Notes under the pieces: generated by a model | Told to the model about the DNA's origin: nothing | Database searches by the model: none | The model's input: only the letters and a program-made list of their open reading frames with translations | Made by a program: the position numbers and the translations under genes | NCBI GenBank assembly: GCA_036374135.1 | Contig: DASUUK010000097.1 | Location: forward strand, 1 to 38,959 | Direction: 5' to 3' | DNA length: 38,959 nucleotides | Source: Euzebyales bacterium | GTDB lineage: Bacteria; Actinomycetota; Nitriliruptoria; Euzebyales; JAHELV01 | Shown here: positions 1 through 38,959 of the stretch, piece by piece | How the letters are laid out: the number at the start of each line of letters is the position of its first letter | Numbering within the stretch: position 1 is the stretch's first letter

Positions 1-120
1 CACGGGCTCGCCCGGCACGGGCTCGACCGGCACGGGCTCGACCGGCACGGGCTCGACCGGCACGGGCTCGACCGGCACGGGCTCGACCGGCAACGGTTCG
101 ACGGGCAACGGTTCGACGGG
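1..120. repeat. 15-bp coding minisatellite, 8 visible copies
   Basis: Eight contiguous 15-bp units fill bases 1-120. Copies 2-6 are identical (CACGGGCTCGACCGG), copy 1 differs by one base, and copies 7-8 are a diverged pair (CAACGGTTCGACGGG). The unit length is a multiple of three, so copy changes would keep the frame of the beta-propeller lipoprotein. On the minus strand the units encode P-V-E-P-V and P-V-E-P-L (P-G-E-P-V in copy 1). The array may continue beyond the window edge. Nearly identical inner copies suggest recent expansion by slippage. Confidence 0.95.
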
Positions 121-1203
121 CAGGATCTGCGGCCAGCGGCTCGTGGTCACGTACAGGCTGTCGCGGTCGGCGTAGACGGTCTCGGCCGCGCCGAGCACCG
201 CATCGACGCGATCCGTCGCCAGCTCGGGCCGATCCAGTTCCACCGACAGCACGGAGACGATGCCCGTGCCGGCGCCCTGTGACGATCGGTGGACCGCCGT
301 GCACGTCACCAGCGGCTCCGGTGGCGCGTCGTCGACCGTCGCGTGGGGCAGCCACTCGGCCGCGGCCGCGTCCCGGATCCGCTGCCGGTTGATGGCCACG
401 GCGCGCTCGGCGTCCGGCGCCCCGCCGCCCGGCATGACCAGCGCCTCCGGCAGCGGTGTCGACCGCAGCACGATCCGCGCGGTGCCGTCGACGGCCCGGG
501 ACGTGACGAGCGTGCCGTCCACGGCCATCGTCGACGTGATGCGCGGATCCGACGGCGCACCCACATCGACCGCCCACATGCGCGTGCGCACGGCGAGCGG
601 AGGCAGTGGCAGGACGCCGACGTCGGCGGGCTCGGACAGCTGGGGGTCGGCGCCCGGCGGTGGCGGGGGTGCCTTCGCGTCGTCGCCGAGCAGCAGCAGC
701 CGCGTGCCGTGCAGCAGCAGTTCGCGCGGAACACCGTCGCTGGCACGCAGGATCGCCGCGACCTCGGGTCGCGCTCCGCGCACGTCGACGATGCGCAGCA
801 CCCCATCGGCCACGGAGTAGACGAACCGACCGTCGGTCTTGACGACGTCGGGTTCGTCGACGCCCTCCTCCTGCACGTTCGTGCCCGAGAAGTCCTGACC
901 GGCGGTCGGCGCGGCTCCGGCGTCGCCCGCCTCGAGTGCCACGGCGTCGGTCGCGCCGGTCGCGAACGCCGGTGACTCCAGGCCGTACGGCGACACGTCC
1001 ACCAACGCCCGGCGCTGCACCTCCGCCGCGAAGGCGTCGCAGCTGGCGAAGCGGGCCAAGGTGATTGCGTCGCCGGAGCTGCCGCCCGCCGCCCCATCGG
1101 TGTCGTCGGTCGACGGCGGCGTGCACGCGGTCGCGCCGAGCGCCAGCGCGAGGAGCGCGCCGGCGAACCGCCGGAGCGTCGCGTTGCGTGGAGATCGTCC
1201 CAT
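1..1203 (-). CDS. Beta-propeller domain lipoprotein (PF09826-like), C-terminus beyond window
   Basis: An uninterrupted frame runs from an ATG at 1203 down to base 1 (401 codons, no stop), so the C-terminal part lies outside the window. The N-terminus has basic residues, a hydrophobic stretch and Cys22 after L-G-A-T-A, which resembles a lipobox with a weak -3 position, so the product is probably an exported lipoprotein. Around residues 110-125 the motif EEGVDEPDVVKTDGRFVYS is the hallmark of the actinobacterial and archaeal C-terminal beta-propeller family distantly related to WD-40 proteins. A leucine-rich strand pattern follows. The visible end consists of PVEPV/PVEPL pentapeptide repeats encoded by a 15-bp minisatellite. 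The molecular function of the family is not established. The gene diverges from pepN; 144 bp separate the two start codons. Confidence 0.88.
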   Translation of the reverse strand, partial: MGRSPRNATLRRFAGALLALALGATACTPPSTDDTDGAAGGSSGDAITLARFASCDAFAAEVQRRALVDVSPYGLESPAFATGATDAVALEAGDAGAAPTAGQDFSGTNVQEEGVDEPDVVKTDGRFVYSVADGVLRIVDVRGARPEVAAILRASDGVPRELLLHGTRLLLLGDDAKAPPPPPGADPQLSEPADVGVLPLPPLAVRTRMWAVDVGAPSDPRITSTMAVDGTLVTSRAVDGTARIVLRSTPLPEALVMPGGGAPDAERAVAINRQRIRDAAAAEWLPHATVDDAPPEPLVTCTAVHRSSQGAGTGIVSVLSVELDRPELATDRVDAVLGAAETVYADRDSLYVTTSRWPQILPVEPLPVEPLPVEPVPVEPVPVEPVPVEPVPVEPVPGEPV

Positions 1204-1347
1204 GCCAGTACTGACGTCCTGCGCGCGTGGAGGGTTCCCACCTCGGCGATCCGGTTGCGCTCGTGCACCACGGCCCAGGGTCGTGGCACCCGTGCGACGA
1301 CCGCGGACGGCTAGCCTTGGCGGACGGTGCCGACGACGGTGGAGCCA

Positions 1348-3879
1348 ATGAGCGACGACAACATCCTGGGACGTGACGAGGCCGCAGCGCGCGCGCGGCT
1401 GCTGGGGGACGTCGCCTATGACGTCGACCTCGACCTGGGCGACGGTCGTGGCGACACGTTCACGTCGGCGACGCGGGCGCGCTTCTCGTGCTCGACGCCC
1501 GGTGCATCGACGTTCATCGACCTGACGGCCACGCGGCTGCGGTCGGTCACCCTGAACGGCGTGGACGTGCCGGCCGAGGCCTTCGACGGCAACCGCCTGA
1601 CCCTGCGCGGCCTGGCGGCCACGAACGAGCTCATCGTGCACGCCGACTGCGCGTTCCAGCGCACCGGCACAGGCCTGCACCGCTTCGTGGACCCGACGGA
1701 CGACGCCGTCTACCTGCACACCCAGTTCGAGCCGTTCGACGCGCACCTGGTCTACGCGTGCTTCGACCAGCCCGATCTCAAGGCACGGTTCCGTCTGACG
1801 GTCCGCGCACCCCGGGACTGGACGGTGATCAGCAACGAGCCGGTGGCCTCGCGTGAGCCGGCGTCGCACACGGCGGACGACGTGGACATCTGGCGGTTCG
1901 ACGTCACGCCGCCGCTGTCGACCTACGTGACGGCGATGGTCGCGGGCCCCCTGCACGTCGTCCACGCGCCCGACGCGGACGTGCCGATGGCGCTGTACTG
2001 CCGCGCGTCGCTGGCCGAGCACCTCGAGCCCGACGAGATGTTCGAGATCACGCGGGCGGGCATGGCGTTCTACGCCGACGCCTTCGGACTGGCGTACCCG
2101 TTCTCGAAGTACGACCAGCTCTTCGTACCCGAGTTCAACTTCGGCGCGATGGAGAACGCCGGCTGCGTCACATTCAGCGAGAACTACCTGTTCCGGTCAC
2201 GCGTGACCGACGCCGCCCGCATGTCGCGCGCCGCGACGATCCTGCACGAGCTCGCGCACATGTGGTTCGGCGACCTCGTGACGATGCGGTGGTGGGGCGA
2301 CCTCTGGCTCAACGAGAGCTTCGCCACGTACATCTCGTTCTGGGCGTTGACGGAGGCGACGCGGTTCACCGACGCGTGGGTGCAGTTCGTCAACCAGAAC
2401 GTCACCTGGTCGTTCCGTCAGGACCAGCTGCCCACGACCCACCCCATCGTCGCGGACGCCCCCGACACCGACACGGCGATCCACAACTTCGACGGCATCA
2501 CCTACGCCAAGGGCGGGCTCGTCCTGCGACAGCTGGTTGCCTGGGTCGGCACCGACGCGTTCCTCAGCGGGCTGCGCGACTACTTCGCGCGGCACGCCTG
2601 GGGCAACGCGACGCTCGCCGACTTCCTCACCGCGCTGGAAAAGACGTCCGGTCGCAGCATGGACCGCTGGGCCCAGCAGTGGCTGACGACCACCGGGCTG
2701 ACGACGCTCGAACTGACCACGACCACCGACCGGGACGGGCGGTACGACGACGCCGTGCTCGTGCAGCACCCGTCGACCGGGGACGATGTGCTGCCGCGCG
2801 ACATGCGGGTGGCGATCGGCCGCTACGGCAGCAACGCGGACGACATCGTCCGACGCGAGACCATCGACCTCGATGTGACGACGGCCCGGACACCCGTCGA
2901 GGCGTTGCTCGGTCGCACAGCGGCCGACCTCACGCTGCTCAACGACGGACTGCGCAACTACGTCAAGGTGCGGCTGGACGACCGATCGCTCGAGACGCTG
3001 CTGGGCGGCATGTCGAACATCGCCGAGCCGCTGACGCGCGCGCACGCCTGGCTGCTGGCGTGGGATCTCGTGCGTGACGCGCACCTCCCGGCGCGCCGCT
3101 ACGTGCAACTCGTGGCCGACCACGCGGTCGGTGAGACCCAGACCGACACGTTGCGGCGATTGACGATGCAGGCGATCGCGGCGATCGACCGCTACGGCGA
3201 TCCGGGCAACCGGCAGGCGGCGCGGACCGTGCTCGCACGCGCATCCGTCGACGCCCTCGACGCCGCCGAACCCGGCTCGGATCTCCAGCTCGTGTGGGCC
3301 AGGTGCCGCATGGCGGTGGGCGATCCGTCGTGGACGCGCACCGTGCTCGACGGCCGCGACGTGCCGGACGGCCTTGTCGTCGACCACGACCTGCGCTGGC
3401 ACGCCGCGATCACGCTCGCCGCACGGGGTCAGTTCGGCGCCGACGAGATCGAGGCCGTCCGCGCGGACGACCCGACCGACGAGGGATCCCGTAGGGCCGC
3501 GACGGCGCTCGCCGCGCGCCCGCTCGCGTCGGCGAAGCAGCAGGCATGGACACGCGCACGTGACCGCGACCTGCCGCTCGCGATGCGACGTTCGATCTGC
3601 GCGGGCTTCCACCGGTACGACCAGCCGGACCTGCTCACACCGTTTGTCGACCGGTTCGTCGACGTACTGCCCGACCTGTGGCGCAACCGGGTCCGCCAGG
3701 AGTCGCTCGACCTGACCGAGGGCCTGTTTCCTCTCGCGGTGGCGTCCGAGGCGACGCTCGAGGCCGCCGGCGGTGCGCTGGCGACGCCGGGGCTGCCCGA
3801 GCCCGCCCGCCGGATCCTGCGCGAGCAGATCGACGAGTTGCGCCGCACGTTGCGCGCGAGGGCCGCCGACCGGGACTGA
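1348..3879 (+). CDS. pepN: Aminopeptidase N (M1 family zinc metallopeptidase)
   Basis: An 843-residue M1 aminopeptidase, which removes N-terminal residues from peptides in the cytoplasm. The substrate-binding exopeptidase motif GAMEN is at residues 266-270. The zinc site HELAH is at 300-304 (H300, catalytic E301, H304), and the third ligand E323 lies in WLNES. After the catalytic domain comes the long helical ERAP1-like C-terminal region, so the length is normal for actinobacterial PepN. I start at ATG 1348 because GGTGGAG (1338-1344) sits just upstream and the family N-terminus (NxxxRDEAAARARLL) begins there. A GTG seven codons earlier is the alternative. The gene diverges from the beta-propeller lipoprotein and is followed after 64 bp by the cyclase/ATPase regulator. 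Confidence 0.97.
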   Translation: MSDDNILGRDEAAARARLLGDVAYDVDLDLGDGRGDTFTSATRARFSCSTPGASTFIDLTATRLRSVTLNGVDVPAEAFDGNRLTLRGLAATNELIVHADCAFQRTGTGLHRFVDPTDDAVYLHTQFEPFDAHLVYACFDQPDLKARFRLTVRAPRDWTVISNEPVASREPASHTADDVDIWRFDVTPPLSTYVTAMVAGPLHVVHAPDADVPMALYCRASLAEHLEPDEMFEITRAGMAFYADAFGLAYPFSKYDQLFVPEFNFGAMENAGCVTFSENYLFRSRVTDAARMSRAATILHELAHMWFGDLVTMRWWGDLWLNESFATYISFWALTEATRFTDAWVQFVNQNVTWSFRQDQLPTTHPIVADAPDTDTAIHNFDGITYAKGGLVLRQLVAWVGTDAFLSGLRDYFARHAWGNATLADFLTALEKTSGRSMDRWAQQWLTTTGLTTLELTTTTDRDGRYDDAVLVQHPSTGDDVLPRDMRVAIGRYGSNADDIVRRETIDLDVTTARTPVEALLGRTAADLTLLNDGLRNYVKVRLDDRSLETLLGGMSNIAEPLTRAHAWLLAWDLVRDAHLPARRYVQLVADHAVGETQTDTLRRLTMQAIAAIDRYGDPGNRQAARTVLARASVDALDAAEPGSDLQLVWARCRMAVGDPSWTRTVLDGRDVPDGLVVDHDLRWHAAITLAARGQFGADEIEAVRADDPTDEGSRRAATALAARPLASAKQQAWTRARDRDLPLAMRRSICAGFHRYDQPDLLTPFVDRFVDVLPDLWRNRVRQESLDLTEGLFPLAVASEATLEAAGGALATPGLPEPARRILREQIDELRRTLRARAADRD

Positions 3880-3943
3880 CCTCGCGTCCCTCGCGTCAGG
3901 CCTGCGCCGCGACGCGTGTGCCGGCGTTGCTACCATCACCAGC

Positions 3944-6577
3944 ATGGCGGCGGCGGCAAGGCCGGTGACGTTCCTGCTCACAGACATCGAGGGCAGCACG
4001 CGCCTGCTCAGGATCGCCGGCGACGACTACCCCCGGCTCGTCGCCGAGCAGCGCGCGTTGATCGGCGCGGCGGTGCGGGCGGCGGATGGCGCCATGCGGC
4101 CGTTCGAGGGCGACGGGTGCCTGGCCGTCTTCACGCACGCCCGCGACGGTGTGCACGCCGCCGTCGACGCACAACGCCGGCTGGCGGCCCATCCGTGGCC
4201 CGACGCCCTGCGGGTGCGGGTGCGGATGGGCGTGCACACCGGCGACGCGATCCTGCACGAGGGCGAGCACTTCGGACTGGCGCTGCATCGGGCCGCGCGT
4301 GTCGCAGACGCTGGGCACGGCGGACAGGTACTGGTGTCGGCCGCCACCTGCCGCGCCATCGCGGGCGTCCCCGCCACCGTCGACCTGACGGATCTGGGAG
4401 TCCACCGGTTGAAGGACCTGGACGCCCCGATCCACCTGTTCCAGGCGACCGCTGCGGGGCGCACCGACCACTTCCCACCGCTTCGGACCTTGCGCGACAC
4501 CGGCCACAACCTGCCCCAGCAGCCCAGCACGCTGATCGGCCGTGACGACGACATCACCGCGATCGTCGGCATGCTGCGGGACCACCGGCTCGTCACGGTC
4601 ACCGGCACCGGTGGTGTCGGCAAGACGCGGATCGCCGTCCACGTGGGTGCCCTCACCAGCGATGCGTTTCCCGACGGCGTCTGGCTGATCGAGCTGGCCC
4701 GCACCAGGCGGTCCGCCGAGGTGACGCAGCTGATCGCCGAGCAACTCGGCGTCGACGGCGGAACGGACGAGGGCGCTGAAGCGGCGATCACCGACCTGCT
4801 GCGGGAGCGCTCGGCGTTGCTGATCCTCGACAACTTCGAACACGTGATCGCGGCCGCGCCGGTCGTCAGCCGGATCCTGGCCGGTGCGCCCCGCGTGCGG
4901 GCACTGGTCACGAGCCGGGAACGGCTGCTGATCGACGGAGAACGCACGTACCCCCTGGCGCCACTGCCGACGCCTGACAGCGACGGGGCAACGCCCGGAC
5001 AGGTCAGCGCATCGGTCGCCCTGTTCCTCGACCGCGCACGCTCGCACGACCCGACCTTCAACCCGACGGCGGGCGACCTCGATGCGATCGGGGAGGTCTG
5101 CAGCCTCGTCGACGGACTCCCGCTCGCGATCGAGCTGGCCGCCGCCCAGTCGCGCGTGCTGCCCGTCACCGCCGTGCGCGACCGCCTTGAACTCGGGTTC
5201 GACGCACTGTCCGGACGCGCCCGCGACCGCCCCGCGCGACACCGTACGCTGCGCGCGACACTGGGCTGGAGCTACGACCTGCTTCCCGAGGAGGAGCAGC
5301 GGCTCCTCGAGGCCCTCGCGGCCTTCGACGGCGGCCGCAGCCTGGACGCCGTGGATGCCGTGTGCGGCACCGACATCGACGTCGTCGCCGGACTGACCGC
5401 CCTGGTCGACAAGAGCCTCGTCCAGCGTCGCATCGGCGCGGACGGCGACGTCCGCTTCGTGCTGCTGGAGATCGTGCACGAGTTCGCGCGGGAGCGCCTC
5501 GACGCCTCCGGCCACGCCGACGCTGTGCGGGCCGCCCACGCACAGCACTTCGCGGCGTTGGCGGAGACCGCGGACGACGGACTGGTCAACGAGAACGCCC
5601 CCGGCTGGGAGGATCGGGTCAGCGAGAACCTCGGGAACATCCGGGCGGCACTGCGGTGGGCGTTCGACGGCGGTGACGCCGCGCTCGGCGTCCGCATCAC
5701 TGCGGCGCTGTACCTGTACTGGCGTTGGGGCGGCGCCTACGACGAGGGACGCGCATGGGTCGACCGCGCGATGCAGCACCCGGATCTGCTCGACTGCGCC
5801 ATGCGTGGCCGGCTGCACGCCGCATTGGGCTCGTACGAGATCGATGCAGACCCCGCGGGCTCGCGACACCACTGGCAGGCGGCGCTGGCCGATCTCACCA
5901 CCTGTGGCGATCAGGTCCGCGCGGTCCACGCACTCGGCATGCTCGCGCTCACCTACGTCGGTGACGACGACCACTACGACGAGGCGTGCCGGCTGACGGC
6001 GGAGGGCGTCCGGATCGCGCGTACCATCCGCGGCAACCGGCGCGTGCTCGCCGACGCGCTGTCGGCGATGGGTGAGGTCGCCCGGGCCGCCGGCGACCTG
6101 GCACAGGCGGCGGCGGCGTACGAGGAGGCCGTCGCGCTCATCGGCCCGACCGGCGACCAGCGCTACATCGCCATCCTGCAGTCGAACCTTGCCGCCGTCG
6201 TCCGCCACCGGGGCGATCCCCTGACGGCGCTGCAGCTGAGCACCCAGGCGTTGGCGACCCTGGCCAAGGAAGCGCGTCGCGACCTGGCGGCCATGGCACT
6301 CAGCGAGGTCGCCGGCCACGAACAGGGCGTCGGCCGGGCCGAACGGTCGGCGACGCTGTTCGGAGCTGCGAACGCGGCCATGGCGCGGCTCCGGTTCCCC
6401 CGGCAACCCGTCGACCGCCTGGAGTACGAGCGCGTGCGCTCGGACCTGATCGCCGCACTCGGTGCGGAGCGTGTCGCAGCGCTGGAGGCGGCCGGCGCCG
6501 AGCTGTCGCTGGACGATGCCATCGACGTCGCGCTGTCAGGTGCCGCCACCGATGGATCCGGGCAGGCGGTCGGTTGA
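3944..6577 (+). CDS. Class III cyclase-like / NB-ARC-type ATPase / TPR regulator
   Basis: An 877-residue multidomain protein. Residues 8-170 form a class III nucleotidyl cyclase homology domain with both metal-binding aspartates present (D14 in TDIEGST, D57 in EGDGCLAVF) and the HGGQVLVS segment. The usual Asn of the NRAAR motif is His here (ALHRAARV), while the Arg is kept, so cyclase activity is uncertain. Residues 215-500 are an AAA/NB-ARC-like ATPase with Walker A GTGGVGKT (221-228) and Walker B LLILDNFEH (D296). The rest is alpha-helical and TPR-like. Relatives of this predicted-ATPase group often end in a LuxR helix-turn-helix; none is seen, so the output may be protein-protein interaction or nucleotide signalling. 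The start is ATG 3944. No Shine-Dalgarno is visible, and TACCAT at 3931-3936 would fit leaderless transcription. Confidence 0.9.
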   Translation: MAAAARPVTFLLTDIEGSTRLLRIAGDDYPRLVAEQRALIGAAVRAADGAMRPFEGDGCLAVFTHARDGVHAAVDAQRRLAAHPWPDALRVRVRMGVHTGDAILHEGEHFGLALHRAARVADAGHGGQVLVSAATCRAIAGVPATVDLTDLGVHRLKDLDAPIHLFQATAAGRTDHFPPLRTLRDTGHNLPQQPSTLIGRDDDITAIVGMLRDHRLVTVTGTGGVGKTRIAVHVGALTSDAFPDGVWLIELARTRRSAEVTQLIAEQLGVDGGTDEGAEAAITDLLRERSALLILDNFEHVIAAAPVVSRILAGAPRVRALVTSRERLLIDGERTYPLAPLPTPDSDGATPGQVSASVALFLDRARSHDPTFNPTAGDLDAIGEVCSLVDGLPLAIELAAAQSRVLPVTAVRDRLELGFDALSGRARDRPARHRTLRATLGWSYDLLPEEEQRLLEALAAFDGGRSLDAVDAVCGTDIDVVAGLTALVDKSLVQRRIGADGDVRFVLLEIVHEFARERLDASGHADAVRAAHAQHFAALAETADDGLVNENAPGWEDRVSENLGNIRAALRWAFDGGDAALGVRITAALYLYWRWGGAYDEGRAWVDRAMQHPDLLDCAMRGRLHAALGSYEIDADPAGSRHHWQAALADLTTCGDQVRAVHALGMLALTYVGDDDHYDEACRLTAEGVRIARTIRGNRRVLADALSAMGEVARAAGDLAQAAAAYEEAVALIGPTGDQRYIAILQSNLAAVVRHRGDPLTALQLSTQALATLAKEARRDLAAMALSEVAGHEQGVGRAERSATLFGAANAAMARLRFPRQPVDRLEYERVRSDLIAALGAERVAALEAAGAELSLDDAIDVALSGAATDGSGQAVG

Positions 6578-6619
6578 CCGTCGGCCACGGCGCGTCCGAG
6601 GTCGGGTGCGGCCCAGCGG

Positions 6620-7546
6620 TCAGGTGGCGTCCCAGGGGACGTCCGGCGGCGCGTCGCCGTCGCCGACCGGCGGCACGCCGTCGCCGGCCGGGCACAGTGC
6701 GGTGCACATGCGCGCGTGCAGACCGGTCATGCGGTACGTGCGCAACACCGTCAGGATCTGTTCCGGTGTGGCCGCGCGGCGGGTCGCGTCCAGATCGACC
6801 GGCAGCCCTCGGTCCAACGTCATCAGCTCGACGTTGCGCCGGAACACCGACGTCGGCGACGCCAGATCGTCGATTACGAGCTGGCCGAGCTCCGGTCCCA
6901 GCACACTGCGACAGCCCAGCGGGTCGGCGACCGCCTCCTCGACCGTGGGGTACATCCGCAGCAGATCCGCCGCCTTCTTGGCGCCGATGCCGGCGATGCC
7001 GGGCAGGTTGTCCGACGCGTCCCCACGTATGGCGGCCAGCTGCACGTACTGCTGCGGCGCGATGCGGTACCGACGGCGGAAGTCGCGGGCGGTCACGGTG
7101 CGGATCGGCCGGTGCCCGCCCCGCACCTGCAGCACGCTCGTCCGCCCGCTGACCAGTGCCAGCACGTCACGGTCGGGCGACGCCACGACGCAGCGCCAGG
7201 CGGCGTCCTCCGCCGTCGCGGCGGCCGAGGCGACGACGTCGTCGGCCTCGCAGCCCGGCGCGACGATGACGTGCGCACCCATGTCGGCGGCGATCTGTGG
7301 CAACTCGTCGAGCGAGACGTCCAGCTCGGCGTGCTTGTCCGGGCGCTGTCCCTTGTAGTCGGGGTACGTCGCCCGACGACGCGAGTGCTCGCGGCAGTCG
7401 AAGCCGACCACCAACCCGTCGTAGGTCACCTGGTCGCACACGACCGACAGCAACGCGAAGAAGCCGTACCGAGCGCCGCCCGCAGTGCCGCCGTACGCGT
7501 GGAACGCCCGGTGCACCAGGGCGTTGCCGTCCACGGCGAGCAGCAT
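6620..7546 (-). CDS. Stand-alone 5'-3' exonuclease (PolA N-terminal/FEN-like)
   Basis: A 308-residue protein equivalent to the 5' nuclease domain of DNA polymerase I without the polymerase. Diagnostic motifs appear in order: AVDGNALVHRAFHA at the extreme N-terminus (first metal Asp), DYKGQRPD, the acidic EADDVVASAA, PDRDVLALV, and the helix-3-turn-helix RGDASDNLPGIAGIGAKKA that grips the DNA substrate. The expected role is flap or RNA-primer removal in replication and repair. I start at ATG 7546 because the strong Shine-Dalgarno GAGGTGA lies 8 bases upstream and the domain begins there. A GTG at 7675 overlapping the msrB stop would add 43 low-complexity residues across a GC hairpin. The gene is convergent with the cyclase/ATPase gene, 42 bp away. 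Confidence 0.93.
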   Translation of the reverse strand: MLLAVDGNALVHRAFHAYGGTAGGARYGFFALLSVVCDQVTYDGLVVGFDCREHSRRRATYPDYKGQRPDKHAELDVSLDELPQIAADMGAHVIVAPGCEADDVVASAAATAEDAAWRCVVASPDRDVLALVSGRTSVLQVRGGHRPIRTVTARDFRRRYRIAPQQYVQLAAIRGDASDNLPGIAGIGAKKAADLLRMYPTVEEAVADPLGCRSVLGPELGQLVIDDLASPTSVFRRNVELMTLDRGLPVDLDATRRAATPEQILTVLRTYRMTGLHARMCTALCPAGDGVPPVGDGDAPPDVPWDAT

Positions 7547-7585
7547 CGGCTCCGTCACCTCGCCGTCGCGCACCTCGGCGGTGGC

Positions 7586-7602
7586 GGGGGGCGCCGCCCC
7601 CC
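7586..7602 (-). terminator. GC hairpin between msrB and the exonuclease gene
   Basis: GGGGGGC and GCCCCCC form a perfect 7-bp inverted repeat with a 3-base loop, 70 bases after the msrB stop and 40 bases before the preferred exonuclease start. There is no T-run, as is common in very GC-rich genomes. It could end or attenuate msrB transcription, and its presence argues that this stretch is not coding. Confidence 0.4.
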
Positions 7603-7671
7603 TGGGCAGTGGGTCGACGAGCGCCGCGGCCGCCGGTGCGAGATCGGCGTCGAAGAGGGCGAGCGACTCGG

Positions 7672-8079
7672 TCACGACGTCGGTTCGGTCTCCTCGAGGT
7701 CCAGCGCGACCGAGTTGACGCAGTAGCGCTGACCGGTGGGCCGGGGGCCGTCGTCGAACACGTGGCCGAGGTGCCCTCCGCACGTGCCGCACACGACCTC
7801 CGTGCGCACCATGCCGAGGCTGCGATCGGTCTCGGTGCGTACGGCATCCGGTGACACGGGTTCGTAGAAGCTCGGCCAGCCGGTTCCCGAGTCGTACTTG
7901 GTGTCGGAGGTGAACAGTGGTGCGTTGCAGGCCGCGCAGCGGTACGTGCCGTCGGCCTTGACGTCCCAGTACGCGCCGCTGAACGGCCGCTCCGTTCCCT
8001 TGCCGCGCAGTATCCGGTACTGCTCGGGCGTGAGCTGCGCGCGCCACTCCTCGTCGGTGCGTTCGATCTGCTCGGCCAT
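7672..8079 (-). CDS. msrB: Peptide methionine-(R)-S-oxide reductase MsrB
   Basis: A 135-residue MsrB that reduces methionine-R-sulfoxide in proteins, normally with thioredoxin. Two CxxC pairs (CAAC and CGTC) form the structural zinc site. The substrate-binding segment GTGWPSF and the catalytic-Cys motif RYCVNS are present, and LGHVFDDGP is conserved. The length is typical of a single-domain MsrB. ATG 8079 is chosen because GGGAG stands five bases upstream; an ATG 36 bases further up would add an unconserved leader. The gene lies upstream of the 5'-3' exonuclease on the same strand. Oxidative-stress function is inferred from the family only. Confidence 0.96.
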
Positions 8080-8134
8080 CGTCTCCCTTTCGGTGCGGTC
8101 CGGTCCCGCGCTCACGTCGCGAGGGCCAGCGGGC

Positions 8135-8755
8135 TCACGCCGCTGCCACGACGGTAACCGGCAGGTTGAACCGGCGCTCCATCTTGGTGTGCAGGTCCGC
8201 CTCGAGCCAGCCCGATTCGGCGCGCGGCAGCGTGGCCAGGAGGATCTCGTCTGCCTTGAAGCGCTTGAGCGCGTCGGACGTGGCCCGCAGCGGATCGGCG
8301 TCCCCGACCGACCCGTCGACGGTCAGCCCGACGTCGCGCAGCCGCCCCAGCGCCTCGTTGAGCCGATATGTGGCCAGCGTCCGGCCGGGCAGATCACCCT
8401 CGGCGGGGTGAGCGACCTCACCGACCGTTTCGAACCATGCGTGCTCGCCCGCGACCGGCGTTGAGCGCACGGCGGGGACCACCAGGTGGTACTCCACGTC
8501 ACCGGACCGCCCGGTCATCGCCTCCTGCAGGCGCTGCGCGCGCAGGACGGCGTTGCCCACCACCAGCACCTTGCGCCGCCGCATCTGCGTGTCCTCGACG
8601 AAGTCGCTGTACAGCGGACGTTGCTGCTTGGCGCCCCCGTACCGGATGGGCGCGACGGACTGCGGGTCGACCATGTGCTCGGAGGTGAGGTGGTAGTTGA
8701 GCTCGGTCTCGTTGCGGAAGCGCAGTTCGCAGCGGGGGCATTGGTGGACGGACAT
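8135..8755 (-). CDS. C2H2 zinc finger fused to Usp-like domain
   Basis: A 206-residue protein with an unusual architecture. Residues 6-27 are a textbook C2H2 finger (C6-x2-C9-x12-H22-x4-H27, with Phe13 and Leu19 at the core positions). A short linker leads to a Rossmann-like domain (about 66-206) resembling universal-stress or permease-tail domains: [12 protein letters not shown], a Val-Gly-Asp-Ala-Asp-Pro step, [18 protein letters not shown] and a final NLPVTVV strand. No membrane segment is seen. The finger could bind nucleic acid or protein and the Usp-like part could sense nucleotides; both are guesses. ATG 8755 has GAAGGAGA upstream. The gene diverges from the GNAT gene and lies 55 bp upstream of msrB. 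Confidence 0.8.
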
Positions 8756-8867
8756 GCCGGTCGGTCTCCTTCGCTGAGCCGCGCCTTGGCGCGGCGTTCG
8801 CCCTCACGATAGCCAACCGGAACCAGAACTTGCGTTCGCGTCCACGGCAGCCCACACTCGGCCGTCG

Positions 8868-9668
8868 ATGGATGACGTCCAGATCGACGCCGTTGACGAC
8901 CCGGACTCGTGTCGGATCGCCGAGGACATCCAGCGTCGTGCATGGGGCATGTCCGACCGTGGGGTGGTGCCCGCCGAACAGATCCGCGCCGCCGTGCACA
9001 ACGGCGGTCTGCTGCTCATCGCACGCGGCGACGGCGAGCCCATCGGCTTCTGCTACGGGTTCGTCGGCCTCGACGGTCACACGCCCATCCTGTGCTCGCA
9101 CATGCTCGCCGTCGTCCCCGGCATGCAGTCGCGCGGCATCGGTCAGGCGCTCAAGATGGCCCAGCGGCGCCACGCCGCCGCGCGCGGCTTCGAGCGCATC
9201 ACGTGGACGTTCGATCCGCTGCAGGCGCGCAATGCGTACCTGAACCTGCACCGGCTCGGCGCCGTCGCACGCCACTACCACGTCGATCACTACGGTCCCA
9301 TGGACGACGCGATCAACGCCGGGCTGCCGACCGACCGCCTGCTCGCGGAGTGGTGGGTCGACAGCGACCGCGCAGTGCCCGCCGAGGTTCCGGACGGACC
9401 GTGGGCGCTGTCGTGCGTGCCGGGAGCCGATGGCGCACCGCGTCCCGGTCCGGTCATCCCGGACGCCCTGGACGGCGACGCGGCGCTGGTGGCCGTGCCG
9501 GCCGACTTCGATCGCCTCCGACGCGTTGATCCGGCGGCGGGCCCGGCCTGGCGCAGCGCCCTGCGCGCCGCGCTGTCTGCCGCCTTCCGGACGGGGATGG
9601 TCGCCGTCGACCTGGCCCGCGACGTCACCGACGACTGCCACGCGTACGTGCTGCGGGTGCAGCCATGA
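8868..9668 (+). CDS. GNAT acyltransferase, probable N-succinyltransferase of D-amino acid conversion
   Basis: A 266-residue GNAT protein of the COG3375 type. The acetyl-CoA-binding region is visible as HMLAVVPGMQSRGIGQALK (about residues 81-99), preceded by the beta-strand IGFCYGF and followed by ITWTFDPLQARNAYLN, a hallmark of this subgroup. The gene overlaps the next one by 4 bases (ATGA) and starts a three-gene run with an enolase-superfamily racemase and an M20 deacylase. In Geobacillus and related bacteria the same trio converts D- to L-amino acids, with the GNAT enzyme N-succinylating D-amino acids. The substrate is inferred from this context. The start ATG 8868 has no clear Shine-Dalgarno; an ATG at 8872 is out of frame. 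Confidence 0.88.
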   Translation: MDDVQIDAVDDPDSCRIAEDIQRRAWGMSDRGVVPAEQIRAAVHNGGLLLIARGDGEPIGFCYGFVGLDGHTPILCSHMLAVVPGMQSRGIGQALKMAQRRHAAARGFERITWTFDPLQARNAYLNLHRLGAVARHYHVDHYGPMDDAINAGLPTDRLLAEWWVDSDRAVPAEVPDGPWALSCVPGADGAPRPGPVIPDALDGDAALVAVPADFDRLRRVDPAAGPAWRSALRAALSAAFRTGMVAVDLARDVTDDCHAYVLRVQP

Positions 9669-10807
9669 CCGCCCTGCGCGTCGACCGTGTGGAGCTCGTG
9701 TTCCTGACGCTGCCACTGCGCCACCCGTTCGTCACGAGCTTCGGACCGCAGCTCGAGCGCGACGTCGTGCTCGTACGGGTGCGCGCCGACGGCGTGGACG
9801 GGTGGGGTGAACTGGTCGCCGGCCGTGATCCCGTGTACAGCGAGGAGACGGTCGCCGGTGCGGTGACGGTCATGCGCGACCACCTGCTGCCGCGGATCCT
9901 CGGTCACACGGTCGACGATCCGCGGACGGTCGGTGACCGCTGGGCGAAGGTCCGCGGCAACCCCATGGCCCGGGCCGCCATCGAGATGGCCGTGTGGGAC
10001 ACCTGGTCGGCCGCGACCGGTCGATCGCTCGCCGCGGTGCTCGGCGGCACGAGGGCGGCCGTGCCGGCCGGTGTCAGCATCGGCATCGCCGACTCGACCG
10101 CGGCGCTGCTGGACCGCGTGGCGTCCTTCGTGGACCAGGGCTACGCCCGCATCAAGCTCAAGATCGCGCCGGGCACCGACGTCGAGCGCGTTGCCGCGGT
10201 GCGCGAGCGGTTCGCCGACGTGGCGCTGATGGCCGACGCGAACTCCGCGTACACGCTGGACGACGCCGACCACCTCCGGCGGCTCGACGCGTTCGACCTC
10301 ACGATGATCGAACAGCCGCTGGCCCACGACGACATCATCGACCACGCCAGCCTCGCGCCGCGGCTGCGGACGCCGTTGTGCCTGGACGAGTCGATCCGGT
10401 CGACCGCCGACGCACGGCGCGCGGCGTCGATCGGCGCCTGCGCGATCATCAACTGCAAGCCGGGCAGGCTCGGTGGCCTGGCCGAGTCCCTGGCGCTCCA
10501 CGACTGGGCGGTCACGGAGGGGATGCCGCTGTGGGTCGGCGGCATGCTCGAGACGGGCATCGGCCGCCTCCACAACATCGCCCTGGCCAGCCTCCCCGGG
10601 TTCACACTGCCCGGCGACACGTCCGCCAGCGACCGCTACTGGGAGCGCGACATCATCGAGCCGGCCGTCACGCTCGCACCGGACGGCACCGTCGAGGTGC
10701 CCGATGCGGCGGGCGTCGATGCGGTGGTCGACCACGACCGCCTCGACGCGGTGGTCGTCCACCGCGAGGTGTTCGACGCCACCGACGGCGTGGTGGCTGG
10801 CCGATGA
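9665..10807 (+). CDS. N-succinylamino acid racemase / o-succinylbenzoate synthase family
   Basis: A 380-residue member of the enolase superfamily (muconate-lactonizing subgroup, MenC/NSAR branch). All expected residues are present: K164-x-K166 (RIKLKI), metal ligands D191 (ADAN), E216 (IEQPL) and D241 (LDES), and the general base K265 (NCKPGRLGG), followed by GGMLETGIG. The numbering is almost identical to characterised NSAR proteins. The branch includes both o-succinylbenzoate synthase of menaquinone synthesis and N-succinylamino acid racemase, often with both activities. No other men gene is nearby, whereas a GNAT gene and an M20 hydrolase overlap this gene by 4 bases on each side, so racemase is the likelier main role. 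Start ATG 9665 is fixed by the ATGA overlap. Confidence 0.92.
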   Translation: MTALRVDRVELVFLTLPLRHPFVTSFGPQLERDVVLVRVRADGVDGWGELVAGRDPVYSEETVAGAVTVMRDHLLPRILGHTVDDPRTVGDRWAKVRGNPMARAAIEMAVWDTWSAATGRSLAAVLGGTRAAVPAGVSIGIADSTAALLDRVASFVDQGYARIKLKIAPGTDVERVAAVRERFADVALMADANSAYTLDDADHLRRLDAFDLTMIEQPLAHDDIIDHASLAPRLRTPLCLDESIRSTADARRAASIGACAIINCKPGRLGGLAESLALHDWAVTEGMPLWVGGMLETGIGRLHNIALASLPGFTLPGDTSASDRYWERDIIEPAVTLAPDGTVEVPDAAGVDAVVDHDRLDAVVVHREVFDATDGVVAGR

Positions 10808-11952
10808 CCCTGCTGGACGACCTCACCGCCCAGACCGACGCGATGGTCGACGAACTGCGCGAAGTGGTGCTCCACGAGTCACCCACGGGCGACGTCGACC
10901 GGCTCGACACACTCGCCGGTGTGCTGGCCGGGCGGTGGCGGGAGGCCGGCGCGACCGTGGAGGGACACCGTGTCGACGGGGTGGGCACCCACCTCGAGCT
11001 GCGCTGGGCCGGTCCACCCGGCACACCCGCCGACGCGGCACCCGTGCTGCTGGTGGGCCACTACGACACCGTCCACGACGTCGGGACGTTGCAGCGCAAC
11101 CCGTGGCGGGTCGACGACGAGCGACGCGCGTGGGGCCCGGGCACGCAGGACATGAAGGCGGGTCTGGTGATCGCCAGACGCGCCCTGGCGCAGCTGCACT
11201 CCACGGGCACGCCGGCCCGTCGGCCCGTCGTGGCGCTCGTGACCGCCGACGAGGAGGTCGGCAGCATCACATCGTCGGCGCTGATCCGGGACCGTGCGCG
11301 CACGAGCGCGGCCGCGCTGGTGTTCGAGGCGAGCACGTCGGCCGGTGCGCTCAAGACCGAGCGCAAGGGCGTGGGCCTGTGGACCGTCGCCACGCACGGG
11401 CGCGCCGCCCACGCGGGCCAGCGGTTCTTCGACGGGCGCAACGCCATCGTCGCGTTGGCGCGGCTGTTGCCACGCATCGCCGGGCTCAGCGACGAGGCGC
11501 GTGGCACCACCGTCAACATCGGCACCGTGCGGGGTGGCACACGGGCCAATGTCGTCGCGGCACACGCCCAGGCGGTCATCGATGTGCGGTTCACCGACCC
11601 CGACGAAGCCGAGCGCGTGGGGCTCGCGTTGGAGGACCTGCAGGCCGATGACGACGTCGCCGTCACCGTCGATGGCGGTGTCAACCGACCGGCGATGCTC
11701 CGCTCGTCGGCGACCGATGACCTGTACGCACGTGCTCGCGCGTGCGCGCAGCGGCTTGGGTTCGACCTGACGCAGGCCTCCGCGGGCGGCGCGAGTGACG
11801 GCAACTTCACGGCCGACGAAGGCACCCCGACGCTCGACGGCCTGGGCGGCATCGGCGACGGTCTGCACACCGACCACGAGTGGGTGCACGTCGACTCGCT
11901 GCCACAGCGTGCGGCACTGCTCGCCGAGCTGCTGTCCGCCCCCGACGACTGA
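10804..11952 (+). CDS. M20 metallopeptidase, probable N-succinyl-L-amino acid desuccinylase
   Basis: A 382-residue M20 hydrolase of the carboxypeptidase G2/ArgE type. The two-zinc site is visible: GHYDTV (His ligand), GPGTQDMKAG (bridging Asp), DEEVGS (catalytic Glu and ligand Glu), the dimerisation-domain HGRAAHAG segment, and a C-terminal GDGLHTDHEW (final His). The start ATG 10804 overlaps the racemase stop (ATGA), so the genes are probably translationally coupled. In the known D-to-L pathway, an M20 enzyme specific for the L-enantiomer removes the succinyl group and makes the conversion irreversible; that assignment here rests on context. This is the last gene of the run; about 308 bp without a convincing gene follow. 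Confidence 0.92.
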   Translation: MTLLDDLTAQTDAMVDELREVVLHESPTGDVDRLDTLAGVLAGRWREAGATVEGHRVDGVGTHLELRWAGPPGTPADAAPVLLVGHYDTVHDVGTLQRNPWRVDDERRAWGPGTQDMKAGLVIARRALAQLHSTGTPARRPVVALVTADEEVGSITSSALIRDRARTSAAALVFEASTSAGALKTERKGVGLWTVATHGRAAHAGQRFFDGRNAIVALARLLPRIAGLSDEARGTTVNIGTVRGGTRANVVAAHAQAVIDVRFTDPDEAERVGLALEDLQADDDVAVTVDGGVNRPAMLRSSATDDLYARARACAQRLGFDLTQASAGGASDGNFTADEGTPTLDGLGGIGDGLHTDHEWVHVDSLPQRAALLAELLSAPDD

Positions 11953-12062
11953 GCCGCCGCTGTGGTGGTGGTGACCCGCCGGACGGAACCCCCTGCTGTC
12001 ACCCGCGCCCCGGGCGACGATTGCCGGCGATGCCCTTCGCTTGAGTGGAGAAACGTCGGGGC

Positions 12063-12170
12063 GGTGGGCAACTTCACGGAGCCTTCCACGAAACACGCGA
12101 GCAGCGCAGTCGCTGCGCTCCGGCGCCGCGAACGGATCATGACCGGCCGGATGCGGCACAGTTGCCCGCC
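12063..12170 (+). other. Possible structured RNA leader upstream of the tandem membrane genes
   Basis: The 308-bp gap 11953-12260 holds no convincing gene. Within it, GGTGGGCAACT (12063-12073) can pair with AGTTGCCCGCC (12160-12170), 11 pairs with one G-U, enclosing a perfect 7-bp hairpin AGCGCAG-TCG-CTGCGCT (12103-12119). A further inverted repeat ACCACC-GA-GGTGGT lies at 12209-12222, just before the gene start at 12261. I could not match it to a known riboswitch class. In such GC-rich DNA some pairing is expected by chance. Confidence 0.3.
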
Positions 12171-12260
12171 CCGCCGCAGGTTGCGGGCAGCACCATCGCG
12201 GAAAGAAGACCACCGAGGTGGTTTCATGGCGGTCAACGGCGTGATCGCGAAAGGTGTCGG

Positions 12261-12710
12261 ATGGGCAACACCCTGGTGGTGTCGGTGCTCTACATCGTCG
12301 TCGCCGTCACGCTGACGATCTGGCTGGCGACCACCCTGTACCGCAACGGACTCGAACTGCTCCGGCAACGCGACGACCAGCAACCGCTGCTCGCTCAGGC
12401 CACCAGCCGGCTGCTGGTGATCGGCTTCGCGCTGTTCACGCTCGGCTACGCGTTCCTCCTGCTGCGCGTCGAGGGCCCGATGGACAGCATCGACGCACTG
12501 GAGTTCCTCGTCCGACGCCTGGGCATCCTGCTGGTCAGCCTCGGCCTGCTGCACCAGCTCAGCACGCTGATCTTCCTGCGCTTCCGTCGATCGCGCAACG
12601 AGGAGGCCGATGCGGAACGCCGCGCGGGTCGCCGCGCGGGACGGCGGAGCGCCTCGACGCCCAGTGACGAGACGCCGAGCGAGCAGGCGGCGCGACGGCG
12701 CGGCCGATGA
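12261..12710 (+). CDS. Small membrane protein, first of a paralogous pair
   Basis: A 149-residue protein with about three transmembrane segments: an N-terminal helix (LVVSVLYIVVAVTLTIWLA), a middle one (LLVIGFALFTLGYAFLLL) and a third (RLGILLVSLGLLHQLSTLIF). A basic and acidic, probably cytoplasmic tail rich in Arg, Glu and Ser follows. It is similar along its whole membrane part to the next gene; shared patterns include LYRNG/LHRDG, SRLL[VI], GYA[FL]LLL, RR[LF]G[IL]LL and LSLG. Similar tandem membrane proteins occur in other actinobacteria as uncharacterised proteins. ATG 12261 is preceded by AAGGTG at good spacing. It overlaps the next gene by 4 bases. No function can be named. Confidence 0.8.
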   Translation: MGNTLVVSVLYIVVAVTLTIWLATTLYRNGLELLRQRDDQQPLLAQATSRLLVIGFALFTLGYAFLLLRVEGPMDSIDALEFLVRRLGILLVSLGLLHQLSTLIFLRFRRSRNEEADAERRAGRRAGRRSASTPSDETPSEQAARRRGR

Positions 12711-13114
12711 ACGGCGCGATCGCGGTCTACGTGGTGTACGTGCTGCTCGCCATCGCGTTGATCACGTGGATGGGGATCCTGCTGCACCGCGACGGACAGA
12801 TCTTCCTCCACGACGTGTTCCGCAGCCAGACGGACCTCGCGGCGTATGTGAGCCGCCTGCTCGTCACCGGGTTCCTCGTGTTCACCGTCGGGTACGCGCT
12901 GCTGCTGCTGGACATCGACACCAACGCGACGGCGCTGTCGGCCCTGCGCTCGTCCGTCCGGCGCTTCGGCCTGCTGCTGCTGAGCCTCGGCGCGATGCAC
13001 TCACTCAACATGCTGATCCTGCTACAGGTCCGGCGACGTGCGGTCAACCGCCATGCCGCGACGGCGGGGCGCGGCAGCGAGCCCGTGCGGCGGACGCGCC
13101 TGTCGGACCGCTAG
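12707..13114 (+). CDS. Small membrane protein, second of a paralogous pair
   Basis: A 135-residue protein with three predicted transmembrane segments (AVYVVYVLLAIALITWMGI, LLVTGFLVFTVGYALLLL, FGLLLLSLGAMHSLNMLILL) and a short Arg-rich tail. It is clearly related to the gene before it, and the two overlap by ATGA at 12707, so the products are probably made together and may form a heteromeric membrane complex. The conserved loop after helix 1 (LHRDGQIFLHDVF) is the most distinctive part of the family. No catalytic motif is visible. The function is unknown. Confidence 0.82.
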   Translation: MNGAIAVYVVYVLLAIALITWMGILLHRDGQIFLHDVFRSQTDLAAYVSRLLVTGFLVFTVGYALLLLDIDTNATALSALRSSVRRFGLLLLSLGAMHSLNMLILLQVRRRAVNRHAATAGRGSEPVRRTRLSDR

Positions 13115-13280
13115 ACCGATCGTGGATTGCCGGCGGCCACGAGACACCGACGACCGCCGCCAAAGACGCCTCGAGCAGGGTGATCACGTCATGTGAGGCT
13201 ACCCGGAGTAATCGCGCCAGCACCTGATCGCAGCATGGCATCCGCGCGGCCCGTCCATGTGCACGACGGGTTACGCAAGG

Positions 13281-13303
13281 TGATACCGTACACTAGCGTA
13301 TCA
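13281..13303. promoter_or_regulatory. Palindromic operator candidate upstream of the M20 amidohydrolase gene
   Basis: TGATAC and GTATCA form a perfect 6-bp inverted repeat with an 11-base spacer; over the 11-base half-sites 8 positions match. The site lies in a locally AT-richer patch and covers two possible -10 hexamers, TACACT (13289-13294) and TAGCGT (13294-13299). Binding here would block transcription toward the gene starting near 13414. The size would suit a GntR- or TetR-type dimer, but no regulator gene is adjacent. Confidence 0.4.
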
Positions 13304-13413
13304 AGCGAACCAACCCGCGCCTCTTCTCAGGCATGGTGTTGGTTCGCGGTTTCGACGACTACGGGATAGCGTTGCGCCTCATGGTGGATTCTGCCGCTCC
13401 AAGTGGAACACGC

Positions 13414-14643
13414 ATGCTGATGCCATCGACGGCATGGACGCCGGCGATGATCCACGACCACGCGGTAGCCCTGCGCGACAAGCTGGTGCGGCACCGTCGG
13501 CAGCTGCACCGCCACCCGGAGCTTGCCTGGTGCGAGCACCGCACCGCCGCCTATGTCGAGTCGGTCCTGTCGAACCTCGGCATCGAGCACCGCCGCGTGT
13601 GCGGCACCGGCGTGGTGGCGGTCATCGAGGGCCGCGGCGGGCGCTGCGTCGGCGTGCGTGCCGACATGGACGCGCTGCCGGTGACCGAGGCGCCGGGGCG
13701 CGACGGGTACCGGTCCGACAACGAGGGCGTCTCCCACGCGTGCGGCCACGACGCGCACGTGGCGTGCGTGCTCGGCCTGGCCGAGCTCCTCGCCGGACAG
13801 GCCGAGCTGCCCGGCAGCGTCGTCCTGTACTTCCAGCCGGCCGAGGAGGGCGGCGGCGGTGCCGAGCCGATGGTCGCCGACGGCGTGCTCGACGACCCGA
13901 CACCGGACGCGATCCTGGCGCTGCACACCGCGAGCAACCACCGCGCCGGCACGGTCGCGCTGCGCAGCGGTCCGGTCACGGGCGCGGTCGACGACATCAC
14001 GATCACGATCCACGGCATCGACGGGCACGCCGCGCATCCCGACCGCGCGATCGACCCGATCCCCGTCGCGGCCATCCTGATCACCAACGCGCAGCAGATC
14101 GTCACCCGTGAGATCGACCCGCTGAAGCCCGCGGTCATCACGTTCGGGTCGATCCACGGCGGCACCCGCCACAACGTCATCGCCTCGAGCGTGACGCTGG
14201 AGGCGACCTTGCGTTCGCTGTACCCCGACACCCGGGCGTACCTCATCGAGCGCATCCAGCAGATCGCGCACGCGATCGCGTCGGCCAACCGCACGTCGGC
14301 GACCGTCTCGATCCAGAACGGCTACCCCGCCGGCTACAACGACACGGCGCTGACGCGCATGGTCCATGCCGCCGCCAGGTCGATCTGCGGCGAGGACTGC
14401 GTGGCCGTCGAAGAGCACCCGTCGATGGGTGCCGAGGACTTCTTCGCGTTCGGCAGCACGGGCATTCCCGTGTGCATGTTCCGCCTCGGTGTCAGCAACC
14501 CGTCGCGCGGCATCACGGCGGCGCATCACAGCGCCCACTTCGACATCGACGAGTCGGCCCTCCCGGTCGGGGTCGCGGTGTTCGCCGAGTCGATCCGGCG
14601 TCTGCTGACGACCGAGGCGCTGTCGTCGATCGCACCTGACTAG
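13414..14643 (+). CDS. M20 family amidohydrolase (hippurate/indole-amide hydrolase-like)
   Basis: A 409-residue metal-dependent amidohydrolase of the M20D type, which cleaves N-acyl amino acids or similar amides. Visible motifs are RQLHRHPELAW, VRADMDALPV (metal-side Asp), HACGHDAH (Cys and His ligands), FQPAEEGGGGAE (catalytic and ligand Glu), GHAAHP in the dimerisation domain, HGGTRHNVI, and the C-terminal HHSAHFDIDE. The start is uncertain: ATG 13414 has AAGTGGAA just upstream, while ATGs at 13333 and 13381 give extra N-terminal residues without family resemblance. The roughly 300-bp stretch before the gene carries the palindrome at 13281-13303. The gene is followed after 29 bp by a carboxylate-amine ligase. 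The substrate is unknown. Confidence 0.93.
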   Translation: MLMPSTAWTPAMIHDHAVALRDKLVRHRRQLHRHPELAWCEHRTAAYVESVLSNLGIEHRRVCGTGVVAVIEGRGGRCVGVRADMDALPVTEAPGRDGYRSDNEGVSHACGHDAHVACVLGLAELLAGQAELPGSVVLYFQPAEEGGGGAEPMVADGVLDDPTPDAILALHTASNHRAGTVALRSGPVTGAVDDITITIHGIDGHAAHPDRAIDPIPVAAILITNAQQIVTREIDPLKPAVITFGSIHGGTRHNVIASSVTLEATLRSLYPDTRAYLIERIQQIAHAIASANRTSATVSIQNGYPAGYNDTALTRMVHAAARSICGEDCVAVEEHPSMGAEDFFAFGSTGIPVCMFRLGVSNPSRGITAAHHSAHFDIDESALPVGVAVFAESIRRLLTTEALSSIAPD

Positions 14644-14672
14644 TCCCCACGCCGCCCGGGCAGGCTGGCCGG

Positions 14673-15776
14673 GTGACCGACCACCTGACCCTCGGCGTGG
14701 AGGAGGAGTTCCACGTCGCCGATGCCGCCTCGCGGATGCTGCTGCACGACAGCGACGTGCTGCTGGACGACCTCGACCGTGACGGCTTCGAGCCGGAGCA
14801 GTTCGAGAGCGAGATCTACCTGTCGATGGTCGAGACCGGCTCGGTCGTGTGCACCACGCTGGACGAGATCCGCGAGCAGCTGACCGCACTGCGCCGCGAG
14901 CTGTGCGGGACGGCGAACCGGCACGGCATGCGGGTGCTCGCCGCCGGCACGATGCCGTTGGCGCGGGGCCGGCTGCAGCAGATCACCCCGAAGCCCCGCT
15001 ACCGCGACATCGAACGGGCCCACCAGCAGGTCAGCCGCGAGATGATGGCGTGCGGCATGCACGTGCACGTCGGCGTGCCCGACCGTGAGGAGGCCGTCCA
15101 GATCCTCAACCAGGTGCGTCCATACCTGTCCGCACTGCTGGCGCTGAGCGCGAACTCACCGTTCTGGGACACGCACGACACGGGGTACGCCAGCTACCGC
15201 AGCATCCTGTGGGGCCGTTGGCCGAGCGCCGCGATCCCGCAGACATTCGCGAGCATCGAGGAGTACGACGCGGTCGGGCGGATGCTGATCGACTCGGGTG
15301 CCATCATCGACCTCGGCCAGATCTACTGGGACATGCGCCTGTCGCAGGACAATCCCACGCTGGAGTTTAGGGTGTCCGACGTCTGCATGACCGTCGACGA
15401 GGCCGTGCTGCAGGCCGGGTTGTGCCGCGCGCTGGTGCACCTGGGCCGCGAACGCGTCAGCCGTGGCCTGCCGCCGCCGGGCGTGCGCGCCGAGCTGCTG
15501 CAGGCCGCCAAGTGGCGCGCCGCACGGTTCGGGCTCGAGGATCAGCTGTTCGATCCGCTCACGCGCGAGGTGCTGGCGCCGCGGGACTACTTCGCACGAC
15601 TCATCGACGAGCTCCGTGATGCACTGGACGTCGAGGGCGACACCGAGCAGGTGTGCGAGCTGATCGACCATGCGCTCTGCGACGGGTCGGGCGCGCGACG
15701 CCAGCGCAGCGCGTTCGCGACGGCGGGGCGCCTGGAGGACACCGTCGACCTGATCGCCGCGGCGACCTGCTCGTAG
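14673..15776 (+). CDS. YbdK-type carboxylate-amine ligase (glutamate-cysteine ligase family 2)
   Basis: A 367-residue member of the GCS2 family, ATP-dependent enzymes joining a carboxylate to an amine, including weak gamma-glutamylcysteine ligases. The N-terminal LTLGVEEEFHVAD is the family signature with its ATP/metal acidic residues. Further motifs are FESEIYLSMVET, GMHVHVGVPD, LLALSANSPFW, YRSILWGRWP and TLEFRVSDVC. The length is normal. The start is GTG 14673, directly upstream of the signature; an AGG-rich stretch precedes it. It lies 29 bp after the M20 amidohydrolase and probably shares its transcript, which hints at amide-bond chemistry on one substrate, though this is not proven. The gene ends before a hairpin that separates it from a convergent gene. 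Confidence 0.93.
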   Translation: MTDHLTLGVEEEFHVADAASRMLLHDSDVLLDDLDRDGFEPEQFESEIYLSMVETGSVVCTTLDEIREQLTALRRELCGTANRHGMRVLAAGTMPLARGRLQQITPKPRYRDIERAHQQVSREMMACGMHVHVGVPDREEAVQILNQVRPYLSALLALSANSPFWDTHDTGYASYRSILWGRWPSAAIPQTFASIEEYDAVGRMLIDSGAIIDLGQIYWDMRLSQDNPTLEFRVSDVCMTVDEAVLQAGLCRALVHLGRERVSRGLPPPGVRAELLQAAKWRAARFGLEDQLFDPLTREVLAPRDYFARLIDELRDALDVEGDTEQVCELIDHALCDGSGARRQRSAFATAGRLEDTVDLIAAATCS

Positions 15777-15812
15777 CGCCGCTGCGCAGGCAATGGTACG
15801 TGGACGGGTGCC

Positions 15813-15837
15813 GGGACGGCGACCTCACGGTCGTCCC
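15813..15837. terminator. Bidirectional terminator candidate
   Basis: GGGAC-GGC-GACC pairs with GGTCGTCCC around the loop TCAC (9 bp with a 3-base bulge). An outer GACGGG/CCCGTC pairing (15803-15808 with 15835-15840) is an alternative. It sits in the 66-bp gap between the convergent ligase gene and the leftward unknown gene. No T-run is present. Confidence 0.45.
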
Positions 15838-15842
15838 GTCGA

Positions 15843-16460
15843 TCAGCGGGGGCGCCCCGACAGCACGAGCTCGCCGTCGACGGTCGACAGGTCGTCGAGG
15901 GCCAGCTGATCGTCGGCAACGCTTGCGAGGCTGCGCAGTTCGTGCGTCAGGTCGGCGCGGGTGTCGTCCGAGAGTGGAAGCGGTCCCATCGACAGGTCGC
16001 GCACGGTGGGCCGCAGACGGGCGTCGACGATCTCGAGGTCCACAACCGCCGTCACCGGCAGCGGCGGCTCGTCGAGGCGCCCGTCGACGACCAGCCGACC
16101 GCCCACATCGTCGGGTGGCTCGGCCACGTCGACCGTGACATCGCTGATCTGCTGCGACGGCGCCTGCGCCAGCGCATCCTCGACCAGACCGGTGGTCTCC
16201 ACCTCGTCGAGCGTCACGGTCACCGAGCCGTCGTCGTTGGCGACCGCATCACCGAGCAGGTCGTCGAGCTCCGCCGGCACCGTCCGCGTCGCTGATTCGG
16301 AAGGCGCGCCGCCGGCTGTCCGTCCCCCGTCGGACCCATCCGCGCCGAGGCCCTCGAGCCCGCCGCCGTCGATCACGAACGCGCCGGCGAGCACGAGCAG
16401 CGCGACGATGACCAACGCCGGGCCACGGCGGGGCCGTCGGTAGGGTGAGCGGGCGGCCAT
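15843..16460 (-). CDS. Membrane-anchored extracytoplasmic protein of unknown function
   Basis: A 205-residue protein with a very basic N-terminus, one transmembrane segment (PALVIVALLVLAGAFVI, about residues 15-31), a Gly/Ser/Asp-rich linker and a soluble domain made mainly of beta-strands (VTVTLDEVETTGLVEDAL, GRLVVDGRL, ADLTHELRSL, GELVLSG). The pattern resembles the DUF2993/LmeA-like lipid-binding proteins of actinobacteria, but the match is by eye only. Its ATG overlaps the stop of the ADP-ribosylglycohydrolase gene (TGATG, one base), so the two are probably co-translated. It ends before a hairpin and faces the carboxylate-amine ligase gene. Confidence 0.75.
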   Translation of the reverse strand: MAARSPYRRPRRGPALVIVALLVLAGAFVIDGGGLEGLGADGSDGGRTAGGAPSESATRTVPAELDDLLGDAVANDDGSVTVTLDEVETTGLVEDALAQAPSQQISDVTVDVAEPPDDVGGRLVVDGRLDEPPLPVTAVVDLEIVDARLRPTVRDLSMGPLPLSDDTRADLTHELRSLASVADDQLALDDLSTVDGELVLSGRPR

Positions 16461-17428
16461 CAGCCGTCGCCTACGTCCGCGAGCGCAACGGCCGACAAAC
16501 GCCCGGCCGCCTCGATGACCACGTCGTGACCTTCCAGCACCGCGGTCCACGCTGGCGGCATGGCGCACGCCCCGCCTGCGGCGCCGCGGACCGCTGCCGC
16601 CATCGACGCGATCGTATCGGTGTCGCCCCCGAACGCGACGGCGCGCGTCACGCACTCCTCCACGTCGGCGCTCACAGCGGCGCACCACAGGGCGGCGGGC
16701 ACGGAGCGGTGTGCCGTGGGCGCAGTGCCAAGGAGGGCTGCGACCGACGCGGGGGCCGTGTCCCGGTCCACCTGTGCGGCAGCGGCGAGCCCCTCGCCCA
16801 GCTCCGTGGTGTCGGTGGGTAGCCGCGCCAGATCTGACAGTGCGAAGCGCCGGTCGGCAGCCGCCAGCGCCACGGCGTGCGCGACGACCACCGCGCCGTC
16901 GATGCCGACCGGGTGCGCGTGGGTGACCTGAGCCGACCGCACCGCGGCAGCCGTGAGCTCCGCCGGTCGGCCCGCCCAGAGCAACCCGACCGGTGCGACC
17001 CGCATCGCCGCACCGTTGCCGAACGACCCGTCCGGGAATACGGCGGTCGCGGCGGACTCGACATCGTGCCCGTGCCGCCACAGCTCGACGAGCCGGCGCA
17101 TGCCTGGTCCGTACCCGCGGTGCGGCTCGTACCGCGCGAGCATCCTGCGTGCCAGCAGGCGCGGCTCGACCCGTGCGTCGTCATCGACCAGGTGATCGAC
17201 GAGCGCGAGCGTCAACTGGGTGTCGTCGGTGTAGGCCAGCAGGGGGCGGAACCCGGCTTCGCCGGCGACTGGTCCGCGACGATCACCGCGGGCGAGCGCC
17301 CGACTGACACGGCGGCGGCCACCGGCCAGCCCGACCGATCGACCGCCCTCATACGGCGCGCCGATGCAGTCGCCAACCAGCGCCCCGAGCAGCGCGCCCA
17401 TGACCGCGTCGCTGCCAGCTCCCGCCAT
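16460..17428 (-). CDS. ADP-ribosylglycohydrolase family protein
   Basis: A 322-residue member of the ARH/DraG family, which hydrolyses ADP-ribose from proteins or small molecules using two Mg ions. Seen in order: GALVGDCIGAPYEG (residues 12-25), YTDDTQLT (metal ligands T-D-D), FGNGAAMRVAPVGL, THAHPVGIDGA, and FGGDTDTIASM near the C-terminus with the second metal-binding DxDT set. The Asp-Asp pair and the GDTDT motif are intact, so it should be active. The substrate cannot be told. It lies 17 bp downstream of pspA and its stop overlaps the start of the membrane-anchored gene. A basic patch RGGRRR-like between the first motifs is of no clear meaning. Confidence 0.94.
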   Translation of the reverse strand: MAGAGSDAVMGALLGALVGDCIGAPYEGGRSVGLAGGRRRVSRALARGDRRGPVAGEAGFRPLLAYTDDTQLTLALVDHLVDDDARVEPRLLARRMLARYEPHRGYGPGMRRLVELWRHGHDVESAATAVFPDGSFGNGAAMRVAPVGLLWAGRPAELTAAAVRSAQVTHAHPVGIDGAVVVAHAVALAAADRRFALSDLARLPTDTTELGEGLAAAAQVDRDTAPASVAALLGTAPTAHRSVPAALWCAAVSADVEECVTRAVAFGGDTDTIASMAAAVRGAAGGACAMPPAWTAVLEGHDVVIEAAGRLSAVALADVGDG

Positions 17429-17445
17429 TGACTGCGCGTCCTGTG

Positions 17446-18282
17446 TCAGCTGGTGGCGTCACCGCTGACATCGCTCGACGCCTCCCCCGCGCCGTCAGAC
17501 GCGGCGGCGCTGCCGCTCGCGGCCGTGGAACCCGCCGCGGTCTCCGTCTCCGCCGTCTCGGCGCTCGGCGTCTCGATGCCGAGCTTGGAGCGGATCTCCG
17601 ACAGACGGGCTGCCGCCTGGCTGGCGGCGGCGGCCTGCTCGACCTCGAGCATGCGCCCCTGCACCGATTCACGCTCCAGCTCGGTCGTGCCCTGCGCACG
17701 CGCCAGCCGCGTCTCGATCTTGCTGCGGACCTCGTCGAGCGTCGGAACGTCCTGGCCGACCTCTGCGTTCATGGTCTCCATGGCGCGGTTCATCTGCTCG
17801 GCCATCTTCGCCTGGTCGAGCTGGCTGAGCAGCTTCTGGCGCTCGGCGACCTTGGCCTGCAGCTGCTGCGCATTCTGCGCAACAGCGGCCTTGGCCTGCT
17901 CGGTGGACTGCGTGGCCCGCAGCACCATCGCCTGGAGCGTGTCGACCTCCTGCTCCTTGGCGATCAGCTGGTTGGCGAAGGCCTCGGCCGTCTGGGTGAG
18001 CTCCACGACGCGCTTGTCGTCACCGCTCTGCTCGGCCTCGGACGCCATCAGCACCGCCTGCTGGGTGTTGCGGTTGAGCTTCTCGAGGTCCTCGAGCGCA
18101 CGGTCGAGGTCCATCTGCGACTTCTTCTGGTTGGCGATGACGCTGGCGGCCGTCTCGCGCAGCCGGCGGTGCTGGCTGCGAGCCTCGGCGATGGCCTGTT
18201 CGATCTGGATCTTGGGATCGGCGACCTCTTCGAACTTTCCCGTCAGCAACGCCTTCAGGTAGTTCCAGAACCGTGAGAACAT
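17446..18282 (-). CDS. pspA: Phage shock protein A / IM30 family
   Basis: A 278-residue PspA homologue, a peripheral membrane ESCRT-III-like protein that stabilises the inner membrane under stress. The N-terminal amphipathic helix (MFSRFWNYLKALLTG) is followed by the conserved PKIQIEQAIAEA segment and long coiled coils to about residue 230. The last 45 residues are an Ala/Ser/Thr/Glu low-complexity tail absent from classical PspA. AAGGAAG lies about 10 bases upstream of ATG 18282. Upstream lies a gene for an unknown membrane protein on the same strand; downstream is the ADP-ribosylglycohydrolase gene. Confidence 0.95.
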   Translation of the reverse strand: MFSRFWNYLKALLTGKFEEVADPKIQIEQAIAEARSQHRRLRETAASVIANQKKSQMDLDRALEDLEKLNRNTQQAVLMASEAEQSGDDKRVVELTQTAEAFANQLIAKEQEVDTLQAMVLRATQSTEQAKAAVAQNAQQLQAKVAERQKLLSQLDQAKMAEQMNRAMETMNAEVGQDVPTLDEVRSKIETRLARAQGTTELERESVQGRMLEVEQAAAASQAAARLSEIRSKLGIETPSAETAETETAAGSTAASGSAAASDGAGEASSDVSGDATS

Positions 18283-18318
18283 GTCAGGGGTCTTCCTTCT
18301 CAGTGCGGCGTGACCGCC

Positions 18319-18324
18319 AGCATA
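18319..18324 (-). promoter_or_regulatory. Possible -10 element for pspA
   Basis: On the minus strand TATGCT lies 36 bases before the pspA start, preceded by a weak -35 match (CGGACG, 17 bases further up). The same hexamer is seen ahead of the pseudokinase gene at 36247. Position and match to TATAAT (4 of 6) are reasonable but unproven. Confidence 0.3.
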
Positions 18325-18348
18325 GGCAACCGGCCCGCCAGCGTCCGG

Positions 18349-19128
18349 TCACATCGCCGAGACACCACGGGCCGTCAACCCGGCCGTCTCCTCGAGCCCA
18401 CGCCGCAGCGCCTCCATCTCTGTGACCAGCGACTCGACATCGCCGTCGAGCGCGCCCACCTCGACCGGATCACCGACGCGCAGGCCCACCTCGACCGCGC
18501 TGGCGACGGTCTCATCGAGCCGCGCGTCGAGCAGCCGCAGACGCTCACGGACATCGATGGCCGTGGCCTCGATGCGACGGTACGCCTGGATCTGCGAGCG
18601 CACCGAGGTCGCCACGCGCTCGTCGCCGCCGGCGTCGGCGAGCCTGCGCTCGAGCTGATCGATCGGATCGAATCGCCCGAGCGCGAGCTCGAGCTGCTGA
18701 CCGTGGTTGGCGATGCGCCAGCTCTCGTTCACCGCCCCGGCGACCCGCTCACCCATCTCGGCCAGCCGATCGCGCAGCGGACCCTGGGGCGTCGACTCGA
18801 CCGCTGCATCGAACCGCTGCTCCGCGTGCAGCGCCTCGCGAACGTACCCGCGCCATGGATCGTGGAGGCGCTGCGGATCGATCAGGACATCGGCCGTGCG
18901 AGGGTTCCTCGGCATGCGTGCCAGCACCCAGCCGCCGTACGCCACGGCGCCGAGCACGGCTGCAGGCAGCGACAGACCCCACAGCAGCACGCCGGCGGCT
19001 GTTCCCGCGCCAGCCGTGATTATCGACGACGGCGCCGCGATCGCCTGCGCAGTCTGACGGGTGAAGAAGCGGTCGCGGAAGCTCGCCCGCGGGAGCATCC
19101 GACGCTTCTGGCGGAGTGGCGGTGGCAT
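18349..19128 (-). CDS. PspA-neighbour membrane protein, function unknown
   Basis: A 259-residue protein. After a basic start come two closely spaced hydrophobic segments (about residues 35-66: IITAGAGTAAGVLLWGL and LPAAVLGAVAYGGWVLA), then a cytoplasmic-looking helical domain with RNPRTADVLIDPQRLHDPW, PLRDRLAEMGERV and WRIANHGQQLELAL, ending in coiled-coil-like heptads. I believe similar proteins sit next to pspA in other actinobacteria, so it may be a membrane partner of PspA, but this is inference. It lies 66 bp upstream of pspA on the same strand. ATG 19128 is used; an in-frame ATG ten codons later is possible. Confidence 0.82.
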   Translation of the reverse strand: MPPPLRQKRRMLPRASFRDRFFTRQTAQAIAAPSSIITAGAGTAAGVLLWGLSLPAAVLGAVAYGGWVLARMPRNPRTADVLIDPQRLHDPWRGYVREALHAEQRFDAAVESTPQGPLRDRLAEMGERVAGAVNESWRIANHGQQLELALGRFDPIDQLERRLADAGGDERVATSVRSQIQAYRRIEATAIDVRERLRLLDARLDETVASAVEVGLRVGDPVEVGALDGDVESLVTEMEALRRGLEETAGLTARGVSAM

Positions 19129-19197
19129 CGACGCTGCCTTCGGTCGGCCGGTGGTGCACGCCCAGTGTGCCCGCAGGAGCCGGGTGTGGGCACCCTC

Positions 19198-19344
19198 CTA
19201 CACGAGCTGGGCGAGGTGGTGCTCGGCTCCGGTCGTCAGACGATCGAGCAATGTCGGCTCGTCGAACATCCGCGCACGCACCTCCATCGCCGCGAGCACG
19301 AGGACCACGGCGAGGAGCAGCGCGAGGAGCCGACGCACGAGCAT
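19198..19344 (-). CDS. Tiny single-pass membrane protein candidate
   Basis: A 48-codon frame with ATG 19344 encodes a basic start followed by one hydrophobic helix (LLALLLAVVLVLAAM) and a short charged tail. An ATG 39 bases upstream is also in frame. It is on the same strand, 69 bp upstream of the PspA-neighbour gene. Its size and lack of a recognisable family make it tentative. The 305 bases up to the next gene at 19650 otherwise show no gene I can support. Confidence 0.4.
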   Translation of the reverse strand: MLVRRLLALLLAVVLVLAAMEVRARMFDEPTLLDRLTTGAEHHLAQLV

Positions 19345-19649
19345 TGCAGGCAGCGTAGCCAACGCGCCGGCACGTGACCGCACATGGCGGCGGTAACCCC
19401 GCCGTGTTGCCGGCGGCAGCGGCCCGAGGCCGACCCAACGTGATACGCGAACTACTCTTCGCTCGCGTCACGCCGGGCGATCCAGTACGCTGCTGCGAAC
19501 CGCTCGCCCTGCACATGCTGGTGATGTAGCGTCGGTCGCGATGCCGAGCCGCTGCGGGGCCGAGCCCAGGCCCGACGCCGCCACGGGTGTTCCAGGGGGT
19601 CACAGCACCGGTCAGTCACTGCAGGCTCGTCGATCACAGGTGTCAATGC

Positions 19650-21890
19650 ATGGCAGAGGTTGGTGTGTGGACCGTCCCGGGCTACGTCGTCCATGAGCGA
19701 CTGGACGCCGGGCTGGTCAGCGCCACCTACCTGGCCTCACGCGCCTCGGACGGCTACCCGGTCCTCCTGCAGGTCGTCTCCGAGGAGTTCTCCGATCCCG
19801 ACTCCGCCGACCAGTTCTTCACGACGCTCGAGCGGGTCGCTGAACTGGACCACCCGGTCATCCCCAAGGTCCGCGACATGGGCCAGGCCGACGGACTGCT
19901 GTACGCCATCACGAGCGCGACCGACGGCCGCCCCCTGGCCGTGGCGCTCGGCGAGGTCGACGCGCTCCCGCTCGACGACGCGTTGGCCGGGTGCACCGAG
20001 CTCGCCGATGGGCTGGACGCGATGGCGGCTGTCGGGCTCGTCCACGGTGCGCTGAGCCCGAAGACGATCTGGCTCAACGACCGCAGCCGCACGCCGTCCG
20101 GCCCGCGCATGTCACTGCACGGATTCGGCACGCTGCCGCTGCGCACGTCCGCCGTGCGCCAGACGAACGCGCCACCGCCCGCGGACCTGCTCTACACGGC
20201 GCCGGAGCAGGTGCATGGGACACCGGTCGACGAGCGCACGGACCAGTACGGGCTCGCGTGTGCCGCCGTGCACTGCCTGACCGGCCGCCCGCCGTTCGAT
20301 CGCGCGACCATCGGCGCGTTGTTCGACGCGCACGCCCACGATGACCCGTCGACGCAGCTGCTGCGTGATGCCGGCTGGCTGCCTCCCAAGGTGGCCGAAG
20401 GCCTGGCGCACGGGCTGTCGAAGGACCCCAGCGATCGGTTCGCCACGTGCACCGCGCTGACGACGGCCATCGGCGGTGTGTCCAGGCACTCGTGGAGCTG
20501 GATGCTCGACCGTGACGATACGGCGTCCGGTGCGAACGGCCCGCGCGACGACAGCGCCGCAGCGGCCGTGCGCGACGGAAGCCTGGGGGCCGCCGTGGCG
20601 GTCGGCGATCCGTCGACCGGCACGGCGCGGGCGGATGCGCCACGGCGCGGACCCGGATCGCAGCGACGTCGCCGCCGCGCGAGGCTCTGGCGGGGCGCCG
20701 CCGCCTTCGTGTTGCTCGTCGTCGCTGCCGCGGCTGCCGTCGTCGTCGGCCTACCGATGCTCACAGGCGGAGGCGAGTCGGGGCCGGGGATCACCTCGGC
20801 GGGACAACAGCTCGACGTCGACGCCCCCGAGGTCGCAGCGTCGTGGAACGAGTCGGTGGCGGCCGACACCATCACCGCGCTCGTGCCTGCCGACGAGCAG
20901 ATCATCGGCGTCTCGGGCGAAGCGGTGACCAGCGTCGATCAGGCGACGGGGCGCCCGGTGTGGAAGGCGTCCGTGAACGGCGAGGTCCGCGAACTGTCGG
21001 AGTTCGGGCCGATGGCGATCGTCCGGACCGACGATGGGTTCTACGGCCTCGACGTCATCGACGGTGACGTGGTCTGGGAGGCGTCGGCCGCCGATCTGCC
21101 CGCCATCGACACCTTCATCACGGCGCGCGGGCGCATGTTCGCCGCCGGCCGCGACGAGCAGGGACAGTTGCTGCTGCACGCCCTGGATCCCCAGTCGGGC
21201 GAACGTGGCTGGACGATCGAGACATCGACGACGGGTGCCGCCGCGAGCGCCGCCGGCGACGCTGCGGACGACCAGCCGGGTGACGCCAGCGAGGCTGACG
21301 CCACCACGCTGCTCGCGTTCGACGGGAGCACACAGGGACTGCCGTCGCTGTACGTGACCGACGGCGCGCGGCTCGAGGCGTTCGACGTCACGACCCGCGA
21401 GCTGCGCTGGGACGTCGACCTCGACGACCTGCAGCCGACGTCCATGATCGCGGTGGATGGCGCCGTGCTCGTCGTCGGCGCCAACGGCGACGTGTGCCGG
21501 TACGACGCGGACGACGGTCAGACCGGCTGGTCATCGTGCGCCCAACTCGAGCACGACGACGTCCCCGCGACCATCACGCAGGTCAGCGAGAGCCAGGTGA
21601 TCATCTGCAGCCCCAGCGAGATGGTGTCGATCGACTACGCGAGCGGCACACCGACGTGGCGGATCGTCTCGGAGGAGCCGCTGCGCCAGGCCATCACCAC
21701 GAACGGCACCGCCGCCTTCATGGCCACGGCTGACGGCACCGTGGCGGCGATCGCGCTCGACGACGGGACGACGCAGTGGCAGTCGGGGCCGTTCGACAGC
21801 GTCAGCGCGATGGCGGCGACCGACGAGGCCGTGTTCGTGACCACTGCCGGCGGACGGATGGCACGGCTGGAGGCGGCCGCAGAGACCTGA
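19650..21890 (+). CDS. Membrane pseudokinase with extracellular PQQ-type beta-propeller
   Basis: A 746-residue protein with Hanks-type kinase fold, one transmembrane helix (about 350-370) and a C-terminal PQQ-like propeller. The catalytic residues are replaced: the VAIK Lys is Q41 (VLLQVV), HRD is H132-G133-A134, the loop Asn is T139, and DFG is G158-F159-G160. Structural motifs APEQ (184-187) and DQYGLAC (198-204) are kept. The propeller repeats read DQATGRPVWK, DVIDGDVVWE, YASGTPTWR and ALDDGTTQW. The layout resembles AfsK- or PknD-like sensor kinases, but phosphotransfer is very unlikely. It may signal by binding. An Ala/Asp/Ser-rich insert interrupts the propeller near residue 535. The start ATG 19650 has ACAGG upstream. 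It is convergent with the AAA gene. Confidence 0.9.
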   Translation: MAEVGVWTVPGYVVHERLDAGLVSATYLASRASDGYPVLLQVVSEEFSDPDSADQFFTTLERVAELDHPVIPKVRDMGQADGLLYAITSATDGRPLAVALGEVDALPLDDALAGCTELADGLDAMAAVGLVHGALSPKTIWLNDRSRTPSGPRMSLHGFGTLPLRTSAVRQTNAPPPADLLYTAPEQVHGTPVDERTDQYGLACAAVHCLTGRPPFDRATIGALFDAHAHDDPSTQLLRDAGWLPPKVAEGLAHGLSKDPSDRFATCTALTTAIGGVSRHSWSWMLDRDDTASGANGPRDDSAAAAVRDGSLGAAVAVGDPSTGTARADAPRRGPGSQRRRRRARLWRGAAAFVLLVVAAAAAVVVGLPMLTGGGESGPGITSAGQQLDVDAPEVAASWNESVAADTITALVPADEQIIGVSGEAVTSVDQATGRPVWKASVNGEVRELSEFGPMAIVRTDDGFYGLDVIDGDVVWEASAADLPAIDTFITARGRMFAAGRDEQGQLLLHALDPQSGERGWTIETSTTGAAASAAGDAADDQPGDASEADATTLLAFDGSTQGLPSLYVTDGARLEAFDVTTRELRWDVDLDDLQPTSMIAVDGAVLVVGANGDVCRYDADDGQTGWSSCAQLEHDDVPATITQVSESQVIICSPSEMVSIDYASGTPTWRIVSEEPLRQAITTNGTAAFMATADGTVAAIALDDGTTQWQSGPFDSVSAMAATDEAVFVTTAGGRMARLEAAAET

Positions 21891-21928
21891 TGTCCGCGGA
21901 TCCGCGAACGCCGGGACGACGGTCGCGG

Positions 21929-23362
21929 TCAACCCGCAGCGGCCTCTGACAGAGTGCCGCGTTGCGGGATGTCATCGGCCGTGAGGCGCATCAGGTCCTC
22001 GCGTGACACGTCACCCATGCGCACCAACCGGCTTGCCTGCTGCGCACACGCCTCCTCGAACAGGTTGCGGGCCAGCCGCCCGTTGCCGAAGCCGGGTCCC
22101 CGGGGCACGGCGTCGAAGTGCGATGTCAACCGGGCGCGCGCCCCGTCGGTGAGCTCGTAGTGGTGCGTCCCGGCGAGGATCTCGAAGATCTGGAGGAGCT
22201 CGCTGGTGTCGTAGTCGGGGAAGTGGATCACGCGGGGAAAGCGCGACCGCAGACCGGGGTTGGAGCCGATGAAGTCCTCCATCTCGGCGGGGTAGCCGGC
22301 CACGATGAGCACCAACCGCTCACGGCGGTCCTCCATCAGCTTCACGAGCGTGTCCACGGCCTCGCGTCCGAAGTCGCGGTCGTCGCCGCGGACCAGCGCG
22401 TACGCCTCGTCGATCAGCAGCACCCCGCCCGTCGCCGCGTTGACGACCTCGGTCACCCGGGCGGCGGTCTGCCCGATGAAGCCGGCGACCAGTGCGGCAC
22501 GGTCGGTCTCGACCAGGTGCCCGCGCCCCACGACGCCCAACGCCCGGTACAGCTGCGCGACCAGCCGTGCCACCGTCGTCTTGCCGGTGCCGGGATTGCC
22601 GGTGAAGACGAGGTGGCGGCTCTGCGGCACGACCGGCAGATCGCGCTCGCGACGCAGACGTTCGACGGTGATGAGGTCGGCGACCCTGCGGATCTCGCGC
22701 TTGACGGGTTCCAGACCGACCAGCTGGTCGAGCTCCTCGAACAGTTCCGCGGCGGACTTCTGCGGATCCTGTGGGGTGCGCACCGTGCCGATCGCGGTCG
22801 CCGGCTCACCGGTGTCCCGTTCCGCCGTCGGGTCACCGCCGTCCGCCGCGGGGCGCTCGGCAGCGGGCAGCAGCCGCAGCAGCATGCTGCGGAGCTCCTC
22901 GACGGCCGCCAGCTCGAGGCGTCCCGTGTATCCGTCGAGCGTCACGGCCGCGTGCGCCACCTCCATCGCCTGCTCGTAGTACGCGCGGGAGCGCCGACCC
23001 CTGTCGCGCAGATCGGCGTCACGCAGCAGGCTGAACACGGGCGACGGCGTCGTGAGGCTCTGCGTCCCGGACTCGAGCAGCATGGCGCGGCGGCGTTCGA
23101 CCGGTGTCGCGGCCGCCACGCGCGGATCGTCGAGCTCGCCGAAGCACGTGATCATCGCCAGCAGTTCGACGTCCGTGACGATGCCGTCCGCGGCCACGAG
23201 GCCGGCGACCAGCGTCGAGGCGTCGCGGAGCACGTCCTGCCGGATCTCGTGGGTCGGGAGCCCGGCCGAGGTGGCGAGCCGTTCGACCTCGCCGGCGACG
23301 GTGTCGACGAACCGGCTGACGCGCGAAGCGAGCACGGACGACGTCGTCACGTCGCCGCCCAC
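21929..23362 (-). CDS. CbbX/SpoVK-like AAA+ ATPase with N-terminal TerB-like domain
   Basis: A 477-residue protein. Residues about 40-170 look like a TerB-type helical domain (AGLVAADGIVTDVELLA; AAVTLDGYTGRLELAAVEEL). From about 210 comes a CbbX/CfxQ-type AAA+ domain: LVGLEPVKREIRRVADLI, Walker A GNPGTGKTTVA, Walker B GVLLIDEAYAL, the sensor region LIVAGYP, and FPDYDTSELLQIF in the lid. Members remodel proteins (Rubisco activases) or act in secretion systems; the role here is unknown. The start is GTG 23362; a GTG four codons later is equally possible. It faces the pseudokinase/propeller gene (38 bp) and diverges from the gamma-glutamyltransferase gene. Confidence 0.9.
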   Translation of the reverse strand: MGGDVTTSSVLASRVSRFVDTVAGEVERLATSAGLPTHEIRQDVLRDASTLVAGLVAADGIVTDVELLAMITCFGELDDPRVAAATPVERRRAMLLESGTQSLTTPSPVFSLLRDADLRDRGRRSRAYYEQAMEVAHAAVTLDGYTGRLELAAVEELRSMLLRLLPAAERPAADGGDPTAERDTGEPATAIGTVRTPQDPQKSAAELFEELDQLVGLEPVKREIRRVADLITVERLRRERDLPVVPQSRHLVFTGNPGTGKTTVARLVAQLYRALGVVGRGHLVETDRAALVAGFIGQTAARVTEVVNAATGGVLLIDEAYALVRGDDRDFGREAVDTLVKLMEDRRERLVLIVAGYPAEMEDFIGSNPGLRSRFPRVIHFPDYDTSELLQIFEILAGTHHYELTDGARARLTSHFDAVPRGPGFGNGRLARNLFEEACAQQASRLVRMGDVSREDLMRLTADDIPQRGTLSEAAAG

Positions 23363-23524
23363 CCCGCCACCACGGCGGCGTCATCACGTTGCCGCATCGA
23401 CTATCGTCCTCTCACGATGGCGCCCGGCGCGTCGACCGCACGGCGGTGTGTGGCCGCCTCGGGTGCTCTGAACGGCAAGAACCTCCATCATGGCCCCAGC
23501 ACGCGAAATGGCAGGTCGCACGTC

Positions 23525-24919
23525 ATGTCCACTCCCGTCGCCGGCGTTGCCGCCGGCCATCCCGCGACCGCGGCGGCAGGGCTCGAGGTCCTGGCGGCCG
23601 GGGGCAACGCGGCGGACGCCGCGGTAGCCGCCACGTTCGCATCATGCGTGGCGGAGACGGTCATGACGGGCCTCGGCGGTGGCGGGTACGCGGTCCACTG
23701 GGACGAGGCGCGCCGTGAGGCGCACCTCGTCGACTTCTTCGTCACGGTACCCGGACTGGGCGACGGTCCACGCGAGGGTGAGCGGTTCCCGGTCGACATC
23801 GCGTTCGGCTCGCAGGTGATCGCCTACGACATCGGCATGGCCACGGTGGCGGTGCCCGGCGTGCCGCACGGCTGCGGGGCCATCCATCGCCGGTGGGGGC
23901 GCATGGACTGGCCTGAGCTGCTCGCACCGGCCCGGGCGCTCGCGGTCGAGGGCGTCCCCATGCCGGCCCGGCACGCGTTCACCCTGCGGATGGTGCTCGA
24001 GAGCCTCCGACGCGACCGGGGCGGCGCCATCTACACGGCGGGCGGCCGGCCGTTGGAGGCCGGTGACCTGCTGCGGCAGCCAGGTCTGGCGACGGCGTTC
24101 GATCTCCTGGCGGCCGAGGGGCCCGAGAGCTTCGCCAAGGGCACCGTGGCCGAGCGGATGCTGGAGATGTCGGCCGAGCGGGGCGGTCTGCTGACCAGCG
24201 AGGACCTCGCGTCCTACGAGGTCGACGTGCAACCTGCGCCGACCGGCGTGCGTCTGGGTCCGTACCACGTGACCGCCCGCCGCGATCTCGCCGGGTTCCT
24301 GCGGGATCTCGCACGTCTGCCGGCCGCCGATGCGGGCACGCCGCGACGCTGGGCTCCCGCGTTCGCCGCCGCGTTCGGATCGCACGACCGCCACGGCGAC
24401 ACCACCAACCTCGCGGCGGTCGATCCGGACGGCAACGCCTGCGTGGTCACATCCAGCCTCGGTCTGGGCGCCGGCCACTACGTTCCGGGCCTCGACCTGC
24501 ACCTCAACAGCATGCTCGGCGAGACCGAACTGCTGACCGAGGGCATCTCCCCCGGCGACCGGATGGCCAGCATGATGGTCCCGAGCGTGGCGCTGGACGA
24601 TCGGGGGCATCTCGCGGCGGCCGCGGGTGCGGCCGGCGGCTCCCGGATCCGCACCGCGCTGGCCCAGGTGCTGGCCGCATGCCTGCTCGAAGAGGTCGAA
24701 CCATCGGCCGCCACACACCGACCGCGACTGCATCCCACCGACGGCGTCGCCCACATCGAGCCGGGCTACCCGGACGAGGCCGTCGCCGCGCTCGAGGCCG
24801 CGAGATGGCGCATCAGCCGCTGGAACGAGCTGCACCACTACTTCGGTGGCGCGAGCATCCTCACCGCCGCCGGAGCCGGTGCCGACCCGCGGCGGGACGG
24901 CGCGGTCGCGCTGCTTTGA
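23525..24919 (+). CDS. Gamma-glutamyltransferase family protein (compact)
   Basis: A 464-residue Ntn-hydrolase of the gamma-glutamyltranspeptidase family, which self-cleaves to expose a catalytic Thr and transfers or hydrolyses gamma-glutamyl groups. Motifs: AAGGNAADAAVAA and TGLGGGGYAV near the N-terminus, the processing site GDTTNLAAVDPDGNA with Thr293 as the likely nucleophile, and GGSRIRTALAQVL near the end. It is about 60-100 residues shorter than typical GGT, and the usual Ser-Ser before the oxyanion region reads Ala-Ser (RMASMMVPSV). No signal peptide is seen, unlike most periplasmic GGTs, so it may act in the cytoplasm. ATG 23525 is chosen because the family N-terminus starts there; GGCAGG lies about 10 bases upstream. 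Confidence 0.92.
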   Translation: MSTPVAGVAAGHPATAAAGLEVLAAGGNAADAAVAATFASCVAETVMTGLGGGGYAVHWDEARREAHLVDFFVTVPGLGDGPREGERFPVDIAFGSQVIAYDIGMATVAVPGVPHGCGAIHRRWGRMDWPELLAPARALAVEGVPMPARHAFTLRMVLESLRRDRGGAIYTAGGRPLEAGDLLRQPGLATAFDLLAAEGPESFAKGTVAERMLEMSAERGGLLTSEDLASYEVDVQPAPTGVRLGPYHVTARRDLAGFLRDLARLPAADAGTPRRWAPAFAAAFGSHDRHGDTTNLAAVDPDGNACVVTSSLGLGAGHYVPGLDLHLNSMLGETELLTEGISPGDRMASMMVPSVALDDRGHLAAAAGAAGGSRIRTALAQVLAACLLEEVEPSAATHRPRLHPTDGVAHIEPGYPDEAVAALEAARWRISRWNELHHYFGGASILTAAGAGADPRRDGAVALL

Positions 24920-25016
24920 GCCTCACGACGTCGTGGCACCGTCACCGCGGTCGGAGCCGTCGTACACACCGCATGCGCTGCGGCCCGGCCGAGCTCAGCC
25001 GATCCGGCGCCGCTGT

Positions 25017-25808
25017 TCAGTCGGCGAACAGTTCGTCCTTGTCGACGTCGGCGATCGAGTCGACCACCTTCCACGGCTTGTACGGGAACCGGTCGACCTC
25101 GTCGGACCTGGTCGAGCCGGACAGCACCAGCACCGTGCGCATCCCGGCCTCGAGACCGGCGACGACGTCGGTGTCCATGCGGTCGCCGATCATCACGGTG
25201 TCCTCGGAGTGCGCCTCCATCGCGTTCAACGCCGAGCGCATCATCAACGTGTTGGGCTTGCCCACGAAGTAGGGCTCGATGCCCGTCGCCTTCGTCATCA
25301 ACGCCGCCACCGCGCCCGTCGCGGGCAACATGCCCTCGCGGGATGGTCCGCTCGGGTCGGGGTTGGTGGCGATGAACCGTGCGCCGTCGTGGATCAGCTG
25401 GATGGCCCGGGTGATCGCGGTGAAGCTGTAGTTGCGTGTCTCGCCGAGGACGACGTAGTCGGGCTCGGCGTCGACCATGACATACCCGATCTCGTGCAGT
25501 GCGGTCGTCAACCCCGACTCCCCCACCACATGGGCGGTGCCCTCAGGCCGCTGGCTGTCCAGGAACCGGGCGGTCGCCAGCGCCGACGTCCAGATGCGCT
25601 CCTCCGGCACCTCGATGCCCGAGCGCGCGAGGCGGGCACTGAGGTCGCGGGGCGTGTAGATCGAGTTGTTGGTCAGCACCATGAACGGGATCTCACGTTC
25701 GCGGAGGTCGTAGACGAACGCGGCGGCGCCCTCGATCGCGTGCTGCTCGTGCACGAGCACGCCGTCCATGTCGAGCAGCACGTTGGAGATGGCGGTCTCG
25801 TCAGGCAT
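25017..25808 (-). CDS. NagD-like HAD-superfamily phosphatase
   Basis: A 263-residue HAD hydrolase of subclass IIA. The catalytic D13-x-D15 lies in LLDMDGVL; motif II is LTNNS; the motif III Lys is in VGKPN and motif IV is GDRMDTDV. The C2 cap is inserted between motifs II and III. These enzymes dephosphorylate nucleotides, sugar phosphates or phosphoglycolate; the substrate here is unknown. Start ATG 25808. The upstream SURF1 gene stop is only 9 bp before this start, so the two probably form a transcription unit. The 97-bp gap to the convergent gamma-glutamyltransferase gene holds only a short palindrome. Confidence 0.95.
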
Positions 25809-25817
25809 GGCGTCAGG

Positions 25818-26591
25818 CTACCGGCCCGCCGCCGACGACACGCTGACGTCGGGATGACCGGAAGCTGACGGTCGGCCCTCGCCGTCGCGCCCGCGTGTCC
25901 GCGCGGTCCGGCGGATCAGCAGCGGGTAGCCCACGACGGCGATCACGGCGAAGCTGAACCACTGCACGGCATACGACAGGTGGTTGCCCTCGGTGCGTTC
26001 GGGCAGCGGGGTCGGGCGCAGCGCGTCGGACGCCGGCGGGTCCTGCCGGCGCAGCTGGACGTAGTAGGGCGCGAGGGTCAGGCCGAGCCGGTCGGCGATC
26101 CTGGGCGGGGCGATCTGTGCGATCTGGTCCGCCGAGCCGAGCGGGCCGGGTTCCGGCGCCCGGATGACGCCGCGGACCATGACCGGGCCGGTCGGGGCGG
26201 GCGGTGCATCGACACGGTCGCGGTCGAATGGGACCCAGCCCCTGTCGACGAGCACGTCGGGCCCGTCGTCGGTCTGGAACACGGCGAGCACCTGCTGGCC
26301 GGGCCCGCCGGGGATGGCGCGCGGTGCGGTCAGCAGCTGCCCGTCGTCGAAGGTGCCACTGAGCTCGACGCGGCGGAACTCCAGCGCGTCGATGTCACCG
26401 GACGCGGCTGCGACTGCGTCGTCCAACGGCTGTGGCGAGGCTGCGACGCGCGCGGCGATCAGGTCGTTGGTCGCGCGTCGCTCCTCCAGGCGCCGGAGCT
26501 GCCAGAATCCCAGGTTGACGAAGGCGACGACGGTGACGATCACCAGCAGGTGGCCCGCGATCCAGCGTGGCCGCAGAAGGAACCGGTACAT
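25818..26591 (-). CDS. SURF1 family cytochrome oxidase assembly protein
   Basis: A 257-residue SURF1-like protein involved in assembling cytochrome c oxidase. It has the expected two membrane helices, N-terminal (HLLVIVTVVAFVNLGFWQL, followed by the conserved WQLRRLEER) and C-terminal (LSYAVQWFSFAVIAVVGYPLLI), with a periplasmic beta-rich domain between them (VLVDRGWVPFDRD). The C-terminal cytoplasmic tail is long, Arg/Gly/Ser-rich and variable. ATG 26591 is preceded by GGGAGG; an ATG four codons earlier is less likely. It is divergent from the membrane gene at 26634, with only 42 bp between the two starts. Confidence 0.94.
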   Translation of the reverse strand: MYRFLLRPRWIAGHLLVIVTVVAFVNLGFWQLRRLEERRATNDLIAARVAASPQPLDDAVAAASGDIDALEFRRVELSGTFDDGQLLTAPRAIPGGPGQQVLAVFQTDDGPDVLVDRGWVPFDRDRVDAPPAPTGPVMVRGVIRAPEPGPLGSADQIAQIAPPRIADRLGLTLAPYYVQLRRQDPPASDALRPTPLPERTEGNHLSYAVQWFSFAVIAVVGYPLLIRRTARTRGRDGEGRPSASGHPDVSVSSAAGR

Positions 26592-26633
26592 GACGCCTCC
26601 CATCCTGCCCCGACGCCAGCGAATGGCCGCAGT

Positions 26634-27233
26634 GTGAAGATCTACGCCGAACGTTCGCCCCGCATCGCGCGTCAGGTTGGCGGTGATCTGCTGCTCGCGG
26701 GCTGGTCGGCTGGATGGATCCTGCTCGGGCTGCGGCTGCACGACGAGCTCGACCGGTTGTCCCGGCCGGCGCGCCGGGTCGGTGAGGCCAGCACCGGGCT
26801 TGCCAACGCGCTCACTGGAGCGAGCGAGCAGGTGCGCAGCCTGCAGCTGGTGGGCGATGTGCTGGCGTCACCGTTCGACGCGATCATCGCCGGCGCCCGC
26901 GAGCTGGCCACGGCGAGCGCCAACGGGCAGGAGTCGATCATGCGGCTGGCCGACCTGGCCGTCCCGCTGACCGCCGCCTTCCCGATCCTGTTCGCGCTCA
27001 CGGTGTGGCTCGCGCTGCGCGGCCGGTGGATCCGGCGCGCGTCGGCCGTCGCGCGCCTGCGTGACGAGGGCGGGTCGGACGGCCTGCTCGCCGCGCAGGC
27101 ACTGACGGCCGCCCGCGTCGACGAGCTCGCGCGCCTCGAGCTGGCCGACGACCCGCTCGGCGACGCCGAGAGCCGGCGCACGCTCGCCGCCTACGCACTG
27201 CTGCGCCTGGGCCTGCGCACCCGCCCCGACTGA
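26634..27233 (+). CDS. Two-helix membrane protein of unknown function
   Basis: A 199-residue protein with a GTG start. Two hydrophobic helices are visible (GGDLLLAGWSAGWILLGL, and LAVPLTAAFPILFALTVWLAL near residue 110). They flank an Ala/Ser-rich helical segment with ARRVGEASTGLANALTGASEQVR, which may be a periplasmic coiled coil. The C-terminal 70 residues are cytoplasmic-looking and helical. No recognised domain; I have a weak impression of similar short proteins in other actinobacteria. No Shine-Dalgarno precedes the GTG, and other starts are possible. It ends 137 bp before the convergent rlmB gene. Confidence 0.75.
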   Translation: MKIYAERSPRIARQVGGDLLLAGWSAGWILLGLRLHDELDRLSRPARRVGEASTGLANALTGASEQVRSLQLVGDVLASPFDAIIAGARELATASANGQESIMRLADLAVPLTAAFPILFALTVWLALRGRWIRRASAVARLRDEGGSDGLLAAQALTAARVDELARLELADDPLGDAESRRTLAAYALLRLGLRTRPD

Positions 27234-27246
27234 CCCCGTTCCGCAT

Positions 27247-27315
27247 GGCAGCCGACACCGCCCCACAGGCCCCACCTGCCACACCCCACTTCCGCGGCAG
27301 CCGACACCGCCCCAC
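27247..27315. repeat. 20-bp direct repeat in a C-rich intergenic stretch
   Basis: GGCAGCCGACACCGCCCCAC occurs at 27247-27266 and again at 27296-27315, each preceded by TTCCGC with a small gap. The 137-bp gap between the convergent genes (27234-27370) is very C-rich and holds no gene. Confidence 0.85.
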
Positions 27316-27326
27316 CGGCACCAGTT

Positions 27327-27349
27327 GCGGGGCGCCCGGCACGCCCCGC
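27327..27349. terminator. Terminator candidate between convergent genes
   Basis: GCGGGGCG and CGCCCCGC form a perfect 8-bp stem around a 7-base loop, 22 bases downstream of the rlmB stop and about 94 bases after the convergent membrane gene. It lacks a T-run. It would fit the end of the disA-to-rlmB transcript. Confidence 0.5.
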
Positions 27350-27370
27350 CCCGCACTCCGCCGGCGCCGC

Positions 27371-28081
27371 TCAGCCGCCGGTGGCGCGGCGGACGACCTC
27401 GAACAACGCGACCGCGGCGGCGGTGCTCGCGTTGAGCGACCTCAGCCGGCCCCGCATCGGGATCGACACCAGTTGGTCGACGCGTTCGGCGACAAGGCGT
27501 GACAGTCCGGTGCCCTCCGCCCCGATGACGACAGCGACGCGCCCCTCGAGCAGGTTCGACTCCCACAGCGAGGTCGTGGCGCCGCCGTCGAGGCCCACCG
27601 ACCAGTACCCGGCGTCGGCGAGCTGCGCGACTCCCGTGGCGATGTTGGGAACGACGATGACGGGCAGCCAGCTGAGCGCGCCGGCCGACGTCTTCTCGGC
27701 CGCGGGCGAGTGGTGCGCGCTGCGCCGGCGCGGCAGCATCAGCCCGCACGCACCCGCGACCTCGGCCGCGCGTGCGATAGCTCCGAGGTTGTGCGGGTCG
27801 GTGATGCCGTCGAGCACGACCACGAGGTCGCCGTCGAGATCGCCGACGCCGACTGCGCGAGGCGCGGAGGCGACCGCCGCCACCCCCTGATGTGTGACGC
27901 CGCCGGTGAGCTCGTCGAGCTCCGCGGCCGGTACCGGCCGCACGTCGACACCGGCCTCCGCGGCGACGGCCAGCAGCTCGGTCAGCGCGGCCACGCGACG
28001 GCGGTCGACGACCACCTCGACGAGGTCACGACCGGCGCGCAACGCCTCGGCGACGGGGCGGCGACCCGGGACGACCGGCAC
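27371..28081 (-). CDS. rlmB: 23S rRNA (guanosine-2'-O)-methyltransferase RlmB (TrmH/SpoU family)
   Basis: A 236-residue SPOUT methyltransferase that uses AdoMet to methylate a ribose in 23S rRNA. The N-terminal substrate-binding domain opens with VPGRRPVAEALRAG. The catalytic knot domain contains LDGITDPHNLGAIARAA, then GAEGTGLSRL and the knot itself, IPMRGRLRSLNAST. The length is typical. The start is GTG 28081. The gene is last in a leftward block carD-ispF-cysS-rlmB, the order known from many actinobacteria. 136 bp separate it from cysS. The specific nucleotide target is assumed from family and position. Confidence 0.94.
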   Translation of the reverse strand: MPVVPGRRPVAEALRAGRDLVEVVVDRRRVAALTELLAVAAEAGVDVRPVPAAELDELTGGVTHQGVAAVASAPRAVGVGDLDGDLVVVLDGITDPHNLGAIARAAEVAGACGLMLPRRRSAHHSPAAEKTSAGALSWLPVIVVPNIATGVAQLADAGYWSVGLDGGATTSLWESNLLEGRVAVVIGAEGTGLSRLVAERVDQLVSIPMRGRLRSLNASTAAAVALFEVVRRATGG

Positions 28082-28217
28082 GCTCAGCGACCGATCCGGG
28101 GACGCGTCCCAGCGCGGACGTCGGCGACCGTTCCCAGATCGGCGCCGCCGCTCGACGTGGGGAGGGATCGCACCGCAGAGCTCCGCAGCCGTCCCCAGAC
28201 GGTGTGGCCGGCGCCGG

Positions 28218-29597
<1,380 letters not shown>

Positions 29598-29633
29598 GAC
29601 GAAATCCTTGATGGTCGTCGGGGTCGGCTGTCG

Positions 29634-30119
29634 TCAGTCGGTCGGTGCCACGAGCAGCACGACCGCCATACAGACCAGGCCCTCTCCCCTGCCCACGAAG
29701 CCGAGCTGATCGCTGGTGGTGGCCTTGACGTTGACCTGCTCGGACTTGATGCCCAGCAGGTTCGCGACCGACGCGCAGATGCGGTCGCGGTAGGGGCCGA
29801 TGCGGGGACGCTGACCGATCAGCGTGATGTCGAGGTTCGCGACCTGCCATCCATGGCCGGCGACCTGGCTCAGCGCACCCGCGAGGAACAGCTGCGAGTC
29901 CGCACCCTCGTACTCGGGTTCGTCGCTGCCGAACAGCGTGCCGATGTCGCCAAGACCGGCCGCGCCGAGCAGCGCGTCGACGGTCGCGTGCAGGACGACA
30001 TCGGCGTCACTGTGCCCGTCGAGCCCTGGCTCGTCGGGGATGCGCACGCCTCCCAGAACCAGCCGCCGGTGGTCATCGACGCTGTAGGGATGGATATCGA
30101 CACCCTGACCGATGCGCAC
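29634..30119 (-). CDS. ispF: 2-C-methyl-D-erythritol 2,4-cyclodiphosphate synthase
   Basis: A 161-residue IspF of the MEP isoprenoid pathway, which cyclises CDP-ME 2-phosphate to MEcPP with release of CMP. Metal ligands D8 and H10 lie in GVDIHPY and the third His in GHSDADVVLHA. Conserved elements DIGTLFG, NLDITLI, ICASVANLLG, VNVKATTSD and LGFVGRGEG follow. The start is GTG 30119, fixed by the family N-terminus MRIGQGVDIH and an upstream GGAG. It lies 14 bp after carD. In the usual actinobacterial order ispD stands between carD and ispF; here it is absent from that place and found at 32605 on the opposite strand. Confidence 0.97.
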   Translation of the reverse strand: MRIGQGVDIHPYSVDDHRRLVLGGVRIPDEPGLDGHSDADVVLHATVDALLGAAGLGDIGTLFGSDEPEYEGADSQLFLAGALSQVAGHGWQVANLDITLIGQRPRIGPYRDRICASVANLLGIKSEQVNVKATTSDQLGFVGRGEGLVCMAVVLLVAPTD

Positions 30120-30133
30120 CGCGAAAGGCTCCG

Positions 30134-30616
30134 TCAGGTCGCCAGGACGTCCTCGATCATGGCCTCGGTGTCCTCCTCCGACTTGGAGATGGCGGCGGAC
30201 AGCTCGGAGACCAGGATCTGGCGGGACTTGGTCAGCATCCGCTTCTCGCCGGCCGACAGGCCCTTGTCGCGCTCGCGGATCGACAGGTTGCGGACCACCT
30301 CGGCGACCTGGAAGATGTCGCCCGACTTGAGCTTCTCGTAGTTCGCCTTGAACCGGCGCGACCAGTTGGTCGGCATCGAGAAGTCGCGGTCGCGCAGGAC
30401 CTCCCAGACGGCGTCGACCTCCTTGCTCGTACACACGTTGCGCAGGCCGACCTCGTCGGTGGCGTCCGCCGGCACCATGAGTGTGAGATCACCGTAGGTG
30501 AGGCGGAGCACGAGGTAGTCACGCTCCTGGCCCTCCATCATCCGCGTCTCCTGGCGCTCGATGACCGCAGCGCCATGGTGCGGATAGACCACGGTGTCCC
30601 CAACCTGATATGCCAT
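30134..30616 (-). CDS. carD: CarD/CdnL-type RNA-polymerase-binding regulator
   Basis: A 160-residue CarD-family protein, which binds the RNA polymerase beta subunit and stabilises open promoter complexes, acting on rRNA and many housekeeping promoters. The N-terminal RNAP-interaction domain is recognisable (FKVGDTVVYPHHG-like start, here AYQVGDTVVYPHHGAAVIE, then LTYGDLTLMVPADATDEVGLR). The C-terminal helical DNA-binding domain carries the conserved Trp (NWSRRFKANYEKLKSGD) and LSAGEKRMLTKSRQIL. ATG 30616 has GAGGACG upstream. The next gene, ispF, follows after 14 bp; disA lies upstream on the same strand, 171 bp away with a promoter candidate in between. Confidence 0.97.
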   Translation of the reverse strand: MAYQVGDTVVYPHHGAAVIERQETRMMEGQERDYLVLRLTYGDLTLMVPADATDEVGLRNVCTSKEVDAVWEVLRDRDFSMPTNWSRRFKANYEKLKSGDIFQVAEVVRNLSIRERDKGLSAGEKRMLTKSRQILVSELSAAISKSEEDTEAMIEDVLAT

Positions 30617-30732
30617 AGGCGTTCGTCCTCGTCGACAACGTGACGGCCAGCCCACCCCGACCGCCGGTCGCGTGGAGGTCTTCGTCGTTCGCATCTGGGA
30701 TGGCGCGGCCAGCTACCGCGCCCGGTCATCCA

Positions 30733-30741
30733 ATGATAGCA
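30733..30741 (-). promoter_or_regulatory. Extended -10 promoter candidate for carD
   Basis: On the minus strand TGC-TATCAT matches an extended -10 element (TGN-TATAAT, 5 of 6 in the hexamer), in the intergenic region upstream of carD. The inferred start near 30726 would give a leader of about 110 bases. No good -35 is seen, as expected for an extended -10 promoter. Confidence 0.42.
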
Positions 30742-30787
30742 GGAGGCCATGGCCGCCCGATCCGGCCATATGGTGCAAAGGTGCGGG

Positions 30788-31858
30788 TCAGGCGTACCGT
30801 TCGAGGATCGACGACTCGGCGAGCCTGGCCAGACCCTCCTTGATGGCACGCGCCCGGGTCACCCCGACACCCTCCACCTCATCGAGGTCCTCGAGGCTGG
30901 CCTCCATCAGGCGCTGCAGCGACCGGTAGCGCTCGACCAGCTTGTTGACGATCGAGTCGGGCAGGCGCGGAACACGGGAGAGCAGGCGGTAGCCGCGTGG
31001 CGCGACCGCACGATCCATGTCGTCGCCGTTGATGTCATATCCCAGCAGCTCGGCGAGGATCGACAGGTCGAGCAGTTCCTGTGCGTCGAGCTCGTCGAGG
31101 CCGTCGAGCGTCTTCTCGAGCTTGTGACGCCGGTCGACGATGTAGTCGCGCACGACCAGTTCGCGCTCGTCGTCGACGCGCGCCATGAGCTCGTTGTGCT
31201 GCAGCTGCAGCAGCCGGCCGTCCGTGCCAAGCTCCAGCACGTAGGCCCCGATCTCGTCGGAGATGCGTCGTACCATCTCCGCGCGCTGGAGGACGACGAG
31301 GACGTCGCGCAGCGTCACGACGTTCTCGATCTCCAAGGCCGACAGCGACGCCGACACCTCGTCGAGGCGCACCCGGTACTTCTCCAGCGTCGAGAGCGCC
31401 TGGTTGCCGCGGAACAGCAACGAGCTCGGCTCCTCGAACACGTGCTTGTAGTCGTCGAGGTACAGGCTCACGATCTGCATGGACTCCGACACGCTGACGA
31501 CGGGCACACCGGTCTGCTTCGCAGTGCGCTCGGCAGTGCGGTGCCTGGTCCCGGTCTCCGACGTGGCGATCGACGGATCGGGCACGAGATGCACGTTGGC
31601 GTACAGGATGTAGTCGACGTCATCGTCGACGACGATCGCGCCATCCATCTTGGCGAGCTCGGACAGCCGCTGAGCGGTGAACTTGGTCTCCATCTTGAAG
31701 CCGCCCGAGACCAACGGCTGGACGTCCTCAGAGGACCCCATGACGATGAGCGCGCCCTTGCCGGACTTGATCACGCGGTCGATCCCCTCGCGCAGCACGG
31801 TCCCCGGCGCGAGCTTGTGCAGCACGTCGCGGAGCCGTTCTTCGAGGGTTCCCGCCAC
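30788..31858 (-). CDS. disA: DNA integrity scanning protein DisA, diadenylate cyclase
   Basis: A 356-residue DisA that makes the second messenger c-di-AMP from two ATP. The N-terminal DAC domain has the active-site D72-G73-A74 (KMDGAIVVDDD) and the ATP-binding R105-H106-R107 (GTRHRTAERT). A helical linker (SVSESMQIVSLYLDDYKH) and a C-terminal helix-hairpin-helix DNA-binding domain (LEDLDEVEGVGVTRARAI) follow. It forms octamers that sense branched DNA in known cases. The start is GTG 31858 because GAAGGAAG lies just upstream and the family N-terminus begins there. The IspD-like gene lies 141 bp upstream on the same strand. Confidence 0.97.
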   Translation of the reverse strand: MAGTLEERLRDVLHKLAPGTVLREGIDRVIKSGKGALIVMGSSEDVQPLVSGGFKMETKFTAQRLSELAKMDGAIVVDDDVDYILYANVHLVPDPSIATSETGTRHRTAERTAKQTGVPVVSVSESMQIVSLYLDDYKHVFEEPSSLLFRGNQALSTLEKYRVRLDEVSASLSALEIENVVTLRDVLVVLQRAEMVRRISDEIGAYVLELGTDGRLLQLQHNELMARVDDERELVVRDYIVDRRHKLEKTLDGLDELDAQELLDLSILAELLGYDINGDDMDRAVAPRGYRLLSRVPRLPDSIVNKLVERYRSLQRLMEASLEDLDEVEGVGVTRARAIKEGLARLAESSILERYA

Positions 31859-31999
31859 ATGGCTTCCTTCGTTGTGATGCCGGCACGGCGCTCCCAAGCG
31901 TAGACGCTCGACGGCGGGACAAGACATCGACCGCGCGGCGCCCAATGATGGTCCTCCTCGAGCAGGACGACCGACGGCCCGGCGATGCGTCGGTGGCGC

Positions 32000-32533
32000 T
32001 CAGGCCACATCCAGCTCCGCGGGCTCCATGACCGCCACGGAACACCCACTCGCCGCGAGCGCGGCGATCATCTCGCGCCCCGCGGCGAGCGCCGGCGCCA
32101 CCAGGTCGCGCGCCGTCGCCGCGCGGATCAGCAGTGGCGGGCCGGGGCGGCACAAGCCTCCACGGTCGACGCCGGCCACGACCATGCCGCGGTCGACCCG
32201 TTTGACGGCGTCACTCACGGGTCTCGCGACGATCACGGCGTCGTGCCCGGGCAGGCGCTCACACATCGCGAGCAGCGCGGCCATGGACGGCGTCGTGTCG
32301 GCCAGCCACGCGAACGACGCCGCGGTCGGTGGCAGCTGCCGGATCACGGACGCGATGGCGGGGCCCGTCGCACCGTGCACGGGTGTGGGCCGCGCGGCCG
32401 CCGGGCGGGACTTCCGGCCCACGACGAGGACGCCGGCCAGCACGCCCTCGAACGCGCCGACGCGATCGTCGGACCCACCCGCCCAGACACCACCCCAGAC
32501 GTGTGCGAGCGGCTCGTGCGGTGACGCGGTCAT
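32000..32533 (-). CDS. Degenerate IspD-like protein
   Basis: A 177-residue protein that I align by eye with IspD over its length. AGVLVVGRKSRPAAARPTPV occupies the place of the nucleotide-binding loop, but the GGxGxRM and PK residues are gone. HDAVIVARPVSDAVKRVD and GMVVAGVDRGGL match the IspD arm segment (consensus VPARPVTDTVKRVD, TVDRSGL), and SGCSVAVMEP matches the end before the lost NIK motif. It therefore cannot transfer CMP alone. It might be a decaying paralogue, a ligand-binding protein, or a partner of the IspD encoded divergently 71 bp away. ATG 32533 is chosen: TACGCT seven bases upstream suggests a leaderless start. ATG 32557 is the alternative. Confidence 0.68.
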   Translation of the reverse strand: MTASPHEPLAHVWGGVWAGGSDDRVGAFEGVLAGVLVVGRKSRPAAARPTPVHGATGPAIASVIRQLPPTAASFAWLADTTPSMAALLAMCERLPGHDAVIVARPVSDAVKRVDRGMVVAGVDRGGLCRPGPPLLIRAATARDLVAPALAAGREMIAALAASGCSVAVMEPAELDVA

Positions 32534-32604
32534 CCGCGCCAGCGTAGTCGGTAGCATCCGAGCGACGGCGCGCGACGGAAGCGCCGACGAGCCGGAGGAC
32601 GGCG

Positions 32605-33330
32605 GTGGGCGCTGCGGCGATCCTGCTCGCCGGGGGCAGTGGCACCCGGATGCGGCGGGCCGACACCAAGGTCTTCGCGACCGTGGGCGGACGACCGCTG
32701 CTGCAGTGGTCCCTGAGGGCGTTCGCCGACTGTGAGGCGATCGACCGCGTCGTGCTGGTCATCCGCGACGAGGACCGCCCGCGCATCGACGCCCTGCTCC
32801 GCGACACCGGCCTCGCCGCCAGCGTGCGCACCGTGGTCGGGGGTGCGAACCGGCAGGCGAGCGAGCGCGCCGGGCTCGAGGCGATTGCCGGGGACATCGA
32901 CAGCGGCGCCGTCGACACCGTCGCCATCCATGACAGCGCCCGTCCCTTCGTCACCACGGGGCTCATCGGCCGCGTCGTTGCATCCGCACGTCGGGTGGGT
33001 GGCGCCGTGCCGGTCCTCGAGCTCGGCGACGGCGTCTACCGCGCGACGCCCGATGGGCGCCTCGTTCTCCAGGCGCGCGATCTGCACCGGGTCCAGACGC
33101 CGCAGGCGTTCCGGTCCCGGGCGCTGCTCGAGGCGTATCGGGCAGCGTCGCACCAGGGGTTCGCGGGTGTCGACACCGTGGAGACCGTCGCCCGCTACAC
33201 CGACCTGCAGATCGCCGCCGAGCCCGGCGACACCGACAACCTCAAGGTGACCTTCGCGGCCGATCTCGCAACCGCGGAACGCATCGCCGCCGAGCGCGAA
33301 CGGGGCGTCAGCCGCCACCCGGCGCGATGA
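32605..33330 (+). CDS. ispD: 2-C-methyl-D-erythritol 4-phosphate cytidylyltransferase (atypical arm)
   Basis: A 241-residue IspD of the MEP pathway, which makes CDP-ME from MEP and CTP. The nucleotide loop LLAGGSGTRMRRADTKVF keeps the catalytic Arg and Lys; HDSARPFV, RVQTPQAF and DTDNLKVT (active-site Lys) are intact. The region that usually reads PVxDTxK...VDR reads PVLELGDGVYRAT...LQARDL, so the residues equivalent to E. coli Thr140 and Arg157, which come from the neighbouring subunit, are missing. The start GTG 32605 has a strong GGAGGAC. It diverges from the IspD-like gene and overlaps the convergent pseudokinase gene by 23 bp at its end. Confidence 0.92.
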   Translation: MGAAAILLAGGSGTRMRRADTKVFATVGGRPLLQWSLRAFADCEAIDRVVLVIRDEDRPRIDALLRDTGLAASVRTVVGGANRQASERAGLEAIAGDIDSGAVDTVAIHDSARPFVTTGLIGRVVASARRVGGAVPVLELGDGVYRATPDGRLVLQARDLHRVQTPQAFRSRALLEAYRAASHQGFAGVDTVETVARYTDLQIAAEPGDTDNLKVTFAADLATAERIAAERERGVSRHPAR

Positions 33331-34396
33331 CCGCCATGAGCACCGGCGAGCTCGACGCGGCGGCGTCGGGCGAGCCGATCACATCGAGCTCGAGTGCCGC
33401 GAGAAGGCCGAGCACGACCAGCAGCAGAACGATCAGCACGATCCGCAACGTGCGCCGGGGAGCGGGTTCGAACTCGGCGACGTCGTCGGCCGCCGAGACG
33501 GCGACCGGACGCGCCGACGACACCTCGCGCGCCGGGCGCCGGCGACCGCACCGTCCGGCCTCGAGCAGCAGGGTCCGGCAGTTGTCGTACCGCTCTTCGG
33601 GATCCTTGGACAGCGCGCGGGCGAAGAGCGCGTCCCAGCGGTCGTCGAGATCCTGCCGCAGCTCGGTGATCGGCCGCGCCTGGCCGAACAGGTGCGCACC
33701 GAACAGATCGTTGTTGGTCTCACCCTGGTACGGCGTGGTCGCTGTCAGTGCGGTGTACAGGATGCAGGCCAGCGCGTACTGGTCCGATGCGGGACCCGCC
33801 GGCTGACCCTGCAGTTGCTCGGGAGCGACGAACAGCAGGTCGGGAGCCGCGGGGTCGTCCTCGACCCCCTGGAGCACCGGTCCCAGCAGATGGCTCGTCC
33901 CGAAGCCTGTCACGGCCGCGCTGGGTGGCACCCGGCTGCCCGGGCGACGTCTGATCCACACCGACGGCAGTCCGACAGTGCCGTGCACGATGCCATGGTG
34001 ATGGATCGCGTCGAGCGCCTCGGCCAACTGCCCACCCAGCCGCAGCGCGTCGTCGATGTCGAGCGGCGCCGCCTCCAGCAGCAGGTCGCCCAGAGACACC
34101 CCGTCCCGCCAGGTGGTCGCCGCGTACGGAGTGCCTCCGACGGTGCCCTGGTCGACGACGGTCAGCAGGTGCGGGTGCGCCACAGCGGACACGCGGCGGT
34201 TCACGTGCAGGAACCCCTTCACCGCACGTGCGTGCCCGGCAACCGCGTCGTCGACGACGCGGAGCGCCACCGGGGTGCCCACGTCGTCGATCGCCCGGTA
34301 GGTGGTGGTCGTCAGGTCGGACCCGACCACCGACTGCAGGGTGTACGTACCGAGCGACGTCGGTTCCGGCAGCGGCTGCTGTGGCACGGCGCTCAC
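33308..34396 (-). CDS. Membrane pseudokinase (short C-terminal tail)
   Basis: A 362-residue Hanks-type kinase homologue that lacks the catalytic residues: the VAIK Lys is R46 (VALRVV), HRD is H138-G139-T140, the loop Asn is S145, and DFG is G164-F165-G166. Structural motifs remain: APEQL (191-195), SDQYALAC (204-211) and the SKDPEERY-type helix. An Arg/Pro/Ser-rich linker leads to one transmembrane helix (RIVLIVLLLVVLGLLAALEL, about 315-335) and a short extracytoplasmic Ser/Ala tail. The start is GTG 34396, with GGAGGGGA six bases upstream. It lies 213 bp after the related pseudokinase gene and its end overlaps ispD by 23 bp. No ATP-dependent activity is expected; a docking role is inferred. 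Confidence 0.9.
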   Translation of the reverse strand: MSAVPQQPLPEPTSLGTYTLQSVVGSDLTTTTYRAIDDVGTPVALRVVDDAVAGHARAVKGFLHVNRRVSAVAHPHLLTVVDQGTVGGTPYAATTWRDGVSLGDLLLEAAPLDIDDALRLGGQLAEALDAIHHHGIVHGTVGLPSVWIRRRPGSRVPPSAAVTGFGTSHLLGPVLQGVEDDPAAPDLLFVAPEQLQGQPAGPASDQYALACILYTALTATTPYQGETNNDLFGAHLFGQARPITELRQDLDDRWDALFARALSKDPEERYDNCRTLLLEAGRCGRRRPAREVSSARPVAVSAADDVAEFEPAPRRTLRIVLIVLLLVVLGLLAALELDVIGSPDAAASSSPVLMAVIAPGGG

Positions 34397-34609
34397 GCGG
34401 TCCCCTCCGACCTCTCCGACCTCGGGGTGCAGCCGCGGGCACACGACGGGGACCGCCCGCCGAGGTCACGGCGTCGCCTCACGGACGTGTCCCCGTCGGG
34501 CGGCGCGACGGCGCTCATCCGCCGTACCGTTGTCACCCCGTCCACCGACCCTCCCTCAGGGTTGCATCCCTACGACCACCACGACCCGTTCCGCTCGTGG
34601 ACGTGGCGG

Positions 34610-36247
34610 TCATGACAACAGAACCCACACCACGACAGCTGTCACGACCATGACGACGAAGAACATCGCGACCAGCGCTCCCGAGGGGCGCCACACTTCC
34701 GACGGTTCGAGCTCGGGCCGGTCGCGGAGCACATCCGAGAGCAGTGGGACGTCGTCGTTGGCGCCCGTGGTGCCGGTCTTGACATCCCGCACGTCGGCCG
34801 ACCCTGGCCGTGCGCCGGATTCGTTCCCAGTTGTAGGGTACGTCATGTCAGGCGTGGACCGGACATGAGTCGAAGAGTTGTCATCACCTCGTGACGGGCT
34901 ACCCGTCCTTGCGGACATCAGACGCCGACCATTGGACAGGGCGTCGTCCGCGTCCGCCGGCTCGTCGCCACCGCTGCGAGCGGGCAGCGCGATGATCCGT
35001 TGCCCGTCCGCGGTGTAGCTGATCCCCGCGTCGTCGGCGGCGTCCGCCGGAGCCGACGCGGCGCGGGTGACGGGCAGAGCCGGTCCGTCCGCGTCGTACT
35101 CGCGGTCGTCGCCACCGGGCGACGTCGGCACGTCGTCAGCCGGGGGCGGGGACACCGACGGATCGGCCCCATCGGAGGCGGACGGCGGCCCCACCGACTG
35201 CGCCGCATCGTCAGCCGGCGGCGGCCACAGGTCGTCGTCCCGGCCGTCCGTTGCCGTCGGTGGTGGGTCGGTGTCGTGCCGGGAGCTCAACGAGGGGTCG
35301 CCAGCAGGCGCACCCGCCTCCGGCTCGACACCCTCGGCTGCTTCGAGATCGTGCACCCAGGGGTGCGCCACCGTCTCCCGGCGCCGCACGTCGGCGCGTC
35401 TCCGGTTCTCGGCGCTCCGCCTGGCGCGCTCCAGATCGGCGACGAGTTGTCCGCACGTCGCGTAGCGGTCACGCGGTTCCTTCGCCAGTGCCTTCGCGAT
35501 CGGGCCGCCGGCCAGAGAAGGGACGAGCGTCGGTTCGACGAACAGGTGTGCACCGAACAGGCCGCCGACGGAGTTGCGCACGAACGGCGGCGAACCGGTC
35601 ACGGCGTGGACGAACGCGCACGCCATGGCGTACTGGTCCGCCCAGGCCGTCAACGGCTGGCTGCGCAACTGCTCCGGTGCGACGTACTGGAGCTCGTCGA
35701 CGGAGCGCAACTGCCTGCGGTCGCGGCGCAGGCGCAGCTCGAGGAGCGCGCCGATCCCGAAGCCGGTCAGGTTGACCTGGGGTGGCACGCCATGGGCGGT
35801 CGGCACGATGCGCAATGTGGTGGGGTTGACCGCACCGTGATTCAGACTGGCGTGATGGCTGGCGTCGAGGACGTCCGCGACCTGGGAGAACAGCTCGAGT
35901 GCCGCGTCGATGTCCAACGGGCCCCGCTCATCGATGAACTCCCCGAGCGGCACGGTGTCCACCGACGACGCGACGAGATATCCCCGGCCGCGGTGCTCGC
36001 CGACCTCCTCGATCCGCGGGGCGTGCAGGTGCTCGAAGGTCAGCGCTGCGGCGGCCCTGCGCAGGAACCGCCGGTACAGCTCGCGGTCGTCGCCGCCCGT
36101 GGCGCACAGGTCAGCGGCGACGACCCGCAGCACGAGCAGACGATCGTCGCGGGGATCGACCGCCGTGTAGATCGTGCTGACGAGATCGCTCCTGATGGCG
36201 TCGCGCACGTTCAGACCTGCGAACGTCGTCCCCGTCAGCTCGCCCAT
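34610..36247 (-). CDS. Tail-anchored membrane pseudokinase
   Basis: A 545-residue Hanks-type kinase homologue without catalytic residues: R41 replaces the VAIK Lys (LVLRVV), HRD is H137-G138-A139, the loop Asn is T144, and DFG is G162-F163-G164. APEQL (190-194) and ADQYAMAC (203-210) are intact. Residues about 310-515 form a long Asp/Pro/Ser/Thr-rich linker of low complexity, and the protein ends in one hydrophobic helix (ALVAMFFVVMVVTAVVVWVLL) with almost nothing after it, so it is C-tail anchored with the fold in the cytoplasm. The segment LFGAHLFVEP is shared with the neighbouring pseudokinase (LFGAHLFGQA). ATG 36247 has GGGGAG five bases upstream. It lies downstream of the mnh genes on the same strand. 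Confidence 0.9.
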   Translation of the reverse strand: MGELTGTTFAGLNVRDAIRSDLVSTIYTAVDPRDDRLLVLRVVAADLCATGGDDRELYRRFLRRAAAALTFEHLHAPRIEEVGEHRGRGYLVASSVDTVPLGEFIDERGPLDIDAALELFSQVADVLDASHHASLNHGAVNPTTLRIVPTAHGVPPQVNLTGFGIGALLELRLRRDRRQLRSVDELQYVAPEQLRSQPLTAWADQYAMACAFVHAVTGSPPFVRNSVGGLFGAHLFVEPTLVPSLAGGPIAKALAKEPRDRYATCGQLVADLERARRSAENRRRADVRRRETVAHPWVHDLEAAEGVEPEAGAPAGDPSLSSRHDTDPPPTATDGRDDDLWPPPADDAAQSVGPPSASDGADPSVSPPPADDVPTSPGGDDREYDADGPALPVTRAASAPADAADDAGISYTADGQRIIALPARSGGDEPADADDALSNGRRLMSARTGSPSRGDDNSSTHVRSTPDMTYPTTGNESGARPGSADVRDVKTGTTGANDDVPLLSDVLRDRPELEPSEVWRPSGALVAMFFVVMVVTAVVVWVLLS

Positions 36248-36301
36248 CGCTCCCCAGCGGCTCACCCGCCCTGTTGTGTCGCACGCACCGATCGCCCCGC
36301 C

Positions 36302-36307
36302 AGCATA
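36302..36307 (-). promoter_or_regulatory. Possible -10 element for the tail-anchored pseudokinase gene
   Basis: TATGCT on the minus strand lies 54 bases before the ATG at 36247; TGGTCC 17 bases upstream is a weak -35 (3 of 6) and falls inside the hairpin at 36313-36329. If real, the gene is transcribed separately from the mnh genes. Confidence 0.28.
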
Positions 36308-36312
36308 CGCAA

Positions 36313-36329
36313 GGTCCGCTGGGCGGACC
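36313..36329 (-). terminator. Terminator candidate after the mnh genes
   Basis: GGTCCGC and GCGGACC form a perfect 7-bp stem with a 3-base loop, 24 bases after the mnhG stop in the direction of transcription. Only two T residues follow. It would separate the mnh operon from the pseudokinase gene. Confidence 0.5.
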
Positions 36330-36352
36330 ATGCGGCCGCGGGGACGGCGGTA

Positions 36353-36715
36353 TCAGCCGGCCGCGCCGTAGCGGTTGGCGCGGTCGGAGCGGCCGAGCTC
36401 GTCGAGGATCGTCGAGGAGGCCATCTCGATGCCCGACTTGTACGCGGCCCGCCCGACCATGTGCGCGGCCACCGGTGCGGTCAGGAACTGCAGGACCACC
36501 ACCAGAAGCAGCTTCACCACCGAGCCCTGCACGGGCACCGCGATGCCGACCGCCACCGCGATGCAGAGCATCCCGAGTGTCGCGGGCTTCGTGGCCGCAT
36601 GCATCCGGCAGAACAGGTCCGGAAAGCGATGCAGCCCGACCGCGGCGATCAACGCGAGCAGGCAACCGGCCAGCAGCAGGATGCCCACCACGATGTCGAT
36701 CAGGATCGCAAGCAT
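36353..36715 (-). CDS. mnhG: Mnh/Mrp Na+/H+ antiporter subunit G
   Basis: A 120-residue MnhG/MrpG subunit of the multi-protein cation/proton antiporter. Three hydrophobic segments are seen (IDIVVGILLLAGCLLALIAAVGL, LGMLCIAVAVGIAV, VVKLLLVVVLQFLTAPVAAHMVG) with the conserved LHRFPDLFCRMHAATKPATLG between the first two. The C-terminal cytoplasmic tail is short. It starts 2 bp after the mnhF stop and is last in the visible leftward mnhD-E-F-G order. The complex works with other subunits not all present here. Confidence 0.95.
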   Translation of the reverse strand: MLAILIDIVVGILLLAGCLLALIAAVGLHRFPDLFCRMHAATKPATLGMLCIAVAVGIAVPVQGSVVKLLLVVVLQFLTAPVAAHMVGRAAYKSGIEMASSTILDELGRSDRANRYGAAG

Positions 36716-36717
36716 GC

Positions 36718-36981
36718 TCAGATCCCCCTGCGTTCGATGAACCGGGCGACCGTGATCGTGCTGACGAAGCCCACCAGCGAGACCACGACGAGCACGTCGA
36801 GGAACACGCCCGTGTCCCGCAGCACCGAGTACACGGCGATCCCCATCACGCCGATGAGCAACAGCAGGTCGAGCGCCACGATGCGCTCGGCGACGCTCGC
36901 TCCACGCCGGATCACGCGCGCCAGCGCCAGACCACCTGCTGCGAGCAGGATCGTCAGGCACAGCCCCAACAGGTACGTCAC
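36718..36981 (-). CDS. mnhF: Mnh/Mrp Na+/H+ antiporter subunit F
   Basis: An 87-residue MnhF/MrpF subunit with three hydrophobic helices (LLGLCLTILLAAGGLALARVI, IVALDLLLLIGVMGIAVYS, VLVVVSLVGFVSTITVARFI). The conserved ERIVALDLL segment is a family mark. ATG 36981 overlaps the mnhE stop by 4 bases, so translation is probably coupled. Normal length. Confidence 0.95.
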   Translation of the reverse strand: MTYLLGLCLTILLAAGGLALARVIRRGASVAERIVALDLLLLIGVMGIAVYSVLRDTGVFLDVLVVVSLVGFVSTITVARFIERRGI

Positions 36982-37613
36982 TGCGCTTCCTCTCCGCCGG
37001 CGTGAGGACGGTCGCCATCGGTCGACGGGCGGAGGCCCTCCTCCAACTCCGCCAGCGTCCGCGCCTGCACCGCCTGCGCGTTCCTACCCGCGAACGCATC
37101 GACTGCCAGCACCTCGAGCTCACAGATGTCCTCGCGCACACCGTCCGCGTCTGCGAGGTCGAGCGTGTGGACGTAGAGCACGGCCACATCGTCGCGTCGC
37201 TCGGTTTCGAGCGTCAGTGTGCCCGGCGTCAGCGTGATGCTGTTGGCCACCAGGGTGACGACGGCGTCCGATGCGTGGTGCAGCGGCATCGCCAGGATGC
37301 CGGGATTGATGGTGTCCGGACGCAGGACCGCCTTGATCACCTGCCAGTTGGCCACGACGAGTTGCATCGCGAACGTGCGCAGGTAGCGCAGCGCGGCTGC
37401 CGGGTGGACGTTGCGCACGGGACGTGGCTTCACCCGTCCGGCGAACGCCAGCACCGCGACGGCCACAGCTGCACCGCCGAGGATGTTGGCGATCGACAGC
37501 GTGCCCCACAGCGCGATCCACATGATGATCAGCGCGACCAGCATCGGCCATCGCCGCCCGGTCGACGTGTCACCCGCCCGCCGGTCGCGCACCCCGTTGC
37601 GCCGCCCACTCAT
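36978..37613 (-). CDS. mnhE: Mnh/Mrp Na+/H+ antiporter subunit E
   Basis: A 211-residue MnhE/MrpE. Two N-terminal membrane helices (PMLVALIIMWIALWGTLS, ILGGAAVAVAVLAFA) are followed by the conserved soluble domain: FAMQLVVANWQVIKAVLRP, INPGILAMPLH, VANSITLTPGTLTLE and LYVHTLDL. An Arg-rich, roughly 20-residue N-terminal extension precedes the first helix, and the C-terminal tail of about 50 residues is acidic and longer than usual. A later ATG before PMLVALI is possible. A 9-bp inverted repeat lies in the 106-bp gap separating it from mnhD. Confidence 0.94.
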   Translation of the reverse strand: MSGRRNGVRDRRAGDTSTGRRWPMLVALIIMWIALWGTLSIANILGGAAVAVAVLAFAGRVKPRPVRNVHPAAALRYLRTFAMQLVVANWQVIKAVLRPDTINPGILAMPLHHASDAVVTLVANSITLTPGTLTLETERRDDVAVLYVHTLDLADADGVREDICELEVLAVDAFAGRNAQAVQARTLAELEEGLRPSTDGDRPHAGGEEAQ

Positions 37614-37638
37614 GACGTGTGCCTACCGCTGCCGCTCC

Positions 37639-37666
37639 TTGAGGCACGCACCCATGTGTGCCTCAA
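37639..37666. other. 9-bp perfect inverted repeat between mnhD and mnhE
   Basis: TTGAGGCAC and GTGCCTCAA are perfect 9-bp arms around a 10-base spacer, 25 bases upstream of the mnhE start. In the transcript the hairpin could act in attenuation or mRNA processing; in DNA it could be an operator. Confidence 0.6.
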
Positions 37667-37719
37667 CGCGACGGTGTCAGACCTCTCGAGGCAGTGGACG
37701 CGACCGTTGCTTCGAACAC

Positions 37720-38959
<1,240 letters not shown>

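Follow-up and report, generated by a model that had tools for sequence, protein, structure and literature searches.

Three genes follow one another in the 38,959-nucleotide stretch of DNA analyzed here (the window), encoding in order a GNAT-family acyltransferase, an NSAR/OSBS-family protein, and an M20-family metallohydrolase, so that a gene for each enzyme of a three-enzyme pathway lies beside the next (Table 1). A sequence-only reading of this DNA had proposed this gene order with two 4-base overlaps, and the coordinates and both overlaps bear it out. A scan of positions 8700 to 12200 for promoters and terminators found none. The same trio occurs in the same order in a same-genus relative (locus L008, whose contig matches that of genome G027 in length, at 35,076 bases each; the two appear to be one record and are counted once), with 65, 78, and 72% identity for the GNAT, racemase, and M20 proteins, respectively; there, a gap replaces the second overlap, with the racemase ORF ending at 6928 and the M20 ORF starting at 6996. 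Because this relative keeps the same genes in the same order, the three-gene arrangement is not a product of chance.

Table 1. Genes and gene overlaps of the three-gene locus, in window positions
Feature	Position	Strand	Details
GNAT-family acyltransferase, proposed D-amino acid N-acyltransferase	8868-9668	+	266 aa ORF
NSAR/OSBS-family N-acylamino acid racemase	9665-10807	+	380 aa ORF
M20-family metallohydrolase, carboxypeptidase G2-like, proposed N-acyl-L-amino acid deacylase	10804-11952	+	382 aa ORF
ATGA overlap, GNAT stop/racemase start	9665-9668	+	read directly
ATGA overlap, racemase stop/M20 start	10804-10807	+	read directly

The middle protein scores 337.5 bits against TIGR01928, the NCBIfam o-succinylbenzoate synthase model (curated cut-off 200.65), and the solved structures nearest to it carry the name N-acylamino acid racemase (1r0m, 2zc8, and 1sja). 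The best of them is 1r0m (E = 2.3e-110); homology to 1r0m and 1sja, which we take to be from Deinococcus radiodurans and Amycolatopsis, extends over the full length (372.6 and 341.2 bits, respectively). The enolase-superfamily residues proposed earlier, K164, K166, D191, E216, D241, and K265, are all found at exactly those positions, and the same K/K/D/E/D/K set is present in 57 of 59 racemase-family stretches, the other two being cut by contig ends. The NSAR/OSBS subfamily is marked by an arginine (R266) three residues after the second catalytic lysine, which is R268 in the window racemase. Across the 59 stretches, this position holds arginine in 56 and methionine in one (L103, where GNAT was not found) and is cut in two; in an alignment, the source genome's own MenC has no arginine there. 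Acylation followed by racemization by an enolase-superfamily enzyme also characterizes the DgcN/DgcA route for D-glutamate. The window racemase scores 113.8 bits against the model of the N-acetyl-D-glutamate racemase DgcA, NF042940, below its cut-off of 400. Among the racemase-family members without a GNAT match are L103 7449-8564 (+), L104 7013-8146 (+), and L106 7205-8272 (-), in all of which S138 is replaced by V or A, with R268 replaced by M in L103; to judge from their sequences, these three possibly have a different function.

The first protein matches generic acetyltransferase models only among the Pfam and NCBIfam profiles (PF00583, 32.4 bits; cut-off 20.7). It carries the acyl-CoA motif of the GNAT superfamily, Q/RxxGxG/A, as Q87-S-R-G90-I-G92, and G90 and G92 are invariant across nine aligned GNAT sequences. 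By sequence, no solved close relative was found at E 0.001. An AlphaFold model built with nine sequences (mean pLDDT 81, pTM 0.70) places the GNAT domain at approximately residues 3 to 164, with a C-terminal extension beyond, and a structure search with this model retrieved generic GNATs over residues ≈1 to 170; the best fold match is 5isv (Z = 14.4, 146 residues, rmsd 2.8), and the closest folds are acetyltransferases. The window GNAT is 30 to 33% identical, over most of its length, to GNATs whose genes neighbor menC on plasmids of Lysinibacillus and Priestia, and it is solely through these Bacillota plasmid relatives that likeness to the Geobacillus enzymes was gauged.

Linkage of the first two genes was examined in 66 genomes of the window's class (racemase at E 1e-40, GNAT alignment A3 at E 1e-15), a sample in which a missing GNAT or M20 is weaker evidence than a detected one since the searches scored limited first-look candidates. 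The racemase is present in 34 of these genomes and GNAT in 35, including all 34 with the racemase, and 31 have neither. In the sole genome with GNAT only (G050), the contig ends inside a racemase fragment. In 31 of the 34 racemase genomes, GNAT and racemase share a strand and are no more than 3 kb apart, usually with fewer than 100 bases between them. The racemase of G024 is divided between two contigs, with GNAT beside one piece, and the two genes are on different contigs in G020 and G030.

The pairing extends beyond the class. In a phylum sample of 197 genomes of completeness at least 90 (racemase A1 at E 1e-70), the racemase occurs in 36 genomes, eight of them from the window's class, and GNAT in 32, all of which have the racemase. 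Of the 37 racemase genes, 33 have a GNAT gene no more than 3 kb away and in the same orientation, upstream in 31. Fisher tests of co-occurrence give p = 5e-18 for the class and 8e-33 for the phylum, values that overstate independence because the genomes are related by descent. Four genomes have a racemase-family member without a GNAT match: the contig is 3274 bases long in G117, and G080, G156, and G183 hold the most divergent members (39-43% identity). One 9.7-Mb genome (G178) carries two separate GNAT-racemase pairs (L107 and L108), one of which adjoins a relative of a PucR-like regulator. Sixteen named loci were found by their GNAT; a racemase lies in the stretch at 11, together with an M20 gene at two, and no racemase match was found within the stretch at the other five (L014, L015, L018, L022, and L023), of which L022 and L023 match GNAT weakly, over 92 residues.

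Nine annotated plasmid stretches were also viewed, three picked by racemase match and six by GNAT match. In all nine, the racemase is annotated menC and GNAT adjoins it or lies one gene away, and an M20-type gene is present within about 4 kb in six. Plasmids of Deinococcus, Bacillota, and Sulfitobacter are among those with such pairs. In all, the GNAT-racemase pairing is seen in Actinomycetota, Deinococcota, Bacillota, and one Alphaproteobacterium. Genes near the pair include a POT-type peptide transporter (PF00854) in Microbacterium (L016), amino acid ABC transporter genes, by annotation, in Deinococcus and Sulfitobacter, and an amidohydrolase (PRK09061) together with beta-lactamase-fold serine hydrolases in Streptomyces and Arthrobacter. 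The PRK09061 amidohydrolase presumably resembles D-aminoacylases, and these neighbors are suggestive of D-amino acids and peptides.

The third gene is more variable. The window protein matches PF01546 and PF07687, and its best solved relative is carboxypeptidase G2 (1cg2, E = 2.4e-31). None of the NCBIfam models shown is matched above its curated cut-off, the best being PRK07338 (263.7 of 357), and the Gram-positive dapE model gives 67.9 bits where its cut-off is 304. M20 genes of the window type (alignment A2, E 1e-40) were found in 22 of the 66 class genomes, 20 of which have the racemase. Among the 34 racemase genomes of the class, 10 have a window-type M20 gene no more than 3 kb from the racemase and 24 do not, some of these neighborhoods being cut by contig ends; in 14, no M20 of this type was found at E 1e-40. 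Because it is unlinked in 24 and not found in 14, the third step is not tied to the window-type M20 gene.

Gene order and M20 type vary too. The order is GNAT-NSAR-M20 in the window, GNAT-M20-NSAR in G005 and L021, and M20-GNAT-NSAR in G059, G060, and two Streptomyces plasmids, and the M20 of the sister genome G028 shares no more than 44% identity with that of the window and is separated by 812 bases. The linked M20 proteins of Actinomycetota (window, Pseudonocardia, Streptomyces, and Arthrobacter) form one carboxypeptidase G2-like group, 41 to 46% identical to that of the window, whereas those near the pair on the Lysinibacillus and Priestia plasmids are of the TIGR01891 amidohydrolase type and do not belong to the window's subfamily. 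The M20 near the pair in Deinococcus ficus is dipeptidase-like (best PRK06446, under its cut-off). Because the linked M20 type varies between lineages, we treat GNAT and racemase as the core and M20 as exchangeable. The earlier description of a complete three-gene unit thus holds for the window, where the trio is present, but not as a fixed set, given the low rate of close linkage and the different subfamily on two Bacillota plasmids. In class genomes without a linked M20, no obvious deacylase was seen among the annotated neighbors as a conserved non-M20 third gene; the recurrent ones are lgt, DNA ligase, leuA, aldehyde and alcohol dehydrogenases, and DUF2254.

We interpret the operon as probably encoding the known route of N-acylation, racemization, and deacylation of D-amino acids, for salvage or detoxification. 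In the first step, GNAT would acylate a D-amino acid on its amino group, most likely with a succinyl unit donated by succinyl-CoA. The racemase would then interconvert the N-acyl-D- and N-acyl-L-amino acids, with K166 and K265 as an opposed acid/base pair about a metal-bound enediolate and D191, E216, and D241 as metal ligands. Finally, the M20 enzyme would hydrolyze the N-acyl-L form only, and this L-specific hydrolysis would pull the equilibrium toward the free L-amino acid at a cost of one acyl-CoA. We infer from the known families the substrate of each step, the succinyl group, the direction, the L specificity, and the irreversibility.

The model for this reading is the D- to L-amino acid pathway of Geobacillus kaustophilus, reportedly described by Sakai et al. 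in 2006 (Biochemistry 45:4455, a reference listed in PMC8762209), which is said to comprise a succinyl-CoA:D-amino acid N-succinyltransferase, an NSAR, and an N-succinyl-L-amino acid hydrolase. That pathway shares with the window the three enzyme classes, the contiguous genes, and the racemase family, and differs in belonging to another phylum. D. radiodurans likewise has a family GNAT one gene from its menC-annotated racemase gene; unlike in the window, an ABC substrate-binding protein gene lies between the two, and the 13 kb viewed includes no gene annotated as M20. By title, no report of a GNAT-racemase-M20 unit in the window's lineage was found in the open-licence literature. The locus is a well-supported but ordinary member of a known pathway type in a new host lineage. 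In the portions of the literature consulted, NSAR kinetics are tabulated for GkNSAR/OSBS, AmyNSAR, and DrNSAR (PMC8142540), an NSAR has been coupled to the L-succinylase from G. kaustophilus in biocatalysis (PMC7431475), and the evolution of NSAR from OSBS is cited (PMC4139412).

The same three steps could instead use acetyl or another acyl group, with an acetyl-CoA-dependent GNAT, an N-acetylamino acid racemase, and an M20 deacetylase. The generic acetyltransferase matches and folds of the GNAT are consistent with this, as is the dapE score of the M20 protein, which is not specifically desuccinylase-like. We nevertheless consider acetyl unlikely, since the Geobacillus pathway reportedly uses succinyl. 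Kinetic data point the same way: NSAR-family enzymes also racemize N-acetylmethionine, but among the enzymes listed in the tabulated part of PMC8142540, kcat/Km is higher for N-succinyl than for N-acetyl substrates.

A different purpose altogether seems improbable to us, one in which N-acyl-amino acids are made or broken, for instance as an N-acylated product or when cell-wall fragments resembling N-acyl dipeptides are recycled. The racemase would then serve to admit more stereoisomers, and D-amino acids would not be converted to L forms on balance. Such a purpose would fit the often unlinked deacylase, the carboxypeptidases among the M20 relatives, and the peptide transporter near the Microbacterium pair. 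Against it, the nearby deacylase is an M20 in all six plasmid stretches having one, as a cycle of acylation and deacylation predicts. 

There is about an even chance that the true unit consists of two genes, GNAT and racemase, and that non-orthologous replacement has supplied it with deacylases of three or more M20 subfamilies. Modules without a linked deacylase may then depend on one that also serves other pathways of the cell, or N-acylamino acids may be their end product, and in these phyla much of what automatic annotation labels menC through TIGR01928 would be racemase and not a menaquinone enzyme.

Such annotations raise the question of whether the middle enzyme serves menaquinone synthesis. 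The source genome (3.98 Mb in 115 contigs, 96% complete) matches the enolase C-terminal model at E 0.001 in four places: the window gene and one gene each on contigs C10 (dehydratase-like), C45, and C68 (enolase-like by reading). The C45 gene, which scores 378.2 bits against NF002782 (cut-off 288), encodes a dedicated o-succinylbenzoate synthase and is flanked by menD (437 bits) and menA (TIGR00751, 231 bits; cut-off 102). Genes for a MenG/UbiE methyltransferase (TIGR01934, 233 bits; cut-off 158) and an isochorismate synthase (TIGR00543, 278 bits; cut-off 225) are nearby. This MenC shares the superfamily and the kind of catalytic residues of the window racemase and differs from it in subfamily and in its location in a men cluster; the two are 35% identical over 144 residues. 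No men genes were recognized among the ORFs beside the window racemase. MqnC was searched for in the source genome and not found, and the futalosine route was set aside as its menaquinone source. Near the men cluster, an amidohydrolase-family gene (L024 3893-5251, -) overlaps menG; it is weakly deaminase-like, under all specific cut-offs shown.

Across the class, a dedicated MenC scores over the cut-off in 30 of the 34 racemase genomes and in 20 of the 32 without the racemase. The other four racemase genomes (G005, G040, G045, and G063) lack both a MenC over the cut-off and a MenD match at E 1e-40. One of them, G045, has a listed completeness of 98% and carries its GNAT-racemase pair on contig 1 at 201899-203820 (in L072). 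An OSBS role does find some support in the TIGR01928 score, in the menC annotation of relatives, and in the fact that both activities are possible in the family. Enzymes labeled NSAR/OSBS also appear in the list given in PMC8142540. Because a separate men cluster with a dedicated MenC is present in the same genome, the reading of the middle enzyme as only the OSBS for menaquinone, with unrelated neighbors, is rejected as highly improbable, and the GNAT linkage in both samples, the racemase of G045, and the racemase-free genomes with MenC also speak against it. The search for a second menC and other men genes thus showed that the racemase is not the sole OSBS, which, with the widely conserved GNAT-racemase pairing, supports the earlier proposal of a single pathway of three steps.

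The middle enzyme is easily mislabeled as the menaquinone (vitamin K) enzyme MenC. A family GNAT next door combined with a separate MenC elsewhere would provide a genomic rule for telling racemase from OSBS; if it holds, many menC annotations need revision. The locus also points to compact three-enzyme sets with which L-amino acids could be produced from their D forms or from racemates.

Downstream of the operon, two adjacent small membrane proteins (12045-12710 and 12707-13114, with a 4-base overlap) cluster as paralogs; both have relatives in sister genomes, and neither has a Pfam match. Beyond them, a second M20 gene, of the TIGR01891 type (13333-14643), is followed by a GCS2-family ligase gene (PF04107), the two spanning 13333-15776. 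In three sister genomes, this second M20 is 86 to 88% conserved, compared with 44 to 74% for the operon's own M20.

Follow-up and report, generated by a model that had tools for sequence, protein, structure and literature searches.

By its sequence and predicted structure, the product of the gene at positions 19650–21890 (+) of the window, by which we mean the whole 38,959-nucleotide stretch of Euzebyales bacterium DNA analysed here, is a protein that keeps a Hanks-type kinase fold without the catalytic residues and carries it in front of a membrane helix and a propeller. This protein belongs to a family of single origin, seen in one genus, consisting mostly of membrane proteins and divided into eight orthogroups. 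We consider it probable that in this family the kinase fold serves for docking without ATP and the propeller binds in the envelope.

The open frame of the target starts with an ATG at 19650 and ends with a stop codon at 21888–21890; its third-position GC content is 0.89 and the product has 746 amino acids, with Pfam matches to Pkinase (4.9e-10) and PQQ_2 (2.1e-22). All features of the target given below are on the forward strand. The kinase-fold domain comprises residues 8–282 (19671–20495). Its AlphaFold2 model, built with 26 sequences, had a pLDDT of 92.9 and a pTM of 0.92, and was similar to PknA, PknB and PknF with Z of 28 to 29.5; a profile match to PknE was also obtained (E 4e-58). Helix G is present in the model (helix 214–223).

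The preliminary description of this DNA placed Q41 (19770–19772), H132-G133-A134 (20043–20051), T139 (20064–20066) and G158-F159-G160 (20121–20129) at the catalytic positions, and all of them were confirmed in the translation. When the target was aligned with the nine paralogues of its own genome that keep the lysine, these replacements fell in the VAIK, HRD, Asn and DFG columns. Also as described, the protein retains APEQ from residue 184 (the APE motif, residues 184–186, at 20199–20207) and DQYGLAC from residue 198 (DQY with the αF Asp, residues 198–200, at 20241–20249). In addition to what had been described, the glycine-rich loop (LDAGLVSAT) is lost, its residues 19–24 (DAGLVS, 19704–19721) being aligned with GRGG of the paralogues, and the αC Glu is replaced (T59). 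None of the four residues β3 Lys, HRD Asp, Asn and DFG Asp is left, and the sequence thus bears out the proposal that the output domain is dead.

The membrane helix at about residues 350–368 (20697–20753; mean hydropathy 2.8) is preceded by a basic run, QRRRRRARLWR, so that according to the positive-inside rule the kinase fold should be cytoplasmic and the propeller outside. The extracytoplasmic propeller, residues 391–746 (20820–21887), was modelled by AlphaFold2 with a pLDDT of 88.6, and its best structural match was BamB 8orr (Foldseek E 1.8e-17, TM 0.73), at 15% identity. The designed eight-bladed propellers Ika8 and Tako8 were also high among the structure matches, and the predicted propeller of the target is therefore likely eight-bladed. 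A hairpin at 21495–21539 contains Cys616 and Cys630; all 14 propellers compared have this pair, which likely forms a disulfide and fits the outside location of the domain. With TIGR03300 (BamB) the propeller scored 70.5 bits (about 1e-19), under the cut-off of 285.2, and with the quinoprotein dehydrogenase family TIGR03075 28 bits against a cut-off of 480, which is below the score set for PQQ-dependent dehydrogenases. The outside domain can be described as a predicted BamB-like propeller; any PQQ binding or sensing by it is hypothetical.

The propeller could be aligned in five of the eight orthogroups, and in the propeller tree each of these five formed one side of a branch. Pairwise distances of the kinase and propeller parts were correlated in 14 full-length proteins (Mantel r 0.87; none of 2000 permutations was as high). 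Both results indicate that the kinase–propeller architecture was inherited as a unit.

Two siblings of the target are found further on in the window, the nearer beginning 11.4 kb past the target end. The sibling at 33308–34444 (−), of orthogroup b, has the kinase fold and a membrane helix and no propeller; that at 34610–36331 (−), of orthogroup c, has the kinase fold, a long acidic linker and a C-terminal membrane helix. The HG/GFG pattern ascribed to both was found again, as HGT/GFG in the first and HGA/GFG in the second. That the 39 kb contain no active kinase is true as far as the Pfam matches of the genome show, and it says little, since nine of the 17 PF00069 matches in the host genome (3.98 Mb, 115 contigs) retain the Lys and the HxD Asp. 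Seven others lack Lys, HRD Asp and Asn, namely the three of the window together with L009, L010, L011 and L013, and four of these seven carry a PQQ_2 propeller; the remaining match is a short partial one and was left out of the alignment. A share of 7 in 17 is high but has precedents, as some bacterial kinomes contain up to 67% pseudokinases (PMC12599244; here and below we refer to the part of that paper available to us). The host genome also encodes a different, half-degenerate kinase (L012:2795–4375), which retains HRD but has DPS in the DFG position and Arg where the αC Glu would be.

The family is known from four genomes of the genus, all fragmented assemblies (115 to 240 contigs), in which 26 copies with usable domains were found, seven each in G000, G002 and G003 and five in G001; at least two of the copies reach a contig end. 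They form eight orthogroups: a, which includes the target, b and c with the two siblings, and d and e are present in all four genomes, f in three, g in two with a broken copy in one more, and h in the host genome only. Lys, HRD Asp and Asn are absent from all 26 copies and the DFG Asp from 25; the recurrence of the same losses in 26 copies from four genomes means that the pattern of the target is not due to chance. Duplication into the eight orthogroups before the genus split is part of the explanation we favour. Synonymous sites between the four genomes are likely saturated. The single member of orthogroup h (L011:3530–4453) has HGA with an intact DFG, a deletion in helix G, a long branch and no propeller. 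The broken copy of orthogroup g (L061:3205–6016, genome G001), near obg-sized and proB-sized genes, is split into several frames, which may be either true decay or an assembly error.

A phylogeny of the kinase-fold domains had been set beforehand as the test that could refute a dedicated family. It was found that the losses were not separate, and the idea that the three kinase folds of the window form one family held, with a single origin and an extent of seven genes in this genome. The first tree comprised 48 active rows and 27 rows of pseudokinases, which stand for 26 genes because one gene spans two stretches and was entered twice; a single branch divided the two sets (100/99). The second tree had 90 rows, 16 pseudokinases and 74 active kinases; among the latter were the closest ones in the phylum and three of AfsK type. 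The pseudokinases had been thinned to 16, and L012 and active rows more than 80% identical to another were omitted. Here again one branch separated the two groups (100/100, in 100% of 200 bootstrap trees). A third tree, made without the 36 catalytic-motif columns (16 + 72 rows, two further long active rows being dropped, so 88 in all; 235 columns), gave 100/100 once more, and the grouping is therefore not due to the shared loss itself. In this tree, L098 and L072, both active and both from the same order, were the rows nearest to the pseudokinase clade; the trees are unrooted, and it is unsure where the clade attaches among the active kinases.

As far as seen, the family is confined to one genus. 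A family-profile search of 66 genomes of the class, with up to 35 candidates scored per genome, gave 26 matches of at least 253 bits, every one of them from the four genomes that represent the genus; the next match was an active kinase with 230.8 bits. Among 396 genomes of the phylum (39 of the class) the best outside match, 248.6 bits, was also active. Lys, HRD and DFG are intact in the 53 kinase domains at all 51 outside loci from both searches (L089–L139). The other 62 genomes of the class and the 357 genomes of other classes thus gave no family member; in the latter, only five candidates were scored per genome, and a distant member could have escaped notice where kinases are numerous. In 13 genomes of one large-genome genus, where up to 150 candidates were scored, nothing exceeded 243 bits, judged by score alone. 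Searches for other pseudokinases with PQQ propellers gave none among 16 PQQ_2 frames of at least about 560 amino acids in 60 genomes, the three with a kinase all being active, and at 26 out-of-genus loci from the propeller searches (L144–L147, L173–L194) all eight kinase-bearing loci were active. Outside the genus, propellers near that of the target occur on active AfsK-type kinases of one large-genome genus (E down to 1e-24).

The 26 aligned domains share the residues of the fold skeleton: H132, P185, E186, D198, Q199 and Y200 are present in all of them, and R263 in 25 of 25, one row being cut short. Helix G is kept in 25 of 26 rows. The replacement residues are conserved as well, with G133 in 25 of 26, A134 in 21, Thr (21) or Ser (5) at position 139 and Gly (21) or Ala (4) at position 158, where the remaining copy has Asp; this conservation points to selection on the new residues. 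The β3 site is occupied by Arg in 20, Gln in five and Leu in one of the 26, and one position of the glycine loop is Asp in 22 of 26. The four copies without this Asp are the four target orthologues, all with Gln at β3. A pairing of the loop Asp with the β3 Arg inside the empty pocket is only hinted at by the alignment, because their joint loss is a single change on the tree.

Outside the pocket, the sites that are conserved in the family and differ from the 74 active kinases are D179 (at the P+1 Thr), F225 (αG) and H208 (αF). The P+1 loop and αG are docking sites of kinases for substrates or regulators. A docking role of αG is also described in PMC12599244. These family-specific sites on the substrate-docking face point to a putative non-catalytic docking module; it is from conservation alone that the face is deduced. 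In the explanation we favour, the outside propeller would bind an envelope ligand or protein, and this binding would change the state or the clustering of the receptor. The cytoplasmic kinase fold, which would no longer use ATP, would act as a docking platform through the face formed by the P+1 loop, αF and αG, and the docked partner would most likely be one of the cell's own active Ser/Thr kinases, or the substrates of such a kinase. The best reading of the sequences is that these proteins would signal through bound partners. The Arg in most members and the intact DFG of L011 count against a dead docking domain, and the small basis of four fragmented assemblies counts against the explanation as a whole. 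A further reading, tentative and somewhat unlikely, is a layer made by this lineage, in which six or seven dead receptors per cell would act on a few active kinases through the shared P+1/αF/αG face, most of these pseudokinases would carry an envelope sensor or membrane anchor of their own, and the ATP pocket would be closed by the Asp–Arg pair, lost in the branch of the target.

The gene places were compared in the four genomes. Target orthologues lie at the same place in all three other genomes of the genus, where the order pspA, membrane-protein gene, target, AAA gene is kept within contig reach. The siblings, 11 kb on, are situated between ispD and the Mrp antiporter, an arrangement that is likewise kept in the other three genomes within contig reach. 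The places of the other paralogues are also conserved, scattered and beside housekeeping genes: dnaE and a Na/Pi symporter for d, penicillin acylase for e, secE-nusG-rplK-rplA for f, obg-proB for g, and a LuxR-type regulator with a DUF3105 gene for h. Neighbours were named by Pfam at one or two loci per orthogroup and by the length of the gene elsewhere; for secE and rplK, length and position were the only guides. Across the neighbourhoods of all eight orthogroups there was no partner gene common to the family; nothing points to one partner, which counts against the docking explanation.

Several other observations were made around the target. The AAA+ protein encoded at 21929–23362 (−) is convergent with the target and adjoins it in all four genomes; it is nearest to SpoVK and CbbX, below their cut-offs, with an N-terminal stretch that looks TerB-like by eye. 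A link to type VII secretion was rejected, as this protein is nearer to SpoVK/CbbX than to EccA (227.9 against a cut-off of 466.65), and no type VII secretion genes were found in the scanned neighbourhoods of the target or its paralogues. We also rejected anti-phage defence, since the PADLOC matches (PD-T4-6 and others) reflect the general kinase fold and nothing else in the scanned neighbourhood fits. At 17446–19128 (−) there are pspA and a membrane-protein gene without Pfam or NCBIfam match, a pair kept in the two genomes whose contigs extend there; the second gene is in what we take to be the position of pspM in mycobacteria. In three of the four genomes, two extra genes separate the target from the membrane-protein gene beside it (L048:4484–7346; L045:18696–19721; L050:1437–4159), coding for 341 amino acids without Pfam match and for about 595 amino acids with SBP_bac_11 and VWA domains. 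The window genome has neither at 19129–19649, and the second has just 31–34% identical paralogues elsewhere. The best conserved genes of the stretch, at 30134–31945 (−), are carD-like and disA-like by eye, with 84–97% identity within the genus.

The main rival, which we regard as unlikely, is that the protein acts not as a sensor but as an assembly factor of the envelope in the manner of EssB/YukC, a structural scaffold that would bind proteins through its kinase fold at one end and its propeller at the other. EssB/YukC is itself a membrane pseudokinase scaffold (PMC12599244), the fold of the propeller is most like that of BamB, which is a scaffold for proteins and whose NCBIfam model matched at 1e-19, though far under the cut-off, and two siblings lack an outside domain. 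However, no secretion or assembly genes are common to the gene places, and eight diverged and scattered orthogroups resemble a set of receptors more than one machine. That the fold still binds nucleotide or performs another reaction, with Arg in place of Lys as proposed for ActPs2/DYD or in the manner of SelO or SidJ, seems to us quite improbable. The prevalence of the β3 Arg and the loop Asp would suit nucleotide binding, as would the DFG kept in one member, and an Arg at the β3 Lys site can accompany ATP binding in other pseudokinases (PMC12599244). The target, however, has Gln instead of Arg and no Asp at the loop column; the metal ligands are missing, since none of the 26 copies has the HRD Asp or the Asn and all but one lack the DFG Asp, whereas SidJ makes renewed use of its Lys and metal Asp and SelO keeps its Lys (PMC12599244). 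Decay of functionless duplicates is very improbable. It would account for the split copy of orthogroup g and for the faster evolution of the target, whose kinase part is 52–60% identical to its orthologues compared with 77–80% for the adjoining AAA gene, but it is largely refuted by the 26 aligned copies that are open through the domain, by replacement residues conserved across orthogroups, by the cysteine pair and by the kept gene order. That at least three separate kinase clades lost their activity independently is scarcely credible; the trees, also without the catalytic columns, refute it, and no point in its support was found.

Few functions are known for bacterial pseudokinases, and ancient, expanded pseudokinases with active paralogues in one cell offer a natural series on what becomes of the kinase fold after catalysis is lost. 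The family poses a compact question, whether receptors without catalysis modulate the active kinases. If the docking explanation were true, sensing of the outside by kinase-shaped receptors in bacteria would not be limited to enzymes.

The closest described group is ActPs1, which comes from a classification of bacterial Ser/Thr kinases into 42 families and comprises mainly actinobacterial pseudokinases with substitutions in all three catalytic motifs, many of them with a C-terminal PQQ_2 (PMC12599244). The target likewise has all three canonical catalytic residues substituted and a PQQ_2 C-terminal to the pseudokinase. Helix G is missing from about 60% of ActPs1 (PMC12599244), whereas it is kept in our family; this is not a strict criterion, and membership is not excluded by it. 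The available part of that paper mentions no lineage-bound expansion to six or seven genes per genome for ActPs1. We found no further relevant literature on ActPs1, and none, judged by title, on kinases of Nitriliruptorales. Compared by description alone, the family may be a branch of ActPs1.

The layout had been likened to AfsK/PknD. The order of domains (kinase, helix, PQQ propeller) is indeed the same as in AfsK-type proteins and the propeller is related, but kinship of the kinase parts was not upheld by the tree: the outside proteins, labelled AfsK from their layout only, are active in eight of eight cases, and the kinase domains of three of them lie far from the pseudokinase clade. The tree gives no support for AfsK-type kinases as ancestors of the kinase part, the two forming no common clade. 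With NCBIfam NF053615 (AfsK, cut-off 1300 bits) the target was unlisted at E 0.001, and the best of the scanned members, L009, reached 62.7 bits. The AfsK-like layout is, on the sequences, convergent or re-shuffled, with the likeness lying in the layout and perhaps the propeller.

EssB/YukC, which is not known to carry a propeller, resembles the target in its cytoplasmic pseudokinase, membrane helix and outside part. It is a scaffold of type VII secretion and differs in its motifs Ytfvlapd and TRG (PMC12599244) and in its type VII partners, none of which were seen here. EssB was absent among the structure matches listed by Foldseek and VIA-align, which were filled by active kinases and are uninformative on pseudokinases. 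The MviN pseudokinase domain (ActPs3), part of a flippase-like protein, is another actinobacterial degenerate kinase fold at the membrane. It has Lsidhpsr for HRD (PMC12599244) and a deletion in the activation loop. BamB shares the propeller fold with the target, in which this domain, of low identity and under the NCBIfam cut-off, is joined to a helix and a kinase fold, and the Hanks-type kinases PknA, PknB, PknE and PknF share the kinase fold, from which the catalytic residues are absent in the target. The family is a lineage-bound form of an already described kind, the membrane pseudokinase with a propeller, with a putative function in signalling.

Follow-up and report, generated by a model that had tools for sequence, protein, structure and literature searches.

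What use does a bacterium make of protein kinase domains that have lost their catalytic residues? The question is raised by a stretch of 38,959 nucleotides from a Euzebyales bacterium (contig DASUUK010000097.1; the whole stretch is termed here the window), where two adjacent genes, A and B, code for kinase-like proteins with 34% identity over an alignment of 280 columns. Both exceed the cut-off of the Pfam Pkinase profile (PF00069, 31.7 bits), A with 53.8 bits and B with 36.8 bits, so that their reading frames do not result from chance. The original prediction, made from the letters of the DNA, had seen in the two proteins an arginine for the VAIK lysine, HG[T/A] for HRD, serine or threonine for the catalytic-loop asparagine and GFG for DFG, with APEQL, DQYA[LM]AC, the common stretch LFGAHLF and a C-terminal membrane helix intact. 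All of this is indeed present. A reads successively VALR, HGTVGLPS, GFG, APEQL, DQYALAC and LFGAHLF, while B reads VLR, HGAVNPTT, GFG, APEQL, DQYAMAC and LFGAHLF (Table 1). Alignment with the profile places the replacements in the true catalytic columns, and a search by the same means for an intact Lys/Asp/Asp triad shifted elsewhere in the domain found none. One qualification concerns GFG, which is right for the proteins of the window and is not fixed: AFG takes its place in orthologues of A, and GHG in two of those of B. Substitution of the beta3 lysine, of the HRD aspartate and/or of the DFG aspartate defines a pseudokinase (O'Boyle et al., 2025, PMC12599244). A and B, together with a third protein, C, are pseudokinases by this definition and fall outside what characterizes active Hanks kinases.

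Table 1. Features of the window discussed in the text, with positions counted from its first nucleotide.
Feature	Position	Strand	Details or basis
Pseudokinase C (P0003), third in window	19587..21890	+	767 aa; beta3 Gln, HGALSPKT, GFG
C: TM helix	about 20667-20747	+	C sequence
C: extracytoplasmic BamB/PQQ_2-like beta-propeller	20838..21869	+	PF13360 80.3 bits; best Foldseek matches BamB
Pseudokinase A (P0001)	33308..34444	-	378 aa from GTG 34444; PF00069; AlphaFold
A: TM helix, then ~24-residue outer tail	33383..33457	-	hydropathy; model helix 330-354
A: LFGAHLF, helix G	33686..33706	-	model helix 244-253; family-specific constraint
A: GFG replacing DFG (AFG in three orthologues)	33899..33907	-	alignment columns
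A: HGTVGLPS replacing HRDxKPxN	33962..33985	-	alignment columns
A: Arg62 replacing beta3 (VAIK) Lys	34259..34261	-	sequence and alignment column check
Pseudokinase B (P0002), C-tail anchored	34610..36247	-	545 aa; PF00069
B: C-terminal tail anchor	34613..34675	-	sequence, hydropathy
B: LFGAHLF, helix G	35540..35560	-	sequence; family-specific constraint
B: GFG replacing DFG (GHG in two orthologues)	35756..35764	-	alignment columns
B: HGAVNPTT replacing HRDxKPxN	35816..35839	-	alignment columns
B: Arg41 replacing beta3 Lys	36125..36127	-	alignment columns
Mrp/Mnh antiporter genes D, E, F, G (mnhD-E-F-G)	36353..38958	-	Pfam; directly upstream of B

The fold is kept. Structure prediction gives A a confident kinase domain (AlphaFold mean pLDDT of 86, mostly above 95 in the domain itself), with PknB, PknE, PknI and PknA as best PDB matches at a TM(target) of about 0.8. 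The kinase fold of B rests on the profile match. A carries one TM helix close to its C-terminus, and its likelier start is GTG 34396 (362 aa), shortly after GGAGGGGA, rather than 34444. In B, by contrast with A, the domain is followed by a low-complexity acidic linker of some 240 residues, then by a TM helix formed by the final 21 residues or so. As this helix is terminal in all four B orthologues, the C-tail anchoring that had been proposed is a conserved feature. YabT is a Hanks kinase with no sensor and with a C-terminal TM anchor (PMC6333020), and it provides a precedent for the anchoring of B, but is itself an active kinase.

A third pseudokinase, C, lies elsewhere in the window and had been overlooked in the original prediction, which spanned A and B. 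There, the pseudokinase domain, for which the kinase fold is modelled too (helix G being formed by residues 242-251), is followed by a TM helix and an extracytoplasmic BamB-like propeller. In the genome as a whole, 16 kinase domains are significant by Pfam. Seven are pseudokinases, A, B, C, D, E, F and H (the last four on contigs other than that of the window), and the remainder are mostly canonical, making about eight active kinases. This proportion is no record, since bacterial kinomes may comprise up to 67% pseudokinases (cited in PMC12599244). Groups C to G, five sets of paralogues, are all built as pseudokinase-TM-PQQ_2 propeller. The PQQ_2 domain is missing from A and B, and we infer that these lost an ancestral propeller. 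Member H retains the DFG aspartate, and no TM helix was seen in it.

The list of replaced residues is long. In A and B it comprises the beta3 lysine, the HRD aspartate, the lysine and asparagine of the catalytic loop and the DFG aspartate, to which must be added the alphaC glutamate (retained in a few family members), the second glycine of the G-loop and the threonine of the P+1 loop. The beta3 lysine, HRD aspartate, catalytic-loop asparagine and DFG aspartate are all four replaced in C as well; each is kept in 82 to 84 of the 84 canonical rows of the alignment. Among the 26 family members the HRD aspartate is lost throughout, and the DFG aspartate is kept solely by H. Residues that maintain the fold, the APE glutamate, the alphaF aspartate and an arginine of the C-lobe, are intact. 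Other residues have been gained. An aspartate occupies the G-loop in 22 of the 26 members against none of the 84 canonical rows; an arginine stands at the beta3 position in 20 of them; helix G has its phenylalanine in 85% and its glycine in 81% (0% in canonical kinases); and the P+1 aspartate is found in 77%. Fixed here and not in canonical kinases are also a valine and a serine following the G-loop aspartate, HG[AT] and the threonine or serine at the position of the catalytic asparagine, while GFG or AFG, the two leucines behind it and the Leu-Phe-Gly that opens helix G are further family-specific features. The G-loop aspartate and the beta3 arginine co-occur in groups A, B, D, E, F and H. 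Neither is present in C, and group G has the aspartate with glutamine or leucine at the arginine position. We infer that, where both exist, they form a salt bridge that would close the nucleotide cleft.

Is this a family, or a set of kinases decaying side by side? A stable pseudokinase family had been predicted, and comparison within the genus bears this out. Orthologues of A, B and C exist in all three other genomes of the genus (G001, G002 and G003), which are Nitriliruptorales metagenome assemblies, with the same losses, and for A and B synteny is kept in 4/4 genomes; no orthologue with full catalytic motifs was found in these three congeners. Most of the other paralogues have orthologues in two or three of them, their catalytic residues being likewise lost. 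In a maximum-likelihood tree of 84 domains, from which the G-loop, beta3, catalytic-loop and DFG columns had been left out, the 26 pseudokinases make a single clade (support 100/99), recovered in all 200 bootstrap trees. The clade also came out of a quicker first tree that retained the long-branch rows, where its support was lower (87) and a Chloroflexota kinase stood next to it. The simplest reading of these sequences would be a single loss of catalysis preceding the duplications. A separate loss in each paralogue is not supported, for the clade stays one even without the catalytic columns.

The motif cannot by itself serve as the mark of this family: HG[EA], with or without GFG, is also found in distant pseudokinases (L243 and L248), which match the family profile weakly, at 62 and 41 bits. 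This profile (A1), built from 25 domains, scores the family's full-length proteins at 249-364 bits in the genus. Outside it, the next best score is 227 bits in the order and 243 bits elsewhere in the phylum sample, the search covering 30 genomes of the order, 66 of the class and a phylum sample of 396 in which the best six candidates per genome were scored. The top-scoring loci outside the genus are canonical, almost all with both HRD and DFG, a few odd rows apart (L155, L169, L115 and L184). We appear to be dealing with a family of about seven mostly membrane-bound pseudokinases, found so far in one small actinobacterial lineage only.

What might A and B be doing? Probably, in our opinion, they act as non-catalytic membrane docking platforms, scaffolds or decoys, within a clade of receptor pseudokinases that would stem from a single loss. 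To this reading the evidence contributes a kinase fold, a predicted membrane anchor, complete loss of the catalytic residues, common descent and purifying selection (see below). The ancestor would have been a receptor kinase of the PknB/AfsK kind, bearing a BamB-like propeller on the outer side of the membrane. Catalysis would have been lost a single time, at the base of a Nitriliruptorales lineage, and multiplication would then have produced at least seven paralogues, five groups keeping the sensor, A and B doing without it, and B ending as a domain that a long flexible linker joins to its tail anchor. The domain would transfer no phosphate, its nucleotide cleft being probably shut by the replaced residues, with the G-loop aspartate lying over the beta3 arginine. 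The face of the C-lobe formed by the P+1/APE region and by LFGAHLF in helix G would dock one common type of partner, most likely an active Hanks kinase of the same genome, or the substrates of such kinases, and the forms with a propeller would couple this scaffold or decoy action to an outside signal. Conservation of helix G could instead be structural. For pseudokinases that serve as scaffolds, bacteria offer the precedents of MviN and EssB/YukC (PMC12599244), EssB/YukC being a membrane pseudokinase scaffold as well, but that of a Firmicutes type VIIb secretion system. Families of bacterial pseudokinases have been catalogued, yet almost none has a known role. A compact, lineage-limited family living beside some eight active kinases shows surfaces that are still selected after catalysis has been lost; it makes it possible to compare one domain in natural forms that have a sensor and in others that lack it, and it predicts a self-plugged cleft and docking via helix G.

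One may go further and picture a complete non-catalytic receptor network, where proteins with a cleft plugged by the Asp/Arg pair and docking through LFGAHLF, some with varied sensors and others, A and B, sensorless, would compete for one active kinase or cluster it. We put this forward tentatively, as a possibility that has the lesser chance of being right.

Gene context suggests a quite different role, in which A and B, both predicted membrane proteins, would regulate the adjoining Mrp Na+/H+ antiporter, as membrane neighbours of the complex that tune its assembly or its activity. In favour of this, mnhG is the gene immediately upstream of B in all four genomes of the genus; the gap measures about 105 bp in the window and, with the genes as called, about 30-120 bp in the other three. 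Of the 19 further Nitriliruptorales genomes that possess mnhG, none has a kinase-like gene within 1.5 kb of it. Adjacency is, however, the whole of the argument: in G003, radA separates B from A, the paralogues that bear sensors are located elsewhere, and IspD is just as close a neighbour. We find regulation of the antiporter unlikely. Context gives no common partner for the family either, because the other paralogues are dispersed beside unrelated genes. Those of D-F are housekeeping genes, and no consistent partner was found in their neighbourhoods. A promoter and terminator scan found nothing.

Certain pseudokinases, SelO and SidJ among them, bind ATP or catalyse other chemistry, and by analogy the present family may do so too. 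Its members would then be atypical enzymes or nucleotide sensors, the kinase fold being reused as in SelO and SidJ, and as proposed for DYD and ActPs2. The beta3 arginine does exist in ActPs2 and DYD, with modelled ATP binding (PMC12599244), the charged pair of the G-loop and beta3 could hold a ligand, and the catalytic loop is invariant in 12 of 13 columns among A orthologues, HGTVGLPS being the same in all four but for serine or threonine at its final residue. Against this stands the lack, in 25 of the 26 members, of any acidic or amide metal ligand at the Asn or DFG positions, together with a replaced G-loop glycine and remodelled DFG+ and hinge segments, which makes such a function improbable in our eyes.

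As for selection, NG86 dN/dS values within orthologue groups are 0.21-0.42 for A, 0.30-0.39 for B and 0.33-0.53 for C, against 0.14-0.20 for a set of active-kinase orthologues from the same genomes; moderately high dS together with strong codon bias makes these ratios rough. A and B are under purifying selection: values of 0.2-0.5 are not those of pseudogenes and exclude free decay. That we would be looking at functionless copies of kinases in decay, as the disappearance of all catalytic motifs and dN/dS values above those of active kinases might suggest, is extremely improbable and we reject it, with frames open in four species whose domains are about 60-70% identical, dN/dS far below 1, orthologues sharing the same losses, derived residues common to paralogues of one clade, and conserved synteny.

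Where would non-catalytic docking platforms of this kind stand among known proteins? Seven bacterial pseudokinase families have been described (O'Boyle et al., 2025, PMC12599244). Compared by description, ActPs1 fits best, on account of phylum, triple catalytic loss and PQQ_2, the latter being found here in groups C-G. ActPs1 proteins are actinobacterial, with three catalytic residues replaced, a C-terminal PQQ_2 domain in many, helix G missing in about 60% and a place in the tree beside the Act1 family (PMC12599244), so that actinobacterial pseudokinases with PQQ domains are already on record. Here, by contrast, helix G is kept and is the most characteristic segment, and A and B stand apart by their lack of PQQ_2; the presence of helix G does not settle the matter, as it is also retained in about 40% of ActPs1 proteins. 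In ActPs2, the HRD aspartate is replaced by asparagine, DFG is deleted and long insertions follow beta3 and occupy the activation loop (PMC12599244), whereas here alanine or threonine replaces the aspartate, G/A-F-G is present and the family alignment displays no such insertions. MviN, whose recruitment of FhaA had been invoked in the original prediction, is again an actinobacterial membrane pseudokinase and, as a model in which FhaA docks in a phosphorylation-dependent way, gives a precedent for a possible mechanism. Kinship must be rejected, since the motifs differ: ActPs3 has VALT, Lsidhpsr and Y--, a deletion in the activation loop and, in M. tuberculosis, a fusion to MviN (PMC12599244), all absent here. 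DYD and DLHK retain the HRD and/or the DFG motif (PMC12599244), unlike our family, where H alone has kept one of the two aspartates. AfsK/PknD-like receptor kinases, finally, have the same succession of a kinase fold and a beta-propeller, but the active ones keep HRDLKPSN and DFG, and the family does not. Actinomycete genomes do contain active kinases that carry PQQ_2 (L231, L232, L234-L236), and a search of the actinomycete genomes G232 and G164 for ActPs1 sequences found PQQ_2-bearing kinases that are mostly canonical.

Member H, a paralogue in the window's own genome, sits on a long branch of the tree: its sequence motif LTDFGL retains the DFG Asp, its HRD position reads HGA and its beta3 Lys is replaced by Arg. 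It has no TM helix, and no orthologue was seen among the congeners.

Motif replacements resembling those of the family are met again in two distant pseudokinases of an actinomycete (genome G232), where they apparently arose separately. In that genome a weak kinase-like match fell in L254:321-2249 (plus strand), probably a defence gene, whose Thoeris-like product combines EAD1 with a Macro domain of the ThsA type. The odd and canonical kinases of Gordonia polyisoprenivorans, which are adjacent, might form a pseudokinase-kinase pair. Finally, the DPS kinases, coming from two families of the order and both with HRDVKPxN intact, appear to be a separate conserved variant.

Kinases and pseudokinases other than A and B
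Feature	Position	Strand	Source
Member H	L003:1314-2450	+	own genome, contig C68
Pseudokinase, HGELGPSQ plus GFG	L243:871-2961	+	G232
Pseudokinase, HGALDPDT	L248:830-2965	+	G232
Odd kinase, LMRL / HGDLGPGE / LDVGT	L115:5725-8412	+	Gordonia polyisoprenivorans
Canonical kinase	L115:8321-10507	+	Gordonia polyisoprenivorans
Kinase, DPS replacing DFG	L004:295-1875	-	
Kinase, DPS replacing DFG	L259:1579-3015	+	
Pseudokinase C, same family as A and B, BamB-like propeller	19587-21890	+	window, outside the A/B span

Near pseudokinase C lie PspA/IM30 and ADP-ribosylglycohydrolase genes (16460-18282, minus strand). At 3773-6577 (plus strand) the window also encodes a large STAND-like ATPase, whose sequence matches NB-ARC/AAA and TPR.
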